A DNA stretch of 64,000 bases from Candidatus Poribacteria bacterium (GTDB taxonomy: Bacteria; Poribacteria; WGA-4E; WGA-3G). A program made the position numbers and the translations under genes. Positions 1-64,000 of the stretch are shown here, piece by piece; positions within the stretch are counted from its first letter, which is position 1, and each line of letters opens with the position of its first letter. The stretch spans positions 1 to 64,000 of the forward strand of contig JAJDTJ010000116.1 in the NCBI GenBank assembly GCA_022827225.1. The letters run 5' to 3'. The notes under the pieces were generated by a model. The model worked only from the letters and a program-made list of their open reading frames with translations, did no database searches and was not told the DNA's origin.

Positions 1-1
1 A

Positions 2-226
2 ATCTTTCGCAAAGACGGCGGTAAGAACACAAGCGAACGATTCGGAGTCGCCTTCCTCGGACAAATCCCGCTTGATGCTGAGGTCTGCACAGCAGGCGAC
101 ATCGGTGTCCCAATTGTCGCTGGACACCCAGAATCCCCGCAGTCCGAAGCCTTCGGCGCAGTCGCCCAAGAATTAGAAACAGTGTTAGAGGAAACCGGTG
201 ATGAGGATGAATTGAGGATCCTTTAA
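2..226 (+). CDS. Mrp/ApbC-family Fe-S cluster carrier ATPase, C-terminal end only
   Basis: This is the last 74 codons of a gene that starts before the window. The peptide contains F-G-V-A-F-L-G-Q-I-P-L-D followed by a GDIGVPIV segment. This matches the C-terminal part of the Mrp/NBP35/ApbC P-loop ATPases, which usually read GVPFLGxIPLDxxVRxxGDxGxPxV. Family members bind and transfer Fe-S clusters in the cytoplasm. The Walker A motif and the CxxC motif would lie upstream and cannot be checked. The tail (EETGDEDELRIL) is acidic. The family call is fairly safe; the specific function is family knowledge only. Confidence 0.8.
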   Translation: MFRKDGGKNTSERFGVAFLGQIPLDAEVCTAGDIGVPIVAGHPESPQSEAFGAVAQELETVLEETGDEDELRIL

Positions 227-375
227 ACCAGAAAAATAGAATAGGACTTACATAGGTTCTTTACCGACGAGGTTTAAAACCGGAGTCCCACCCGTTACTG
301 GAAAAGGGAACTTACTGGCGACTGAGAACTAACAACTGCAGACCTTCTAATCTGAAAGCGAAAGGGTAACAACTC
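227..375. other. Intergenic stretch with a degenerate repeat end
   Basis: It contains AGGACTTAC (243-251), like the inverted ends of the miniature elements at 6093-6213 and 23175-23301 but without a partner end. It also holds a GAGAACTAACAACTG tract, related to the CTGACAACTGATAAC strings found before other genes (about 2668-2694, 24702-24720, 53429-53444). No coding potential was seen. Confidence 0.35.
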
Positions 376-2361
376 ATGAAAACGATCCTATGTTTCACAC
401 TCACACTACTCATTTTCGTAATGCTTATGTCCGTGCGAAACAGTTTTGCCCAAGACGCATTCTCCGAATATATCGTGCGAGTGATCTATTTTATACCAAA
501 TGACCGAGAACCTGATCTCAATATAGACGCATATTTGGACAAAGTCATAAAAGATGTGCAGCGGTTTTACGCAGACGAAATGGAACGCCACGGATTCGGC
601 AGAAAGACATTTAGACTTGAAAACGATGAAACTGATAAGCTAATAGTGCACCGCGTTGAGGGCAAATTTACCAATATGCACTATCATGATGCGCCTTCAG
701 AAATTGCTGCAGTCGAAACAGAAATTGATGAGAAGTTTGACACATCAAAGAACATTATCTATCTTTCCTGGATAGACCTGTACAATCCCGAAGCAGCTAA
801 AAATCAAATTTGGGGCATTGGCTCTGGAACCCCTATTATGGGAAAAGTACGACTTGTTTCTACCAACTTTGATTTTACTAACTTTGAAAGGATACCGCAA
901 CACGATTACATCCGGGCTTGGACAGTTGTTGCCCACGAACTTGGACACGCTTTTGGATTGAGTCACGATTTCAGAAATGATGCGTACATTATGTCTTACG
1001 GTGGACTACAGGTAAGCGAATTGTCACCATGTGCTGCCAAGTGGTTGGATGCTCATCGCTATTTCAATGCTAATGAGTCTGCATTAAACCATAACACAAT
1101 AGTAAAAATGCTAACACCAAACCTTGATTCTACACTGGCTTCTATCCATCTACAATTTGAAATTACCGATCCAGATGAACTCCATCAGGCAATTCTAATT
1201 ACGAAAGCTGCACAAGGATTAATAGATTGTAAACAATTAAGTGGTTATAGCGATACTATAGAATTTGACACTACCAATATTACAACAGATTCTACTGCCA
1301 TATCTCTTGCTGTTATGGATTCACACGGAAACTTTAAAGTTTGGAAGTTTAATGTCAATATTACCTCTCTGCTTGTTCCTAAAATTGTGTCAATCCCTGA
1401 TGCAAATTTAGCAGAAACGGTGCGCAAAACCCTCGGATTAACACCGACAACTCCCATCACACAACTGGATATGCTAAAACTAACAACGCTTAAAAATTCC
1501 GAAAAACGCAGGATTCCTGAACACCAAATAACAGACCTCACCGGAATTCAATATGCACTGAATCTAAGGTATTTATACCTTAGGCACAATCAGATTCGCG
1601 ATATATCACCACTTAAAACACTAACCCAATTGAAAGGTTTATCTCTTGAAGGAAATCAAATCACGGATCTCACATCTATTGCAAAATTAACAAATTTAAC
1701 CTCTTTACTTTTGAGTGGAAATCCATTACTTGATCCTGCTCACCTCACAACATTGACTCAATTAAAGGAGTTATCACTGGCAGGAAATAACATTAACGAT
1801 ATAACCCCACTTGCATCGCTAACGAATTTAAGCAGGTTATGGCTTAGTAATAACCAAATTAGTGATGTCAACCCGCTCGTTAAACTTGTAAATCTTCAAG
1901 AATTATACCTTGTAGATAATCCAATTAAGAACCGAGAGCCGCTTTTAACTCTACTGGAAAAGAATCCAAATGTGGAAATTTATCTCAAGAATGATCGTGA
2001 GCCACTGCCGGTTACCCTATCCCATTTCCGAGCAGACCACACTAATACAGGCGTTGTGCTCAAATGGGCAACCGAATCTGAAATAGACAACGCGGGATTC
2101 TATATCTATCGCAGTGAAACAAAGAATGGTGAATTCAAGGCTGTCAACCCGACCATGATACAAGGTGCTGGGACAACAGGTGAACGCAACGAATATACTT
2201 GGACAGATACCACTGCGAAACCGAATACCGTTTATTATTATCGGATTGAGGATGTGTCGCATGCAGGTGTTCGCGAACAGTTAGCAATTGTTCGCTTGAG
2301 AGGACTTGTGTCCGCTAGCAGTAAACTCACCACCCGCTGGGCGGATTTGAAAGTGCCATAG
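376..2361 (+). CDS. Secreted metzincin-like metalloprotease with leucine-rich repeats
   Basis: A signal peptide (residues 1-25, cleavage after S-F-A) indicates export. A zinc-binding HExxHxxGxxH motif lies at residues 187-197 (HELGHAFGLSH), followed by a Met-turn-like I-M-S-Y around Met206. Together these are the metzincin signature, so a zinc endopeptidase is likely. Residues about 340-536 hold internalin-type leucine-rich repeats (LxxLxxLxLxxNxI spacing). Residues about 545-661 form a beta-rich domain ending in SKLTTRWADLKVP, similar to the ends of three LamG proteins in the window. The arrangement suggests a surface protease with a protein- or glycan-binding repeat region. The substrate is unknown. 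A spacer of about 350 bases separates it from the next gene. Confidence 0.8.
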   Translation: MKTILCFTLTLLIFVMLMSVRNSFAQDAFSEYIVRVIYFIPNDREPDLNIDAYLDKVIKDVQRFYADEMERHGFGRKTFRLENDETDKLIVHRVEGKFTNMHYHDAPSEIAAVETEIDEKFDTSKNIIYLSWIDLYNPEAAKNQIWGIGSGTPIMGKVRLVSTNFDFTNFERIPQHDYIRAWTVVAHELGHAFGLSHDFRNDAYIMSYGGLQVSELSPCAAKWLDAHRYFNANESALNHNTIVKMLTPNLDSTLASIHLQFEITDPDELHQAILITKAAQGLIDCKQLSGYSDTIEFDTTNITTDSTAISLAVMDSHGNFKVWKFNVNITSLLVPKIVSIPDANLAETVRKTLGLTPTTPITQLDMLKLTTLKNSEKRRIPEHQITDLTGIQYALNLRYLYLRHNQIRDISPLKTLTQLKGLSLEGNQITDLTSIAKLTNLTSLLLSGNPLLDPAHLTTLTQLKELSLAGNNINDITPLASLTNLSRLWLSNNQISDVNPLVKLVNLQELYLVDNPIKNREPLLTLLEKNPNVEIYLKNDREPLPVTLSHFRADHTNTGVVLKWATESEIDNAGFYIYRSETKNGEFKAVNPTMIQGAGTTGERNEYTWTDTTAKPNTVYYYRIEDVSHAGVREQLAIVRLRGLVSASSKLTTRWADLKVP

Positions 2362-2711
2362 GACTCCGATTTACGATCTGTCGCGATACGGAGATCACGC
2401 CTGCCTTCTCGCGAAGTGTGTATCCTAATTTCGCTATTAACATTGTATAAATAACTTTTTTATTTTACACTGTTTTACCATGGTAAGGCACAAGCGAAAC
2501 GTTATTGAAAAACGCCGATCATCTATTTCAAAGTTCTGTCCCCAGATTAAAACCTCATCCCAGTCTAGGATCGCAGAAAATAACCAGAGGACTTACCAGT
2601 GTGCACTCCAAGCCATAGAAATTGGAAACCAGAATCCGAGATGCTAAACGATGCCCTATTCCCCTGACAACTGGTAACTGACAACTGATAACCATCCCAA
2701 GGAGGCTTCTC
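2362..2711. other. 350-base intergenic region
   Basis: No credible ORF was seen. An AT-rich tract at about 2440-2475 could hold a promoter, but I cannot assign -35 and -10 boxes. At 2668-2694 there is a CTGACAACTG-type tandem string also seen near other genes. A strong ribosome site, AAGGAGG at 2699-2705, sits six bases before the next ATG. Confidence 0.4.
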
Positions 2712-3821
2712 ATGGCAAATATAGGTTGGGGAAATGTTTACAAGAAACTCGGCGCACGACCGGTCATTAATGCAACCGGAAACCAGACTGTCAGAGGCGG
2801 ATCCACACCTTCGCCAGCAGTCCGAGACGCAATGCGCCAAGCAGATGACAGTTACGTCGAAATGGAAGAATTGCTCGAAAAATCAGGGCAATTCATAGCA
2901 GAACGCTTGGGCGTTGAAGACGCATACATCACAGCCGGATGCTATACCGCACTCGTCTTGGCAGCAGCAACCGTCATGACAGGAAACGATCCTGACAAGT
3001 GCGCACAACTCCCAGATACCACAGGACTGAAAGACGAGATCGTTTTTCAGAAGATGCAACACTACACCTACGATCGCGCCTTTACGATTCCGGGCAGTAA
3101 ACTCATTTTCGTAGGCGATGAAAAGGGTTGTACCGCCGACGAGCTGAACGATGCTATCGGCGAAAACACCGCCGCAGTCGCTTATCTCATCCAACCCAAC
3201 CAAGGGAACGCCGTTCCATTGGCAGAAGCCGCCGAGATAGCACACGCACATAACCTGCCGCTTATTGCCGATGCCGCCTCCCAAATCTATCCGATTGACT
3301 ACTTCCGCGGAAATGCCCAATCCGCCGACCTCGTCTGTTTCGGCGGCAAGTATTTCAACGCACCGCATTCAACAGGATTCATCTGCGGCAGAAAGGATCT
3401 CATTGAGGTCGTACACAGACACGGCTTCATCGGACCCCGTCCCGTCGGACGCGGAATGAAAGTTGATCGGCAGGAAATCATCGGACTTCTGACCGCTATT
3501 GACATCTGGCTATCTACAGATCACAATAAGCGATCAAAGGAACAGGATACAAGATACGAGGCACTCGCCCAAGGATTGGAGAATATCGACGGTGTATCGT
3601 GTGAAATCCATTACCAAGAGAAGAGCCATACGCTGTCGAATCTACACGTTACCTGTGACGGCAGAGACGCAGCACAGATAGCACGCGATCTCGACGCGGG
3701 CACCCCGCGCATCAAAGTGAACACGCGCGGGAAAGACACACTCGTGATTAATGCCTACACCCTCAATGCTGGAGAAGAGGAAATCATCGCAAACGCCCTA
3801 CGGCATCTCTTACGTTCATAG
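2712..3821 (+). CDS. SelA-like PLP-dependent enzyme (aminotransferase/ammonia-lyase fold type I)
   Basis: This cytoplasmic protein of 369 residues resembles the group of PLP enzymes related to selenocysteine synthase SelA and to D-glucosaminate-6-phosphate ammonia-lyase. The N-terminal G-A-R-P-V-I-N-A-T-G-N segment is typical. Asp187 in LIADAAS would contact the pyridine nitrogen, and Lys213 in FGGKYFNAPHSTG is the likely Schiff-base lysine. The start is set by AAGGAGG six bases upstream. No selenocysteine genes are seen in this window and the protein is shorter than bacterial SelA, so a sugar-amine or amino-acid lyase role is more likely. The exact substrate cannot be told from sequence. Confidence 0.8.
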   Translation: MANIGWGNVYKKLGARPVINATGNQTVRGGSTPSPAVRDAMRQADDSYVEMEELLEKSGQFIAERLGVEDAYITAGCYTALVLAAATVMTGNDPDKCAQLPDTTGLKDEIVFQKMQHYTYDRAFTIPGSKLIFVGDEKGCTADELNDAIGENTAAVAYLIQPNQGNAVPLAEAAEIAHAHNLPLIADAASQIYPIDYFRGNAQSADLVCFGGKYFNAPHSTGFICGRKDLIEVVHRHGFIGPRPVGRGMKVDRQEIIGLLTAIDIWLSTDHNKRSKEQDTRYEALAQGLENIDGVSCEIHYQEKSHTLSNLHVTCDGRDAAQIARDLDAGTPRIKVNTRGKDTLVINAYTLNAGEEEIIANALRHLLRS

Positions 3822-3861
3822 CGTTAGGATTTACATCCGTATTTTCTTGTTGGATAGAAGT

Positions 3862-3905
3862 GGGAAGAAGAACAGTCCAATCTTCCCCTCTTCCAATCTT
3901 CCATT
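3862..3905. repeat. Purine/pyrimidine hairpin between convergent genes
   Basis: GGGAAGA (3862-3868) pairs with TCTTCCC (3881-3887), followed by further CTTCC units. The same kind of purine-arm/pyrimidine-arm hairpin occurs at about 20854-20935 and 25736-25795. It sits between two genes whose 3' ends face each other, so a bidirectional terminator role is possible. A lone GTAAGTCCT (3921-3929) follows. Confidence 0.45.
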
Positions 3906-3943
3906 CGCATCCGTATTCGTGTAAGTCCTGGATTTGGCATCCG

Positions 3944-4375
3944 CTACCAGATAACAAAATCTGACCACGGTTTTATGTTGAGCGTTCCCAATAGGAAGAA
4001 AACAGCCGATCCACCGAGCGCGCCTTTTGTCGCGGCAACCAATTGGAGTCTCCGTATTCGCGCTTTGTAGGCATCCGTGTAAAAATTAACATATTCTACC
4101 GATTTACCCAGAAGCCGATCAGCCGGCGGAACCGGTTGGTAGACATACGCACCACCGACAGCAACGGCACTGAGCAAACACGTACCGGCAATCCCTAAAA
4201 TCCCACCTGCGGAAAGCCACACGACAGTGTTCACATCGGCTTCGGCATCATATTCGGCATCCGCCTTCGCCTTAAGTGCAACCGAATCCTGCTGCGCGAA
4301 GCACCGCATCGGCACCTCCACACTCAACGCAACCATCAGAACAACCAAAAATTGAAAAATTACACGCCTTTTCAT
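3944..4375 (-). CDS. Small exported membrane protein, paralogue of the next gene upstream
   Basis: This 143-residue protein has a signal peptide (cleavage probably after C-F-A, residue 27). A long hydrophobic stretch lies at about residues 48-77 and another hydrophobic segment near 117-133. It shares a pattern with the 109-residue protein encoded just upstream: A-D/T-x-N-x-(V/L)-V-W-L, then A-Y-(V/I)-Y-Q-P-x-P, L-x-K-x-x-E-Y-x-x-F-Y and R-x-x-Q-L. The two are therefore tandem duplicates. GGGAG precedes the ATG. It is the third gene of a minus-strand operon beginning with a Gfo/Idh oxidoreductase. I do not recognise the family and no catalytic residues are evident. Confidence 0.7.
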   Translation of the reverse strand: MKRRVIFQFLVVLMVALSVEVPMRCFAQQDSVALKAKADAEYDAEADVNTVVWLSAGGILGIAGTCLLSAVAVGGAYVYQPVPPADRLLGKSVEYVNFYTDAYKARIRRLQLVAATKGALGGSAVFFLLGTLNIKPWSDFVIW

Positions 4376-4407
4376 CCCATCTCCCTATAAGAATATTGCC
4401 CATCAAA

Positions 4408-4737
4408 TTACAATGTCCGACTCGCCATACCTGCGATGATACCCAAAACGACAAGGTTGATTATGATCGCACCCGCGGCAAGTATCGCAAATCCAATCAG
4501 TGCGTAAGTGAGTTGAATTCCTCGAACTTTGATTTTATAGGTATCCTTGTAAAACGCCGTGTATTCCTCCGGCTTCTCCAAGAACTGTGAGGCACGCGGC
4601 TCCGGTTGATAGATGTATGCGATAAGGATCCCGATAAAATTCCCAATAAAACCCGCAATGAGCCAAACAAGTTTATTGGTATCGGTTTTAGCGTCCTGCT
4701 CGGCATCCATTTCCGCTTGGCGTTGTTCTAAAGACAT
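4408..4737 (-). CDS. Small membrane protein, paralogue of the adjacent 143-residue protein
   Basis: This 109-residue protein has a charged, acidic N-terminus (MSLEQRQAEMDAEQDAKTD) and hydrophobic segments at about residues 28-47 and 78-104. It lacks the signal peptide of its paralogue but keeps the shared N-x-L-V-W-L, A-Y-I-Y-Q-P-x-P and E-Y-x-x-F-Y-x-D-x-Y-K pattern. AAGGAG eight bases upstream fixes the start. It begins 22 bases after the oxidoreductase stop, so the three genes are probably co-transcribed. Function is unknown; a small membrane-associated accessory protein is the most that can be said. Confidence 0.7.
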   Translation of the reverse strand: MSLEQRQAEMDAEQDAKTDTNKLVWLIAGFIGNFIGILIAYIYQPEPRASQFLEKPEEYTAFYKDTYKIKVRGIQLTYALIGFAILAAGAIIINLVVLGIIAGMASRTL

Positions 4738-4759
4738 TCTCTCTGCTCCTTATCAGTGT

Positions 4760-5815
4760 TTATAGCGGTGAAATCTCAATAGCACGGCGTTCCGTTGTCG
4801 CTTTGCGTGCCGCTTCAATAATCGCAAGATTGTGATACGCCATCTCTGGACTCACAGGTACGGCTGCACCAACGGTAAGTGCATTAAAGGTCTCCGCAAA
4901 GTAGCGCGCATGACCGCTTGCATCTGTACGTTCTGCGTCATCAAATTCGGGCAGTTCCAACTGTTTCCACCCATCCGCTCGTGTATAACGACGGAGCGCG
5001 TCCGCTACGTTGTGACGATGATTGACGCGTAGAGAACCGTTTTCAGCGTGCATCTCACACCAACCGGAATCCGTACCGGGCACACACCACGCCCCAGAGA
5101 CGGTCGTGACACTTCCATTTTCATGCTCACACAACAACATCGCAATATCGTCAACATCAATATCAAGATGTAGCGTTTGCACCCGTGCCTCAACATAACG
5201 CACCGGGGAACGCATCAGGGTACAAACAGAATAAATTTCATGGTAACTCGTGTCAATGATACAACCGCCACCTTTCGCTTTACTGGCGCGCCAAGCGAAT
5301 GCCGGGGTCGGGTGATCCGCCGAAAAGTCTGCAGGCTTCAATCCCATGCCAACGCTCCGTCCGAAATGCGGTTTACCTAAAGCATCAAGTTCTGTCATCG
5401 CCACGCGCATCCCGGCAGTGAAGATGTAGTTATGCACAACTGTGTAAGGTACAGCGTTCTGGCGTACTGCTTCCAATATTGCATCTGCTTCCTCTAAATT
5501 TGTCGCCATCGGCTTTTCCGAAATAATAGCCACGCCTGCGTTTGCGGCTTCGATAACCTGTTCGGCGTGAAGTGAGTGCGGTGTAGCAATCGTCACGACA
5601 TCGAGTGCTGCCTGTTCCAGCATCTCGCGGTAATCTGTGTATCGGTTTTCCGTTGGCACATCAAACAGTTCGCCAACCTTTTCCAGATTTTCTGGAACAA
5701 CATCTGCCAGGGCAGTAACCTGAACGGTATCCGAGAGGGCGCGGTAGGCACGGGCATGCGTAATTTGCACAATCCCACCACAGCCAATCAATCCTAAGCG
5801 AATCGGTTTATTCAT
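4760..5815 (-). CDS. Gfo/Idh/MocA-family NAD(P)-dependent oxidoreductase
   Basis: This 351-residue protein starts with a Rossmann motif G-L-I-G-C-G-G-I (residues 8-15). It has the family's E-K-P motif at residues 100-102, where the lysine takes part in catalysis. Members oxidise or reduce sugars, inositols or their derivatives with NAD(P). The C-terminal domain, with conserved H-x-x-D/Y-type positions around GGGCIIDTSYHE, is the usual substrate-binding fold. AAGGAGA lies eight bases before the ATG. It leads the operon with the two small membrane proteins. A second, diverged member lies at 13902-14948. The substrate cannot be predicted. Confidence 0.9.
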   Translation of the reverse strand: MNKPIRLGLIGCGGIVQITHARAYRALSDTVQVTALADVVPENLEKVGELFDVPTENRYTDYREMLEQAALDVVTIATPHSLHAEQVIEAANAGVAIISEKPMATNLEEADAILEAVRQNAVPYTVVHNYIFTAGMRVAMTELDALGKPHFGRSVGMGLKPADFSADHPTPAFAWRASKAKGGGCIIDTSYHEIYSVCTLMRSPVRYVEARVQTLHLDIDVDDIAMLLCEHENGSVTTVSGAWCVPGTDSGWCEMHAENGSLRVNHRHNVADALRRYTRADGWKQLELPEFDDAERTDASGHARYFAETFNALTVGAAVPVSPEMAYHNLAIIEAARKATTERRAIEISPL

Positions 5816-6029
5816 TGTATGTCTCCTTTACATAAAGTTTAGCATATTTTCAGATTATGTCAAATTCTTTGCATTGTGTGAAGTGATTAGTGAACGCTTT
5901 CTTGTAGGAGCGACCTCACGGTCGCGACATCTCAACAATTTCTCCAACCAAAGTAGGCGAGCTTTGTTAGCATCTCGAATAACATCCGTAGGAGGGGTTT
6001 CTAACCCCGATTCTTTCCGCAATTTTTCC

Positions 6030-6059
6030 TTGACTGTTTCAAATTAACTATGCTATCAT
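6030..6059 (+). promoter_or_regulatory. Putative sigma70 promoter upstream of the HNH/protease genes
   Basis: TTGACT (6030-6035), an 18-base spacer and TATCAT (6054-6059) preceded by TGC make a plausible extended -10 promoter. It faces the HNH gene, with the miniature element lying in the transcribed leader. Confidence 0.45.
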
Positions 6060-6092
6060 TTAATAAGTAATGGTTTATTTAAAAACTTTATT

Positions 6093-6213
6093 CGGACTTA
6101 CGCAGGTTGCTCTTTTGTACCATAGGCTGTTAGCCTGTGCACTGAGAACGTCTCTGTTTTTTCAGAGTTTACCCCCTAACGAAGCACCATATCGTCAAAA
6201 TTGCGTAAGTCCT
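6093..6213. mobile_element. Miniature inverted-repeat element (AGGACTTACGCA family), copy 1
   Basis: The ends CGGACTTACGCA (from 6093) and TGCGTAAGTCCT (6202-6213) are inverted copies of one another apart from the first base. The 121-base body closely matches the element at 23175-23301. It encodes nothing, so it would need a transposase in trans. It is inserted between a promoter and the HNH gene and extends that gene's frame upstream without supplying its real start. Confidence 0.7.
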
Positions 6214-6240
6214 GTTTATATCTATTTTGAGGAGAAGTGT

Positions 6241-6456
6241 ATGAAAAAGAGAGCATATAGAAGATACCGAAAATCATGGCGATGGCAAAATAAACGCCGA
6301 ACGATCTTGAAACGCGCTGGCTATAAATGTCGGAAGTGTGGAAGACGCACGGCAACACAGGTGCATCACGAAACCTATAAACGCGTCGGCAGAGAACGAC
6401 TCAGCGATCTGACCGCAGTGTGTGGAGGCTGCCATAAACGGATTCACAGAAAATAG
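6241..6456 (+). CDS. Small HNH endonuclease-like protein
   Basis: This 71-residue, strongly basic protein carries the HNH plan: Y-K-C-R-K-C-G, then V-H-H-E-T-Y, then L-x-x-V-C-G-G-C-H-x-x-I-H. The two CxxC pairs would bind a structural zinc, and the H-H pair plus the final H would form the metal-dependent nuclease centre. GAGGAG seven bases before this ATG decides the start; the open frame continues upstream only because it reads through the miniature element. It lies 48 bases before the trypsin-TPR gene and may share its transcript. HNH proteins this small occur in mobile elements, restriction and repair, and its role here is open. Confidence 0.8.
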   Translation: MKKRAYRRYRKSWRWQNKRRTILKRAGYKCRKCGRRTATQVHHETYKRVGRERLSDLTAVCGGCHKRIHRK

Positions 6457-6504
6457 CCACAATTTTTAGCACTAATCGAAATTGCTCCAAAGGAGGGTAC
6501 TATT

Positions 6505-7770
6505 ATGGAAGAGAATAGAGAGTTAAGTGATTCTGCAGCCCTTTTAATAAAAGTAGATGGTGGTAACGGTAGCGGGTTCTTCGTTGGAAAGAATCTAATC
6601 GCCACAAATATTCACGTAGTTGCACGGACAACATCAGTTTCAGCGAAACTGATAGGAACTCAAACTGAATTCGTTGTTGAAGGTGTCACGGCATTTGATC
6701 CCCAAAATGATCTCGTCATTTTAAAAATTGCAGGCGAGGGTCCCGCACTTCCAATCGGAGACAGTGATTCGCTTCAGGCTGGCGATATTGTTCAGGCAAT
6801 AGGTTGCCCTAATGGAAAATATGAGACCACAGAAGGCACAGTACATGGTATACTATGTAACAACAAATGGGTACGGATGAGAGTTAGGACTTCTGACGGG
6901 AGTAGTGGTGGGCCTGTGTTAAACAGAAACGGTGAGGTCATAGGAATCGTCATTAGTGCTGAGCCACCTTACAGCCATGCTATTCCCGGAAATATTCTCA
7001 AAGTACTGCTTGACCAAGCGCAAGCAATAGAACCTTTAGCACAATGGCGAGAGAGAAAACAAATACGTGCCTATGCTTGCTTGGTTCAAAGCAAAATAAA
7101 ACACAAAGCAAACAACAACGACGAGACGATGATAGCTGACTTAGACAAAGCTGCTCAGTTAAACCCAGATTTTTTTCTATTTTGCTTTATCCGAGGGAAT
7201 ATGAAGGTTCACTTGGGTCAATCTAAAGTTGAAGAAGGTAACGTGGAAGTAGGACAACAGTACTACCGTAATGCTATTGGTGACTATACAGAAGCAATCA
7301 AACTATGTCCAGATTATGCTACTTCTTACGACAGGCGAGCAGCTGCGAAGTCTCATCTGGGTCAATTAGAGGTTAAGAAAGGGAATATAATAGAAGCGCA
7401 ACAGCACTACCAAGCTGCTATTGATGATCATACAAAAGCAATTGAATTATGCTCGGATTATGATTCAGCCTATAACGATCGAGCAGACGTAAAGTGTCAC
7501 TTTGGAAGATCTGAGGATACAGCAGGAAATATGAAAGCAGCTAAGGATTTATATCAAGAAGCACTAATTGACATTAATACTGCCATTGAACTAGATTCAA
7601 ATATCGCTTTGTTCTTCCATACGCGAGGCGAGATAAGGCATGCCCTTGGTGATTATAGCGCAGCAATAGAGGATTATGAGAAAGCCCGCGAAATAGATCC
7701 CGATTATACGGATGTATGCAAAGACCTTAAACTATCGAAAAAGGCACTTGAACAACAGAAAACCCTATAA
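6505..7770 (+). CDS. Trypsin-like serine protease with C-terminal TPR repeats
   Basis: This 421-residue protein has no signal peptide. Residues 10-170 form an S1/HtrA-type protease domain with His37 (IATNIHVV), Asp69 (NDLVILK) and Ser134 (DGSSGGPV). Residues about 190-415 hold tetratricopeptide repeats, some lengthened by E-G/K-G-N inserts. There is no PDZ domain. Protease, linker (EPLAQWRxxK) and TPR start are clearly related to residues about 324-530 of the 998-residue sigma fusion at 60651-63647, so the module exists both free and sigma-linked. AAGGAGG precedes the ATG. With an HNH protein before it and a possible inhibitor-like protein after it, a stress or defence role is conceivable. 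Confidence 0.85.
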   Translation: MEENRELSDSAALLIKVDGGNGSGFFVGKNLIATNIHVVARTTSVSAKLIGTQTEFVVEGVTAFDPQNDLVILKIAGEGPALPIGDSDSLQAGDIVQAIGCPNGKYETTEGTVHGILCNNKWVRMRVRTSDGSSGGPVLNRNGEVIGIVISAEPPYSHAIPGNILKVLLDQAQAIEPLAQWRERKQIRAYACLVQSKIKHKANNNDETMIADLDKAAQLNPDFFLFCFIRGNMKVHLGQSKVEEGNVEVGQQYYRNAIGDYTEAIKLCPDYATSYDRRAAAKSHLGQLEVKKGNIIEAQQHYQAAIDDHTKAIELCSDYDSAYNDRADVKCHFGRSEDTAGNMKAAKDLYQEALIDINTAIELDSNIALFFHTRGEIRHALGDYSAAIEDYEKAREIDPDYTDVCKDLKLSKKALEQQKTL

Positions 7771-7989
7771 AACCTGTCGCCCCTCCCGAGCTAAAGATGT
7801 AGGAAGTAGCGCGTCTCTATACCCCTATCGTTCCGCGGGAACTGATATTCTTTGAACAGATAGGAAGTTTTTTGTGGTTGGGTACGACTAACAGAAAGTT
7901 TCTATCATTTTTTGATTGGTAATATATAGCTCTCCCTCTCCAAGCAGACGCGGATAGGGTTGGAGCAGGACTTGCGAGGTTCACAGAAA

Positions 7990-8340
7990 ATGGGAACAAA
8001 AATCCGTAAAATGGCACCTATTCACTCAGTTCCGCCCACAAATATGGCCGAATTCATGGTGAGAATAAGTCGTCCATCATCCAAAGAATTGGCTGGGGTC
8101 AATCGGGGAGAAAAATATAAATTGTTAAAAGCTAATTCTGTCAAGTGCAAAAATGAAATTAAGGCATGGATTAAAGCAAGAGGGTTGGATAATGAGGTCT
8201 TCAAGATTGAAGAGCCTACAGCCTTCAATATCTTGTTCATCACCTGTACACCTAAGGTCGCTGAACAGCTTGAGCGTGCTGATGCAGTGGTCAGCGTTTC
8301 GCGAAGTCCAGAATTTTCTGTAGCATTAACCAAGCCGTGA
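7990..8340 (+). CDS. Small hypothetical protein, possibly inhibitor I9-like
   Basis: A 116-residue protein. The pattern of a beta strand (FNILFITCT), a helix with V-A-E-Q-L-E-R-A, then D-A-V-V-S-V-S-R-S-P-E-F resembles the end of the subtilisin propeptide/inhibitor I9 fold. It follows a serine protease gene by about 220 bases, which fits an inhibitor or chaperone, though the neighbour is trypsin-like rather than subtilisin-like. The start is uncertain: a TTG 30 bases upstream keeps the frame open, but GAGG at 7976-7979 favours this ATG. The family call is weak. Confidence 0.45.
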   Translation: MGTKIRKMAPIHSVPPTNMAEFMVRISRPSSKELAGVNRGEKYKLLKANSVKCKNEIKAWIKARGLDNEVFKIEEPTAFNILFITCTPKVAEQLERADAVVSVSRSPEFSVALTKP

Positions 8341-8392
8341 TCGTGATATCTTTTAAACATTTCAAAGCGTGGGTAAGATCATAAGTGTAATT

Positions 8393-8416
8393 CGGTGCGG
8401 TTTTACAACCGCACCG
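8393..8416. terminator. Perfect 10-bp hairpin, likely terminator
   Basis: CGGTGCGGTT and AACCGCACCG form a perfect stem with the four-base loop TTAC, followed by ATTTCTTT. It lies between the 3' ends of a plus-strand and a minus-strand gene, so it may stop both. A similar stem (AGGCGCGGTT/AACCGCGCCT) lies at 53398-53420. Confidence 0.55.
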
Positions 8417-8620
8417 ATTTCTTTAAGTTGATCACAGATTGGATTCAGTTAGCAAGCCCTGTCTATCAGGGAAGTATTGGGGTTGTAAGCCCCTTCTATA
8501 GAGAAGCGTTTGATTTAAGTATCAAAACGTGTTTCTCGGAAATAGGACTTCCTGAATCTCAGAAAACAATGTGCTGTCGAACGCGAAAAAACCTCCGTGA
8601 ATTTTGCACAGAATTTGTCT

Positions 8621-11600
8621 CTACAAGGATGGCAAGTTTTTGACAATCTCTACCGTCTTCAAACTCACAGTAATAACACGCCCAATCAAATCTACAATAT
8701 ACCGAGGTTGATCGACACGGTTCGGATCATTCACAATCCCACTCCGTTTGTCGGTCTTGACGCGATACTGATCTACAACCCACTCCAACGCCGACCGGTT
8801 GCCTAACCGATAGTCATAAACCTCCGCAGGAATACCGTCTAACGTCAAAAATTCGTTGTATTTCAACTGTGTCTTGTCTTTGGACAATCGCATCTTCTCA
8901 ACGCGCCAATCCACTGTCAGCCCCGGCGTTTCGATATGTTTCAACCCATCATACTTCGGAACGGATTCATAGTTGACATGGAGATCCGCTAACTGATCGC
9001 CCGCCTCCGCAAAACCCCAAAAATCCTCGGCAAAGGGAATATGTGGAAGGTCGCGCTTGAGATTCATTTCATATTTCTCACGATAGATAGGATGATGTAA
9101 AAGTGCGTAGGTATAGTGGAAGATGTCCCACTTGGAGATCGTGTCATCGCCGTAGTGCTTTCGGAATTCCGTCAATGCCCAATCGGTGATGTTCTCTCGT
9201 CGGTTTGTGCCGTCCTCGTTGTAGGTGTAGAAAGGAAAACATTGGTTTTTTTCAAATGCCAAATCAAAGGTAGGAATCCTGTTTGTAGCAAAACACCCAA
9301 AGCCTTTTCTATTACCAATGCCAGCAACACAAATTATTCGATTTTCCGTTTCGTTCCCTGGTGTAGGAAAAATTCGATGCTGTTGATAGCGTCTTTCATT
9401 CCAGAAGTGGTCGAAGTAGAGATATTGTTGACAGAAAGGACGATACAACGCCGTGCGAAAGTGGGTATCTTGGTATGTGCTTAACTCCAATTTTCCCAAT
9501 GATTGTTTAACCCGATGACTCCACTTGATACTCGGGTCAGTCGTATCAATGAAGTTTTCGATTGGCGTTTTAGGATCGTGCCTTCGCTTCCTGTCAACAG
9601 CCGTGTTGTATATTTCAATAAACGTATGAACCCGTTCTTGGAGTAATGCAAGATCAAAGGAGTATATCAAACTGTCTCTGCTAGTGACGACACCAGAAGA
9701 GTATAGCCTGAAAATCGCTTCTTCACCTTTTGCATTTTTCGCTTCCTTAGTCCCTATCGGAATAAAGGTGTCAAATTCGGCATCAAGCCCCTCGGTCAGC
9801 CATGTCTGTCGGCTATCCGGTTGAATGGATTTCCATTCAATAGCCCCAATGTGTTGACATTCATTTAGAAAGTCAAATTTCTGTCTCTTGTTCCACAAAT
9901 CATCGGCGCGGTAATAAAAAATATTGGGCTTCTTTGATAATTTTCCGCTACTTCTCACAAACAGATTGATACTGACACCGACTCGAATACCGAACACATT
10001 CGAGTCGGAAACCTTTAATCCTTTCCGGGCGTTCCCACCTAAATCCAGAACATAAATCGCATCAAAATCTTCTGCGAGGTGTTTGCGCATGCCGTCAAAC
10101 GCCACACCGCTGAGAAAACTATTGTTCGTTATGAAGGCAACAACGCCTTCCTCACCAAGGCGATCCGATGCCCATCGAATTGCCTTGATGTATGGATCAT
10201 AGAGTTTATTTCTCAGCGTTGCTTTGGAATCTTGGACGTATGTTTCCGCAATCCGCTCGTCCATCGCCGGGTACTTTCGGTTTTTGTTGTTATCGTTTTC
10301 ATTCACTTGCTGTGCATTGTAAGGCGGGTTACCGATAACAACAAACATATCCGCCGCCTTCTGTTTTTTCACCCGTTCCGTGTTCTCACGCGTGAAAAGT
10401 TCGCCTTGATCCTGCTCAAGCAACTCAAACGTATCCGCAAGCGCGATCCCCTCAAACGGCAGGTATGTCCCCATCCGTTGGAAATATTCCTGTTCGATGT
10501 TAAGACTGGCGATATAGTAGGGTAGGAGCATCACCTCATTACAATGCAGCTCGTGGCGGTATTTCTCCGCTAACGCTGTGCCTCGGATGTCCTGCATGAG
10601 TCGGACAATGAAGTTGCCCGTGCCGACGAACGGATCGATGATATGCACGCCACTGTCGGACAGAGACCGATCAAACTCAGTTTCAAGGATATGTGCTACA
10701 CTGTTCACCATGAAATCAACAATCGGTTGCGGTGTATAAACAATGCCGTGCGTATCTGCGACATCTTCAGAGAACCCTTGAAAAAACTTCTCGTAAAACG
10801 TATTGAGGAAGTGCTGTTTTTGGGAGAAGTCTCTGCAGAGCATCGCGGCTTGCTCAATCGCTACATAAAACCGGTCTAACGGGTTGAGGAATTCCTCACG
10901 ACTGAACGCCTGCCGAATAAGGGCATCAACGACATTTTCTATCTCACGTGCGATGATATTTCGGCGGGTGAAGGCGGAGTTGTTAAAAACCGTCCGAAAG
11001 ATACGTTCCGTAAGGATATGCTGAACGAGCATCTCCTCAACAGCATCTTGTGAGAGGTCCGGGTTAATCGCGGTTCGGCAGGTTTCGTAAAAATCGGTGA
11101 ACGCCTTTTTGAACGCTGGATCCGTTTCGTGTTGTTGCTCAATGCGCTCTTTTAGCTGATTCGCGAGGTCGGGGACATGCTCTCTGAAATCGGAGACCGC
11201 TGTGTGCCAGTTATCCAGTGCTGGTGGTGTGTATGTGAACAAGTGCTGGAGTGCTGCAATCAGCCTCGCCGGTTCGGTAATATCAAGGTCCAACGCCACC
11301 TGTCCGTTCTGGTACAGGATAACGCGCTGTGGTGTCTGGAACAGAATATTGTCGAGCGGGTAGCCTGCATCGCGTTTCTCCTGTACGGCTCTGGCGAGGG
11401 TGTCGTCTATGTCTTTCGCTTCCCAATAGGCGAAGGGGAGTCCGTATTCGTCGAGCACCACGCCATCAATAACGATGCGATTTCCTTTTCGGGCGCGCAT
11501 GCCGTATTGCGGGACGAGCGTGGCGTTCACCTGTTTTGCACAGGCGTGCAGGAGACCCTCAAAGGGTGAACTGACCGCACCTTCGTGTCTGATGCCTTGC

Positions 11601-11674
11601 TGTTCGTATTGCTGCAGCGTGGCGTAGTAGTCGCGGATCACTTCGTGATTAGGTTTTAGGTTGAGTTGTAGCAT
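8621..11674 (-). CDS. Type ISP/IIG-like restriction-modification protein (nuclease + N6-adenine methyltransferase), no helicase
   Basis: This 1017-residue protein has a PD-(D/E)xK-like N-terminal segment with Asp70 and Glu85-x-Lys87 (YWEAKD). A gamma-type adenine methyltransferase core follows, with motif I D-P-F-V-G-T-G-N-F (347-355) and motif IV N-P-P-Y (449-452). The remaining C-terminal half resembles the target-recognition region of type ISP enzymes such as LlaGI. Those enzymes are about 1,500-1,600 residues and carry a helicase between nuclease and methylase; here the nuclease runs straight into the methylase, so it may cut near its site like type IIG enzymes. It would methylate adenine and cut unmodified DNA in the cytoplasm. 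Two small ORFs lie upstream on the same strand. Confidence 0.85.
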   Translation of the reverse strand: MLQLNLKPNHEVIRDYYATLQQYEQQGIRHEGAVSSPFEGLLHACAKQVNATLVPQYGMRARKGNRIVIDGVVLDEYGLPFAYWEAKDIDDTLARAVQEKRDAGYPLDNILFQTPQRVILYQNGQVALDLDITEPARLIAALQHLFTYTPPALDNWHTAVSDFREHVPDLANQLKERIEQQHETDPAFKKAFTDFYETCRTAINPDLSQDAVEEMLVQHILTERIFRTVFNNSAFTRRNIIAREIENVVDALIRQAFSREEFLNPLDRFYVAIEQAAMLCRDFSQKQHFLNTFYEKFFQGFSEDVADTHGIVYTPQPIVDFMVNSVAHILETEFDRSLSDSGVHIIDPFVGTGNFIVRLMQDIRGTALAEKYRHELHCNEVMLLPYYIASLNIEQEYFQRMGTYLPFEGIALADTFELLEQDQGELFTRENTERVKKQKAADMFVVIGNPPYNAQQVNENDNNKNRKYPAMDERIAETYVQDSKATLRNKLYDPYIKAIRWASDRLGEEGVVAFITNNSFLSGVAFDGMRKHLAEDFDAIYVLDLGGNARKGLKVSDSNVFGIRVGVSINLFVRSSGKLSKKPNIFYYRADDLWNKRQKFDFLNECQHIGAIEWKSIQPDSRQTWLTEGLDAEFDTFIPIGTKEAKNAKGEEAIFRLYSSGVVTSRDSLIYSFDLALLQERVHTFIEIYNTAVDRKRRHDPKTPIENFIDTTDPSIKWSHRVKQSLGKLELSTYQDTHFRTALYRPFCQQYLYFDHFWNERRYQQHRIFPTPGNETENRIICVAGIGNRKGFGCFATNRIPTFDLAFEKNQCFPFYTYNEDGTNRRENITDWALTEFRKHYGDDTISKWDIFHYTYALLHHPIYREKYEMNLKRDLPHIPFAEDFWGFAEAGDQLADLHVNYESVPKYDGLKHIETPGLTVDWRVEKMRLSKDKTQLKYNEFLTLDGIPAEVYDYRLGNRSALEWVVDQYRVKTDKRSGIVNDPNRVDQPRYIVDLIGRVITVSLKTVEIVKNLPSL

Positions 11675-11810
11675 AGAGATATGATAGCAGTTTTTGGGAG
11701 ATAGGTCAAAATGAAAATGGGGATAGCGGTCAGCAGCCGGTGAGATTGATGCATATAAACATGCCGCGGCGAAACCAGAAAGGGCACCCGAGAATTGGAA
11801 TGGCTTCGGT

Positions 11811-12032
11811 TTATGGCGTTTTTTGCTGGTGCTCGGCGATGATTTTTGCTAACGCTCGCAAGGCATCGTTGACAGATTTCGCATCAGGGAACATTTCGGC
11901 TACATCGTCATCAAGTCTAATCAAGTTTGTGCCTGCGTAGTATCGCTCTGCATATTTTCCCCGAACTCCCTCGCTGAAATCATATTCATCGAGCATATCT
12001 GGGTCATGTTGATTGGATGTGGTCTGATTCAT
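11811..12032 (-). CDS. Small acidic protein with an antitoxin-like look
   Basis: This 73-residue protein has the pattern D-E-Y-D-F-S-E-G-V-R-G-K-Y, then Y-Y-A-G-T-N-L-I-R-L-D-D-D-V-A-E-M-F-P-D-A-K-S-V-N-D-A-L-R-A-L. This pattern recurs in small bacterial proteins often found next to toxins or defence genes, where the last part looks like a short ribbon-helix-helix-type element. The frame is open further upstream, but the ATG at MNQTTSN gives the conserved form. It overlaps the end of the coiled-coil ORF and precedes the restriction-modification gene by about 136 bases. No toxin partner is evident. Function is inferred weakly. Confidence 0.6.
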   Translation of the reverse strand: MNQTTSNQHDPDMLDEYDFSEGVRGKYAERYYAGTNLIRLDDDVAEMFPDAKSVNDALRALAKIIAEHQQKTP

Positions 12033-12219
12033 AGGTTTTTCTCTCGTGAGGTGTTGCTTGTCGAGCGGAAATGATCCGAATGACATCGCGTTCCAAAGTC
12101 CCAACACGCGTGTCCAGAGAATCAAGCCGTTTTTCCAAACGGGCATTGTTTTCTCTCGTTTGTGTCTCGATCCGCGACAAAGTTTCGAGAACTCTTTCCC
12201 GGAAATCTTGATCAGCCAT
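12004..12219 (-). CDS. Short coiled-coil protein
   Basis: A 71-residue, charged protein whose residues about 5-50 follow a heptad pattern (RVLETLSRIETQT, then RLEKRLDSLDTRVGTLERDV), predicting a coiled coil. There is no signal peptide or membrane segment. AAGAAG lies before the ATG. It overlaps the following small gene by 29 bases, suggesting translational coupling. I do not recognise a family; a dimerising partner of the neighbouring antitoxin-like protein is a guess. Confidence 0.5.
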   Translation of the reverse strand: MADQDFRERVLETLSRIETQTRENNARLEKRLDSLDTRVGTLERDVIRIISARQATPHERKTYESDHIQST

Positions 12220-12319
12220 TTCGCTATCTTCTTTATTCTATGTGAGGTCTTTTACCAAAGTATACCACAAACATAACTCAAAATCAACAAAAAATTGTCA
12301 CACCTATTTCTGCAAAATA

Positions 12320-12328
12320 TGCTATAAT
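12320..12328 (+). promoter_or_regulatory. Extended -10 promoter element for the peptidase S10 operon
   Basis: TGCTATAAT is a perfect extended -10 hexamer about 60 bases before the ATG. No -35 box is found at 16-18 bases; TTGTCA (12295-12300) is too far at 22. TG-N-TATAAT also occurs at 25677, 53642 and 63856. Confidence 0.5.
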
Positions 12329-12388
12329 GCGTTTCATAAGTCAATATATCTAAGTCTTGCCAAACCCAAAAATAGAAAGGGAGTCAAC

Positions 12389-13867
12389 ATGAGCGAAGAA
12401 GAAAAAAATGCGTCTGAAGAAACCACAGACGAAGAAAAAGATGACGATATACCTGAGGATAAACTCTCCGTTACGCACCACAGTGTTACCATTAACGGCG
12501 AGGAAATCCGCTATACCGCAACAACCGGAACGCTGATCCTCAAAGAAGAGGTCAACAAAGAGGGTGAAAAGCCGAAAGCCGCGGTCTTCTTTATCGCCTA
12601 TACACGCGATGATGTAGAAGACCCCGCCACGCGTCCGATAACCTTCTCATTCAACGGTGGCCCCGGCTCCTCATCCGTCTGGTTGCATCTCGGAGTCCTC
12701 GGACCGAGATGCGTCAAACCCGACGAAGAAGGAGAATTGCCACATCCGCCGTATCAACTGACCAATAACGAATGCTCTATTCTGGACAAAACCGACCTCG
12801 TTTTCATCGATCCCGTCAGCACAGGATTCAGCAGAGCAGTTCCTGGAGAAGAAGCCAAGCAGTTCCACGGGTTCAAAAAAGATATTGAATCCGTCGGCGA
12901 TTTTATCCTCCTCTATCTGGGACGCTATAAACGCTGGGGATCCCCTAAATTCCTCATCGGCGAAAGTTACGGAACAACCCGTGCCGGCGGACTCGCAGGC
13001 TACCTTCAAGAACGCCGCGGCGCATACCTTAACGGCATTATGCTCGTCTCGGTCGTCCTCAACTTTCAGACAATACGGTTCGCACCCGGCAACGATCTAC
13101 CATATATCCTTTTCCTGCCGACTTACGCAGCGACCGCATTTTACCATAAAAGGTTAGGCGAACTCGATACCGAGTTTGAACCTTTCATGGACGAGGTCAG
13201 AGCATTTGCTACAGGCGACTACACGGTGGCACTGATGAAAGGGAACGCTATTTCTCCGACAGAACGTGCCGACATTGTTAAAAAACTCGCAAGTTATACC
13301 GGACTGACACCTGAATATATTGAACGGACCGACTTACGCATTAACATCTCTCGGTTCTGTAAAGAACTGCTCCGCGATGAAGCACGGACGGTCGGTCGGT
13401 TTGATAGCCGATACAAAGGGATTGATCGCGACTCCGCAGGCGAAAATTACGAATACGATCCGAGCGGCGCAGTCACGCAAGGCGCATATACCGCGAACCT
13501 CAACAAGTATGTCCGCGATGAGCTCGAATTTGAATCGGACCTCCCTTATGAAATTCTGAGCAGACGTGTACATCCGTGGGACTACAGCGGCCATCAGAAC
13601 CAATACGTCAACGTCGCAGATACACTCCGCAAAGCGATGACTGTCAACCCCGCCTTGAAAGTGTTCGTTGCGAACGGTTATTACGATTTGGCAACGCCGT
13701 TTTTGGCATCGGAATACACCTTCACCCATCTCGGACTTGACCCGTCCTTACAGGATAACATCACAATGGCTTACTATAAGGCTGGACACATGATGTACAT
13801 AGACCAAAGGGAGTTGCAGAAGATGAAAGAGGATATGGATGCCTACTTTGATGCCGTGCTTCCGTAA
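12389..13867 (+). CDS. Peptidase S10 (serine carboxypeptidase-like)
   Basis: This 492-residue protein is in the carboxypeptidase Y family, with an alpha/beta-hydrolase fold. The oxyanion-hole motif N-G-G-P-G-S-S-S comes first, followed by the nucleophile in G-E-S-Y-G (Ser193), Asp433 in N-G-Y-Y-D and His467 in A-G-H-M-M-Y. The family removes C-terminal residues, usually at acid pH. No signal peptide follows the chosen ATG; instead there are about 30 very acidic residues. The start is fixed by AAAGGGAG just upstream and an extended -10 box further up; the frame is open before it. Gfo/Idh, GNAT and aldo/keto reductase genes follow with gaps of 34, 12 and 17 bases, suggesting one operon. Confidence 0.9.
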   Translation: MSEEEKNASEETTDEEKDDDIPEDKLSVTHHSVTINGEEIRYTATTGTLILKEEVNKEGEKPKAAVFFIAYTRDDVEDPATRPITFSFNGGPGSSSVWLHLGVLGPRCVKPDEEGELPHPPYQLTNNECSILDKTDLVFIDPVSTGFSRAVPGEEAKQFHGFKKDIESVGDFILLYLGRYKRWGSPKFLIGESYGTTRAGGLAGYLQERRGAYLNGIMLVSVVLNFQTIRFAPGNDLPYILFLPTYAATAFYHKRLGELDTEFEPFMDEVRAFATGDYTVALMKGNAISPTERADIVKKLASYTGLTPEYIERTDLRINISRFCKELLRDEARTVGRFDSRYKGIDRDSAGENYEYDPSGAVTQGAYTANLNKYVRDELEFESDLPYEILSRRVHPWDYSGHQNQYVNVADTLRKAMTVNPALKVFVANGYYDLATPFLASEYTFTHLGLDPSLQDNITMAYYKAGHMMYIDQRELQKMKEDMDAYFDAVLP

Positions 13868-13901
13868 TCTGTATGCCTTAACCGCAAGGTAAATTAAAAA
13901 C

Positions 13902-14948
13902 ATGAGTTATCAACGGGAATTTGAGGAGCGGTTAGATGTCGCTGTCGTCGGTGTCGGTTCACACAGCTACCGCAACGTTCTGCCGACCCTAACATTCCTC
14001 CCCATTCGATTGAAGGCACTATGCGATATTGACATCGCGCGGGCACGTATCACCGCTGAGCAGTACGGCGTTAAAGCGTGCTATCCAAGCATGGCAGAGA
14101 TGTTTCGGAACGAAGAACTGGATGCCATCTTTCTCTGCGTGCCACCGCGTCTCCACCCCGAACTGACGTGCGAGGCACTCGACGCTGGCGTACATGTCTG
14201 GTTAGAGAAACCGCCCGGTATGTTCGCTGATGAGGTCAGGGAGATGATCCGCCACCGAAAGGATCGCGTCGTGGTCGTCGGGTTCAAAAAGGCGTTCATG
14301 CCTGCGACACAAAAGATTATCGAAATCTTCGCAACCGACGCATACGGTCCCTTGCGAACGCTCTTAGGTGTCTACCCGATGACGATTCCGAGCGACGGAA
14401 AACGGGTGCTACGTGACAAAGAGCATACCAACTGGCTCCAAAACGGGGTTCATCCACTCTCCCTGCTGGTTGCAGTCGGCGGACAGGTTTCTGCTGTAAC
14501 CGTTCGTCGAGGTCAACGAGGCGGGGGCGCGTGTATCCTAGAATACGAAAGCGGCGCACTCGGAAACTTCCATCTCGCTGACGGTGCAAGGCACGCGCAA
14601 CCCTCCGAACTTTACCAATTCTTCGCGGACGGATGCCATGCCGAAATCAGAAACGGCACACAGGTACTACTGCAACGCGGGGCGCAGTTCGATTATCATA
14701 AGAGTACCAGTTTTGTCCCCGAAGGCTTTGACAGTGGTGCCGTCGTCTGGGAACCGCAATTCAGTCTCGGCACACTCGAAAACAAAGGACTTTTCGTTCA
14801 AGGCTTCTACCAAGAGATGCGCTATTTCTGCGACTGTATTCTGGAGGGCAAACCTGCTGAACAAGGATCACTGGAGTTTGCCCTGGAAGTCATGAAGGTC
14901 TATGAAGCAGGACTCCGATCAGAAGGAGATACTGTTTCCATTTTGTAA
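13902..14948 (+). CDS. Gfo/Idh/MocA-family oxidoreductase
   Basis: This 348-residue protein has a Rossmann start (V-A-V-V-G-V-G-S, residues 13-20) and the E-K-P motif at 102-104. The N-terminal Gly motif is relaxed (GVGSHS) and the C-terminal domain is diverged from the member at 4760-5815. Its ATG follows the leader AACCGCAAGGTAAATTAAAAAC, also found in nearly the same form before the SDR gene at 20122, rather than a close Shine-Dalgarno. It sits 34 bases after the peptidase S10 stop and 12 before a GNAT gene. An NAD(P)-linked sugar or inositol oxidoreductase is likely; the substrate is unknown. Confidence 0.88.
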
Positions 14949-14960
14949 GAAAGGCAGCTA

Positions 14961-15440
14961 ATGGTAAAAGTATCCCTCAGACCTATCACGCGGATGAATC
15001 TTGACGAGTGTATTTCTCTAAAGGTTGCTAACAATCAAAAGGGATTCGTTGCCTCTAATGTGTACTCCCTTGCCGAAGCATCTGTCAATCCAACATATCA
15101 TCCTTTCGGCATCTATGATGCAGAAGCCCATTACCAAGCGAATCCATCTATGGTAGGATTCATTATGTATGAACTTAGTGACGCAGTTGGCTTCATCGTC
15201 CGCTTAATGATAGACGAAAAGTTTCAAAGGAGAGGGTATGGCAGAGCTGCCATGATTGAAGTTATACGAAGATTGAAATTACATCCAGAAGTCGAGCGAA
15301 TTGCAACAAGTCATGAAAGGAAAAACGAAGCTGCCGCGCGACTCTATAAAAGTTTGGGATTCGTTGATTGGGAACATGAATTAACGGATAAGAAGCACTC
15401 TGGTGAAAGGTATCTGATTCTTCAAGAAGATACTGCTTGA
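14961..15440 (+). CDS. GNAT-family N-acetyltransferase
   Basis: This 159-residue protein has the acetyl-CoA-binding motif A as R-R-G-Y-G-R-A-A-M, followed by the typical A-A-x-x-L-Y-x-S-L-G-F of motif B. The middle (G-F-I-M-Y-E) resembles diamine/polyamine or PaiA-type acetyltransferases, but the acceptor cannot be inferred. It begins 12 bases after the Gfo/Idh stop and ends 17 before the aldo/keto reductase start, so it belongs to the same transcription unit. Confidence 0.85.
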   Translation: MVKVSLRPITRMNLDECISLKVANNQKGFVASNVYSLAEASVNPTYHPFGIYDAEAHYQANPSMVGFIMYELSDAVGFIVRLMIDEKFQRRGYGRAAMIEVIRRLKLHPEVERIATSHERKNEAAARLYKSLGFVDWEHELTDKKHSGERYLILQEDTA

Positions 15441-15457
15441 CTGGACGGAGGAAAAGC

Positions 15458-16471
15458 GTGGAATATAGACGATTGGGGAAAAGTGGTCTCAAGATATCAG
15501 AAATCTGTTTAGGCACAATGACCTTTGGACACGGTGCCGACGAAACAGAAGCAAACCGCATGGTGCATCTCGCTTGTGATGCAGGCGTCAATTTTTTTGA
15601 TACTGCCAACTCCTACGGGGACGGCGAATCCGAAGTACTGCTCGGCAAAGCACTCAAGGGTAGACGACGCGATGCCGTTGTCGCAACCAAGTTTTTCAAC
15701 CCAATGGGCACCGGTCCCAACGACTCAGGAATGTCGCGCCTCCATATCATGCAGGCGATTGACGACAGTCTCAAACGCCTCCAGATGGACTATGTGGACA
15801 TCTACTATATCCACCACGTTGATACGCAAACACCTTTAGAGGAGATGCTTCGCGCTCTCGACGATCTCACCCAGCAGGGAAAAGTCCGATACACGGCATG
15901 CAGCAACTACCAAGCGTGGCGGCTCTCCGAAGCGTTATGGCTCAGTGATAAACACGGTTGGGCACAGTTTGCATGTTATCAACCGCAATATAGTCTCGTT
16001 GTCCGCGATATAGAGCAAGAACTCGTACCGCTCTGTGAACATAAAGGACTTGGGATCGTCGTCTGGAGTCCATTAGCGGGTGGATTCCTCTCCGGTAAAT
16101 ACAAACCCGGTGAACGCACACACGATGGCACTCGCTCAGAGGAAGGATGGGCATATCCGCAACGCTATTTCGCCGACAACGCCGATGAAACCCTACAAAC
16201 CCTCTTTGATGTTTCTGCGGAACTCGAAAGGAGTCCGGCACAGGTCGCACTCCGATGGGTGCTTGAACAACGTGCGATCACATCAGTCATCGTCGGCGCA
16301 AGGCATACCGGACATCTCCGTGATAATCTCGGGGCAGCAGGCTGGCGACTTCACCAAGACGCACAACAAAAACTCAACGATGTCTCTCATTTACCGGATC
16401 GCTATCCTGAAGCCATGGAAAAGAACATGCACGAACGACGGGATAGTGCTGTCGATATGCCACACTTGTAG
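15458..16471 (+). CDS. Aldo/keto reductase
   Basis: This 337-residue (beta/alpha)8-barrel NADP(H)-dependent reductase has the catalytic set: Asp in F-F-D-T-A-N, Tyr in S-Y-G-D-G-E-S-E, Lys in V-A-T-K-F-F and His in Y-I-H-H-V-D. The GTG start is chosen because GGAGG (15447-15451) lies six bases before it and the protein then begins M-E-Y-R-R-L-G, the normal family start; the longer frame begins at a TTG without a ribosome site. It is the last gene of the operon beginning with peptidase S10. It belongs to the YajO/Tas-like branch that reduces aldehydes. The physiological substrate is unknown. Confidence 0.9.
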   Translation: MEYRRLGKSGLKISEICLGTMTFGHGADETEANRMVHLACDAGVNFFDTANSYGDGESEVLLGKALKGRRRDAVVATKFFNPMGTGPNDSGMSRLHIMQAIDDSLKRLQMDYVDIYYIHHVDTQTPLEEMLRALDDLTQQGKVRYTACSNYQAWRLSEALWLSDKHGWAQFACYQPQYSLVVRDIEQELVPLCEHKGLGIVVWSPLAGGFLSGKYKPGERTHDGTRSEEGWAYPQRYFADNADETLQTLFDVSAELERSPAQVALRWVLEQRAITSVIVGARHTGHLRDNLGAAGWRLHQDAQQKLNDVSHLPDRYPEAMEKNMHERRDSAVDMPHL

Positions 16472-16667
16472 AAACAAAAGTCCGAACTTTTCTCTTTCAG
16501 GTTTGACTAAATCAATAATAGTAAACGTTATACCATTTCTGATTATATCTGTCTCTTACGTAGCACGAACTTTTAGTTTGTGTTTCGGTATTACCTCACA
16601 CTTCATAAAAATTGGTAACGCGACATCAGTTTTTAGAAATGGCATTACTATCAAATGGGAGTGATCT

Positions 16668-18767
16668 ATGATGGGAAGATGGAAAGTTATTACCATTGCT
16701 GCAGCAGTCGTGCTGGTTGTCGCGGTCGCTGTCGTCGTCGGGCGCATCGTATTTGCAACAAAAGACGACGCAGGCAGCAGCGACACACAAAACCTAAAGA
16801 CTGCAATGGTTGAACGTGGCAACATTGCAGTCACGATTGACGCAACAGGCACGATCAAGCCATTGAATATTGTTGAAGTGAGTTCCAAAGCGAGTGGAAA
16901 GATTCTGGAACTCAGAGTTGATGCAGGTGATTACGTCGAAAAAGATGAGATCATCGCCATAATTGAAACCACCTACGTCCAGATCAGTTTGGAACAGGCA
17001 CAAGCCGACCTACAATCTGCCGAAGCCCGTTTGCAACAGGCGGAAATCGATATCCAGCTCCAGCGAGAGCAGTCCGAAATTCAGATTCGGCAGGCAAAGG
17101 AGTCTCTCATTGAAGCACAGCAACGGCTCATCCAGATCAAGGAAGATATCCGTCTTGAGAAGATAGCCAACCAGCGCGGTATCCTGGATGCCGAAAACAG
17201 CCTCAACATCGCCGAAATTAGGTATAAATTGCTCACCTCCGATCAGGTCCGAGACGAAAATAAACGGCGCGCACGAGCCACCCTGGAACAGGATAAGGCA
17301 AACTTGGACCTGGTTACCGCAGAGCATGAACGGAATAAAACGCTCCATGAAAAAGAGCTCATCTCACAAGCCGCATTAGAGTCTTCACAGGCACAACTAA
17401 AATCGGCACAGGCGCGGTATCGGTCATCTGAAGAAAACGTGAAACTCGTAGAGCAACCCGCGACTGAAGCCGAACTTGAATTAGGACAGGCAGATATCAG
17501 GAAGTCAGAATTCAACCTCGCACTCGCTAAGGAACGCGTCGAAGGTGAAGCCGCGCGAGATATGGATATTGAACTTCAGCAGCAACGCATCGTTCAGGCA
17601 GAAGAATCCTTGAAACTCGCACAAGCGAATCGTAAACAAATTACTCGAAAAGAACGTGATATCGAAACCGCACGTTTAGCCGTCAAACGCAATGAAGTGC
17701 AGCTAGAACTTCGCCAAATTGAGTACGATGATACTGTCATCAAAGCCCCTATTTCCGGAACGGTTCTTGAGAAAAAGGTTGAGGAAGGACAACTCATCAC
17801 TTCGCGCCTCTCCTCGCTCGCCTCAACTGAAGGGCAGGCAATCGTTACTATGGCAGATCTTGATACTGTCTACGTCGTGACTGAAGTCGATGAAACCGAC
17901 ATCGGTAAAATCCAAATCGGACAACCCGTGACCATTAATGTTGAAGCCTATCCCGATATGCCGTTTCAGGGCGAAGTCTTGAAAATTGCACCACAAGGAC
18001 AAGTCATTCAAAATGTGACAACTTTTGAAGTGACTTCCGAATTGAAAAATGTGGCAGCTACTGGAACAGGTCAGGGAATGATGCGAGGTGCAGAAGGTCG
18101 GCGTGGCGGCGATCGGCAAGGCGGCGCGGGTCGCCCAGATTTCGCAAATATGACCGACGAAGAACGCCAACGGTTCCGCGAAATGCGTCAACAACGTCAA
18201 GCTGAAGGGAATGAGACTGATGGAATACCGTCAAGACCTACACCCTCAAGACCCACACCCGAAGAACCCCCAGCACAGCAACCAGAAGATGCTGACGTAG
18301 CCGAAGCGAAAGCGGAAACCGATGACGATGATTCGGGCGGACTTTTCGGCGGCTTCTTTGAAGAAACACCTGTAGAAGAACCACAGATACAAACGCAACC
18401 CGCAGAAACTGAAACCTCAAGAATGCCATTTCTCAAACCCGGTATGAACGCCAGTGTCCAAATTTCAGCTGTCAACAAAACAGGTATCCTTACCTTGCCG
18501 ACCGAAGCAGTACTTGATATGCGCGGCAGAAAAATGGTCAGGATCATCGACGCCGACGGACAACCCGGACGACCACAGCCTGTTGTAACGGGCGTTAACA
18601 GCTATGATAAGATCGAGATTATCTCAGGGCTCGCCGAAGGTGATATCGTCGCAATCGGCGGCTTTTCACCGGGCGGTGGCGGTGAAGATTGGCGAAGACG
18701 CATGATGCAAAACCCTGCTTCCACAATGCGACGCATGGGAGGCGGTGGCGGTCCCCGAGGACGATAA
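16668..18767 (+). CDS. MacA/HlyD-type periplasmic adaptor (membrane fusion protein)
   Basis: This 699-residue protein is anchored by one N-terminal membrane segment (about residues 8-27). A lipoyl-like half motif follows (SSKASGKILELRVDAGDYV), then a long coiled-coil hairpin (about 105-340), the second lipoyl half (APISGTVLEKKVEEG) and a beta-barrel domain. Between barrel and membrane-proximal domain is a low-complexity insert of about 100 residues: Gly/Arg-rich, then Pro/Glu/Asp-rich. The C-terminus is Gly/Arg-rich and basic. Adaptors bridge an inner-membrane transporter to the cell exterior. The MacB-like permease follows 66 bases later, so the two likely form one exporter. An ATG-ATG pair starts the gene. 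Confidence 0.88.
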   Translation: MMGRWKVITIAAAVVLVVAVAVVVGRIVFATKDDAGSSDTQNLKTAMVERGNIAVTIDATGTIKPLNIVEVSSKASGKILELRVDAGDYVEKDEIIAIIETTYVQISLEQAQADLQSAEARLQQAEIDIQLQREQSEIQIRQAKESLIEAQQRLIQIKEDIRLEKIANQRGILDAENSLNIAEIRYKLLTSDQVRDENKRRARATLEQDKANLDLVTAEHERNKTLHEKELISQAALESSQAQLKSAQARYRSSEENVKLVEQPATEAELELGQADIRKSEFNLALAKERVEGEAARDMDIELQQQRIVQAEESLKLAQANRKQITRKERDIETARLAVKRNEVQLELRQIEYDDTVIKAPISGTVLEKKVEEGQLITSRLSSLASTEGQAIVTMADLDTVYVVTEVDETDIGKIQIGQPVTINVEAYPDMPFQGEVLKIAPQGQVIQNVTTFEVTSELKNVAATGTGQGMMRGAEGRRGGDRQGGAGRPDFANMTDEERQRFREMRQQRQAEGNETDGIPSRPTPSRPTPEEPPAQQPEDADVAEAKAETDDDDSGGLFGGFFEETPVEEPQIQTQPAETETSRMPFLKPGMNASVQISAVNKTGILTLPTEAVLDMRGRKMVRIIDADGQPGRPQPVVTGVNSYDKIEIISGLAEGDIVAIGGFSPGGGGEDWRRRMMQNPASTMRRMGGGGGPRGR

Positions 18768-18833
18768 ACATTATCACCTACTTATAGGTACGCCCAGTTA
18801 CCATGGACGGAACTCGGCATAGGAGCGAATGTT

Positions 18834-20045
18834 ATGGGTATTCTTGAAAGTTTTGCAAACGCATTGAGTGCCTTATTGGCGAACAAACTCCGATCTCTAT
18901 TGACAATGTTAGGCGTAATCATCGGTGTCGGCGCGATTATAACCACTACCTCAATCGGTGAAGGCGCGAAAGCCGATGTCACCGAACGGATTCAGACATT
19001 AGGCGCGAACATTCTCGCAGTCCGACCCGGACAAAGTATGTTCCGCGGACGCAGCTCCGCTGATGCCCGGAGAACGCTCACTGTCGAAGATATGGAGGCA
19101 CTACAGGAACGCGGACAAACTTTTGGTTATGTCACGCCAGAGGTGAGCAGCCGCGCACAAGTGAAGTTCCGAAATAAAAATACGAACACAACTATTGTCG
19201 GCACCTCACCAGCGTACCTCGTCACGGCGAATTTTACGGTTGAGAACGGACGATTTTTTACAGAATATGAGATCCGAATGCGAGACCGCGTCTGTGTGCT
19301 CGGTAAAACCGTTGTTGATAATCTCTTTGAAAACGTTGAACCGGTCGGTCAAATAGTCAAAATTAAAAATGTCGGATTCCGCGTTATAGGCGTTATGAAA
19401 GAGAAGGGCGCAAGCGGATGGCGAAACCCCGACGACCAAGTTTTCATTCCCTATTCAACTGCCATGAAGCGCGTTTTCGGAAATGAATATCTATCAAGTA
19501 TCAGTGTACAAGCCAATAGCGACAAACTCATTGAAGCAGCTGAAACCGAGCTAACCGAACTTATCCGAAAGCAACACGAAATTCCAGTAAATAAGGAGCC
19601 TGATTTTCATATTCGCAACCAAGCGGAGTTCATGGAAACACTCGAAGAATCAAACCAAACCTTTACCAACCTAATCTTAGGGATTGCTGTGGTATCGTTA
19701 GTTGTCGGCGGTATCGGTATTATGAACATCATGCTCGTCTCTGTAACGGAGCGGACAAAAGAGATTGGGCTACGCAAAGCCGTCGGCGCACAACGCTCCG
19801 ATATCCTCACACAGTTCCTCGTTGAATCCACAAGTCTTGCACTCGTAGGCGGGATCATCGGTATCGGTGTCGGTATAGGCGGTGCTGAACTGGTCACATC
19901 GTTCTGGGAGTGGCGAACCCTCGTTTCGCCGATGTATGGAATAGTCTCATTTGTTGTTAGTGCTCTGGTAGGTATCTTTTTTGGGGCGTATCCGGCATGG
20001 AAAGCCGCAAAACTTCACCCGATTGACGCACTCAGACATGAATAA
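18834..20045 (+). CDS. MacB-like ABC transporter permease (FtsX domain)
   Basis: This 403-residue protein starts with the MacB/LolC-like segment A-L-x-A-L-L-A-N-K-L-R-S-L-L-T and a membrane helix. A periplasmic domain of about 220 residues follows, then three C-terminal membrane helices with T-E-R-T-K-E-I-G-L-R-K-A-V-G-A, the FtsX signature that contacts the ATPase. There is no Walker A motif, so this is the permease half only. E. coli MacB fuses ATPase and permease; here the ATPase must be encoded elsewhere, and none is in the flanking genes. Together with the adaptor upstream it would export a peptide, lipid or antibiotic-like substrate. Confidence 0.9.
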   Translation: MGILESFANALSALLANKLRSLLTMLGVIIGVGAIITTTSIGEGAKADVTERIQTLGANILAVRPGQSMFRGRSSADARRTLTVEDMEALQERGQTFGYVTPEVSSRAQVKFRNKNTNTTIVGTSPAYLVTANFTVENGRFFTEYEIRMRDRVCVLGKTVVDNLFENVEPVGQIVKIKNVGFRVIGVMKEKGASGWRNPDDQVFIPYSTAMKRVFGNEYLSSISVQANSDKLIEAAETELTELIRKQHEIPVNKEPDFHIRNQAEFMETLEESNQTFTNLILGIAVVSLVVGGIGIMNIMLVSVTERTKEIGLRKAVGAQRSDILTQFLVESTSLALVGGIIGIGVGIGGAELVTSFWEWRTLVSPMYGIVSFVVSALVGIFFGAYPAWKAAKLHPIDALRHE

Positions 20046-20121
20046 TGCTCTGTACGAGGGTTGAAGGAACGCGCTTGATAGTTCAAGTTCACGTTGTTTA
20101 ACCGCAAGGAAAAATTAAAAA

Positions 20122-20838
20122 ATGGAAAAAATAGCAGTTATCGCAGGTGTGGGACCCGGTTTAGGAGCTGCACTCGCCCGTAAATTTGTAGATGAGGGAT
20201 GTAACGTAGCTCTTCTGTCCCGTTCGTCCGCCTATATTAAAAACCTATCCACACGATTGGCAAAATCTGGACGCACAGTTATTCCGATCCCGACGGATAT
20301 TACCGAACCTGAGCAGGTGGATAATAGCTTTGAGCGTATCCGAGAAGAACTCGGCGACCCCGACATCTTGGTGAATCATGCTGGAAACGCCGCGTGGGGA
20401 AGTTTCGCTAACCTCACACCGGAAGCGTTTGAAGGGGCGTGGCGCGTGTGTACGCTCGGCGGATTTCTCTGTTCAAAGCAAGTCACTCCCGGAATGCTTA
20501 AAAAAGGGGGCGGAAGCATTGTGTTCACCGGAGCTACCTCTGCCGTTCGGGGGAGGGCGGACGCAATAGCGTTCAGCAGCGCCAAATTCGCAACACGAGG
20601 ACTAGCATCCGCACTCGCACGCGAAGTCGGACCCTACGGCATCCATGTCGCACACGTTATCATCGATGGTGTTATCGACACACCAGGCGTACGACAACGC
20701 TATAAATTGAGTGAGAATGAACCGCTTCTCGAACCGGATGCCATCGCTGATATCTACTGGGCTTTAATACAACAGGAACGGAGCGCGTGGACGTTTGAAG
20801 TGGATGTCCGTCCACATAACGAAGAATTTTTCACTTAG
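20122..20838 (+). CDS. Short-chain dehydrogenase/reductase with Phe at the catalytic Tyr position
   Basis: This 238-residue Rossmann protein has G-V-G-P-G-L-G-A-A-L (residues 9-18) for NAD(P) binding and N-H-A-G around residue 85. The YxxxK motif reads F-S-S-A-K, with Phe151 in place of the proton-donating tyrosine and Lys155 kept. A related SDR group with A-F-A-x-A-K-F-A-L-R is, as I recall, also Tyr-less, so this is probably a family trait rather than damage. The ATG follows the leader AACCGCAAGGAAAAATTAAAAA. The gene is the last plus-strand gene before the convergent PhyH-HEAT gene. Activity as a dehydrogenase is uncertain. Confidence 0.85.
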   Translation: MEKIAVIAGVGPGLGAALARKFVDEGCNVALLSRSSAYIKNLSTRLAKSGRTVIPIPTDITEPEQVDNSFERIREELGDPDILVNHAGNAAWGSFANLTPEAFEGAWRVCTLGGFLCSKQVTPGMLKKGGGSIVFTGATSAVRGRADAIAFSSAKFATRGLASALAREVGPYGIHVAHVIIDGVIDTPGVRQRYKLSENEPLLEPDAIADIYWALIQQERSAWTFEVDVRPHNEEFFT

Positions 20839-20853
20839 AGGATCGGGAAAAGA

Positions 20854-20935
20854 ATGGAAGGTCGGAAGAAGGGAAGGATAGAACAATTCCCTTCCAATCT
20901 TCCAATCTTCCAATCTTCCATCCTTCCAATCTTTC
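20854..20935. repeat. Purine/pyrimidine hairpin with amplified CTTCCAAT units
   Basis: A purine-rich arm (ATGGAAGGTCGGAAGAAGGG) is followed by a pyrimidine arm built of several CTTCCAAT units (about 20890-20934). The arms can pair imperfectly, for example GAAGGGAA with TTCCCTTC. It sits between convergent genes, as does the smaller relative at 3862-3905, so it may terminate both. The tandem units suggest slippage. Confidence 0.5.
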
Positions 20936-20936
20936 A

Positions 20937-22310
20937 TTAAAATGTACTTTCCCGGGTCGTGATCGGGCACCAACGCGTCGTCTGGAGATGGCGCAGCAGC
21001 ACCGACTTCGCCGCCGGTGTCCCGATACGGTAAAGCGCATGCACCGCATCGCCACGCACATAACGGTTCGCATCAAACAGTAAATTCTGTAAGCCTTCAA
21101 CCGCACCATCAGCGTCCTTACCGATTCGTGCCAGCGCGAAAATAGCATTCCGACGAACCCCATCATTTGGATCCGCTAACGCCTTCACGAGACTCGGCGC
21201 AGCAACTGAACTCGATTGACCCGCTGTCCCTAACGCCTCCGCCGTCCGGACGCGCACACGCCCCGATTCATCCGAGAGCGCCTCAACCAATGCCGGCACT
21301 GCCGATTCCGCCTTGCGCCCTAAATCACCGAGCGCCTCCGCAGCGTTGTCCCGCACATGTTCAGACGGGTCTTTCAGCGCATTACACAAAGCATCAACCG
21401 CAGGCGTTCCGACCGCATTGAGCGCATAACAAGCATTTCGACGGGGCATCTCCGGTTCGTCATGCAGACACCGTACCAAAGCAGAGACCGCTTGCTCTCC
21501 AAATCGGGGCAACGCATAAGCCGCCTGCAACCCCGTCGATTCCGATGTACTGTTAAGGGAACTGACCAAATCTGACAGCGAAGTACGATTTGACATCCCG
21601 TGCGAACCGTTATCCTCAACCCCGCGATGCCAGTTCCAGAGATGTCGGAACATCTCCTGATGCTCAGGGGGTCCCACCGGATCCCCGTTTGACCACTCCG
21701 CCTCCTGATTTGCCCATGTTGCTCCTTCAGGTTCGGACATCCGAGCATAAAGGAATTTCATCATGTAGCGCCGCTTCTCGCTGCTGTTCGGCATCGCACG
21801 GTGCCATAGATCGTAGTTTGCGAATGCAACCGTCCCCGCTTTTCCAACAATAGGCTGTTCCGGCGAAATTTCGGCACCTTCACGCGTACTGTAGTAGTGA
21901 CTCATCGGCACCACACCTGTCGGACCGAGCTCAACCGGTGTATCTTGCGGATAATAGAAAACCAGCAGCCTACGCGTATGATGCGACCACCGTTTCCCAC
22001 CGTCTTGGTGCAGCCCTTGTCCTTTACTACCGGGTGGATTATAGTGCGGATGCCGATGCGGCTGCATATAGCAATCCGCCCCGAGAAGACTCGTCAAGGC
22101 ACCGCCAACGTTCGGATCATTAAAAATCTGCTGAATCTCCGGGATCCGAGGCAACAGGTTATTCCCCGGATTCCCTTCCTTATCAAAGACGCTCATCGTC
22201 TTTTCGTAGATCGCATCGTGAAACTCTGCAGAGAGTTCCGTCGCGACGGTCACAAAACCGTTCACAATGAATTCCCGCATCTGCGCGTCGCTCAAGAGGT
22301 ATTCTGACAT
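20937..22310 (-). CDS. Phytanoyl-CoA dioxygenase-like domain fused to HEAT repeats
   Basis: This 457-residue protein has residues 1-235 in the PhyH Fe(II)/2-oxoglutarate oxygenase fold, with the full metal triad: His101-x-Asp103 (LHQDGG) and His170 (LWHRAMP), plus Arg181 for 2-oxoglutarate. Residues about 255-455 are HEAT/PBS-lyase-type repeats of about 30 residues (V-x-A-L-x-x-A-L-x-D-x-x-x-x-V-R). The shorter ATG is chosen because AGGAGG lies seven bases upstream; the extra frame before it is low quality. The family hydroxylates small molecules, but HEAT repeats suggest docking to a partner protein or complex. It is the only PhyH protein in the window with the canonical HxD. Confidence 0.88.
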   Translation of the reverse strand: MSEYLLSDAQMREFIVNGFVTVATELSAEFHDAIYEKTMSVFDKEGNPGNNLLPRIPEIQQIFNDPNVGGALTSLLGADCYMQPHRHPHYNPPGSKGQGLHQDGGKRWSHHTRRLLVFYYPQDTPVELGPTGVVPMSHYYSTREGAEISPEQPIVGKAGTVAFANYDLWHRAMPNSSEKRRYMMKFLYARMSEPEGATWANQEAEWSNGDPVGPPEHQEMFRHLWNWHRGVEDNGSHGMSNRTSLSDLVSSLNSTSESTGLQAAYALPRFGEQAVSALVRCLHDEPEMPRRNACYALNAVGTPAVDALCNALKDPSEHVRDNAAEALGDLGRKAESAVPALVEALSDESGRVRVRTAEALGTAGQSSSVAAPSLVKALADPNDGVRRNAIFALARIGKDADGAVEGLQNLLFDANRYVRGDAVHALYRIGTPAAKSVLLRHLQTTRWCPITTRESTF

Positions 22311-22424
22311 TTCTATTCCTCCTACTCTTCCGAAACTTGCTATGATTCCTATTCGCAACACTCCAATTATCCTATTATTCCATAAAATCAGGCAATTTTT
22401 CAAGAAAATCTTGATAAAAAATCC

Positions 22425-22454
22425 TTGACATCCCCATCCACTCTGAACTATAAT
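22425..22454 (+). promoter_or_regulatory. Sigma70-type promoter
   Basis: TTGACA (22425-22430), an 18-base spacer and TATAAT (22449-22454) match the consensus exactly. It lies 26 bases before the ATG of the membrane protein gene at 22481 and in the divergent gap next to the PhyH-HEAT start. Confidence 0.7.
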
Positions 22455-22480
22455 TAACGTATCAACATGGAAGTAAAGCG

Positions 22481-22993
22481 ATGGTCTTGTGGATCGCACC
22501 TTTTATCACGCCCTATTTTGAAAGGATGTTTCGGTTGATGGAATCGAATGATAAGGACTATGTATCGTTAGTCCGGATCCCGCGAAAATGGTTCTATGTA
22601 TTCGCTCGGATTTTTTCAAGTCTTGTAATACTGAATCTATTACTTGAAGTTCTCTTTGGTTGGAAGTTGGAGGCATTAGGCGGAACGTTATTAACGCGAA
22701 CGTCTGTTCTGATGGCGTTGATTGTTGGCTTCTTTTTCATTTTTTCTCATATACTGGAGGAAATCATGTTTGGGTATGCAAAGTTGTTTAGAGACCGAGT
22801 TTATGCCGAGGGCAAAGCGGAAGGTATAGCCGAGGGCAAAGCTGAGGGCAAAGCTGAGGGCAAAGCCGAGGGTTTCCAGATGGCAAATCAAGCATGGATT
22901 GAATGGTTCAAGCGAAAAGAAGCAGCTGAAGCTGCGGGTGAACCCTTTGACGAACCATCTCCTGCTGAGCAGCACAAAAATGGTGGGAACTGA
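22481..22993 (+). CDS. Membrane protein with AEGK repeat tail
   Basis: This 170-residue protein has two predicted membrane helices (about residues 43-60 and 74-93) and a cytoplasmic-looking tail. The tail contains five near-perfect A-E-G-K/I units (about 109-131) encoded by 12-base repeats (22805-22872), then W-I-E-W-F-K-R-K-E-A-A-E-A-A-G-E-P-F-D-E-P. That last pattern occurs at the ends of other small bacterial proteins with AEGK tails. A consensus promoter sits just upstream. Function is unknown; the alternating Glu/Lys tail should be a helical spacer and could vary in length by slippage. Confidence 0.65.
   Translation: MVLWIAPFITPYFERMFRLMESNDKDYVSLVRIPRKWFYVFARIFSSLVILNLLLEVLFGWKLEALGGTLLTRTSVLMALIVGFFFIFSHILEEIMFGYAKLFRDRVYAEGKAEGIAEGKAEGKAEGKAEGFQMANQAWIEWFKRKEAAEAAGEPFDEPSPAEQHKNGGN
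22805..22872 (+). repeat. 12-base in-frame tandem repeat (AEGK codons)
   Basis: Units of GCCGAGGGCAAA and close variants repeat about six times within the membrane protein gene. Unit gain or loss keeps the frame, so the tail length may vary between strains. Confidence 0.75.
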
Positions 22994-23488
22994 AAACTAT
23001 CGGCAAAGGCACTCAATTGTCCAATAATTTCAATTTTCTTAGAAAAAAATTGGCATTTTTTCATTCACCTACGTTGCATTAAGCATATTACTTCACAAGG
23101 TCCATGTAGCCATTTTAATGGCTGTAAAGACTTTCTTATATCAAGGCATCTTCAACGGAGCTCCCGTCAAATATAGGACTTACGCAGATTGCTCTTTTGT
23201 AGCATAGGAAACTGTTGGTCTCCTGTGCACTAAGAACGTCTCTGTCTTTTGAGAGTTCACCCGCTAATAGAGCGTCATATTGTCAAAATTGCGTAAGTCC
23301 TGAAATAGTAAAGACACCCCACCTTTATCACCTGTCATTCAATATATCCAAGAATCAATCCGCTATTGACAAACCAAATATCGCTGAAAAAAAATTCTGC
23401 CATCAAATACGGAATTGTGCTAAAATAAGTAGAAAGTAGTAGGTGCACGCCGTGTGCCGTAACAAAACAGCGCATCGGAGGTTTTAGG
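22994..23488. other. 495-base intergenic region
   Basis: It holds AGCCATT-tt-AATGGCT (23108-23123), a seven-bp hairpin, and the second miniature element (23175-23301). An AT-rich tract follows with TTGACA near 23367 but no good -10 at the right distance. GGAGG near 23478 serves the next gene. No ORF is credible here. Confidence 0.5.
23175..23301. mobile_element. Miniature inverted-repeat element (AGGACTTACGCA family), copy 2
   Basis: AGGACTTACGCA (23175-23186) and TGCGTAAGTCCT (23290-23301) are perfect 12-base inverted ends. The body shares long stretches with copy 1 (6093-6213), including TTGCTCTTTTGTA, GAACGTCTCTGT and GTCAAAATTGCG. It is non-coding and intergenic. Confidence 0.75.
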
Positions 23489-24694
23489 ATGGGACGAAGT
23501 TTTGAAAAATCACTCGCGTGGCAGAAACGCGCCGAAGCCGCACTGGTCGGTGGAGGGCAACCCCATAAACGGAGCCAACCACCGAGACCCGTTATGATCG
23601 CAGGCGCGAAAGGGGCACATTTTTGGGATGCCGATGGAAACGACTACATCGACTATCTCATGGGATACGGACCCATGATACTTGGACATGCCTATCCGAC
23701 TGTGATTGATACCGTTACAAAATACCTCGTCGAACGCGGCAATGTCTATAACTTCGGGCATACGCTTGAGGTAGAACTCGCCGAAAAATTGACCCAGATT
23801 ATCCCATCGGCGGAGAGGGTCGCCTATTTTGTTGGAGGTTCGGATGCAACAACCGGCGCGATTAAGTTCGCTCGCGCATATACCGGTAGAGAAAAGGTGA
23901 TCCGTTCCGGTTATCATGGATGGCACGATTGGTGCAGCCACGCACGCGGGCACCTATCAAGTGCTGCTGCTGCGACACTCAGCCTCGATTTCAACGACCT
24001 CGAAGGACTCGCCGACCTCTTTAAAGCACACCCCGACGAAATCGCTTGCCTGATCATGGAACCCTCCGGACACGACCTCCCGAAAGACGATTTCCTCGAA
24101 GAAGCAAAAGCACTCGTCAACGCCAACGGCGCACTGATGATTTTCGATGAAGTGAAAACCGGATTCCGATACGCGCTCGGTGGTGCCCAAGAGTACTTCG
24201 GAGTCACACCCGACATGTCCGTTTTCGGGAAAGCACTCGCTAACGGTTTCGCAACGGCTGTTGTGGTCGGAAAAAAAGAAATCATGGATGAAGTCGGTGA
24301 TGTCTGGGTCGCCGCAACCTTCCACGGTGAGGTATCGCTCGTCGCCGCTGCAATCGCTACAATTGCGGAACTTGAGGCGAAGGACGGTGTCGCCTTTATG
24401 CGGAAACAGGGACAGAAGTTGTTGGACGGCTACAGAGAGATGACGACACGCCTCGGTATCGACAATGCTCGTATCGGTGGTATCGCTCCCATGCCGTACT
24501 TCGGTTTGCGTACCGACAGCGACGACGAAAAACAACAGCGATTCCACAAAACCTTCTATGAAGCCACCTTAGATGGCGGCTTATATCTACCAGAGGGACA
24601 TATCTGGTTCATGTCCATGTCCCATACCGATGAGGATATTGATAAGACTTTAAGCGTCTCTGAGGACGCACTTAAACGCGCCAAAGCCGCATAG
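23489..24694 (+). CDS. Class III aminotransferase, glutamate-1-semialdehyde aminomutase-like
   Basis: This 401-residue PLP enzyme has D-E-V-K-T-G-F-R (Asp220, Glu221) at the cofactor ring and Lys248 in F-G-K-A-L-A-N-G-F as the Schiff-base lysine. The phosphate-binding G-S-D-A-T-T-G-A-I-K-F-A-R-A segment near 117-130 is typical of the HemL branch. It is somewhat shorter than HemL (about 430), and no haem genes are nearby. A transaminase or aminomutase on another substrate is as likely, perhaps linked to the two PhyH genes that follow. GGAGG precedes the ATG by eight bases. Confidence 0.88.
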   Translation: MGRSFEKSLAWQKRAEAALVGGGQPHKRSQPPRPVMIAGAKGAHFWDADGNDYIDYLMGYGPMILGHAYPTVIDTVTKYLVERGNVYNFGHTLEVELAEKLTQIIPSAERVAYFVGGSDATTGAIKFARAYTGREKVIRSGYHGWHDWCSHARGHLSSAAAATLSLDFNDLEGLADLFKAHPDEIACLIMEPSGHDLPKDDFLEEAKALVNANGALMIFDEVKTGFRYALGGAQEYFGVTPDMSVFGKALANGFATAVVVGKKEIMDEVGDVWVAATFHGEVSLVAAAIATIAELEAKDGVAFMRKQGQKLLDGYREMTTRLGIDNARIGGIAPMPYFGLRTDSDDEKQQRFHKTFYEATLDGGLYLPEGHIWFMSMSHTDEDIDKTLSVSEDALKRAKAA

Positions 24695-24737
24695 CCATTC
24701 CTCTGACAGCTGATAGCCAATACAAAGGAGCTCTATT

Positions 24738-25625
24738 ATGGGAGAAGCTACGAACCCTACAAAACCGTTTATCGTTGATAAAAATCTCGGCGCAGCACTC
24801 GACATCGATAACGCACAACTCACCGAGACAACTTCTGACGGCACACCCGTCGTTCCACCGACCCAAGAACAGAAGTACCTCTTTGACATGCGCGGTTGGC
24901 TCTTGGTTCCGGGTGTGCTGTCCGGTGACGAACTCGCGGAGATGCAAGAATTCGCCCATAAACTCCACCATGAGCCGAAATCAATACCGGAGCACGAACG
25001 CTCACCCCTCGGGGGTCCCTTGCAACGCCTCTCTGACCATCCGAACGTCGTCGGCTTCCTTAACGAGTTTCTCGCACATCCAGCGTTATCAAGCCAAGAA
25101 TGCTACGGATTTAGGATGGAATCGTGCCACCTGTTCTATCGCACCGTCGGCGATGGAAAGTTCAATCCGCACAACGGAAACGGTATGCTCCGCTTTCCGG
25201 GTGATTCGCACCTCTATCGATGCATCCCGGGAAAAGGACACAGCGGATTAACTCGCGTCGTCTGGGAACTCAACCCTGTCAAGTATCGGCAAGGTGGCAC
25301 GCTATTTATTACGGCAAGCCATAAAGCCGTCTACACGGCACCCGACACGATCCGAAGTCAAGATTCACTGATTTGGGATACTTATGAATGTCCTGCTGGT
25401 TCACTCCTCTTTTTCACAGAGGCGTTAACACATAGCGCGCACACGTGGACGAACGAAGAGAACTATCGCCTCGCCACTTTCAGCTGCTACAACACCGTCA
25501 ATAGCAAATGGAGTGCTTGGGAACCGCACCCGAAACTGCTTGAGGAGATGCCTGTCAAACGGCAGACCCTTTTCCGTCCCGTCCGCGCGGCAAATAATTT
25601 GATCGGCGATAATTATCGGCATTAA
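24738..25625 (+). CDS. Phytanoyl-CoA dioxygenase-like protein, tandem copy 1 (HxG motif)
   Basis: This 295-residue protein has the PhyH-like double-stranded beta helix. The first metal motif, where HxD is normal, reads His145-Asn146-Gly147 (NPHNGNGM). The distal His lies in T-H-S-A-H-T-W (232 or 235), followed by Arg244. Replacing the aspartate by Gly or Ala is the hallmark of non-haem Fe/2-oxoglutarate halogenases such as SyrB2, but large PhyH-like groups with H-G-G also exist, so halogenation is only a hypothesis. It starts 43 bases after the aminotransferase, with AAAGGAG upstream, so the two are probably co-transcribed. The next gene is a near copy. Confidence 0.85.
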   Translation: MGEATNPTKPFIVDKNLGAALDIDNAQLTETTSDGTPVVPPTQEQKYLFDMRGWLLVPGVLSGDELAEMQEFAHKLHHEPKSIPEHERSPLGGPLQRLSDHPNVVGFLNEFLAHPALSSQECYGFRMESCHLFYRTVGDGKFNPHNGNGMLRFPGDSHLYRCIPGKGHSGLTRVVWELNPVKYRQGGTLFITASHKAVYTAPDTIRSQDSLIWDTYECPAGSLLFFTEALTHSAHTWTNEENYRLATFSCYNTVNSKWSAWEPHPKLLEEMPVKRQTLFRPVRAANNLIGDNYRH

Positions 25626-25676
25626 ATTCACTCAGATAGGCTTCATAACACAAAATGCTGAATATAATTTCAGAAA

Positions 25677-25685
25677 TGGTATAAT
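25677..25685 (+). promoter_or_regulatory. Extended -10 element before the second PhyH copy
   Basis: TGGTATAAT lies about 165 bases before the ATG of the second copy. No matching -35 box is seen. The same string occurs at 53642 and 63856. Confidence 0.35.
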
Positions 25686-25735
25686 ATTTTCAGTTTTACA
25701 CACAAAACAGGTATCGAAGGATAAAAGCAAAAGTT

Positions 25736-25795
25736 GGAAGATGGAAAGAGTGGACCCCCATCCTTTCTTTCTTCCATTCTTCCAATCTGGCAAGC
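25736..25795. repeat. Purine/pyrimidine hairpin in the gap between the PhyH copies
   Basis: GGAAGATGGAAAGA (25736-25749) can pair imperfectly with TCTTTCTTCCATTCTTCC further on. It is the third member of the hairpin group also seen at 3862 and 20854. A degenerate GCGTAAGCCCT follows near 25811. Confidence 0.4.
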
Positions 25796-25850
25796 AAACG
25801 AAGGGATCTTGCGTAAGCCCTAATTTTCCTACAACCAAGAGGATTCTCTC

Positions 25851-26732
25851 ATGGCAGAAACTACAACAAAACCGTTTATCGTTGATAAAAACCTCGGCGC
25901 AGCACTCGACATCGATAACGCACAACTCACGGAAACTACCTCCGACGGCACATCCGTCGTTCCACCGACCCAAGAACAGAAGTACCTCTTTGACATGCGC
26001 GGTTGGCTCTTAGTGCCCGGTGTGCTGTCAGGCGATGAACTCGCGGAGATGCAAGAATTCGCCTATAAACTCCGCCACGAACCGAAGTCGATACCGGAGC
26101 ATGAACGCTCACCCCTCGGGGGTCCCCTACAACGCCTCTCTGACCATCCCAACGTCATCGGCTTCCTCAACGAGTTTCTCGCACATCCGGCGTTATCAAG
26201 CCAAGAGTGCTACGGCTTTAGGATGGAATCCTGCAGTCTGTTCTATCGCACTGTCGGCGATGGGAACTTTGGACCCCACAACGGAAACGGGATGCTTCGC
26301 TTTCCAGGCGACTCACACCTCTATCGGTGTATCCCCGGCAGAGGATATAGCGGATTAACCCGTATCGTTTGGGAGCTGAACCCTGTCAAATATCGACAGG
26401 GTGGTACCCTCTTTATTACAGCGAGCCATAAAGCCGTCTACACAGCACCCGACACAATCCGCAGTCAAGATTCGCTTATTTGGGATACTTATGAGTGTCC
26501 TGCTGGTTCGCTCCTCTTTTTCACGGAGGCGTTGACACATAGCACGCACACGTGGACAAACGAAGAGAACGACCGCCTCGCTATTTTCAGCTGTTACAAC
26601 ACCGTCAATAGCAAATGGCACGATTGGGACCCGCATCCGAAATTGCTTGAGGAGATGCCTGCCAAACGGCAGACACTTTTCCGTCCCGTCCGTGCTGCTA
26701 ATAATTTGATTGGTGAAGCCTACCGTCATTAA
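25851..26732 (+). CDS. Phytanoyl-CoA dioxygenase-like protein, tandem copy 2 (HxG motif)
   Basis: This 293-residue protein is a near duplicate of the preceding PhyH protein: by eye about 20 substitutions in 288 aligned residues, outside a slightly different N-terminus. The metal motif is again H-N-G (His143-x-Gly145), with distal His in T-H-S-T-H-T-W and Arg242. Changes cluster around the putative active-site loop (H/S before L-F-Y-R, K-F-N to N-F-G, K-G-H to R-G-Y) and near the C-terminus, which could mean altered substrate choice. A promoter-like TGGTATAAT and a hairpin lie in the 225-base gap, so it may be transcribed independently. Confidence 0.85.
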   Translation: MAETTTKPFIVDKNLGAALDIDNAQLTETTSDGTSVVPPTQEQKYLFDMRGWLLVPGVLSGDELAEMQEFAYKLRHEPKSIPEHERSPLGGPLQRLSDHPNVIGFLNEFLAHPALSSQECYGFRMESCSLFYRTVGDGNFGPHNGNGMLRFPGDSHLYRCIPGRGYSGLTRIVWELNPVKYRQGGTLFITASHKAVYTAPDTIRSQDSLIWDTYECPAGSLLFFTEALTHSTHTWTNEENDRLAIFSCYNTVNSKWHDWDPHPKLLEEMPAKRQTLFRPVRAANNLIGEAYRH

Positions 26733-26783
26733 GCATATTTTGTTGTTTGAAGGGACAGTTTTTTACCAATCCGTTAGTAATAT

Positions 26784-26899
26784 TATAGTAAAGCCCATAA
26801 TTATTTGGACGCGCGGTTGATCGTAGGGGCTGGGTCACCCAGCCCCTACAATCAGGCAATGTGGCGTGGTGTATCAATTTATTTTCGTGCTTTACTATA
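26784..26899. mobile_element. TATAGT-family miniature element, copy A
   Basis: TATAGTAAAGC (26784-26794) and GCTTTACTATA (26889-26899) are perfect 11-base inverted ends. The 24 bases inside the left end match the ends of the elements at 34237 and 36284. A perfect GTAGGGGCTGGGT/ACCCAGCCCCTAC palindrome (26823-26849) forms the centre. TA flanks both ends, suggesting TA target duplication as in Tc1/mariner-IS630 types. Confidence 0.7.
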
Positions 26900-26986
26900 A
26901 TCCAAGTTGCTACCAACGAATTTTGATGTTTTTGCTTGGGTATTTCTGCGTATTGTAACACGGTTTTTTGGACCCTTTAGAGTTAT

Positions 26987-27063
26987 AAGTGGTAGGTTAA
27001 GAGGTTTATTATAACAGTACACAATCTCTTAACTTATAACTTATAACTTATAACTTACCACTT
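26987..27063. repeat. Hairpin with one arm expanded by AACTTAT units
   Basis: The left arm AAGTGGTAGGTTAAGAG (26987-27003) matches the reverse complement of the right arm, except that the right arm carries extra seven-base AACTTAT units (about 27031-27058). Growth of one arm by tandem units is also seen at 20854-20935. Confidence 0.5.
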
Positions 27064-27204
27064 CTTCATCCGTAGGAGTGCTATGTCTATAGAAACGGCG
27101 TATTTAAGCGATCGCACTCCGTAGGAGTGCTATGTCCATAAATAGGTGGCAACTTGCGTTAATATTACCGGAAAGCATCCAATATGCCAAAACAGGAGGA
27201 ACAA

Positions 27205-27978
27205 ATGATTAACAAAATTCCGAGACCTGAGTTGGTTATAGTCGTTATAGCGACTGTTTTAATGGCTACAAATACAACACACGCGCGTCAGGCAATTACC
27301 GATGGACTGGTGAGTTACTGGTCCTTTAACAAAGCGTTGGTCGAAGATAAAACGGTTAAGGATGTTTTTGGTGCCAACGATGGAACAATGGCTGGGAATG
27401 TCGAGGTGGTTAATGGTAAGGTTGGTGAGGCACTCAAATTTAGTGGCGGGCATGTCGACTGCGGAACAGATAAGAGTTTAACCGACATTGGCGATCAGAT
27501 GACGTTGGAGATGTGGATAAAACCTGAAAAAGCCGGCTGGGCGATTATTGCAGGTATATCAAGGTCAGGAAATAACTCTTATGTGATTGCCTGGTCAGAC
27601 CAAACTCGTGTCGATTTCAATCTCTGGAACGGTGCCTTAGAGACGTGGCCCTTTCACAGCCAAGCAGAGCCCGCCTTAGATAAATGGCATCACGTCGCTG
27701 GCGTTTACGACGGTTCTGAAGCCATAATTTATATTGATGGTAAAGAGGACAGTAAGAAAAAATTTGAAGGTGTTCTCAAACATAATGGAGAGAACTTTTG
27801 GATGGGTGCCAGAAAATCGGATGGGCTCCCTTTCAACGGGCTCCTTGACGAACTTCGCCTCTACAACCGCGGTCTCAGTCAAGCGGAGATCGAACAGAAC
27901 CGGGATGCCGTAGGACTTGCTGTTGAACCAACCCAGAAACTCGCACTCACTTGGGGAATGATAAAGATTTCCAAGTGA
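27205..27978 (+). CDS. Secreted LamG/concanavalin-like domain protein
   Basis: This 257-residue protein has a signal peptide (residues 1-27, T-H-A) and one LamG-like jelly-roll domain. The domain runs from T-D-G-L-V-S-Y-W-S-F through W-H-H-V-A-G-V-Y-D-G to D-E-L-R-L-Y-N-R-G-L. Such domains bind carbohydrate or protein outside the cell. It ends in G-L-A-V-x5-K-L-A-L-T-W-G-M-I-K, the C-terminal motif shared with the LamG proteins at 57813 and 58780 and the metzincin-LRR protein. The start is set by AGGAGG five bases before the ATG; an earlier in-frame ATG has no ribosome site. Confidence 0.85.
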   Translation: MINKIPRPELVIVVIATVLMATNTTHARQAITDGLVSYWSFNKALVEDKTVKDVFGANDGTMAGNVEVVNGKVGEALKFSGGHVDCGTDKSLTDIGDQMTLEMWIKPEKAGWAIIAGISRSGNNSYVIAWSDQTRVDFNLWNGALETWPFHSQAEPALDKWHHVAGVYDGSEAIIYIDGKEDSKKKFEGVLKHNGENFWMGARKSDGLPFNGLLDELRLYNRGLSQAEIEQNRDAVGLAVEPTQKLALTWGMIKISK

Positions 27979-28096
27979 ACCTACAGATGAGCACGCAATC
28001 GCGTTTTTGCTACCAAGTCCGAGCCGTCAGCGGCGAGAATTATCCTGAAAACCATCAACTCAAACTCTCTATGGGGTTTGCCGTCGAGCCGATGGA

Positions 28097-28128
28097 ACGT
28101 GACGAAAAGTGTCTGGCTTTCGTCACGT
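28097..28128. terminator. Perfect 11-bp hairpin after the LamG gene
   Basis: ACGTGACGAAA (28097-28107) pairs with TTTCGTCACGT (28118-28128) around a ten-base loop. There is no clear T-run, so it may be a terminator, an RNA-processing site or an attenuator for the next gene, which begins 32 bases later. Confidence 0.45.
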
Positions 28129-28159
28129 CTCTCAAATCACTCAGCGGAGGTAATCTTTC

Positions 28160-28558
28160 ATGAAACAATTAACCGACACTGAAAAACAAGAACTTGAGAC
28201 AAAAATTCAAGAGGAACAAGAACGCCAACAACATCTCCGAAAAACGAACCCCGACCTACCTGAAACCTTTAAAACCGCATCAGCAAAGACTGAATTTATA
28301 CCAACCCCCCTTTGGAAGTACAGTTTTCTCGCAATTATTCTTTGTCTGCTTGCTTTCAATGCCTTTTTATTCATTAAATCGCTAAATTCGGATATTAAAA
28401 ATATATCCATCCTCAATCTTATGATTGCTATGGTGCTGCTACTCAACCACATTGCCTATAATTTCACAAAAACGGGTTGGAAAAGCCGCGTGATGAAAAT
28501 AGGCGCATGGGTTTGGATCGTATTTGTATTGGGTTACATGTTCTGGATATTTAGGTAA
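28160..28558 (+). CDS. Hypothetical membrane protein with charged N-terminal helix
   Basis: This 132-residue protein has a strongly charged N-terminal helix (Q-L-T-D-T-E-K-Q-E-L-E-T-K-I) and then three hydrophobic segments (about residues 53-72, 81-100 and 112-131). GGAGG lies about 10 bases before the ATG. The first 24 codons are repeated, diverged, in the gene fragment at 31088-31162, so this is one of a duplicated pair. The R-M/HAD cassette sits between the two. I do not recognise the family. Confidence 0.65.
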   Translation: MKQLTDTEKQELETKIQEEQERQQHLRKTNPDLPETFKTASAKTEFIPTPLWKYSFLAIILCLLAFNAFLFIKSLNSDIKNISILNLMIAMVLLLNHIAYNFTKTGWKSRVMKIGAWVWIVFVLGYMFWIFR

Positions 28559-28621
28559 GCACGCTGTTTGCAGGTAGCACCTTTCCATCAGGAGTTAAAA
28601 CATCATCGGGCTGGTTATAAT

Positions 28622-29338
28622 ATGAATGAAGAAACACTCTCAAATTTAGATTTAGATGAAATTGAAGAGATTGAAAAACTCACACTACGTTGGGTTTTTC
28701 AAGCAGTTCTTGATTTTGGAATGGAAGCACATGAAGTGTTCTTAAAGTCACCGGATAATGTAAAGGATATTGCGGAAGATATTACAAGAGAATTGCTCGA
28801 CCGCCTTCCGGGATTTAATGTCCAACAGAGAATCTATGGAAATGTTGATTACAAACGTGCCAGATATATTATTTTGCCAGAAAAAACAGTAAGACAAGCT
28901 CTCTTTATAGATTCAAAAGCAGAAAAAGAGAATCGCTCCGCCACTATACAGATGTCTCAAACCTCTATGTGGGTAAGACAAAAAAGAAGTGGCCAGGCTG
29001 TAAATGAAAAAGGACTTCTGCCAGAAATATCTGAATATGGAGATCACCATTACCTGACGACAACTTGTTTGATACATTTTTTGTATGAAGACAAGCCAGA
29101 CATACATCATCTAAAAGAGGTTAAAATCATGGCTATTCCCAATGGAAAATTACAAGATAGATATAATCCTACTGTTGATGATGGTATATGGCTAGCCGGC
29201 CGGAATGCTCCGACCCGTGGAGAAGATTTCAGAGTTCGTGTCAGTTTTACTAAATTGAAAGAAAAGGCATCGTGGCGAGTTCAAACTATAAACTATGATG
29301 AAATTACTAAGGAGTGCAAAGGAAAATGGCAATCGTAG
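28622..29338 (+). CDS. SfiI-like type II restriction endonuclease
   Basis: This 238-residue protein resembles SfiI, as I recall its sequence, over nearly the whole length: L-D-x-D-E-I-E-x-I-E-K-x-T-L-R at the start, A-E-D-I-T, D-Y-K-R-A-R, then the catalytic-type D-S-K-A (Asp97-x-Lys99), S-x-T-x-x-x-H-F, L-K-x-R-Y-N-P and P-x-R-G-E. SfiI is a tetramer that cuts GGCCNNNNNGGCC only after binding two sites. Whether this homologue shares that specificity cannot be told. The ATG matches the family start, although the Shine-Dalgarno is poor. It overlaps the methyltransferase gene by 13 bases. Confidence 0.75.
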   Translation: MNEETLSNLDLDEIEEIEKLTLRWVFQAVLDFGMEAHEVFLKSPDNVKDIAEDITRELLDRLPGFNVQQRIYGNVDYKRARYIILPEKTVRQALFIDSKAEKENRSATIQMSQTSMWVRQKRSGQAVNEKGLLPEISEYGDHHYLTTTCLIHFLYEDKPDIHHLKEVKIMAIPNGKLQDRYNPTVDDGIWLAGRNAPTRGEDFRVRVSFTKLKEKASWRVQTINYDEITKECKGKWQS

Positions 29339-30336
29339 ATAACTCGGAATTCATAACAGAAAATCACATTTATCACGGTGATTCCAGAACTCTTTTGAAA
29401 AAAATTAGACCCGAATCAATAGCACTCAGTGTTTGGTCGCCTCCATATTTTGTCGGGAAAGCCTACGAGAAAAACTTGTCTTTTTCCGACTGGGAAGATT
29501 TACTGAGTGAAGTCATCAAACTTCACTTCCCAATTATAAAACCGGGGGGATTCCTAACTATCAATATTGCTGACATTTTATGCTTCAAAGATGCATCAAT
29601 GCCGAAAATCATGGCAGAAAACGTATCCCGCAGAAAAATAGGCGTAACCAAAGAACAAATTTTAGAAGCAAAGAAAAAACATCCGACTTGGAATAGGGAC
29701 CAACTCGCAGCGCATTTTGAGTGTAGCGAACAAACAATTGATCGAAGACTTAATGGAAATAACATCAGAGGCGGGAAGTACCAAACACAAACACGCCTGT
29801 TTTTGGTCGGCGGTCTTATTGAGGCAGCTGCAAATGAGGCAGGTTTCTATTTATATGACCGGCGCATCTGGGTTAAAGATGCAGCATGGGAAAATTCGAG
29901 ATGGCATACCATCTCTTACCGAGCTGTTGATGAATTTGAGTATATCTACATTTTTTGGAAGCCAGGAACTACAAAGGTGGACCGTTCCCGATTGACGAAA
30001 CAAGAATGGGTAAATTGGGGATCAAGGGCAGTTTGGGAAATCCCTTCTGTCCGAAGCAATGCTGATCACGATTCAAAGTTCCCTATTGAGCTGCCCAGAA
30101 GGATCATAAAATTGTTCTCAGAAACTGATGATGTCGTGTTAGATTGCTTCATCGGAAGTGGAACAACAGCAATAGCGGCAATTACCGAAGATCGGAAGTA
30201 TATAGGAATTGATAAAGAGAAGAAATCTGTGAAGATCGCATCAGAGGCTATTTCTTCTTTTCAACAAAACCGCAAAGGTCCAGAGCAAATGGAGTTTTTC
30301 ATACGTGAAATGGAAGCAAAACATAAAAAAAATTAA
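29326..30336 (+). CDS. SPPY-type DNA methyltransferase (probably N4-cytosine), R-M partner
   Basis: This 336-residue protein is a beta-class methyltransferase: motif IV S-P-P-Y (residues 38-41) comes before motif I D-C-F-I-G-S-G-T-T (273-281) and a G-I-D-K acidic-loop segment. SPPY is typical of N4-cytosine enzymes, matching the modification known for the SfiI system. Residues about 107-146 (V-T-K-E-Q-I-L-E-A ... C-S-E-Q-T-I-D-R-R-L) look like a helix-turn-helix inserted in the recognition region, which could bind DNA or control expression. AAGGAG lies upstream inside the nuclease gene; the overlap suggests coupled translation. Confidence 0.85.
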   Translation: MAIVDNSEFITENHIYHGDSRTLLKKIRPESIALSVWSPPYFVGKAYEKNLSFSDWEDLLSEVIKLHFPIIKPGGFLTINIADILCFKDASMPKIMAENVSRRKIGVTKEQILEAKKKHPTWNRDQLAAHFECSEQTIDRRLNGNNIRGGKYQTQTRLFLVGGLIEAAANEAGFYLYDRRIWVKDAAWENSRWHTISYRAVDEFEYIYIFWKPGTTKVDRSRLTKQEWVNWGSRAVWEIPSVRSNADHDSKFPIELPRRIIKLFSETDDVVLDCFIGSGTTAIAAITEDRKYIGIDKEKKSVKIASEAISSFQQNRKGPEQMEFFIREMEAKHKKN

Positions 30337-31051
30337 AGCAGTATTCTTTGATCTTGACGGCACGCTCTGCGACTCCGATACAGCGTGGAGCATCGCGCAA
30401 AGAGAAACATTTCAACTGTTATGCAAGCATCATCCACACGTTTCAGAAGAGGCTATTACAGAGGCATGGAGAACGGTTCACGAGAAACTCTTTCACAGAC
30501 TCAACACAGGGAAATGCGCCATGGCAGAGGTGAGAGATTCACGTTTCCAGTGTCTATTTGAAGAATTAGGTTTGCCCATAGATAAAATCATGGAAGAGCT
30601 CAACGACTTTTTCTGTTCGCGTTACCTCACAAGTCTATATCTTTACGAGGATGTCGCAGTCCTCGAGGAACTACACGCATACCATGTCGGCATCGTTACA
30701 AACGGTGCACACGATGAACACACCGATAGCCAACTCTCTAAAGTCCGATACCTTCGACTCAGCGAACGTATCCAGTCGTTGACAATATCCGGTGAAATCG
30801 GTGTCAGAAAACCGAACCTCGAAATTTTCAAAGTCGCTTGTGAGCGTGCTGACGTTTTACCAGAAGCGGCAATGTTTGTCGGCGATACCATTCAAAACGA
30901 CATCGTCGGTGCCAACCGGGCAGGCATGACAAGCGTCTTCATCAACCGCAAGTCAAACGAACCGATACCAAAAATAGTAGACGAACAACCAGATTACACA
31001 ATCTCAAATTTATACGATGTCTTGTCCTGCTTGAAGAACAGACAGGATTAG
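30305..31051 (+). CDS. HAD-superfamily hydrolase (phosphatase, subfamily IA-like)
   Basis: This 248-residue protein has nucleophile motif F-D-L-D-G-T (Asp16, Asp18), motif II V-T-N-G, motif III lysine in G-V-R-K-P-N and motif IV G-D-T-I-Q-N-D-I-V-G. A helical cap domain lies at about residues 35-95. Members hydrolyse small phosphate esters such as phosphoglycolate, sugar phosphates or nucleotides. The GTG start overlaps the methyltransferase end by 32 bases, so it is transcribed with the R-M genes, though such phosphatases are not normally part of R-M systems. Confidence 0.85.
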   Translation: MKWKQNIKKIKAVFFDLDGTLCDSDTAWSIAQRETFQLLCKHHPHVSEEAITEAWRTVHEKLFHRLNTGKCAMAEVRDSRFQCLFEELGLPIDKIMEELNDFFCSRYLTSLYLYEDVAVLEELHAYHVGIVTNGAHDEHTDSQLSKVRYLRLSERIQSLTISGEIGVRKPNLEIFKVACERADVLPEAAMFVGDTIQNDIVGANRAGMTSVFINRKSNEPIPKIVDEQPDYTISNLYDVLSCLKNRQD

Positions 31052-31087
31052 AACCGCTGAAATTAAAAAAATAAAGAGGCAATTTTC

Positions 31088-31162
31088 GTGAATCAATTAA
31101 CCGATACTGAAAGACAGCAGCTTGAAACGAAAGTTGAAGCGGAAAAAGAAAGTGCCATCTGA
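31088..31162 (+). pseudogene. 5' fragment of a paralogue of the 132-residue membrane protein
   Basis: From GTG, 24 codons read N-Q-L-T-D-T-E-R-Q-Q-L-E-T-K-V-E-A-E-K-E and then stop. They match M-K-Q-L-T-D-T-E-K-Q-E-L-E-T-K-I-Q-E-E-Q-E at the start of the gene at 28160. The membrane part is missing and the next gene begins 15 bases after the stop. It is a truncated duplicate, and a direct repeat of the region before the R-M genes. Confidence 0.7.
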
Positions 31163-31176
31163 TACGAGGTCCCGTG

Positions 31177-32673
31177 ATGAAAACCTTATTTATTGATGAC
31201 CATATTGTTGAGGAAATCGACAATCTCGCTCGGAAACTGCACCCACTACAAAAGTTTGACAAAAACGTAGTGCTTCGTCCAGAACACCGCTGGGAGAACT
31301 GCGGTATTATGATGTGGACAACCCCCGCATGGGTTCCGAATGAAGCCGTTTTTAAGACACTCTACTACGCCAGTTCAGAGGCAGATAACTCAGAGGTCAA
31401 GCTCGACGTAACCGGCGCGCCGGTTGGTGGGCGGAGTTTCATCTGCTATGCAACCTCGGAAGACGGTGTGAACTGGGAGAAGCCAACTTTGGGACTTCAA
31501 GATTATGATGCCCTCACATGGCGAGGCACCGCGATTGGTACAGAGAACAATATCCTACCGACAGGCGTGCCCCTGGCACCGATCTACGACCCCCAGGACC
31601 CCGATGAACAACGCCGCTACAAAGGCATGGGATGGGGAAAAGGAGGCGGGCTGACACCAGCCGTCTCACCGGATTGCCTTCATTGGACTTACCTTGAGGT
31701 GCCACCCGTTCCGAGTTCGGACGAGGCACACTTCGGTTATGACCAAGAGAATGGACTATTTATCGCGACAGTTAAACACGCTGGACCCGATGGCAGATCG
31801 CCTTACGGGCGCAGCTTCTGCTTGAGTACCAGCGAGGACTTTGAAAACTGGAGCGGGATAGAACTGATTTTTCACGCCGACCAAATTGATCAAGAGAACG
31901 GCGAAGAACGGATACGCAAATTCATTGAAGATCCTGATTATCTTACCCCCATATACAACCGCCCTGAAGAATGGCGTACCGACGTTTATAATTTCCCTGT
32001 ATTTCGCTACGAGAGTTTATATCTCGGATTACCGGTGATGCACCACTGGACAGGCAAGCACCCACCGCTCTACGAAAATGTGGACAGTCGTAAATCAGTA
32101 GAGCTCGCTTCGAGTCGAGATTTGCGAAAGTGGGAGCGAGTCGCAAACCGCAAACCATTTATCGAGCTATCACCTATAGGCGATGGAAGTGCTTACGATA
32201 CAGGGCAGATCTCGGTCGTCAACGGACCGATCAGACGCAACAATGAACTCTGGTTCTACTATCTTGGGGTTCGGCACCGCAGTCAGCCGCTGGCAGACAT
32301 AATGGGCAGAAAATATCTCAACAACTTTGCCATGGCACTCGCGAAACTTCGTGTTGACGGTTTTGTGTCGCTCAAAGGTGGGATAGAATGGGGATCGGTA
32401 CTAACCAAACCGCTCGTTATAGAGGACAGAGAACTATGCATTAATGTGGATTCTTGGCGCGGCCGGGTTAAGGTAGAGATCCTCAATGCCAATGATGGAC
32501 AACCCCTCCCGGGGTACACCTTCGACGAAAGTATTCCGGCGATGGTCGATAGTATTGACGAACCGGTGCGCTGGAAGGAGAAACCGGACCTCACCGAACT
32601 TCACGGAAAGACCGTGCGCCTTCGCTTCTCTCTGCTACAGGCGGAACTTTACGCCTTCTGGTTCACCGACTGA
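31177..32673 (+). CDS. GH32/GH43-like five-bladed propeller protein
   Basis: This 498-residue protein belongs to the glycosidase-like beta-propeller group related to GH32. Repeated aromatic segments such as A-T-S-E-D-G-V-N-W-E-K-P, R-R-Y-K-G-M-G-W and S-P-D-C-L-H-W lie in the first 330 residues. A C-terminal beta-sandwich ends in V-R-L-R-F-S-L-L-Q-A-E-L-Y-A-F-W-F. It has no W-M-N-D-P-N-G motif, so catalysis is uncertain. It is a paralogue of the protein at 41807-43198, and it lies 21 bases before a GH32 gene with a related C-terminal fold, so the two probably act on the same glycan. GAGG precedes the ATG; a GTG just before it is an alternative start. No signal peptide. Confidence 0.75.
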   Translation: MKTLFIDDHIVEEIDNLARKLHPLQKFDKNVVLRPEHRWENCGIMMWTTPAWVPNEAVFKTLYYASSEADNSEVKLDVTGAPVGGRSFICYATSEDGVNWEKPTLGLQDYDALTWRGTAIGTENNILPTGVPLAPIYDPQDPDEQRRYKGMGWGKGGGLTPAVSPDCLHWTYLEVPPVPSSDEAHFGYDQENGLFIATVKHAGPDGRSPYGRSFCLSTSEDFENWSGIELIFHADQIDQENGEERIRKFIEDPDYLTPIYNRPEEWRTDVYNFPVFRYESLYLGLPVMHHWTGKHPPLYENVDSRKSVELASSRDLRKWERVANRKPFIELSPIGDGSAYDTGQISVVNGPIRRNNELWFYYLGVRHRSQPLADIMGRKYLNNFAMALAKLRVDGFVSLKGGIEWGSVLTKPLVIEDRELCINVDSWRGRVKVEILNANDGQPLPGYTFDESIPAMVDSIDEPVRWKEKPDLTELHGKTVRLRFSLLQAELYAFWFTD

Positions 32674-32694
32674 TTTGCCAGGAACAATAATACC

Positions 32695-34218
32695 ATGAGC
32701 ACAGCTATCGAAAAGACAGAAACACTCATCCACGCTACCCGAGAACTCGGCGCGATGTATACGGACGATCCTTACCGCCCACGTTACCACTTCACCCCAC
32801 CGTTCGGTTGGATGAACGATATCAACGGTTCAATCTTCTGGAAGGGACGCTACCATATCTTCTATCAACACAACCCTGAAGGTGGATATTGGAAATGGAT
32901 GCAGTGGGGACACGCATCGAGCGTCGATCTGGTGCATTGGGTGCATCATCCGATCGCTTTAACACCCGACCTTGACGGCCCCGATCGCGACGGATGCTTT
33001 AGCGGCGGTGCCCTCGTGAGTCGAGAGGGTATTCCGGCATTCATCTACCATGGGGTCCCCGATGGAACGTGTATCGCAACCAGCGATGATGACTTGCTCA
33101 TCATCTGGGATAAGCATCCGGCAAATCCAGTGATCCCAGTCCCAAAACCGGGTGACAAAGGACACGGCGAATATATCGTGTATGACCCCTGTGCTTGGCT
33201 GGAAGGCGATACCTATTACGCCCTTATCGGGAATACGGTCCCGGGACAAATCGGAGATGGAACAGCTCTGTTTAAATCAGCTAACTTGGTAGACTGGGAA
33301 TTTGTGCACTCCTTTTACCAATCGCGGCGCGAGTGGACAAATGAAGCTGAAGATTGTGCTGTTCCCGATTTTTATCCGTTGGGCGATAAGCACATGTTGC
33401 TGTTTTGTAGCCATTGGCAAGGCACACAGTATTACCTCGGCAGATTTGAAGATGAACGGTTTCATGTTGAAAACTATGGGCGGATGAGTTGGGAGGGCGG
33501 ACTGCTCGGCGGACCGCGCTCGCTGTTAGACGAACAAGGTCGCCGTATCTTCTTCGATTGGATTCGCGAAATCCGTGGTGTTGAACAAGAACGCGCTTCC
33601 GGTTGGTCAGGCGTTATGACTCTGCCACGAATCCTGTCCCTCACAACAGACGGGAGTTTGCTGATTGAACCGGTCCCAGAGTTGGAATGCTTACGGATGA
33701 ATCCACGCATATATGAAAATATTACCTTGAACGCTGATGCCGAAGTAAATTTGCCCGATATTCAAGGAAACTGCCTCGAGCTGGCTGTCGAAATTGATCC
33801 CGGCGATGCGACCGAAATCGGCGTTGAAGTGCTCTGCTCACCAAATCAAGCCGAACACACTGGGATTATATACGTCCCAGCGGAAGGCACCTTAAAAATC
33901 GACATCAGTCGTTCTACGTTAAACGAAGCCATCCAATATCCGCGCTACCGGAGCGGGGGTGGTAATGAGAGATTGCCAGAATCGGAGCGATTTGTCGATG
34001 CAGAGCGTGCCCCATTCACGCTAAAAGACAACGAAACCCTCCAGCTCCGTATCTATGTCGATAAGTCCGTGGTTGAAGTCTTCGCGAACGGTAGACAGTG
34101 CATTACGCAACGGGTTTACCCGACGCGCGCCGATAGCACCGGTGTAAAATTAGTGAGCCGTGGTGGACAGGCACATTTCCGATCCGTTCAGGCGTGGGAG
34201 ATGGCACCCGCATTTTGA
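32695..34218 (+). CDS. Glycoside hydrolase family 32 protein (fructan/sucrose hydrolase-like)
   Basis: This 507-residue protein carries the GH32 start F-G-W-M-N-D-I-N-G with nucleophile-type Asp42. The transition-state Asp appears as Y-D-P (Asp164), where the family normally has R-D-P. An E-D-C segment (Glu219, Cys221) with P-D-F-Y just after stands in the acid/base region, normally E-C. A beta-sandwich fills the C-terminal third (V-D-K-S-V-V-E-V-F-A-N-G is typical). GH32 enzymes hydrolyse beta-fructosides such as sucrose, inulin or levan. The altered R-D-P and E-C motifs suggest a shifted specificity. No signal peptide is seen. Confidence 0.85.
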   Translation: MSTAIEKTETLIHATRELGAMYTDDPYRPRYHFTPPFGWMNDINGSIFWKGRYHIFYQHNPEGGYWKWMQWGHASSVDLVHWVHHPIALTPDLDGPDRDGCFSGGALVSREGIPAFIYHGVPDGTCIATSDDDLLIIWDKHPANPVIPVPKPGDKGHGEYIVYDPCAWLEGDTYYALIGNTVPGQIGDGTALFKSANLVDWEFVHSFYQSRREWTNEAEDCAVPDFYPLGDKHMLLFCSHWQGTQYYLGRFEDERFHVENYGRMSWEGGLLGGPRSLLDEQGRRIFFDWIREIRGVEQERASGWSGVMTLPRILSLTTDGSLLIEPVPELECLRMNPRIYENITLNADAEVNLPDIQGNCLELAVEIDPGDATEIGVEVLCSPNQAEHTGIIYVPAEGTLKIDISRSTLNEAIQYPRYRSGGGNERLPESERFVDAERAPFTLKDNETLQLRIYVDKSVVEVFANGRQCITQRVYPTRADSTGVKLVSRGGQAHFRSVQAWEMAPAF

Positions 34219-34236
34219 GCGATTAGTGTGTTTGTG

Positions 34237-34362
34237 TATAGTGGATCCGAAAAATAAATAGACATCTTTGTAGCATAACCTGTTAGGTTGTGCCAGTCTG
34301 AATGCCTATAACAGGCATTCAGACTGTTTGAATGTGCTCAATTAATTATAGGTTTTACTGTA
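34237..34362. mobile_element. TATAGT-family miniature element, copy B
   Basis: The ends TATAGTGGATCC and GGTTTTACTGTA are imperfect inverted copies. The body contains CATCTTTGTAGCATAACCTG, also in copies D and E. A perfect 14-bp hairpin (CAGTCTGAATGCCT/AGGCATTCAGACTG, 34294-34326) lies inside. Compared with copy E, a C-G pair is changed to G-C on both arms. Confidence 0.7.
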
Positions 34363-34387
34363 ACCAAAATGTCAGGCGTTAAAAAGA

Positions 34388-34416
34388 TTGACTTTTACAC
34401 CAGAACCTCCTATACT
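34388..34416 (+). promoter_or_regulatory. Sigma70-type promoter for the aldo/keto reductase
   Basis: TTGACT (34388-34393), a 17-base spacer and TATACT (34411-34416) lie about 80 bases before the ATG at 34498 and just after the miniature element. Confidence 0.6.
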
Positions 34417-34497
34417 CTTGCTATGCACACTATTTTGATTGACTGTGTTTCCTGTCCTTGAACGCAAGCGTTAAGCGACAACTTTTGAGGTAACATA

Positions 34498-35307
34498 ATG
34501 GCTTATGAAATTCCGAAAACAGTCTTAGGACGCACAGGTTTGAGGGTTACTCGACTCGGTAGCGGGGGCGCGTATTGTGAATCCGTTGACGGCTACCGGA
34601 AAGCGATTGATGCTGGTATCAATTATATGGATACGGCACGATCCTACAGAGATGGCGAGGATGAAAAGGTCATCGGAACCGCTATAAAGGGACAACGCGA
34701 TAAACTCATTCTTGCAACGAAAACCGCTAAGCGCGATGCAAAAGGCGCGCGGACAGAACTTGAAACATCGCTACGGCTGCTCGGCGTTGATTACATCGAC
34801 ATCTACCAACTGCATCACCTGAACACCAAAGAGGAACGAGACCAAGCATTAGCACCCGGTGGCGCATTGGAGATGGTTCAGAAAGCGCGAGATGAAGGAC
34901 TTATCCGCTTTATCGGTGTTACCGGACACGATTGGGTCGAGGTCCAACACGCCGTTGCCACAGGATTCTTCGACACCGTCCTCTGTTGGTATAATTGTGC
35001 GATGAAAACACCGGAAGAGACAGTTTTCCCTGCTGCCGACAAACACAATACCGGGGTCGTCATTATGAACGCCTCGCGTAATGACAGACTTTTTGGAGAC
35101 ACTGACGCACCTGCGCCAGAGCAATTCTATCGCTATGTGCTCAGCCATAAAAGTGTCCATCTAACGATCATGGGATTGCGGGACGTTGACAGATTCCACA
35201 GGATTGCAGAGGCACTCTCCGAGCAAGAAACCTTGACACCGGCGGAGCAAGCAGAATTGGAAAAGTACGGGGCGCAGCGGCTCGAAGAAGGCGCACTCAC
35301 ACCGTAA
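34498..35307 (+). CDS. Aldo/keto reductase, short form
   Basis: This 269-residue NADP(H)-dependent barrel protein has D-T-A-R-S-Y with E-x-x-I-G, then L-A-T-K-T and Y-Q-L-H-H as the Asp, Tyr, Lys and His of the active site. It is shorter than typical members (about 320), with a reduced C-terminal region. GAGG lies about eight bases before the ATG. It stands alone after the GH32 genes and faces the disrupted WD40 gene tail-to-tail. Substrate unknown. Confidence 0.85.
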   Translation: MAYEIPKTVLGRTGLRVTRLGSGGAYCESVDGYRKAIDAGINYMDTARSYRDGEDEKVIGTAIKGQRDKLILATKTAKRDAKGARTELETSLRLLGVDYIDIYQLHHLNTKEERDQALAPGGALEMVQKARDEGLIRFIGVTGHDWVEVQHAVATGFFDTVLCWYNCAMKTPEETVFPAADKHNTGVVIMNASRNDRLFGDTDAPAPEQFYRYVLSHKSVHLTIMGLRDVDRFHRIAEALSEQETLTPAEQAELEKYGAQRLEEGALTP

Positions 35308-35348
35308 ATCCGATGTTCAAATTCGGCATTATTGGATAAATGCAACCT

Positions 35349-36329
35349 TTATTTTTCTACCTGAAGGCTCTTACCCAAATCCCATAGGAGAATCGTTCCA
35401 TCATCACTGCTACTTGCGAGGGTTTTTCCATCAGGTGAGAATCGCAATACCCTGACGGTACTTGTGTGTCCAGTGAGAGTTGTCAGTATCCGTCCACTTG
35501 GAATTTCCCACAAACGAATAAGGTCTGATCTGCCTAACTGGCTGTCGTACACACTGCCACCGGCGAGGATTTTCCCATCAGGTGAGAATGCCACAGCGAA
35601 AACCTCATTTGTATAAGTCGGAAGTGTCAGTATTTCGTTACCGGTGATGGCATCCCACAGCCGGACCGTTGCATCCTCGCTCCCACTCGCAAGGATTTTC
35701 CTATCGGGTGAAAACGCGAACGTCCAGATATCGCCTTTATGTCCCGTGATTCGATACATTTCGCGACCGGTTGCGACCTCCTGTACCTGAATGTACTTGT
35801 AATCTTTGTCAATCTTAGCAGTGATGATAGGATTGGGTAAATTCCGAGATCGTTTTCCAAGCACTTCTTTAAGGTCAGGGGCTGAGATTTGGACACCCGT
35901 GGTTGTATCCCAAAACAGATGTTGATGATCTTCGTGCCCCCAACGCACCCGCGTATCACTGATAAGCGTCTGTCCATCTTCAGAAAACGCCAGGGTCCTG
36001 GTACCTCTACCGTGCCCTGTGGCGAAAGTAGAAAGATATGTTCCTGTTGCCATCTCCCACTGGTGAATTGTGCCATCCCAGCTGCCCGTCAAGACAATAT
36101 CGCGATGAGGGGAAATTGCTAAGGCTTCATGTTGATCCGTATGTTTTGTGTAAATGGATTGAAGACGTTTACCTGTGGCTGTGTCCCATACATGGAGGTC
36201 TTCGTTTTCTCCACGCCAAGACCGCCAGTCGAAGCCGATGAGGGTTTTACTATCGGGAGAGAACGCCAAGTGCCCTGTGAAATTAGTAGATCCCGTAATT
36301 ATTTGCACATATTTTGAAGTGACGGGCAA
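35349..36329 (-). pseudogene. 3' part of the disrupted sigma-WD40 gene (WD40 repeats)
   Basis: This frame encodes about six WD40 units (L-A-F-S-P-D ... L-W-D/E pattern) and ends in L-L-W-D-L-G-K-S-L-Q-V-E-K. It aligns along its whole length with the second half of the intact WD40 protein at 39667-41469. Its apparent TTG start and first dozen or so residues come from the miniature element at 36284-36395, there is no ribosome site, and it is out of frame with the sigma part. It is therefore best read as the severed C-terminal half of the gene at 36283-38082, not an independent gene. Internal initiation cannot be excluded. Confidence 0.75.
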
Positions 36330-38082
36330 TGAATTGCCCTACTACAAACGCTGTTCTGATAATGAAAAGTGTGTAATTAATCCCAAAATCTACTAAATGC
36401 TTTATTGTAAGGTGGAACTGTGGTTTACCTTTTTGGAGCGTATGTAATATGATGTCATCTGTTGAACTGCTGGCAAGCATTTTCCCGTCAGGCGAAAATG
36501 CCAACCCTTCAATACGTCCACGTTTGTGCTCTCTTAGGGTTGAAAATTTTCGTCCAGTTTCTGCATCCCAGAGTCGCAGAATGCCATCCCAATGTCCACT
36601 TGCAAAAATCTCTCCATCCGGTGAAAATGCTAGTGTTTTAATTGCATTTGGATATATCAAGGTTCTATGCTTATCAATCCAAATTTTGAACCTACGGATC
36701 AGGTTATCTGTATATGTGGTATGGCGTTCAAGTTGTTCGCCGGTCTCTGTATCCCAGAGGATGAGTGTGCTGTCCCAGGAGTCACCACTGACGACGGTTT
36801 TTCCGTCGGGCGATACTGCGATGTCTTGAATGCCACCGCTATGTCCGGCGAAAACCTCGATCTGTTTGCCGGTATCTATATCCCACAACCGGACTGTCCC
36901 ATCAAAACTTCCGCTTGCAAGAAAGCGTCCATCCATCGGGAAATCTATGGCGGTGACACTTCCCGTATGCCCTGTCAGGAGCGTAAGTTCCTTTCCTGTC
37001 TGCGCCTCGTATATCCAGATGCCTATATCTGTTGCGACTGCGATGCGGTTACCATCGGGTGTATACTTGATGTCATGTAGTGTGCCTTTTCCGAGTCGAA
37101 ATTTAGCATCTTCAGGAAGCTGCCATTGAGGATAGTCTGTATCTGTCTCCTCTGATTCTGCGTCTGCAACCGATGCCGAAACATTGTTAGGCTGCTGGTT
37201 GCCGGTATCACTTTTGCTCGGTGTCCTGATATTTCCCAACTGCCTCCGAACATCCGGCTTGGATTCGAGGTTTAGCACAATAGGTGCCTCAATCAATTCC
37301 ACCGTCATCTCTGACGCAGCATCGAAACTATACGGCTTTTGGAAACGCGACAAGTATTGACTACCAACACCTAACATCAAAAATACAACTGCCAACGTAG
37401 ACGCAGCGAGCACCCACGGCACAACTGGCTTACTGCTCGGCGGCGCGACCGGTTTCAGACGCGAAATTTCACGCATGATAGTCTCTGTTAGATTCGGTGC
37501 GATCTGGAAATTGCCTAAAGCCTCTCGTATCATCGGTTCCTCCTTTTTTAATCGTTGCCGCGCCCGGTAGAGACGATTCTTAATCGCACTTACCGATACA
37601 CCCAAGAACTCACTTATCTCTTCGTACGTCATTCCCCCAAGGTAGTAGAGCGTGATGACGATCCGGTCACTCTCCTGAAGTGTGGCAAGCAGCTTCTTGA
37701 CGACTTCGCGCTGCGCTTCTGCGGTTGTCCGTTCATTTTCCGCAATGACATATCCAGAATACGTCGCATTTTCTAATTCTGCGCTGCTTGTGTCTTCCAA
37801 CGACTGTGTTAACAAACGTTTCTTACGCTTCCACATCTTGCAGTAGTTCGCCGCTATCACATAGAGCCAACCCGCAAACTTCTGGGGTTCCTTGAGCGTC
37901 GAAAGGTTCTGATACGCTTTCAGAAAGGTGTCTTGCGTAATCTCTTCGGCGACATGAAAATCTCCAGTTTTCCGCCACGCCAGCGCGTGCACCGATTTTT
38001 GGTGTTTTTTCACAAGTACGGAGAACGCAGTATCATCGCCATCAAGGACGCGTTGGATGAGTTGAGCATCGTCGTTTTTCAT
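36283..38082 (-). CDS. ECF sigma factor-membrane-WD40 fusion, truncated by a miniature element
   Basis: Residues 10-80 are sigma region 2 (A-E-E-I-T-Q-D-T-F, G-W-L-Y) and 126-180 sigma region 4 (Y-E-E-I-S-E-F-L-G-V-S with N-R-L-Y-R-A-R). A membrane helix spans about 221-243. A linker follows, then about four full WD40 units from residue 325. Residues 563-599 are encoded by the inserted element, which supplies the stop. With a cytoplasmic sigma domain and one helix, the WD40 part should be extracytoplasmic; the same module occurs behind a signal peptide at 39667-41469. The sigma half is about 65 percent identical over the first 100 residues to that of the 998-residue fusion at 60651. The truncated product may still be made. 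AGAGG precedes the ATG. Confidence 0.85.
   Translation of the reverse strand: MKNDDAQLIQRVLDGDDTAFSVLVKKHQKSVHALAWRKTGDFHVAEEITQDTFLKAYQNLSTLKEPQKFAGWLYVIAANYCKMWKRKKRLLTQSLEDTSSAELENATYSGYVIAENERTTAEAQREVVKKLLATLQESDRIVITLYYLGGMTYEEISEFLGVSVSAIKNRLYRARQRLKKEEPMIREALGNFQIAPNLTETIMREISRLKPVAPPSSKPVVPWVLAASTLAVVFLMLGVGSQYLSRFQKPYSFDAASEMTVELIEAPIVLNLESKPDVRRQLGNIRTPSKSDTGNQQPNNVSASVADAESEETDTDYPQWQLPEDAKFRLGKGTLHDIKYTPDGNRIAVATDIGIWIYEAQTGKELTLLTGHTGSVTAIDFPMDGRFLASGSFDGTVRLWDIDTGKQIEVFAGHSGGIQDIAVSPDGKTVVSGDSWDSTLILWDTETGEQLERHTTYTDNLIRRFKIWIDKHRTLIYPNAIKTLAFSPDGEIFASGHWDGILRLWDAETGRKFSTLREHKRGRIEGLAFSPDGKMLASSSTDDIILHTLQKGKPQFHLTIKHLVDFGINYTLFIIRTAFVVGQFIARHFKICANNYGIY
36284..36395. mobile_element. 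TATAGT-family miniature element, copy C, inside the sigma-WD40 gene
   Basis: TAGTAGAT (from 36284) and ATCTACTA (to 36395) are inverted. The left end then reads CCCGTAATTATTTG, close to CCCATAATTATTTG of copy A. A GGGCAAT-ga-ATTGCCC palindrome lies inside (36324-36339). TA borders both ends. It changes the frame and adds stops to the host gene. Confidence 0.7.
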
Positions 38083-38352
38083 CGGATACCTCTGGAAAAA
38101 GGAATGTTCATAATTATTAATGATGCTACTTAAAATAAAAAAGTTTCACAATTCCGTCAATTCTTGACTGTGAACTTCGCCGATAGATCCGTGAACATGT
38201 AAAGGAGGTTGAAAATTCTATTTCTTCACAGGTAGTGAGAGGGAGGCGGATTGTATCCGTGTTGCTCGATTTGCCCGCTTTCTGTTAGTGGAATTATACC
38301 ATAAATCCAGCGAATAGTGCATATGCTTTGAGCTGAGGCCCCTCTGTTTTCT

Positions 38353-38374
38353 ATAGACTTACCTTCAAGTCTAT
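38353..38374. promoter_or_regulatory. Operator-like inverted repeat
   Basis: ATAGACTT-ACCTTC-AAGTCTAT has perfect eight-base arms with a six-base spacer. A related but degraded copy, ATAGACTC-ACCTTC-AAATTTAT, lies at 41738-41759. Both are in divergent regions upstream of a WD40 gene, and both are followed by GATAACAT. Confidence 0.45.
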
Positions 38375-38398
38375 GATAACATATCCGCTAACGGATTT

Positions 38399-38488
38399 TA
38401 TAGTGAATCCGAAAATAAATAGGCATCTTTGTAGCATAACCTGTTAGGTTGTGCCAGTGTGCTCAAATTAATTATAGGTTTCACTATA
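38399..38488. mobile_element. TATAGT-family miniature element, copy D (no hairpin)
   Basis: TATAGTGAATCC and GGTTTCACTATA are inverted ends (one mismatch). The body CATCTTTGTAGCATAACCTG matches copy B, but the central hairpin is missing, leaving a 90-base element. Confidence 0.7.
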
Positions 38489-38522
38489 AAACCCTTCAAT
38501 AAATTAAAGGAGAAGCACCACC

Positions 38523-39659
38523 ATGGCAGAAAAGAGGTCATGCCCGTTTTGTGGGACTCAAGTTGAATACGCCATCGAAAATTCACCCGATTGGTACCGA
38601 GATCCATCCCTACCGGTCTATCGAATCGATTGCCATGATAAATGCAGACAGTATTGGCTTGAAGCAATCTCTGACCCACACCCGCAGATTGATCCCGCCA
38701 TCCTTGCCTTCTTGGATTCACTCGATGGTGAACAACGATTGTTTATATCCGAATCAACACGACACGCTTGCGACAACGGCATTTTGATCGTTTATAACAG
38801 AAACATTCTACAATACCTTATCACCGATTGGCACTACGCAAAAGCGGCTGTTACGTTGTATGAATTGAATAACGTTTCATTCCAAATCAGTGGGATCGGA
38901 TTTGATTTTGCGAATATGTTGTTTTTCTTGCACACTGCGGATGCTCGATTCACACTGAGAATCTATCAGGCTGGAACCTCTATTGATAAAATTCGATCTG
39001 AGATTCATTGGTTAAATGCGCTTTGGAACACAGGACAAATCAGGCCCCTCGCCTCTGTCCCTGGACGGGATGGCGAAATGATTCAGTGCTCCGCCCCAAA
39101 CGACCTACCCTCGCGCTACGCGACTGTATACAACTGGATTCCCGGTGAGACGCTTAACACACTCCCCACAGAAGAAAAAACACCAAAACTGATTCGGAGG
39201 CTTGGGAGCATGGTAGGTCGCATGCACCATGTATCGGAGACCTTAGAGCTCCCCGAATGGTTCACCCGTCCTCGGTACGATAAAGACTGGATTAACGAGA
39301 AAATTGAAGCATCACTCGGAAGTGATACGGACGCTTCCGCAAAGGAACTTGCCAAGCTTTCCGCTCTTTCCTCACGCTTCTCACAGTTTGTTACACAACA
39401 AGGTGAAGGACGAGACGTTTTGGGGCTAATCCACTCGGACCTGGAACCGCACAATATCATTATCTCCGAAGGACAACCCTGCCCAATTGACGTGATGGAG
39501 TTCGGATTCGGTTATTATATATCAGATATTCTGACGCTTTCACGCCACTTTAGTGAGGATGAACAGACGATTTTCTTTGAGGGGTATCAAGAGATTCGGT
39601 CCCTTCCACCAGATTACCGACAACAGTTGGATCTCTTTGAAGAGTTGCGTAGGCTGTAA
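38523..39659 (+). CDS. APH/choline kinase-fold phosphotransferase with N-terminal zinc-ribbon-like motif
   Basis: This 378-residue protein has a kinase core in the aminoglycoside phosphotransferase/homoserine kinase II fold. The catalytic loop is H-S-D-L-E-P-H-N (304-311, Asp306) and the metal-binding Asp323 lies in P-I-D-V-M-E-F-G. The N-terminus has C-P-F-C (Cys7, Cys10) and C-x-x-x-C (Cys37, Cys41), which may bind zinc; it then contains an unusual 90-residue segment before the kinase lobe. It should phosphorylate a small hydroxyl compound in the cytoplasm. AAAGGAG lies upstream. It runs tail-to-tail with the WD40 gene, seven bases apart. Confidence 0.8.
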   Translation: MAEKRSCPFCGTQVEYAIENSPDWYRDPSLPVYRIDCHDKCRQYWLEAISDPHPQIDPAILAFLDSLDGEQRLFISESTRHACDNGILIVYNRNILQYLITDWHYAKAAVTLYELNNVSFQISGIGFDFANMLFFLHTADARFTLRIYQAGTSIDKIRSEIHWLNALWNTGQIRPLASVPGRDGEMIQCSAPNDLPSRYATVYNWIPGETLNTLPTEEKTPKLIRRLGSMVGRMHHVSETLELPEWFTRPRYDKDWINEKIEASLGSDTDASAKELAKLSALSSRFSQFVTQQGEGRDVLGLIHSDLEPHNIIISEGQPCPIDVMEFGFGYYISDILTLSRHFSEDEQTIFFEGYQEIRSLPPDYRQQLDLFEELRRL

Positions 39660-39666
39660 GCATCTA

Positions 39667-41469
39667 CTATTCTGACTCTGCGATTTTATCCAAATCCCAT
39701 AGGAGGATAGTGCCATCACCACTGCTGCTGGCAAGGGTTTTTCCATCAGGTGAAAACCGCAAGGCATTCACATTACCTGTATGTCCATGGAGGGTTGTCA
39801 GAACACCTCCATTCGGGAGCTCCCACAGACGAATAAGATTTGAACCGCCTTGGGTGTGATCATACACACTCCCACCGGCAAGGGTTTTTCCATCAGGTGA
39901 GAACGCTATAGCGACGGTTACGTGTGTGTGGGTATGGAGTCTTAGCATTTCGTCGCCTGTGACAACATCCCACAACCGGATCGTCATATCTTCGCCTGTA
40001 CTGGCAAGCGTTTTTCCATCGGGTGAATGCGCGTACGTCCAGATTTTCCCCTTATGCCCCGTGATTCGATACATTTCGCTGCCGGTTGCAGCGTCCCGGA
40101 CCTGAATGTACTTTCGATCTCCATCAATTTTTGCAGAGATCGCGCGATTTGGTGAGCGCATCACCTGTTTTTCGCTGGTTGTTTGCGGTACAGGGACTCC
40201 GATTTGGGCACCCGTGGTTGTATCCCAAAACTTCTGCTGATCTCCACTCTTCCAACTGGTCAGTGTCCGCCCATCTTTCAAAAACTCCAATGCCCTGTCC
40301 CCTCTACCGTGTCCTGTAGTGAAAGTAGAATATGTCCCTGTTGCCAGGTCCCACGAGTGAATCGCGCCCTCCCAACCACCGGTCAGGAGAGTCCCCCCAT
40401 CCGGTGAGAGTGCCAACGCTTCTACTCTCTTACTTTTATCGTGTGTAGGAAATGAAGTTAACAGTGCGCCGGTGTCCACCTTCCATACATGGATGTGAGT
40501 ATCCCATCCCTTATGGAAAGTATCTCTATCCTCCTCATAGTACCCACCCGTGCCAATAAGTCTCGTACCATCTGGCGAAAACACCAAATTTTCAGGAAAA
40601 TGCGCGTGATGGACTCCTTTGTGTGACAGCGGTTCGCCTTTTTGGAGTGTATGTAACAAGGTTGCATTTGGAGAACTACTGGCAAGCGTTTTACCATCGG
40701 GTGAAAATGCTAAACTCCGTATGTGTCGAATATCCATACGAATATCCATATATGTGTGTTTCCTGAGCGTTGAAAGTTTTCGTCCTGACGCTGCACTCCA
40801 TATCCGGACCCCGTCGCCATGTCCACTCGCGAAGGTTGTTCCATCAGGTGAAAAAGCAAGTGCGTCAATAAAACTAGGATCCCCCGCGTCAATCATATTC
40901 ACATTGGGCTTTGATGTCCACCGTCGTAAAGAAAAGAAAGTTCGGAACCGGCGGATCGGGTCATCCCGGAATCCGCTGTGTCGTTTAATCTGTTCGCCAG
41001 CCTCTGTGTCCCAAAGGATAAGTGTGCTTTTCCATGTATCACTACTGACGAGGCTTCTTCCGTCTGGTGATACCGCGATGTTTTGTATCCGACCTCGATG
41101 TCCTGTAAGAAGGGCAATCTGTTTGCCGGTATCTATATCCCACAATCGGATTGTTCCATCAGCACTTCCACTTGCCAGAAAGCGTCCGTCCGCCGGGAAA
41201 CCCAATGAGGTAACCCTACCCGTGTGGCCTGTGAGAAGCGAGATTTCTTGACCGGTCTGTGCATCATATATCCAAATTCCGATGCTGGTTGCAACCGCGA
41301 TTCGGTCCCCATCTGGAGTAAATTTTATATCATGTAGTATGCCTTTTCCAAACCGAAGTTTCGCACCCTCAGGAAGATGCCACCGATTATAGTCTTCCGC
41401 GGAGAGATATGGAATGAACTGGAGTGAAAGGAAAAGAAGTGTGAGCAGAATGCGTCGTGTGATTTTCAT
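39667..41469 (-). CDS. Secreted WD40-repeat protein
   Basis: This 600-residue protein has a signal peptide (cleavage after Y-L-S-A, residue 24) and then about eleven WD40 units (F-S-P-D-G-K-T-L-A-S ... I-R-L-W-D). These should form one or two beta-propellers outside the cytoplasm. Its repeats match, unit for unit, the WD40 part of the broken sigma fusion at 35349-38082, starting with W-x-L-P-E-x-A-K-x-R-x-G-K-G. It is thus a sigma-less version of the same sensor. A ligand or partner cannot be predicted. The start is supported by the signal peptide; the Shine-Dalgarno (AAAGGAAA) is weak. Confidence 0.85.
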   Translation of the reverse strand: MKITRRILLTLLFLSLQFIPYLSAEDYNRWHLPEGAKLRFGKGILHDIKFTPDGDRIAVATSIGIWIYDAQTGQEISLLTGHTGRVTSLGFPADGRFLASGSADGTIRLWDIDTGKQIALLTGHRGRIQNIAVSPDGRSLVSSDTWKSTLILWDTEAGEQIKRHSGFRDDPIRRFRTFFSLRRWTSKPNVNMIDAGDPSFIDALAFSPDGTTFASGHGDGVRIWSAASGRKLSTLRKHTYMDIRMDIRHIRSLAFSPDGKTLASSSPNATLLHTLQKGEPLSHKGVHHAHFPENLVFSPDGTRLIGTGGYYEEDRDTFHKGWDTHIHVWKVDTGALLTSFPTHDKSKRVEALALSPDGGTLLTGGWEGAIHSWDLATGTYSTFTTGHGRGDRALEFLKDGRTLTSWKSGDQQKFWDTTTGAQIGVPVPQTTSEKQVMRSPNRAISAKIDGDRKYIQVRDAATGSEMYRITGHKGKIWTYAHSPDGKTLASTGEDMTIRLWDVVTGDEMLRLHTHTHVTVAIAFSPDGKTLAGGSVYDHTQGGSNLIRLWELPNGGVLTTLHGHTGNVNALRFSPDGKTLASSSGDGTILLWDLDKIAESE

Positions 41470-41806
41470 TTCCGAATTTCCTTTGTAATGCGTTGGGTTT
41501 CACCGGTATCCTGGCGATTTTAGCCCATCACAAAGCTTGAAAGTCATTTTCCGTGGACGATTTTTCGTAAATTTCCGTTCAACCCAACCTACGATGAGGC
41601 GGCTTTCTTAAATTGACACTTGTAGTAGGATTTAAACCACGCCTACGGAACTAAATTCTTATATCAAAGTTCCTCATAAAAGCATAACACACCGATTTTA
41701 GATTGTCAAATGGTCCTGAAAGACTCCCTATTTTTCCATAGACTCACCTTCAAATTTATGATAACATGTCTGCACAAAAGGGTTGGAATCTCTAAGGAGT
41801 CTTCAC
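41470..41806. other. 337-base divergent intergenic region
   Basis: It contains the degraded operator-like repeat (41738-41759) in a 45-base segment shared with about 38340-38385. It also holds GTAGTAGGATTTAAACCACGCCTACGG, a repeat-like string near 41623. AAGGAG (41794-41799) sets the next start. No gene is seen. Confidence 0.45.
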
Positions 41807-43198
41807 ATGGAACACCGCTACCTTTTCCTGGATCTGCACCATATCACCCGAATCGAAGGATTGTATCGCCAGATGCACCAACCGCAACGGCATCCGAATA
41901 ACCCAATTCTACGCGGCGAGAACCCATGGGAGAGTGTCGCATCCCTCTACGGCACGGTGCTCTACGACCCGCAGGATTCACTCTTCAAAATGTGGTATCT
42001 CACAGGACCTTACGTGGACGGCATAGTGCAAATCCGTCAACGCAACGCACTCGGCAATATAACGCTTCTCGCTTACGCCACCTCAACCGATGGCGTACAC
42101 TGGGAAAAACCGATCCTAAACCAAGTCGATTTTGAAGGCAGCACCGAAAACAATCTGATTGACGTTGGACGCACAAACTGCGAGGGGATGGCTATCCTCT
42201 ACGATGAACACGAAACCGATCCCGCTCGCCGTTACAAAGGTTTCTATTGGGAACACGGTGGGATCGACACTTTTGTTGAACACGAAGGGCGCACGATCTG
42301 GGGACGCGGTGAGGGAGACGGTATGTGGATGTCGTTTTCGCCAGACGGTGTTCACTGGACAAACTGCGAATCTAATCCTGTTATCCCACTTGATAGTGAC
42401 ACAACGCAATCCTTGGTCTGGGACCCCAAGATACAGAAATACGTTGTCTTCGGACGATTCGGCGCAGGCGGACGTAAAACCGCTCGTGCCGAAAGCACCG
42501 ATGCGATCCACTTTAGCCAACCCGAACGCGTCTTTGAATGTGACGAAGTTGATGAAGAAGGCACACAGATTTACGGCATGCCGATCAACATCTACGAAGG
42601 CATCTATCTCGGTATGATCTGGATCTATCGTGAAGGCGTTGATGGCACGATTGACACATCACTCGCGACGAGCCGTGATGGTATCAACTGGCAACGCGTT
42701 TTAGACCGACAGACTTTTCTAACACTCGGACAACCCGGCAGTTGGGAAGACGGTATGGCGCGAATCAGTCAGAATTTCATCCTACACAACCACCAAATCT
42801 ACTTCTATTACGGCGGCGTGAACGGACCCCACACCGGCAGGAAATTCAAGCAGGTGGAACGCAAACACAAATCCATGCTCGGCTTGGCGACACTCCGACG
42901 CGACGGATTCGTCTCACTCGATGCCGGTGAAACGGAAGGCTATATGTTGACAAAACCGTTGACACTCAATGGCACAGAATTACACCTCAACGTCGATGCA
43001 AGTCAAGGCTACATCACTGTCGCGGTTACCGATGATATTGGGACCCTCTTAGAGAATTACACATCTCAGCAAATCGTTGGCGATCAGTTGGACGCACCGG
43101 TTAAATTCAACGGTTCGTTAGAGGCACTTAAAGGCAGAGAGGTGCGCCTACGTTTTCAACTCAGGAACGCCAGTCTATATTCCTATTGGTTCGCTTAA
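41807..43198 (+). CDS. GH32/GH43-like five-bladed propeller protein, paralogue of 31177-32673
   Basis: This 463-residue protein shares with its paralogue the propeller segments W-E-K-P-x-L, R-R-Y-K-G-F-Y-W and S-P-D-G-V-H-W, and the C-terminal V-R-L-R-F-Q-L-R-N-A-S-L-Y-S-Y-W-F. The fold is that of clan GH-F/J glycosidases, but catalytic residues cannot be assigned with certainty. AAGGAG seven bases before this ATG fixes the start; the longer frame from an upstream TTG passes through that ribosome site. A cupin gene follows 45 bases later, suggesting joint sugar metabolism. No signal peptide. Confidence 0.78.
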   Translation: MEHRYLFLDLHHITRIEGLYRQMHQPQRHPNNPILRGENPWESVASLYGTVLYDPQDSLFKMWYLTGPYVDGIVQIRQRNALGNITLLAYATSTDGVHWEKPILNQVDFEGSTENNLIDVGRTNCEGMAILYDEHETDPARRYKGFYWEHGGIDTFVEHEGRTIWGRGEGDGMWMSFSPDGVHWTNCESNPVIPLDSDTTQSLVWDPKIQKYVVFGRFGAGGRKTARAESTDAIHFSQPERVFECDEVDEEGTQIYGMPINIYEGIYLGMIWIYREGVDGTIDTSLATSRDGINWQRVLDRQTFLTLGQPGSWEDGMARISQNFILHNHQIYFYYGGVNGPHTGRKFKQVERKHKSMLGLATLRRDGFVSLDAGETEGYMLTKPLTLNGTELHLNVDASQGYITVAVTDDIGTLLENYTSQQIVGDQLDAPVKFNGSLEALKGREVRLRFQLRNASLYSYWFA

Positions 43199-43243
43199 TG
43201 GCTGGAAACTACCGCTCGAAACTTTTTATTTAGGGAGAAAAAA

Positions 43244-43654
43244 ATGAAACATATCTTCAACAAAGAGGATGCCGAAGTCGTCCGTATTGAAGGTGAGGCA
43301 CCGCGGACGCTGTACACACTCATCCAACCGAACACCACGAATACCGAACATTTCGCTATGGGGTTGGAAGAAATTGATCCGAATAGCGAAATCCCACTCC
43401 ACTCGCATAGCGAAGCCGAGGAAATTATTTTTGTTTACGGCGGACAAGGCAAAGCCTTCGTCGGTGATGAAGTCGCCGACCTGAAACCCGGCACAGTCAT
43501 CTATCTGCCACCGAATGTCGAACACCGCTTTGTCAACACAGGCGATGAACCCCTCTGGATTACATGGACACTTTCACCGCCCGGGTTTGAAAAGCAAATC
43601 CGAAAAATCGCAGACGGTTCCGCCGGAATGGAGGTCTTTAGCGAATCCAATTGA
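43244..43654 (+). CDS. Cupin-domain protein
   Basis: This 136-residue single-domain cupin has motif 1 with His53, His55 and Glu59/60 (P-L-H-S-H-S-E-A-E-E) and motif 2 with His94 (P-P-N-V-E-H-R-F). These form the usual metal site. Small cupins act as sugar isomerases, dioxygenases or binding proteins. Its placement after the glycosidase-like gene favours a carbohydrate role, but that is inference. Confidence 0.88.
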   Translation: MKHIFNKEDAEVVRIEGEAPRTLYTLIQPNTTNTEHFAMGLEEIDPNSEIPLHSHSEAEEIIFVYGGQGKAFVGDEVADLKPGTVIYLPPNVEHRFVNTGDEPLWITWTLSPPGFEKQIRKIADGSAGMEVFSESN

Positions 43655-43807
43655 AGTTTTCTCACATAAAATAATGCACCTTTTTCGCCCTTACGGTGTG
43701 TCATTATAAGTAACCCCAAAATATTTAAATTTGTTTTTGGAGAATCGGTTTAAAAACCTAAAAAATTAGGCTTTTCCAATACTGCCTGCTTTTTCACGGA
43801 GATATTT

Positions 43808-46800
43808 ATGTTCATAAAAAAGAAATGCTCAATCATCGCGTGCCTATTCTTTCTTATTTCCTGCATCCCCTACTTTTCCGCAATTACTTTTGCACAAGAT
43901 ACCCAAGACGAAAAAATTATCGAACGCTACAAATTGATGCTCAGTCGAAACCCAAAAGAGGGGAGTACATTCGATCGACTCTACCAATTTTACCTTGAAG
44001 GCGCTGGCTTAGATGCCATGGTCGCCGATTATCAGGCAGAGACGGAAGCCGACCCCAACAATTCAAGCCTCCAACTCATCTTAGGACATATTCACAAACG
44101 CCTCGGAAAAGACACAGAGACACTCGCAGCATACCAACGCGCCGTTGAACTTGCCCCCGACAATTATTATCCGCGTTTCGCATTAGGACAGATGTACGCA
44201 ACCCTGCGTAGGCATGAAGACGCAATCCGAGAATTGACGAAAGCCGCAGAACTATCTGAGCAGACACAAACTGCATCCCCTGAGGAATTGATGGCGATCT
44301 ATAAGGCACTCGGACGTGCTTATTTCAATCGAGACCGTGTAGACGAGGCAATTTCGGCGTGGACAAAAATCTCCGAACTCGACCCAGAAAACATCTTTTC
44401 CCGCATTGAGCTCGCCGACCTCTTCCGAGAGCAACAACTCTACGATCAAGCCGTCACGCAACATCAGGCGATTATCGCACTTAAAACAGAGGACCCCTAC
44501 CGAATCTGCCTCAGCCACCGGGAAATCGGCAACATTCACGAAGAGAAAGGTGATTACGAGGCAGCTATCCAAAGCTACGAAGCCGCATTGGAATTGACTG
44601 CACCGGGAAACTGGCTCCGCAAGGATCTTCAACACCGTATTATAGGCATTCATGCAGCAGATGGGAACTGGGAAGGTTTAATCGCACACTATAATGAAAA
44701 ACTTCAACAGACATCGAACGACCCCGAATTAATCGGTTTGCTGGCTTCTGTATACATTGAAAACCAACAGTTGGACGAGGGAATCGCAGCCTATCAAAAG
44801 GCACTTGAACTTGCTCCTACAGACGCTGGACTCCGTTTGAACCTGATTACTGCACTCCGTAACGCTGAAAAATATGAGGATGCCGCTGCAGCCTACGAAT
44901 CCCTCAGCGAACAGCAACCGGACGATTTCGGCATCTATCGCGAACTCGGAGAATTATACTTGCAATTAGATAACGAAGACAAAGCAAGAGCAACCTATCA
45001 GCGCATGCTCGCTCGTGACCCTGATAACGCAAGCACGCACCTCATCCTCGCAGAAATTTATGCCAATCACGAATGGGTAGACGATGCCGTCGCAGCCTAT
45101 CAATCAGCACTTTCGCTTGCGCCCGACAATCTTGATTACATTGAGTATTTCGGTGAATTCTACTTTCGTCAGGGCGATCGGGTAAAAACTTTAGAGACGT
45201 GGAATCAGATGGTCGCTGGCGGTAAGGCAGTCGCCGAAAATTATGACCGACTCGCAAATTTGCTTGATAGTAAAGCGCGGATACTAAACACCGGTACTGA
45301 AGCCATCGCAGCAAGTCGAAAGGCTGTCGAGTTGGCACCGGACGTATACCGCTATCGTGAGGCATTGGCAAAACGACTCCTCGAGAACAAAGATTATGAC
45401 GAAGCGTTAACGGAATACACTGAAGCCTCGAAACTCGCACCAAACGATTTTTTTGCTGAACAGATGGATAACCAGCGAATCGAAATCTATCGGCGACAAG
45501 GGACACTGGTCGAAAAAATTGAGGATTTGGAAGCGACACTTGAAACACCAAGCACTACCTCTGCTGATACCTTCACCCAGTACAAGCAGCTCGTCAAAAT
45601 GTACCTCAAGTTAGGGAATACCTCCTATGCCCTTGAGGTCCTTTTGAAAGCGAAAAACGCCCACCCCGATGATGTGCTTATCAACCGTTGGCTCGCCGAA
45701 ATCTACACTTTACAAGGACGGCGCGAGGACGCTAACGCTATATACACCACCCTAACTAAAATTGATGCCGCAAATGCCCGCGAATACTATACAAATATTG
45801 CGAGCTCCTATCTTGAGATTATGAATTTTGATGCTGCAACGGAGGCCGCAAAGCAAGCCGTTGCGCATAGCCCGCGGAACCCCGAAGGGCATCAGATGCT
45901 GGCACAGATCGCTACACAAGCAGCAGATTATCAAACCGCTATTGACAGTTTCAAACAGGCAATTCGCTTGCGACCAGAAGCCACCAACATCCGTTCCGAA
46001 CTCGCAGAAATCTACAAACTTTCCGGTAACCCCCGACAAGCACTCGAACAGTACTGGCGATGCTGGGAATTAAGCACAAGCGTCAACGATAAACTCGCTT
46101 TTCTCAAACCGCTTTCAGAGGTATATTACGATTTGGGACGGCGCGGCGAGTTGGAAGAAAAGTTGAAACAGATAGCGACAACGAACACATCTGATGCAGG
46201 CCCCGTCGTTGCATTGGCGGAAATCTATAAGATCGAGGGCGATTTACCAAACGCACGTTTCCAACTCGCACGCGCATTAGATCGGGATCGCGAGAACCCG
46301 GATCTCTTGGCACAACTCGTCAAAATCAGTCTTGACCTCGGCGATACACAGGACGCACTCTCCTACCAGCAGCGACTCGTCAAGGCACAACCGAATCCCA
46401 CGCATCGGCAGCGACTCGGCGAATTACTGTTTGATGTTGGACGGGAACAAGAAGCGATTCAGGCATGGACGAAACTTCTCCATACCAAAAATCAACCATT
46501 CGAGGCAGAGATTAAACTCGCTTCTCTGCTGATCCGCCACGGGCTACTCGATGAGGCGGTCTCTGTTCTCGACCGAGCAGCTGAAAAGGTGACAGGTACG
46601 AACGCACATATTACGCTATATCAACTCGGCGCAGCGTTGGTCGAAATAAACGAATACGACCGCGCACGTTCGCACTTCCAACAAATCCTTGATATGCCCG
46701 AACCGTCTCAGAACACCGGAACAACAGCATCCCGCACAACATCGGCACCCCCAGGCATTAATACAGACAGGTTCGACCTTCCACAAAGGCTCATTTCCCA

Positions 46801-49800
46801 AATTCAGCGATTCCCCTTTCAAATCAGCGGTAGACAGCAAACTCGATGGGTACCCAAAAACTTTGGAGAGGCACAAGCAGGAGCACTCGTACAGTTGATA
46901 ACGATCGCGCAACAACAACGGAGATTGACTGAGTTTATCGAACTATTTGAAGCACAAGCTGACGCAGACCCGAAAAACATAAAGAATCTCGAAACGCTGG
47001 CACACATCTACATCTTAACCCAAAACACCGATAAAACCAAGGACACTATTGATCGGCTAATTGCTGCATCACCCAACGATCCCGTCTATCAAAGCGTCCG
47101 GTTGAACAGGTTCATGGAACACAGACCCGATTATGAGACGCTAAAGAAATCCCTCAACGAAATGACGGGCTTAACCCCCGAAGCACGGTTCTGGTATATA
47201 GCGCAATACGCCAGTAATTTCTATCGCCAGGGACAGAAAGAAGATGCCGAAAAATTGGCGGCGGAACTCAAAGGTGCGAAAGTGACCGACCTCAAAACCG
47301 CGGCGAGAATCGTTAATACGCTCACTCAGATGGGCAAGACAGCGGCTGCTGAAAGTATCCTCGCCCAGCTTCCGGTCTCGCCACCCGCAACGACGCAACA
47401 ACAGCCATCACAGACACCTCAATTAGCCCTTTTCGGTCAACTCACGTCTGCTTCGCAGCAGTGGCAAGAATATAAAAATATCTATCAAAGTCTTGCGACG
47501 GCTTATCTGCGTGAAGGGCAAACGGACAAAGCGGTTGAGCTGTTCTGGACGTTCTTTGAGCGAACCAAACCGCAAGCAACCAATGCACGGCGTGTCGCCG
47601 CCTTAACATATTCCAATCGCTTTTACTCCGGATACACACCTTTACAAACCAAGTATCCGTCACCGACGACTTACTACAACCAAAACCGTTTAGAGTTCCT
47701 CCAGCAGGTTTTCACGCAGTTGTGGGCCCACAACAAACAAGCAGCGCTGTACAAAAAATTCCAGGTTGCGTTAGACACTGCAACAGGTAAGGATCGCGTT
47801 TACCCAGCTTTAGCACTCAGTTATTGCTATTGGTGGTCAGGGCAGCGCGACAAAGCACAAGAAATCCTCTCCTCGCTCCAAAAGGAATTTCCTGAGGATC
47901 TCACGCTCAAACTGAACACTATCTTTCCCGCGATTCAAACTGGAGAACACGCGACCGCACTCGAATTGCTCACTGAACTCGCTGAAGTTGATCCAAGAAA
48001 CCGCAAGCAGTACTATGAACTCACATTGCAGATCGCGGCACAAGTCGGAGATACCGTCGCTGTACGTGAATTGGTAACAAGGGTACTCAATTCACCAAGT
48101 GGGGCTCGAGAACTTCATCAATTCTCGCAAACACTCCAACAATATGGACTCACGCAATACGCTATTGCCATTGCTAAGAAAGCCATGAACCTTGCGATGG
48201 GTGAAAGCGATCCGAACTTCCTTGTGGATTTGAGTCGGCATTTAGAGGACTTAGGACGAGGACAGGACGCCTCCCGTATTGCTGAGCGCGCGATGCGGTT
48301 CGCCAACCAGCGCGACCGATACGGACGAACATTGCATCGATGGGACCTGCAACGAGCCGTCCAACTCGCAGGACGTTCTAAAGAACTCCGAGACCGTGAA
48401 CCGCAGTTGGTTGCAGCTGCTCAGAAGGACCCGAATTCGTTCCAGGCACAAGTCAAGTTGGCAACGTTCTATGAACAGATAAATCAGATAGAAAAAGCGT
48501 CCGAAGCATACGAGGCGGCACTGACCCTACGTCCCAAAGATAGCATGACGCGGCAGCGATACGCACAGATGTTAGACCGAAACGGAAAAGCGAAAGAAGC
48601 TGCAGCACAATACCTACGACTCCTGAAAGAGAACCCGAACGCACTCGGTTACAACTATCATCAGGTCATGGAAACGTTCTTTAAAGCAGGCAAGGTTGAT
48701 GAACTCGTTTCGCTCGCCAAAGATATGATCGTTCCATCTGTCGGAACCAACTATGCCAACAGTTTCGCACAAAGCGTTGCAAGTCAGTACCTTGAAAGCA
48801 ATAGACCCAAAGCAGCTATTGAACTCTATGAAAAAATCATTGCCGTGCAGCCGAACCGATCTCAGTCCTATATCGCTTTAGCCTCCGCTTACGTCGCTGC
48901 TGGCGAGCGCGAAAAGGCGAGACAGATCCTGCGCGAAAAACTGGAAGCAAAGGATACAACACTCTCACAAGACCCACATGCCCAGGTAGAAATCGTATCA
49001 AAATTAACCCAGTTCTACAAAGCATCAGGTCAAATAGAAGAATTGCTGACGGAATATGAAACGAAACTTGCTGAGAAACCGGATGACGCATCCCTGATTT
49101 ACCACGTCGCCGCAATGAAGATTGCCGCTGATGATCTCGAAGGATCAGACGCACTCGTTGACAAACTCCTCAATGATTCGGTATCGGTAGAGCCACACTG
49201 GCTGAACAATCTCGCGGACGCTTACCGAACAGCAAATGACAGAGACCGTGAGCGTCGTTTGCTTGAATCTACGGTTACCAAAATCGATCAGCAAGATACA
49301 TGGCACCTTGTCGAAACCTATCAAAAACTTGGCACATCCTACGCTAAGCAGGGCGAAACAGAGAAAGCACAAGACATATTTCGCAAGATGGGTACACTCC
49401 GCTTGTTAAGAAGGAGCAGTTCGTATGAGAAGGAAGCCATCGCGAATACATATGTGCAACACAAAATGTGGGACGATGCTGAGGCGCTCTTGACTGAGAT
49501 TATCAATGACTTCTCAACGCAACAATGGGGCCGGGAACAAGCGCAGCGACAACTGATGCAAATCAAACGGCAACGTGATGGATTGACGAAAACAACCACC
49601 ACGTCTGAAAAAACGGAGAGATTCAACGTCGCGACGCAGCGAACATTAGCACAACAATATGTCCAACAGAACGAGATCAAAAAAGCAATCGAAATTTACG
49701 AGAAAATCGCAGAGGTAATGCCTGAGGACCTGGAATCACGGGCACAACTCGCAAATCTCTATTCACGTCAAAAGAAGCACGATAAGGCGATAGAAATTTG

Positions 49801-52800
49801 GGTGGCTTTACTGGACGCAGATCCCGAGAACACAAAGTATCAAGATGGACTCGTTGATGCTTACCAAGCCGCCGACAAAAACGCTGAAGCACTTCAACTC
49901 GCGCAGCAATACATTGCAGCGGAACCAGAAAACGGTGTCCACCGTGTTCGACTAGCGAAATTCTACGCTGCCGAAGACCGTATTGACGATGCCATTAATA
50001 CCTATAAAAAAGCCGTTGAACTGAATCCCAGTGACGGACAAACCTATCGCCAATTGGGGCAACTCTATCTCCGTAAAGATGATCTCGATGCAGCTGAAAA
50101 AGCGTTCAAGGATGCCATCCAATACGCTGGACGTGAGTGGGAACAACGCAGTATTGAACGGCAGCTCATGAACGTCTATCGGCGACAGGGAAAGTTAGAA
50201 GAGATACTTAAGCAGGCGGAAGAGGCCGGCACAATCACGCTTGATATGCAACGAGAACGCGCACAAAACTATCGAAACGCCGGCGAATCTGAAAAAGCAA
50301 TTGACGCTTATAAGAAAGCGTTGGATATGACGACGCAGAGCTACGAACGAGAAAGCATCTCCAACGAGTTACTGAAACTATATGTGCAGATCGACGATAA
50401 CGATTCGGCAATAGAACGCTATGAAAACCAAGTTCAATCGAGTCCGGTAGGGAGTATATCAATCAGTACGGGTTCGTCCGGTTTCAAAATTAGTTCCGGC
50501 GGAGATGAAGCACGCGAGACCTTGATTAATGCCTATAAAGATCAAGGAAAACTTGAGGAATTGGAGAGCCTCTTTAAGAACAAACTCGAAAACGACGCAA
50601 ATAATCCAGCAGTTCTTGAAATGGTGGCTGAAATTTCTTGGAATGCTGGCAACTATAAGAAGGCAGCAGAAGCGTATCAAGCACTTTGCAAAGCACATCC
50701 CGGGAAGACACGCAGCTTTTTCTATGCTGCTGTTGCTCTCAAGAAAAGTGGCCAACCAGACCTCGCAAAAGAGATGATCAGTCAAGGCGAGATCGCGATT
50801 GCAACAAACCCACACCCACAATTCAATGTTTTCCACTATATGACACTTGCCTCCATCTGTGCTGACGGTGAACTGTACGACACGGCGGTCAAACTCGCTG
50901 AAGAAGCAATGGCGAAAAGCTCACGGGTGGGTGGCATGATTCCTGGGCTGTCGGAATATTTATACGATATCCTTGGAAAGAGTTACCTCGGGGCAAAACG
51001 CTATGAAGAGGCCGTTGACGCCTATAAACAGATGGCGAGTCTTACCAACTCCGACGCGATGCGAGAAATGGCAGAGAAAAAAATACGTCAAGCTTACACT
51101 GAAGGCAACCTCTATGAAAAGCAGATTCCCGAACAACTACAGAAAATTCAGGAAACCCCTGATGACCTCGCGGCACATTTCGCACTTGCCGAAAGTTACG
51201 AATTAAGCGAAAAGGTTGACCAAGCCATCGCACAATACCAGAAGATCAGCGAACTTCAGCCTGATGACGCACAGTGGCAAAAAAAAATCGGAGACCTCTA
51301 CCAAAAACACCGTCCGACAGATGAAATTATCGAGGATACGGCACTCGACTTAACTGGAGACGGAAGTTTCGTAGAAATTGCCGATAGTGCTACGCTGAAC
51401 AATATCAGTCAACAGGTGACTGTGACGACTTGGATTAAACCGACCGATTTTCCGAACAGGTACACCCCTATTCTTTACAAAGGGGACAAGCGGACACCAG
51501 AGATCAGTAACCGAAGCTACGCTCTCTGGCTACGCAATGATGGTCGGGTTCAATTCGCTTCATCGCCAAGTGGTGAAGCGGAAAAGTACGCTTTTTCACC
51601 CCCAGGCGCCATTACGCTTAACAGATGGTACCACATCGCTGGTGTCATTGATGCACCAAGAAATATCATTAGACTCTTTATTGACGGGGTTGAAGTCGGA
51701 TCCCGAGACTATAGACAGAATCAAAACATTTATGAAAGTCGTCTGCCGGTCCGAATCGGTAGTTCACATGAGGAAGAGTGGACAACACACGCCTCTTTTG
51801 TGGGACAAATTGATGGCGTCTCTGTCTGGAATGTTGCACTGACTGAAGCAGAAATCCTTTCAAACATGAACACACAGTTGAAAGGGAACGAACCCGGCTT
51901 AGTCGCCTATTGGAAATTCGATGAAGTAACCGATCAGAATGTCCCTGATGTCTCACCTAACAAAAACAGCGGTAAACTAGTCGGGGATGCCAAACTCGCA
52001 TCTTATACCCGTCCAGTCGTAACGATTGCCAGCACAGCGCAATTAGCACAGGCAGCCGCAGCATATCAAAAGGCGATTCACCTCGAACCGTCCGCTTATG
52101 AACTCTATGAGCTGTTAGCACAAACCCATGTCAAATCGAATCGGTTGTCAGAAGCGGAAGCGGTGTATCGTCAGGCTTTGGACGCACCGCTTGAAGAGAC
52201 TGAACACGAGTCCGCAATCCGAAGTATCTGGAAACTCTACGCTGACAAAGATCAGAAGGATAACGGAATTGCTGCCCTCGAAGCGTTAAAACCGAAAATA
52301 GAAGCAAGTCCCACTTTGCTTGAATTGTTAGCCGATGCTTACAAAGAGACAGACGATACCGAAAAAGCAGATACATTATATGCTGAATGGTTAGCAATTC
52401 GAGAGAAAGAGGCGAACCGGCGACAAAGCCCCGCTGGCTATCTTACACTCGCAAGGTTGATTCTCGACAAAGGAATCTTGCCGGACAAAGGGTTAGAATA
52501 CGCTATACGCGCATCGCAGATGAGCTCAGGATCGAGTTACACGGCAACATTAGCGCAGGCGTACGTCATCAATGACAGATATGAAGAGGCATTGGAGCAA
52601 CTCAAACAGGAGCTAAACACTACGGAACAGGAAGCATTTGGACGTTGGTTGACTTCATGGATGTCTCGAACCGGTAAGCACGTTAAAAACAAAGGACGTT
52701 ACGTCGAGATGTTGGATGAATTAATGAATGTCATGTCTAACAATCTGAGTGTCCCATTAGATGTTCACCTTAAGTTGGCGGAGTTCTGTCGTGAAAATGC

Positions 52801-53350
52801 CATGCCAGAGAAAGCAAAAAACTATATTCAACAAACTGGCATTATCCCCGAAGATAAGTGGTTAATTCTCGGTCCATTTGATAATACAAACGGAATCGGC
52901 TACGCCAAGGCGTACATCCCTGAAAACGCAACCCACATTGACACAACCGCAAAATACGATGGTATAGACCGGCAAGTGAGTTGGCAAAGAAGCACCGATA
53001 ATACCCTGGATGGCTATATCGATCTTGGAGAGAATGTTAATTGGTGTGTCGCTTATGCGTTCGCAACTGTTACCTCACCTGATGAACGCGAGGCACAAAT
53101 CCGTTTCGATAGCGACGACCAAGGGAAAGTATTTCTCAACGGCAAAGAGGTATTCACAAATACGAATGCCTATAGCGCCAGAATTGACCGTTATACGATT
53201 CCCGTGACGCTCAAGCCCGGCGAAAATAGTATCCTCGTCAAGGTCTGTAACGAAGAAGTAAAGTGGGAATTCTTTTTACGGATTACCGACCCCGCCGGAA
53301 AACCGTTTACGGATTTAAAAATCAATAGTTCAGCCCCTGAATCCCGTTAG
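43808..53350 (+). CDS. Giant secreted TPR protein with LamG domain
   Basis: This 3180-residue protein has a signal peptide (cleavage after T-F-A, residue 29). Tetratricopeptide repeats fill residues about 40-2500 and 2720-3000; typical units read A-x-x-Y-Q-x-A-L-x-L-x-P. A LamG/concanavalin-like domain lies at about 2510-2706 (V-T-V-T-T-W-I-K-P, W-Y-H-I-A-G-V-I-D, D-G-V-S-V-W-N). Residues about 3018-3180 form a beta-sandwich starting W-L-I-L-G-P-F-D-N and containing D-D-Q-G-K-V-F-L-N-G-K-E-V, like C-terminal domains of some glycosidases. It is one uninterrupted frame of 9.5 kb. It should be a very long superhelix outside the cytoplasm, able to scaffold a complex or bind polysaccharide. Confidence 0.88.
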   Translation: MFIKKKCSIIACLFFLISCIPYFSAITFAQDTQDEKIIERYKLMLSRNPKEGSTFDRLYQFYLEGAGLDAMVADYQAETEADPNNSSLQLILGHIHKRLGKDTETLAAYQRAVELAPDNYYPRFALGQMYATLRRHEDAIRELTKAAELSEQTQTASPEELMAIYKALGRAYFNRDRVDEAISAWTKISELDPENIFSRIELADLFREQQLYDQAVTQHQAIIALKTEDPYRICLSHREIGNIHEEKGDYEAAIQSYEAALELTAPGNWLRKDLQHRIIGIHAADGNWEGLIAHYNEKLQQTSNDPELIGLLASVYIENQQLDEGIAAYQKALELAPTDAGLRLNLITALRNAEKYEDAAAAYESLSEQQPDDFGIYRELGELYLQLDNEDKARATYQRMLARDPDNASTHLILAEIYANHEWVDDAVAAYQSALSLAPDNLDYIEYFGEFYFRQGDRVKTLETWNQMVAGGKAVAENYDRLANLLDSKARILNTGTEAIAASRKAVELAPDVYRYREALAKRLLENKDYDEALTEYTEASKLAPNDFFAEQMDNQRIEIYRRQGTLVEKIEDLEATLETPSTTSADTFTQYKQLVKMYLKLGNTSYALEVLLKAKNAHPDDVLINRWLAEIYTLQGRREDANAIYTTLTKIDAANAREYYTNIASSYLEIMNFDAATEAAKQAVAHSPRNPEGHQMLAQIATQAADYQTAIDSFKQAIRLRPEATNIRSELAEIYKLSGNPRQALEQYWRCWELSTSVNDKLAFLKPLSEVYYDLGRRGELEEKLKQIATTNTSDAGPVVALAEIYKIEGDLPNARFQLARALDRDRENPDLLAQLVKISLDLGDTQDALSYQQRLVKAQPNPTHRQRLGELLFDVGREQEAIQAWTKLLHTKNQPFEAEIKLASLLIRHGLLDEAVSVLDRAAEKVTGTNAHITLYQLGAALVEINEYDRARSHFQQILDMPEPSQNTGTTASRTTSAPPGINTDRFDLPQRLISQIQRFPFQISGRQQTRWVPKNFGEAQAGALVQLITIAQQQRRLTEFIELFEAQADADPKNIKNLETLAHIYILTQNTDKTKDTIDRLIAASPNDPVYQSVRLNRFMEHRPDYETLKKSLNEMTGLTPEARFWYIAQYASNFYRQGQKEDAEKLAAELKGAKVTDLKTAARIVNTLTQMGKTAAAESILAQLPVSPPATTQQQPSQTPQLALFGQLTSASQQWQEYKNIYQSLATAYLREGQTDKAVELFWTFFERTKPQATNARRVAALTYSNRFYSGYTPLQTKYPSPTTYYNQNRLEFLQQVFTQLWAHNKQAALYKKFQVALDTATGKDRVYPALALSYCYWWSGQRDKAQEILSSLQKEFPEDLTLKLNTIFPAIQTGEHATALELLTELAEVDPRNRKQYYELTLQIAAQVGDTVAVRELVTRVLNSPSGARELHQFSQTLQQYGLTQYAIAIAKKAMNLAMGESDPNFLVDLSRHLEDLGRGQDASRIAERAMRFANQRDRYGRTLHRWDLQRAVQLAGRSKELRDREPQLVAAAQKDPNSFQAQVKLATFYEQINQIEKASEAYEAALTLRPKDSMTRQRYAQMLDRNGKAKEAAAQYLRLLKENPNALGYNYHQVMETFFKAGKVDELVSLAKDMIVPSVGTNYANSFAQSVASQYLESNRPKAAIELYEKIIAVQPNRSQSYIALASAYVAAGEREKARQILREKLEAKDTTLSQDPHAQVEIVSKLTQFYKASGQIEELLTEYETKLAEKPDDASLIYHVAAMKIAADDLEGSDALVDKLLNDSVSVEPHWLNNLADAYRTANDRDRERRLLESTVTKIDQQDTWHLVETYQKLGTSYAKQGETEKAQDIFRKMGTLRLLRRSSSYEKEAIANTYVQHKMWDDAEALLTEIINDFSTQQWGREQAQRQLMQIKRQRDGLTKTTTTSEKTERFNVATQRTLAQQYVQQNEIKKAIEIYEKIAEVMPEDLESRAQLANLYSRQKKHDKAIEIWVALLDADPENTKYQDGLVDAYQAADKNAEALQLAQQYIAAEPENGVHRVRLAKFYAAEDRIDDAINTYKKAVELNPSDGQTYRQLGQLYLRKDDLDAAEKAFKDAIQYAGREWEQRSIERQLMNVYRRQGKLEEILKQAEEAGTITLDMQRERAQNYRNAGESEKAIDAYKKALDMTTQSYERESISNELLKLYVQIDDNDSAIERYENQVQSSPVGSISISTGSSGFKISSGGDEARETLINAYKDQGKLEELESLFKNKLENDANNPAVLEMVAEISWNAGNYKKAAEAYQALCKAHPGKTRSFFYAAVALKKSGQPDLAKEMISQGEIAIATNPHPQFNVFHYMTLASICADGELYDTAVKLAEEAMAKSSRVGGMIPGLSEYLYDILGKSYLGAKRYEEAVDAYKQMASLTNSDAMREMAEKKIRQAYTEGNLYEKQIPEQLQKIQETPDDLAAHFALAESYELSEKVDQAIAQYQKISELQPDDAQWQKKIGDLYQKHRPTDEIIEDTALDLTGDGSFVEIADSATLNNISQQVTVTTWIKPTDFPNRYTPILYKGDKRTPEISNRSYALWLRNDGRVQFASSPSGEAEKYAFSPPGAITLNRWYHIAGVIDAPRNIIRLFIDGVEVGSRDYRQNQNIYESRLPVRIGSSHEEEWTTHASFVGQIDGVSVWNVALTEAEILSNMNTQLKGNEPGLVAYWKFDEVTDQNVPDVSPNKNSGKLVGDAKLASYTRPVVTIASTAQLAQAAAAYQKAIHLEPSAYELYELLAQTHVKSNRLSEAEAVYRQALDAPLEETEHESAIRSIWKLYADKDQKDNGIAALEALKPKIEASPTLLELLADAYKETDDTEKADTLYAEWLAIREKEANRRQSPAGYLTLARLILDKGILPDKGLEYAIRASQMSSGSSYTATLAQAYVINDRYEEALEQLKQELNTTEQEAFGRWLTSWMSRTGKHVKNKGRYVEMLDELMNVMSNNLSVPLDVHLKLAEFCRENAMPEKAKNYIQQTGIIPEDKWLILGPFDNTNGIGYAKAYIPENATHIDTTAKYDGIDRQVSWQRSTDNTLDGYIDLGENVNWCVAYAFATVTSPDEREAQIRFDSDDQGKVFLNGKEVFTNTNAYSARIDRYTIPVTLKPGENSILVKVCNEEVKWEFFLRITDPAGKPFTDLKINSSAPESR

Positions 53351-53397
53351 AGCAATTTGACCTCCAAACACAATAGAGGCGGGTTCATTACCAAAGT

Positions 53398-53420
53398 AGG
53401 CGCGGTTTTTAACCGCGCCT
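53398..53420. terminator. Perfect 10-bp hairpin after the giant gene
   Basis: AGGCGCGGTT (53398-53407) pairs with AACCGCGCCT (53411-53420) around TTT, 48 bases past the stop. It resembles the stem at 8393-8416. The flanking ACCAAAGTAGGCG is shared with the intergenic region near 5948. Confidence 0.55.
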
Positions 53421-53443
53421 GCCGCTTACTGACCACTGATAAC

Positions 53444-53569
53444 TATGATGAAGCCTGGAAATAAGTGAACATCTTTGTAGCATAAACTTTTAGTTTGTGC
53501 CAGTGTGAATGCCCGTTAGTGGCATTCACACTGTTTGAGAATGTCCAATTAATTCTAAGACCCACCATA
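53444..53569. mobile_element. TATAGT-family miniature element, copy E
   Basis: The ends are degenerate (TATGATGAAGCC and AGACCCACCATA), but the body CATCTTTGTAGCATAAAC matches copies B and D. A 13-bp hairpin CAGTGTGAATGCC/GGCATTCACACTG (53501-53533) differs from copy B by one compensated base pair. Confidence 0.65.
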
Positions 53570-53641
53570 AATGCTGATGGAAACCGAAAACTGAATGCCA
53601 AAAACGAAAACCTGATTAAACTGGTATGACCAACAGGTTTA

Positions 53642-53650
53642 TGGTATAAT
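53642..53650 (+). promoter_or_regulatory. Extended -10 element before the membrane-ATPase-PIN genes
   Basis: TGGTATAAT lies 57 bases before the ATG at 53707. No -35 box is evident. It could drive all three following genes. Confidence 0.5.
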
Positions 53651-53706
53651 TTTTTTCAACAAAAATAAGACGACACCCCGACTTGCGTTTGCGGGAGGTT
53701 CAAGTG

Positions 53707-54081
53707 ATGTTTATTAACATTATTGCCGGTTTGAGTATTATTGCCCAATTGGCTCTTATAGGGCTGCTGCTGTTTTTGTGCTTTCGGACGAAGTCAAAAG
53801 GTGTGATATTTATTAGCGTACTGCTTCTTACGAGTGGAATTTTCGGTTCAATTTTTCAACACTTTTATCGCCCATATATAGATCAATGGACAGCCGGTGA
53901 AATCAGTAACTGGTTAACGCAAAGTATGACTCTTGGGGAATTCATATTGACAGTTTCCTACATAAAATCCTTCCTATACAAATCTTTATTGGTGCTCGGT
54001 ATCTTCCTAATCTATAGAGAATGGCGACAAGGAAAATTTCGCTTCCCGCAACCTGAACACCGAGAAGAACTCGCGGTTTAG
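53707..54081 (+). CDS. Small three-helix membrane protein
   Basis: This 124-residue protein has three predicted membrane helices (about residues 4-25, 32-51 and 91-107) and a short polar C-tail. GGGAGG (53693-53698) lies eight bases before the ATG. The ATPase gene follows 57 bases later with no terminator between, so they may form one transcript. No family recognised. It could be a membrane component of the ATPase-PIN pair, or just an upstream neighbour. Confidence 0.6.
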   Translation: MFINIIAGLSIIAQLALIGLLLFLCFRTKSKGVIFISVLLLTSGIFGSIFQHFYRPYIDQWTAGEISNWLTQSMTLGEFILTVSYIKSFLYKSLLVLGIFLIYREWRQGKFRFPQPEHREELAV

Positions 54082-54138
54082 GAACGTGAAAGTCACAGGA
54101 TATCAGAACTAAACGATGACTGTCGTGGAGATGGCAAC

Positions 54139-55443
54139 ATGAACATAACCCAATTCATAATGGAAGAGGTCCGCTGTTTCAGCGAACGCCAGACGCTTGA
54201 AATTCGTCCGCTGACTTTCTTAGTCGGTGAAAACAGCACCGGCAAAACAACTACTCTTGCATGTTTCCATGTGTTAGCAAATTATTTGCGGGGTGATGGT
54301 GCAGATTTTAATTCAAACCCCTATTCCATGGGGACCTTCAAGGATATTGTCAGAAATAATAAGAAAAAAGAAAAAAACTTTAAGCTTGGATTTACTGCTA
54401 AATACAATAATGAAGATATTGAAGAGACAATTGAATTCGTTGAAAAAAAAGCAAGCGTAGAACCAGTCGTTAATTCAATAACAATGAAACTCACTGATGG
54501 TGAAATTATTGTTCGATCTGAAGACGCAATGGGTAGGGTGTTACGTTTAGATTCCTTTGATGAAGAACAGAATCGATATAAAATAGTTTGTGATACTGAT
54601 AGATTGAACGAGTTTTCTGTTTTTTTCTTTTTCCCTCCTTTCACACAAGAATCTAAGAATGAAATAACTTTCTCAGAATATTTTAAGAAAAAAACTAAAA
54701 AATTTGAATGCGGTCCGTGGGATATCTTTCGAGAGGTGTCTGTATTTAGTACATCGCCAGTCCGCTCACGTCCTAAACGAACCTACGATCCCACCAGAGA
54801 ATTTGATGATCCAGAAGGCAGCGATGTTCCTATGTATTTAATGCGGATTGAAGCGACTGAGAAAAAGAATTGGGAGGCATTGAAAACACAATTAGTTGAG
54901 TTTGGCAGGAATTCTGGACTGTTCGAGAACATAGATGTAAAAAACTTTGGACGCTCCTTGGGTGCTCCATTCCAACTACAGGTCAAAGTGCGCGGTCCTA
55001 AAGCAAATATCACTGATGTCGGCTACGGTGTCAGTCAGATTCTACCAATTTTAGTGCAGATTTTAAATCCCAGTATTTCTAAAAATACTCAGCGCGATCC
55101 AATGCAGTCGTTCTTTTCTTTATTACAACAGCCTGAGATCCACTTGCATCCAAGAGCACAGGCAGAATTCTCTTCTTTGTTGGTAAAATTGGCTAACAAG
55201 GGTAATCAGTCATTCATCGTTGAAACGCACAGTGACTACATGATTGACCGCGCGCGCATTGAAATTAGAAAGGGAAACATCCACCCCGAAGATGTGTCCT
55301 TGATCTATTTTGAACCGAAAGGGAATATTGTCAGTGTGCATAATATCAGTTTTGATAAGGTGGGTAATATGGAGGGTGTACCACCTCATTATAGGAAATT
55401 TTTCCTAAAAGAGTCTAAACGCCTTATGGGATTCGAGGATTAA
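54139..55443 (+). CDS. OLD/ABC-type AAA ATPase
   Basis: This 434-residue protein has Walker A G-E-N-S-T-G-K-T (residues 30-37), an ABC-signature-like G-Y-G-V-S-Q-I-L-P segment, Walker B region Q-P-E-I-H-L-H-P and the switch region V-E-T-H-S-D-Y. This is the layout of the AAA_15/AAA_21 or DUF3696-like ATPases related to OLD, without the C-terminal Toprim nuclease. Such ATPases are common in phage-defence systems, where they sense infection and control a toxic partner. The PIN-like gene begins four bases after the stop, so translation is coupled. Base composition is more AT-rich than that of neighbouring genes, hinting at transfer. Confidence 0.85.
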   Translation: MNITQFIMEEVRCFSERQTLEIRPLTFLVGENSTGKTTTLACFHVLANYLRGDGADFNSNPYSMGTFKDIVRNNKKKEKNFKLGFTAKYNNEDIEETIEFVEKKASVEPVVNSITMKLTDGEIIVRSEDAMGRVLRLDSFDEEQNRYKIVCDTDRLNEFSVFFFFPPFTQESKNEITFSEYFKKKTKKFECGPWDIFREVSVFSTSPVRSRPKRTYDPTREFDDPEGSDVPMYLMRIEATEKKNWEALKTQLVEFGRNSGLFENIDVKNFGRSLGAPFQLQVKVRGPKANITDVGYGVSQILPILVQILNPSISKNTQRDPMQSFFSLLQQPEIHLHPRAQAEFSSLLVKLANKGNQSFIVETHSDYMIDRARIEIRKGNIHPEDVSLIYFEPKGNIVSVHNISFDKVGNMEGVPPHYRKFFLKESKRLMGFED

Positions 55444-55447
55444 GTTA

Positions 55448-55876
55448 ATGTGTGTGATCTTGGATACGAATACTTTTCATAAGTTCAAAAACCCGGACGA
55501 TGAAGATATGGTGCCTGTGTGGAAATGGTTGGATAACAGAAACGGCAAAATCGTCTACGCTAATACGAAGAAATTTGAAGATGAATGGGAGCGAGGCGGA
55601 ATGAGCCATCTGAGAGACCAGATGATGCGAGCGGGTCAACTCAAGTTGGTATCTGAGGGTGTACAAGAAAAGGCGGATGAACTGAAAGACGAAATAGCAT
55701 CAAACGATGAGCATGTCCTTGCATTGGCTCTGATAGCAAACGTAAAAGTGCTGATATCTTATCGAGAAGGCGATAGCGATTTGTTTGACGATTTTAAGGA
55801 TAGGAATTTGGCTGGAGGCAAAGTGTATACGCGAAAAACGCATGCGCACATGTTCACTAAAGACACCTGCCCTTAA
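55448..55876 (+). CDS. PIN-like nuclease partner of the ATPase
   Basis: This 142-residue protein has the PIN-type acidic plan: Asp6 in V-I-L-D-T-N, a Glu among 44-48 (F-E-D-E-W-E), Asp87 in S-N-D-E-H-V-L-A-L-A and Asp111/114 in D-S-D-L-F-D-D-F. S-N-D-x-H-V-L-A-L-A is the typical third-strand region. PIN domains cut RNA. The four-base gap after the ATPase gene strongly suggests a two-component unit, with this as the effector. The family match is by motif only; no structure or homologue was checked. Confidence 0.7.
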   Translation: MCVILDTNTFHKFKNPDDEDMVPVWKWLDNRNGKIVYANTKKFEDEWERGGMSHLRDQMMRAGQLKLVSEGVQEKADELKDEIASNDEHVLALALIANVKVLISYREGDSDLFDDFKDRNLAGGKVYTRKTHAHMFTKDTCP

Positions 55877-55916
55877 AATGTAGACTGTGCAAAACATAGT
55901 GGTCTCACATTCATAT

Positions 55917-57587
55917 TTAAGAAGGCATCCACGCCCGCGGCGCAATCCCTTCCACGTGCGTCTTTACATCCACAACTGCAGGCTGCCCCGAAGCAAACGC
56001 CTGATCCAACGCACCCGCAAGTTCACTCGGCTTATTCACCGTAATCCCGAAACACCCCATCGACACCGCCATCTTCGCGAAATCCGCATCCGGGAACAGC
56101 CAGAGCTCATCAGAACCCGGTGTCCGTCCACCGTAAACCGACTCAACGCCGCCCTGTTCCTGATTCAACGAGTGATTATTGTTCACAACGATAACGGCGT
56201 TAATCCCGCACTTCATCGCCGTATCCAGTTCCGTCAGATGATACCAGATACCGCCGTCTCCTGTAAAGCACAGCACAGGTCTGTCGGGTTGTGCGCACTT
56301 CGCACCCATCGCCGCGGGGACACCCCATCCCAACGAACCTGAACACCGTATGAAACTCTGATCAGGATGTTTAAAATCAATCATCGTACCCGTCCAGATA
56401 CCTGAATGCCCAGTATCGGATACGAGGATCGCGTCTGATGGCAGATAATCAGTCAGTTCACGACACAGCCGTTCCGGTAGCATCGGCAACCGTTCGGAGT
56501 TCACTTTTTCGCTAACGTTTTCTCTCCAGTTTGTCACCAATTCTTGTACACGGTTAACCCATTCCGTCCGCTGGACCGTAGTTTCTGCTGCAAGCATCCG
56601 ACGCAGTGTATTCCTCACATCTCCCTGCATCCCCAACTGAATCGGATAGTTCCGTCCGAGTTCCTCCGGATTAATATCAAGTTGTATAATCGGTGTCCCT
56701 TGCGGTGGAATCCTGTATCCGTTGGTTACCTGTCCCCCTGTATGGCTGCCAATAAAGAAAACAAGGTCTGCCTCACAGACGGCTCGGTTCGCACACGCCC
56801 GCGAGTACGATCCCGGAGTCCCAACTGCCAGCGGATGATCGCTCGGAAACATCGCCTTCGCATTCAAGGAAGTCGCTACGGGGATTGAGAGTTTCTCAGC
56901 AAGTGCCACGAGTTCGGAACGTGCGTCCGAAGCCGTTACGCCACCACCCGCCACAATGATAGGTCGTTTCGCAGCGGTGAGCAGCTTGAGAGCCTCTGTT
57001 ATTTTTTCTCGTTCTGCCTCTGGTCGAAACGGTGGGAGTTGCGTAAACGCCTCCTCAATGATGACCTCAAGCTCACCTTCACGATCAATAACCGATGATC
57101 CTGCGATGCCTTCAAAATCAAGATGTGCAGGGCCCGGTGTCCCCGTTGTCGCCGCACGGAACGCCTGACGTAGATAGAACGGGAGTTGTTCCGGTGTCGC
57201 AACATAAGCACTATATTTCGTAACCGCCGAAAACGGGTTAACGTGATCCACCTCTTGATAGGCGTGCCGCTGTTGGTTGATTTGGTTTTCCCGACCTGTC
57301 AGCGCAATCACCGGTGAACAGGCGAGATACGCATCTTGCAACCCCGCGGCAAGGTTAACGGCACCGACCGACTGCGCCATACAGAGACTCGGCGCGCGGT
57401 TCACACGAGCGTACGCATCCGCCATATACGCAGCCGCTTTCTCGCCATGCGTCTGAACCCGTTTGATCCCAAGATTTTCCATCTCCATCAGCGCACGCGG
57501 TCCGATATACGGCATAAAAAAAACGTGCGTAATCCCGTAACCGTGAACAGTTTCAGCAATAAATCGAGCACCCGTCATTTTCGGCAT
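55917..57587 (-). CDS. Thiamine diphosphate-dependent enzyme, acetolactate synthase-like
   Basis: This 556-residue protein has the three-domain layout of the ThDP family. The N-terminal Pyr domain carries catalytic Glu49 (T-H-G-E-K-A-A-A-Y-M-A-D-A-Y-A-R). A central domain follows, and the PP domain has the ThDP-Mg motif starting G-D-G (443-445) and ending V-V-N-N-N. It is closest in look to acetolactate synthase large subunits and related decarboxylases or lyases. No small regulatory subunit or other branched-chain genes are nearby, so a role in another 2-keto acid reaction is possible. The ATG is fixed by AGGAG upstream; the extra frame before it lacks a ribosome site. Confidence 0.88.
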   Translation of the reverse strand: MPKMTGARFIAETVHGYGITHVFFMPYIGPRALMEMENLGIKRVQTHGEKAAAYMADAYARVNRAPSLCMAQSVGAVNLAAGLQDAYLACSPVIALTGRENQINQQRHAYQEVDHVNPFSAVTKYSAYVATPEQLPFYLRQAFRAATTGTPGPAHLDFEGIAGSSVIDREGELEVIIEEAFTQLPPFRPEAEREKITEALKLLTAAKRPIIVAGGGVTASDARSELVALAEKLSIPVATSLNAKAMFPSDHPLAVGTPGSYSRACANRAVCEADLVFFIGSHTGGQVTNGYRIPPQGTPIIQLDINPEELGRNYPIQLGMQGDVRNTLRRMLAAETTVQRTEWVNRVQELVTNWRENVSEKVNSERLPMLPERLCRELTDYLPSDAILVSDTGHSGIWTGTMIDFKHPDQSFIRCSGSLGWGVPAAMGAKCAQPDRPVLCFTGDGGIWYHLTELDTAMKCGINAVIVVNNNHSLNQEQGGVESVYGGRTPGSDELWLFPDADFAKMAVSMGCFGITVNKPSELAGALDQAFASGQPAVVDVKTHVEGIAPRAWMPS

Positions 57588-57691
57588 AAATTTTTCTCCT
57601 CTATTTCTCGGCGTAACTTGCAACACGATATAGAATCCATTTTACCAATTTTTGATACAACTTGCAAGTATCAACTTGGATAAAAATAAAT

Positions 57692-57720
57692 TTGATAAGA
57701 ATTCATCAAGGTGTTATAAT
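57692..57720 (+). promoter_or_regulatory. Sigma70-type promoter for the LamG pair
   Basis: TTGATA (57692-57697), a 17-base spacer and TATAAT (57715-57720) lie about 90 bases before the ATG at 57813. A GCGGAA-acgtc-TTCCGC hairpin (57781-57797) sits just before the ribosome site AAGGAG in the leader. Confidence 0.65.
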
Positions 57721-57780
57721 GACTTCACGGTTTCTTAGCACACTATGTACCTCACAACTCTCCTAAGGATTTTCATAGAT

Positions 57781-57797
57781 GCGGAAACGTCTTCCGC
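57781..57797 (+). promoter_or_regulatory. Leader hairpin just before the ribosome site
   Basis: GCGGAA and TTCCGC form a six-bp stem with a five-base loop, directly followed by AAGGAG. It may stabilise the transcript or tune translation of the LamG gene. Confidence 0.35.
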
Positions 57798-57812
57798 AAG
57801 GAGCAACGCACG

Positions 57813-58652
57813 ATGAAAAATCTACTGTATCTTCTCACATTCACCGTAATTATCACCTCGTCTCTCCAAAACGGATATACACAACCCGTCGTCACAGACG
57901 GACTCGTCAGCTATTGGACGTTTGATGAGCAAGACATTACCGGCGTTACAGCCAAAGATGTCTGGGGGAAAAATGATGGCGAAATCGTCGGTAACCCGAA
58001 AATCGTTGACGGACAAGTCGGAGAGGCACTCGAATTCGACGGTTCTGACGATTATGTCAACTTGACGAACCTCGGCGATTTCGGGGAGAAAATCGGGACA
58101 TCCACATTTGAGGTTTGGATGAAAACCAGTTTTAAAAATGACTGGACGACGCTTTTCAAAGTCCTTGACGAAGGGTGTAACATGGGATGGGCAATCGAGC
58201 CTAACCGGAGCGCATTAGCCGGATTCCCGTTTGCTGAAGGGATCATTCATTTCTATGTCCGTCAAAAATCAGCAGCAGGCTGCAACGCTATCGCCGTTGA
58301 AATTGAGTTTCCGATCTCTGATGGAAAATGGCACCATATCGTTTTCGCAATCGTGGATGCTGGTAAAGCCGAAGTCAGCATTTATATGGATGGCGAGCCG
58401 CAAGAGGTCATCGTCGGTGACGCAAAGGAGATCGACAATTTTATTCCATTTGTACAACCCGTCTATATCGGAGCCGGGAATAATCGCGGTGCCCCCAGCC
58501 GGCATTTCCCGGGCGTTATTGATGAAGTCCGCATTTATGACCGTCCGCTCACCGCTGACGAAGTAACCCGAAACTTTGAATCGAAAATCGGCTTGTCCGT
58601 TGAAGCAGCCGAGAAGCTGCCTATCGTTTGGGGCAACCTGAAGACACAATGA
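57813..58652 (+). CDS. Secreted LamG-domain protein, tandem copy 1
   Basis: This 279-residue protein has a signal peptide (about 20-24 residues) and one LamG-like domain: V-T-D-G-L-V-S-Y-W-T-F, W-H-H-I-V-F, D-E-V-R-I-Y-D-R-P-L. It ends in G-L-S-V-E-A-A-E-K-L-P-I-V-W-G-N-L-K, the C-terminal motif shared by four secreted proteins here. The next gene is a clear paralogue, starting 127 bases later. Probable carbohydrate- or protein-binding surface protein. AAGGAG precedes the ATG, with a consensus promoter about 90 bases upstream. Confidence 0.85.
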   Translation: MKNLLYLLTFTVIITSSLQNGYTQPVVTDGLVSYWTFDEQDITGVTAKDVWGKNDGEIVGNPKIVDGQVGEALEFDGSDDYVNLTNLGDFGEKIGTSTFEVWMKTSFKNDWTTLFKVLDEGCNMGWAIEPNRSALAGFPFAEGIIHFYVRQKSAAGCNAIAVEIEFPISDGKWHHIVFAIVDAGKAEVSIYMDGEPQEVIVGDAKEIDNFIPFVQPVYIGAGNNRGAPSRHFPGVIDEVRIYDRPLTADEVTRNFESKIGLSVEAAEKLPIVWGNLKTQ

Positions 58653-58779
58653 TAGGACGGAATTGGATAGATTGGCACATAATCTGTCTATCAGATTTTT
58701 TAGCGGCAAATTTCATAAATGTGCAGTGTGTAGGCAGTCCTTACCGCGCGATTCTCGCACACTCAAAGGAGCAGTTACC

Positions 58780-59670
58780 ATGAAAAAACTCATCTTTCTC
58801 CTTACATTCACACTTACAATTATCTTGTTTTCCCATAACGGGAACACGGCACCAGTAACAGATGGACTTGTGAGTTACTGGACATTTGATCACCAGGATA
58901 TCGCCGACAATACAGTCAAAGATGTCTGGGGCAAAAACGATGGAACAATTGTAGGAGATCCCAAACTCGTTGCTGGTCGAGTGAACGGTGCTTTGGAATT
59001 TGATGGCTCTGACGATTATGTTAACCTGACAAATCTCGGTGATTTTGGAAGTCAGGTCGGTACATCGACTTTTGAAGCTTGGATCAAAACGAGCATCAAG
59101 AGAGTACGCTGGACAACACTTTTCAAAGTCCTCAATGGAAAATGTGGTACGGGTTGGGGCATTGATTTCAACGCACAGGCAGAGCGACCCAACTTAGCCT
59201 TAGGGCCGGTGAACGCCATTGATAACGTTAAGTTCGCTAACGGTATCATTCGTCTTTATTTTGCCTATAAATCAGAGCAGAATGGATGCACGTATTCAGT
59301 TGCTGAATGGTCGTTCCCGATTTCGGATGGAGAATGGCATCATCTTGTTTATGTACATGGCATGCCTTATGTGGGTAAAGACGGACAACAGTTGCAAGGA
59401 AGGTTCCTCTTTATAGATGGTAAACTGATCAGTAGACTTAGCATGGCAAAATCCGACGGTTTTATGCCGTTCACGGAATCTCTCTACTTGGGCGCGGGGA
59501 ACAATCGCGGCGAAGCAGAAAGGTTTTACAACGGCATCATTGACGAAGTCCGTATTTACAACCGACCTCTCACTGAAAACGAAGTGACTCAGAATTTTGA
59601 AATTGGACTGTCCGTTGAGGCAACCAAGAAACTGCCTGTCGTTTGGGGCAACCTGAAGACAGCACAATAA
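58780..59670 (+). CDS. Secreted LamG-domain protein, tandem copy 2
   Basis: This 296-residue protein has a signal peptide (cleavage probably after N-T-A, residue 24) and one LamG-like domain. It matches copy 1 through most of its length (D-D-Y-V-N-L-T-N-L-G-D-F-G, W-T-T-L-F-K-V-L, G-A-G-N-N-R-G) but has a longer insert near residues 130-200. It ends in G-L-S-V-E-A-T-K-K-L-P-V-V-W-G-N-L-K. The start is fixed by AAAGGAG; the longer open frame before it lacks a signal peptide. Likely co-transcribed with copy 1 and perhaps with the PhyH gene after it. Confidence 0.85.
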   Translation: MKKLIFLLTFTLTIILFSHNGNTAPVTDGLVSYWTFDHQDIADNTVKDVWGKNDGTIVGDPKLVAGRVNGALEFDGSDDYVNLTNLGDFGSQVGTSTFEAWIKTSIKRVRWTTLFKVLNGKCGTGWGIDFNAQAERPNLALGPVNAIDNVKFANGIIRLYFAYKSEQNGCTYSVAEWSFPISDGEWHHLVYVHGMPYVGKDGQQLQGRFLFIDGKLISRLSMAKSDGFMPFTESLYLGAGNNRGEAERFYNGIIDEVRIYNRPLTENEVTQNFEIGLSVEATKKLPVVWGNLKTAQ

Positions 59671-59704
59671 GGTAGCGTTAACCACAGTGCGATAAGGAAT
59701 TTGA

Positions 59705-60490
59705 ATGCTGACACCACACGAAAAATGGTTCTTTGACCACCACGGATTTATTATCCTCCGTAAAGTCGTTCCGCCGGAAAATGTTGAACGCATGATTGAA
59801 CTCGGCAACCGGTGGCACGATATGACACTTGATGAACTGCCCCCGCCGCTGACTTCTACATCGCGGACAGGCAAGACTTCACCCACAATTGCACACTGGA
59901 TCAATCATATCCAATATGGGGATCCAGTGTTCCAACGGTTGGTCCTCAACCGAGAGATTATGCGCGTGATTATTGCACTGACGCGGGGGACCCCGTGCCT
60001 CGTTGACTGCGCCTTAACCCAGAACTATAAAACCTCCGACGACATCCATTTCCATGCCGCCGGTCAGGATTACAGTGTGGATGAATTGGGACCCCGCGCC
60101 GGTTTCCTCAACGCGGGTATCTCATTAGTGGATGTTCCAGAAGGGACAGGTTTCGTCTGTCTACTTGGAAGCCATAAACGCAACCTTGATCCCCCAGAGG
60201 ACATCTCAATTTACGATGGAACGCCTACGGTTATCAACGTTCCTGTTAATGCTGGTGATTGTGTCATCTTTACAGAGGCACTCTACCACGGCGCGAGACG
60301 CTGGACAGAAGACTACCCGCGCTATACCATCTTCAACCGCTATATTGATAAAGGATCACATAGTGCTCTCCCCATCGAAACCCATAAACATCTGATTTCG
60401 GATGAAGTCTATGAATTGGAACAACCCGCAGTTCAGGGAGAACAGAAACAGGTTGTGAAGCGCATTTTAAAGGACCTAGGGGCAGGTTAA
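59705..60490 (+). CDS. Phytanoyl-CoA dioxygenase-like protein (HxA motif)
   Basis: This 261-residue protein has the PhyH-like beta-helix fold, with G-F-V-C-L-L-G-S-H-K and a C-terminal R-Y-T-I-F-N. Where HxD is expected it reads His117-Ala118-Ala119 (H-F-H-A-A-G-Q-D). Distal His195 (L-Y-H-G-A-R-R-W) and Arg206 are in place. HxA is the SyrB2-type halogenase pattern, but in this family it may just mean a different metal environment; Asp122 nearby could also serve. It starts 34 bases after the LamG stop. Activity cannot be assigned. Confidence 0.82.
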   Translation: MLTPHEKWFFDHHGFIILRKVVPPENVERMIELGNRWHDMTLDELPPPLTSTSRTGKTSPTIAHWINHIQYGDPVFQRLVLNREIMRVIIALTRGTPCLVDCALTQNYKTSDDIHFHAAGQDYSVDELGPRAGFLNAGISLVDVPEGTGFVCLLGSHKRNLDPPEDISIYDGTPTVINVPVNAGDCVIFTEALYHGARRWTEDYPRYTIFNRYIDKGSHSALPIETHKHLISDEVYELEQPAVQGEQKQVVKRILKDLGAG

Positions 60491-60608
60491 GATTTCCTCA
60501 CGATATCTGTGGGTTCAACATATTGTATTTAGCAGTCCCTTTTGCTATCCTAAATTGGGTCTTTTCCTCAAATCTTGCATTTTATGCAACCCTCCCACCT
60601 GCAGCACG

Positions 60609-60628
60609 TCTCTTAATATTATAAGAGA
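60609..60628 (+). promoter_or_regulatory. AT-rich inverted repeat before the sigma fusion gene
   Basis: TCTCTTA (60609-60615) and TAAGAGA (60622-60628) are perfect arms around ATATTA, 22 bases before the ATG. It could be an operator or part of a self-controlled promoter. No consensus -35/-10 pair was found. Confidence 0.35.
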
Positions 60629-60650
60629 TAATATGTTTTTGAGGTGACGT

Positions 60651-63647
60651 ATGCCGAACAACGATGCTGAATTGATTCAACAGACTTTAGACGGCGACCA
60701 GCGGGCTTTCAGCGCACTCGTGCAAAAGTACCAAAAGCAGGTCCACGCGCTTGTATGGCGGAAAATTGGCGACTTCCACACGGCTGAAGAGATTACACAG
60801 GATATCTTTCTTAACGTTTACAAGAAACTGCAAACCCTAAAAAATCCGAATCTGTTTGCCGGATGGCTTTACGTCAGTGCCGCTCGCCGATGTCTCGCTT
60901 GGTTGAAAAAGAAGCGGATTCCGATGGAATCGTTAGAAGGAACGTCGTCAGAAGAATTAGAGGCGTTGGCTTATACCCAATACTATGCCGAACAACAGGA
61001 AGAAATCGTAAATGAACGGCAACGCGAAGTCGTCAAACGTCTCCTTCAAAAATTGCCAGAGAGCGAACGCACCGTCGTAACGCTTCACTATCTCGGCGAC
61101 ATGAGTTGTGAAGATATTAGTAAATTTTTGGGTGTATCACCGAACACTGTCAAAAGTCGGCTCCACCGCGCCCGCAAGCGATTGAAGAAGGAGGAACAAA
61201 TGGTTCGAGAAAATTTGGGCGGTTTCCAGTTTACCACGACTTTGACCGAAAACGTCTTGCGAGAAATTGCCCGTATTAAACCGACCGCGCCAGCAGGCGG
61301 GAAGCCGTGGATACCGTGGGCGATCGCCGCCTCAACGACTGCCCTTGTAGTCCTACTCATAGGAAGTGCCACCCAATACCTAACACGTTTTCAACAACCT
61401 TATAGTTTTGAAGCAACATCGGAGATGACTGTTGAGCTCATTGATACCTCCATTGTCCGTGCTTCAAAGCAGAAACTAAGTCCGAGAAATCAGATCGGAA
61501 ACGCGGATACACCCGGTAAAAATAGTGGGCGTGCTAATCGGGAGACAGACGCGTTTCAGGTCGGCGCCAATCAATCTGAACAGCCTGAGAAACCTGCCAT
61601 AATCAACGCAAAAGAGTCTACAGTCCGCTTAGTCGGGTTACCCGGCGGTGGGACAGGGTTCTTTGTAACACCCGATAAGATCGCAACCAATTTTCACGTC
61701 GCTGCAGGGATGACAATTGGGCCTATCTTTGCGAAATTAGGGCACAAAGAAACCATCTGGACAGTAGAAGGTGTTATCGCATTCGATGCTAAAAGCGATA
61801 TTGCTATCCTGAAAATCCAAGGTCAGGGGGTTCCATTACCTTTGGCTGACATTGATACACTGCAGGTCGGTGAGACTGTCTTCCTCGCCGGCTACCCCAA
61901 CTTGGCTGCATACGAGGTTACAGAAGGCGTTGTAAAAGATATACGCAGTAGCGATAAATGGCTTAAAACAACAGTCGAAGCCTATCCGGGGAACAGTGGG
62001 AGCCCCATGCTAAACAGTAAGGGTGAAGCCATTGGAATCCACGTCGGACACGGTTACGATGCTCGACCTTCAAACGCAATCAAGGCGTTACTCGCTGGTT
62101 CTACATCTATGGAACCTTTGGCACAGTGGCGGAAACAGAAAACTGTTCAGGCATACTCCCACTATCAACGGGGTTGGAAAAAATATTATGATGGAAACAC
62201 TGAAGGTGCGATCAAAGACTTCAATCAAGCGATTGAACTTACGCCTGATGATGTTGAAATCTATAAACTTAGAGCACAAGCGAGACTGAAACTTGGAGAA
62301 CTTCTGGCGGCAATGGAAGACTATAATCAAGCCATCAAGTTGAATCCCGAAGATGCTGCGCTCTATAGGGATAGAGGGAAAGCGAAATCTGATTCCGGTA
62401 ACCATACAGGGGCAATAGCGGATTATAATCAGGCACTAAAAATTAATCCTAATGCAGCTGATACCTATAAAAAACGTGGCAAGGCAAAGGCTGAACTCGG
62501 GGCTTTTGCAGGCGCGATAGAAGACTATACACAGGCTATCAAACTCAACCCTAACGATGCCGAAGTCTATAAGAACCGCGGAAAAGCAAGAGGCGAACTC
62601 GGCGATGACGAAGGGAAGATAGAAGACTATACGCAAGCACTCCAGCTAGCACCACAGGATGTATTTGCCTACAACGATCTCGCCAATACGAAACGCAAGT
62701 TAGGAGACTACGCGGGTGCGATAGCAGATTATACACACGCTATCGAAAAACTTAAAGATGGGGACGGTTCTTTCACATACGACACATATTCTGAGCACGG
62801 TTTAGGGAAAGTTACGATTAGGCCTGACGATTCCTATATCTACTCTATCTACAGCGATCGTGCAAATGCAAAACGCAAACTTGAGGACTATGCCGGCGCA
62901 ATAGCGGATTATACCTATATTATCGAACGCAGACCTAACCCTGCCTATGCTTACAGAGATCGTGCAGACGTGAAGCACGAACTTGAGGATTACACTGGCG
63001 CAATAGAGGACTATACACAGGCTATCAAACTCAACCCAAACGATGCCGAAGCCTATAAGAGCCGCGGAAAAGCAAGGGCTGAACTCGGTGATGACCAAGG
63101 GAAGATAGAAGACTATACGCAAGCACTCCAGCTAAGACCCCAAGATGTATTTGCCTACGAAGATCTCGCCGATACGAAACGCAAGTTAGGGGACTACGCG
63201 GGTGCGATAGCAGATTATACACACGCTATCGAAAAACTTAAGGATGGGGACGGTTCTTTCACATACGACACATATTCTGAATACGGTTCGGGGAAAACTA
63301 CGATTACGCCTGACGATTCCTATATCTACTACACCTACAATAATCGTGGATGGGCGAAGCGTGAATTTGGGGATCATGAGGGAGCGATAGAAGATTTCAC
63401 GCAAGCTATTGAACTTAAACCTGAGGATGCCTATGCATATAACAATCGCGCGGATGTGAAGCGCGAACTTGAGGATTACACTGGCGCAATAGCAGACTAT
63501 AGCCAAGCCATCGAACTTAATCCCGCGTATGCCATCGCCTACCACAACCGTGGGCTCGCAAAAGCAGCACTCGGACAACATGACGCAGCGAAAATTGACT
63601 TCAAAAAAGCCAAAGAGATAGCCCCAGAGGTAAGAAAAGAAAAATAA
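60651..63647 (+). CDS. ECF sigma factor-membrane-trypsin protease-TPR fusion
   Basis: This 998-residue protein has sigma region 2 (about 10-80) and region 4 (126-180, N-T-V-K-S-R-L-H-R-A-R), a membrane helix at about 221-243 and a linker. A trypsin-like protease domain (about 322-485) follows with His349, Asp383 and Ser449 (G-N-S-G-S-P), then TPR repeats from about 500 to the end. The first 270 residues align without gaps with the sigma-WD40 protein at 36283-38082, and the linker E-M-T-V-E-L-I is shared. The protease part matches the 421-residue protein at 6505. With sigma inside the cell, protease and TPR should face outward. Self-cleavage or cleavage by another protease could free the sigma domain; that is a hypothesis. 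GAGGTG precedes the ATG. Confidence 0.9.
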   Translation: MPNNDAELIQQTLDGDQRAFSALVQKYQKQVHALVWRKIGDFHTAEEITQDIFLNVYKKLQTLKNPNLFAGWLYVSAARRCLAWLKKKRIPMESLEGTSSEELEALAYTQYYAEQQEEIVNERQREVVKRLLQKLPESERTVVTLHYLGDMSCEDISKFLGVSPNTVKSRLHRARKRLKKEEQMVRENLGGFQFTTTLTENVLREIARIKPTAPAGGKPWIPWAIAASTTALVVLLIGSATQYLTRFQQPYSFEATSEMTVELIDTSIVRASKQKLSPRNQIGNADTPGKNSGRANRETDAFQVGANQSEQPEKPAIINAKESTVRLVGLPGGGTGFFVTPDKIATNFHVAAGMTIGPIFAKLGHKETIWTVEGVIAFDAKSDIAILKIQGQGVPLPLADIDTLQVGETVFLAGYPNLAAYEVTEGVVKDIRSSDKWLKTTVEAYPGNSGSPMLNSKGEAIGIHVGHGYDARPSNAIKALLAGSTSMEPLAQWRKQKTVQAYSHYQRGWKKYYDGNTEGAIKDFNQAIELTPDDVEIYKLRAQARLKLGELLAAMEDYNQAIKLNPEDAALYRDRGKAKSDSGNHTGAIADYNQALKINPNAADTYKKRGKAKAELGAFAGAIEDYTQAIKLNPNDAEVYKNRGKARGELGDDEGKIEDYTQALQLAPQDVFAYNDLANTKRKLGDYAGAIADYTHAIEKLKDGDGSFTYDTYSEHGLGKVTIRPDDSYIYSIYSDRANAKRKLEDYAGAIADYTYIIERRPNPAYAYRDRADVKHELEDYTGAIEDYTQAIKLNPNDAEAYKSRGKARAELGDDQGKIEDYTQALQLRPQDVFAYEDLADTKRKLGDYAGAIADYTHAIEKLKDGDGSFTYDTYSEYGSGKTTITPDDSYIYYTYNNRGWAKREFGDHEGAIEDFTQAIELKPEDAYAYNNRADVKRELEDYTGAIADYSQAIELNPAYAIAYHNRGLAKAALGQHDAAKIDFKKAKEIAPEVRKEK
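62520..62844 (+). repeat. Long in-frame direct repeat in the TPR region, copy 1
   Basis: A 325-base segment coding TPR units plus K-D-G-D-G-S-F-T-Y-D-T-Y-S-E recurs, nearly identical and of equal length, at 63006-63330. The offset of 486 bases (162 codons) keeps the frame, so recombination could add or delete 162 residues. Confidence 0.75.
63006..63330 (+). repeat. Long in-frame direct repeat in the TPR region, copy 2
   Basis: This is the second copy of the segment at 62520-62844, with scattered third-position and a few replacement changes (E/A, R/G, H/Y). It reflects a recent internal duplication of about three TPR units. Confidence 0.75.
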
Positions 63648-63855
63648 GCAGTATCAAAAAAAATGAAAAACAGATGCTCAGGGTAAGTGATGTTCTTACA
63701 TTTTTCTGTCCTTTAAATTTCTAAATCCCGCCTACAAATGCTGAATCTATCTGCTTTCAGTGATGCTTTCTGACTGTTGATAGAAACCATTTTGCTGACA
63801 ACTACTTCTCCCATAACGACCCCCGATTAAAACCCTTTCCCAAAAACACCAGATA

Positions 63856-63864
63856 TGGTATAAT
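63856..63864 (+). promoter_or_regulatory. Extended -10 element near the window end
   Basis: TGGTATAAT probably drives a gene beyond the window or a short transcript. No -35 box is seen. Confidence 0.35.
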
Positions 63865-63990
63865 AGTGTATCAAAAGATGTTGAAGACAAAACGATTTGG
63901 CGCGCCCAATGCACCGTAAATGCAAACAATACCGTGCTTTTCGTAGGCGTGCCAAGTTAAACATTAAGGCCCTCTTATCGTCTTAAGAAT

Positions 63991-64000
63991 AGGACTTACG
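63991..64000. mobile_element. Start of a third AGGACTTACGCA-family element (cut by window end)
   Basis: AGGACTTACG matches the first ten bases of the element at 23175 and is preceded by the same AT bases. The rest lies outside the window. Confidence 0.45.

Follow-up and report, generated by a model that had tools for sequence, protein, structure and literature searches.

The window, a stretch of 64,000 nucleotides from a Candidatus Poribacteria bacterium, contains a gene whose product joins an ECF sigma factor, a predicted membrane anchor and a protease-TPR ectodomain, the putative sensor, in a single chain. The gene is one member of a large paralogous family of this kind. Poribacteria are best known from marine sponges. 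On balance, we think it probable that the protein is a one-protein transmembrane device, in which a tethered sigma factor carries a protease-TPR sensor outside the membrane, is released in two steps and transcribes its own gene. Sequence comparison directly supports the predicted architecture, the family membership, the export of the sensor's relatives, the shared promoter, and the covariation between the sigma factor and the -35 element.

The initial annotation read the frame as ECF sigma regions 2 and 4, a single membrane helix near residues 221-243, a complete His349/Asp383/Ser449 triad and TPR repeats. A Pfam search of the protein recovered the sigma, protease and TPR domains: Sigma70_r2 at residues 23-89 (E 2.8e-10), Sigma70_r4_2 at residues 126-178 (E 6.6e-19), Trypsin_2 at residues 334-463 (E 6.3e-22) and TPR families over roughly residues 490-995 (TPR_1, E 1.1e-68). 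Pfam finds regions r2 and r4_2 alone, with r3 absent, as in group IV ECF sigma factors. The order of the triad residues fits the fold, and hydropathy agrees with one membrane helix; the sole hydrophobic stretch of the protein begins at residue 221 and has a Kyte-Doolittle value of 1.82, below that of most sister proteins.

The nearest solved structures to the sigma domain are SigW, RpoE and AlgU. Its AlphaFold model is confident to about residue 212 and of low confidence beyond, including the membrane helix (residues 224-244 in the model). The model lies closer to the bound forms SigW-RsiW and CnrH-CnrY than to RNA-polymerase-bound forms, which is weak evidence, and no mode of inhibition is visible in it, as it is uninformative after residue 212. 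The conserved segment between sigma4 and the membrane (residues 183-220) has a single predicted helix at residues 197-208 and a paralogue consensus of 57% per column. Pfam found no zinc-finger anti-sigma motif (zf-HC2) in the protein, this segment included, and no FecR-like inhibitory domain, Trypsin_2 and TPR being present instead. In the model of residues 300-998 (mean pLDDT 87.7) a beta-rich protease is followed by a TPR superhelix. The top Foldseek matches of this protease-TPR part were the TPR superhelices of OGT and SPY; the top list consists entirely of TPR proteins and carries no information on the protease, for which PDB sequence matches include MucD, HhoA, SplE and RsgI9 (7sjy).

Table 1. 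Features of the reported gene and of related loci, in positions of the window; residues are those of the reported protein
Feature	Position	Strand	Basis or remark
Second cassette gene of the window (sigma, TM, WD40)	36283..38082	-	Probably frameshifted in the WD40 part; WD40 continues in 35349-36329 (-)
Family promoter of the second cassette, AATTGTGAAACT-N14-AGCATCATTA	38118..38153	-	PWM score 25.5
Family-type promoter, 101 bases 5' of the 43808-53350 gene	43670..43706	+	PWM score 27.8
ECF-type promoter of the reported gene (putative)	60580..60616	+	PWM score 19.3 (63 paralogue regions)
Open reading frame, 998 aa	60651..63647	+	ATG start; GAGGTGA RBS-like site 5'
ECF sigma domain (sigma2 and sigma4), residues 1-182	60651..61196	+	Pfam
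Conserved cytoplasmic segment after sigma4, residues 183-220	61197..61310	+	Alignments A3/A4, AlphaFold
Transmembrane helix, residues 221-243	61311..61379	+	Hydropathy, family positive-inside counts
Conserved juxtamembrane periplasmic segment (RFQ.PY...A.SE.TVE...), residues 244-290	61380..61520	+	Column consensus, ~53 genome copies
Variable spacer, residues 291-318	61521..61604	+	61% identity to orthologue, lowest of all segments
Trypsin_2 (HtrA/Spl-like) protease, residues 319-490; His349, Asp383, Ser449	61605..62120	+	Pfam, PDB sequence matches, triad
TPR solenoid, ~500 residues	62121..63644	+	Pfam, AlphaFold, Foldseek

Sigma region 2 is matched 91 times in the source genome. A search with the A4 profile, built on the linker, helix and juxtamembrane segment alone, found 53 copies of the sigma/linker/helix/juxtamembrane cassette in the source genome. 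Each of the 59 genomes sampled from the same family has the cassette too, at 1 to at least 56 copies. Some other families of the order have one to three, and there are essentially none elsewhere in the phylum. Mean consensus across the cassette family is 0.74 for sigma and is higher for the juxtamembrane residues 244-270 (0.61) than for the helix (0.48), and the charges around the helix favour an N-in orientation in 45 of the 51 TM-bearing cassettes. About a dozen sigma-cassette genes stand in tandem on one strand of a single contig (G000:C72:1-40000). The ectodomains vary: of 66 scanned, 25 have BNR/sortilin-like propellers and up to 15 have WD40 or PD40, and LRR and others also occur. By Pfam, WD40 is matched in 13 sister proteins and is absent from the reported protein. 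A protease was found in one of the 67 long sigma proteins of the source genome. The source genome has six zf-HC2 matches, which are located next to short ECF genes that are not fused.

Other ECF fusions were also seen. An ECF sigma domain is joined to a DNA polymerase III beta clamp at L020:40-1767 (-) on contig G000:C77 (TIGR00663, 215 bits, above cut-off); this gene carries a family-type promoter, and the junction recurs in about 30 matches among relatives, closed genomes included. Fusions to FtsZ-like domains occur at L042:7097-8305 (+), L042:11136-12452 (+) and L041:2915-8149 (-), the last in a possibly chimeric frame of 1745 aa that goes on into DnaE-like and other sequence.

The same architecture, sought in related genomes, is present in the independent Poribacteria assembly JAJEET010000033.1 (L111), where an orthologue is 90% identical over its full length and lies in the same gene order. 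Common to both loci are an ATPase, a TPP enzyme, a LamG protein and a PhyH-type dioxygenase on one side and PQQ-type propeller proteins on the other, as named by inspection of the translations. Between the two orthologues dN/dS is 0.20 overall; it is lowest in the linker and sigma4 (0.03), followed by the protease (0.08), sigma2 (0.13) and the TPR part (0.26).

The sequences upstream of 63 family genes yielded a single motif of two blocks, AATTATGCAACc and nGCGTCA[CT]TA, separated by 14 or 15 bases. With its AAC-type -35 and CGT-type -10 (TGCAAC...GCGTC) the motif is, as judged from sequence, a typical ECF promoter. A score of at least 12 bits is reached by 56 of the 63 regions and by 0.3% of shuffled controls, a contrast that is somewhat inflated because the motif was trained on the same 63 sequences. 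Exact-pattern searches against reversed controls gave 28 versus 9, 11 versus 0 and 5 versus 0 matches. The -35 of the reported gene, TTTTATGCAACC (60580-60591), fits the family motif; its variant -10 region, ACGTCTCTTAA, is a poor match at an odd spacing. The orthologue has the identical -35 and a -10 that differs by one base (ACATC).

Within each gene, four residues of the sigma4 recognition helix (165, 168, 169 and 172) vary in step with the -35 element. Residue 169 and -35 position 8 form the top-scoring pair (z 17.5), and the mean z is 2.19 for sigma4.2 against the -35, compared with 0.82 for sigma4.2 against the -10. Ser169 goes with TGCA and Asn169 with TGAG, Arg172 with TGCACC and His, Ser or Asn172 with TGCAAC, and Arg168 with A at position 12; there are exceptions, such as three SKSR genes with TGCAAC. 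The reported gene combines NKSH residues with a TGCAACC -35, as the code predicts and as in all five NKSH genes. In an alignment to E. coli sigma-E, residues 168, 169 and 172 correspond to Arg171, Ser172 and Phe175. The covarying traits were picked on the source genome and retested on 33 genes of other Poribacteria genomes, among which R172 with C10 (p 9e-4) and K/R168 with C11 (p 2.5e-5) were recovered, R168 with A12 was not replicated (p 0.18), S169 was invariant and mismatched control pairs of residue and base were not significant. After removal of shared ancestry, the independent pairs (3.9:0.1, 3.6:0 and 3.7:0) nearly all point in the same direction, although no single trait has enough of them to reach significance; the covariation is partly shared ancestry. 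The shared promoter and the covariation within each gene together imply that the cassettes would be autoregulated, partly insulated one-protein receptors.

In about 750 kb of the source genome 68 sites for the family promoter score at least 19, where about 3 are expected by chance; a crude filter placed 51 of them ahead of sigma-type genes, and at least two further sites are those of cassettes. One candidate target is the window gene at 43808-53350 (+), which encodes a secreted TPR/LamG protein of 3180 aa, and another site scoring at least 19 precedes the gene for a secreted WD40 protein immediately behind a cassette. The C-terminal part of the 3180-aa protein resembles the end of the cassette at L068:3187-6942. 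Family-type promoters were also seen before genes for ABC-2-type permease-like membrane proteins (L033:8432 (-) and L073:5265 (-)) and before a STAS-like anti-sigma-antagonist gene (L070:1202). The secreted trypsin-TPR genes of the same genome were considered as targets and rejected, as regions L186 and L187 hold no promoter scoring at least 19. A neighbour homologous to the cassette's own ectodomain lies beside 13 of 56 cassettes, compared with 3.9 expected (500 shuffles, largest 10); this count is approximate because some of the neighbours are frameshifted or truncated pieces, such as the one beside the window cassette. Several of these neighbours carry signal peptides. The reported gene has no neighbour homologous to its ectodomain. 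In RsgI systems the sensor mirrors secreted proteins, and the ectodomain-homologous neighbours resemble that pattern.

The protease domain is predicted to be an S1-type serine protease with an intact triad. His349, Asp383 and Ser449 are kept in all 38 aligned homologues, which together with the dN/dS of the domain rules out a degenerate protease. His464 occupies the site of the specificity histidine of glutamyl endopeptidases, but residue 444 is at odds with such a specificity. Stand-alone Poribacteria proteins with Sec-type signal peptides, as judged by eye, are the nearest relatives of the protease-TPR part: their identity reaches 85% across the matched stretch of the protease, and they have the same type of TPR and the same triad. 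As these relatives are secreted, the ectodomain of the reported protein should lie outside the membrane. Their secretion and the N-in charge pattern of the cassettes both speak against a protease on the cytoplasmic side, a placement that would have conflicted with the initial annotation. Also encoded in the window is a stand-alone Trypsin_2 protein (6505-7767 (+)) in which no signal peptide is visible and which is 44% identical to the reported protease.

In the protease tree, the reported protein and its orthologue nest, with support of 100/99, inside a group of secreted proteins from a sister genus. Outside that group falls a second fusion of sigma, TM helix and protease (L088/L113, 809 aa), which has other neighbours, and a single origin of both fusions was rejected (AU p 0.002), the second fusion standing on a long branch. 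A secreted protease therefore seems to have been captured by a tethered sigma factor at least twice independently, with the one long branch as a reservation.

From these data we infer inhibition while tethered, a two-step release and the kind of ligand sensed. The ECF sigma factor would lie in the cytoplasm, anchored to the inner membrane through its helix, with the protease-TPR part outside as a sensor that probably binds or cuts a protein or peptide. Upon a signal, a general periplasmic protease would trim the ectodomain until the conserved stub (about 47 residues) is left, RseP would cut the helix, and the freed sigma factor would transcribe its own gene, through a -35 that matches its recognition helix, plus a few targets. 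The fifty or so sister genes would act likewise with other sensors. RseP is encoded in the source genome, where its gene adjoins dxr, and for the hybrid sigma factor IutY, release by Prc and RseP follows the shortening of its periplasmic part to about 50 residues (PMC5411451). Release of the sigma factor by proteolysis near the membrane is plausible.

An alternative, which we regard as unlikely, is that the sigma factor is active while tethered, in the manner of ToxR or CadC, so that a conformational change of the ectodomain, and no proteolysis, would let it bind RNA polymerase at the membrane. It would suit a protein with a short, conserved linker and no inhibitory domain recognised by Pfam, and ECF sigma factors of the planctomycete Tuwongella, mostly WD40-bearing, are found in detergent- and SDS-soluble fractions (PMC8567305). 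The juxtamembrane stub is, however, more conserved than a tether requires, RseP is present, and IutY, the hybrid that has been characterised, becomes active through its release.

The built-in protease might instead be the site-1 protease and, upon a signal, cut the juxtamembrane segment, either in the chain to which it belongs or in sister cassettes; we consider this quite unlikely. Protease and stub share one side of the membrane, the triad is intact throughout the homologues, the domain is under strong purifying selection, and the second sigma-protease fusion is of separate origin. Yet some fifty sister cassettes have the stub without any protease, and the free secreted relatives keep the same triad, which may therefore serve another function. 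Since only one of the long sigma proteins has a protease, it cannot be the general release mechanism, and a common site-1/RseP route acting on the conserved 47-residue stub fits better. Of the earlier proposal that sensor, anchor and possibly the releasing protease are combined with the sigma factor, the combination of sensor, anchor and sigma stands and the built-in protease as general releaser does not. Distinctly doubtful is the further idea that the ectodomain protease acts as its own trigger, cutting its own stub, and could as a master releaser cut sister cassettes in trans, which is conceivable because the stub is shared; were it true, one polypeptide would be sensor, site-1 protease, anchor and transcription factor for about fifty sigma factors.

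It is very improbable that the swapping of ectodomains by recombination is mostly neutral and that the reported fusion is recent and has no function of its own. The very many copies, some of them truncated or frameshifted like the second cassette gene of the window, and the nesting of the fused protease among stand-alone proteases of a sister genus could be read in this way; against it are the full-length orthologue, the low dN/dS values of the whole protein and especially of its sigma and protease parts, and the promoter kept in the orthologue. Although the source genome is a draft of 151 contigs, an artefact of assembly or annotation that fused a sigma gene to a protease gene is ruled out for practical purposes, because junction, length and gene order are identical in an independent assembly and a second, independent fusion exists in a third.

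If the tethered-and-released reading holds, about fifty membrane receptors with a sigma output operate from a single bacterial genome, each reading mainly its own promoter. The avoidance of crosstalk among near-identical sigma factors would become testable, as the pairs of residue and -35 base name the mutations, and so would the release of tethered sigma factors, with one stub of about 47 residues in common and sensors that vary. New sensors seem to be gained through captured secreted proteins, here protease-TPR proteins at least twice independently. The sigma/promoter pairs could serve synthetic circuits as orthogonal parts.

Tethered, fused sigma factors are already known from IutY, ECF52 and the Gemmata/Tuwongella ECF-WD40 proteins. 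IutY of Pseudomonas putida (ECF243), like the reported protein, has a cytoplasmic ECF sigma domain, a single TM helix and a periplasmic domain in one chain, and its RseP substrate, a stub of about 50 periplasmic residues, compares with the conserved 47 here (PMC5411451, PMC8999054). In IutY, which an outer-membrane receptor drives, the periplasmic part is an anti-sigma domain of the cell-surface-signalling type, whereas the reported protein has a protease-TPR ectodomain; no receptor gene was seen beside the reported gene. ECF48, ECF52 and ECF53 (for example SCO4117 of Streptomyces) likewise have sigma, one or two TM helices and an extracellular sensor in a single chain, with proteolytic release proposed (PMC8999054), but they have a zinc-finger anti-sigma domain that the reported protein lacks. 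ECF42 has a soluble TPR extension and no membrane helix, in contrast to the reported protein, in which the TM helix and protease stand between sigma4 and TPR.

ECF57 and the ECF-WD40 proteins of Gemmata and Tuwongella resemble the Poribacteria cassettes in their expanded paralogues and C-terminal repeat domains (PMC8999054, PMC8567305, PMC11032199), a likeness in described architecture; the available parts of these sources describe neither a protease ectodomain nor a promoter code, and by Pfam the reported protein is without the WD40-like C-terminal repeats of ECF57 and Gemmata ECF-WD40. The SigI/RsgI systems of Clostridium thermocellum combine a common membrane release module and an RseP step with interchangeable ectodomains, and RsgI9 has an S1C protease-like ectodomain like the protease of the reported protein (PMC12203970; PDB 7sjy match), but RsgI is an anti-sigma factor separate from SigI, whereas here the sigma factor itself bears the ectodomain. 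The Trypsin_2/HtrA-type protease-TPR relatives in Poribacteria, unlike the reported protein, are free, secreted and without a sigma or TM cassette. A literature search that left most subscription journals outside its scope found no paper on this cassette family in Poribacteria, and none on a protease-TPR ectodomain on a sigma factor, on about fifty such receptors per genome or on an own-promoter code. Set beside these known systems, what appears new is the scale of the family, the swapping of sensors and a readable code between sigma factor and promoter.
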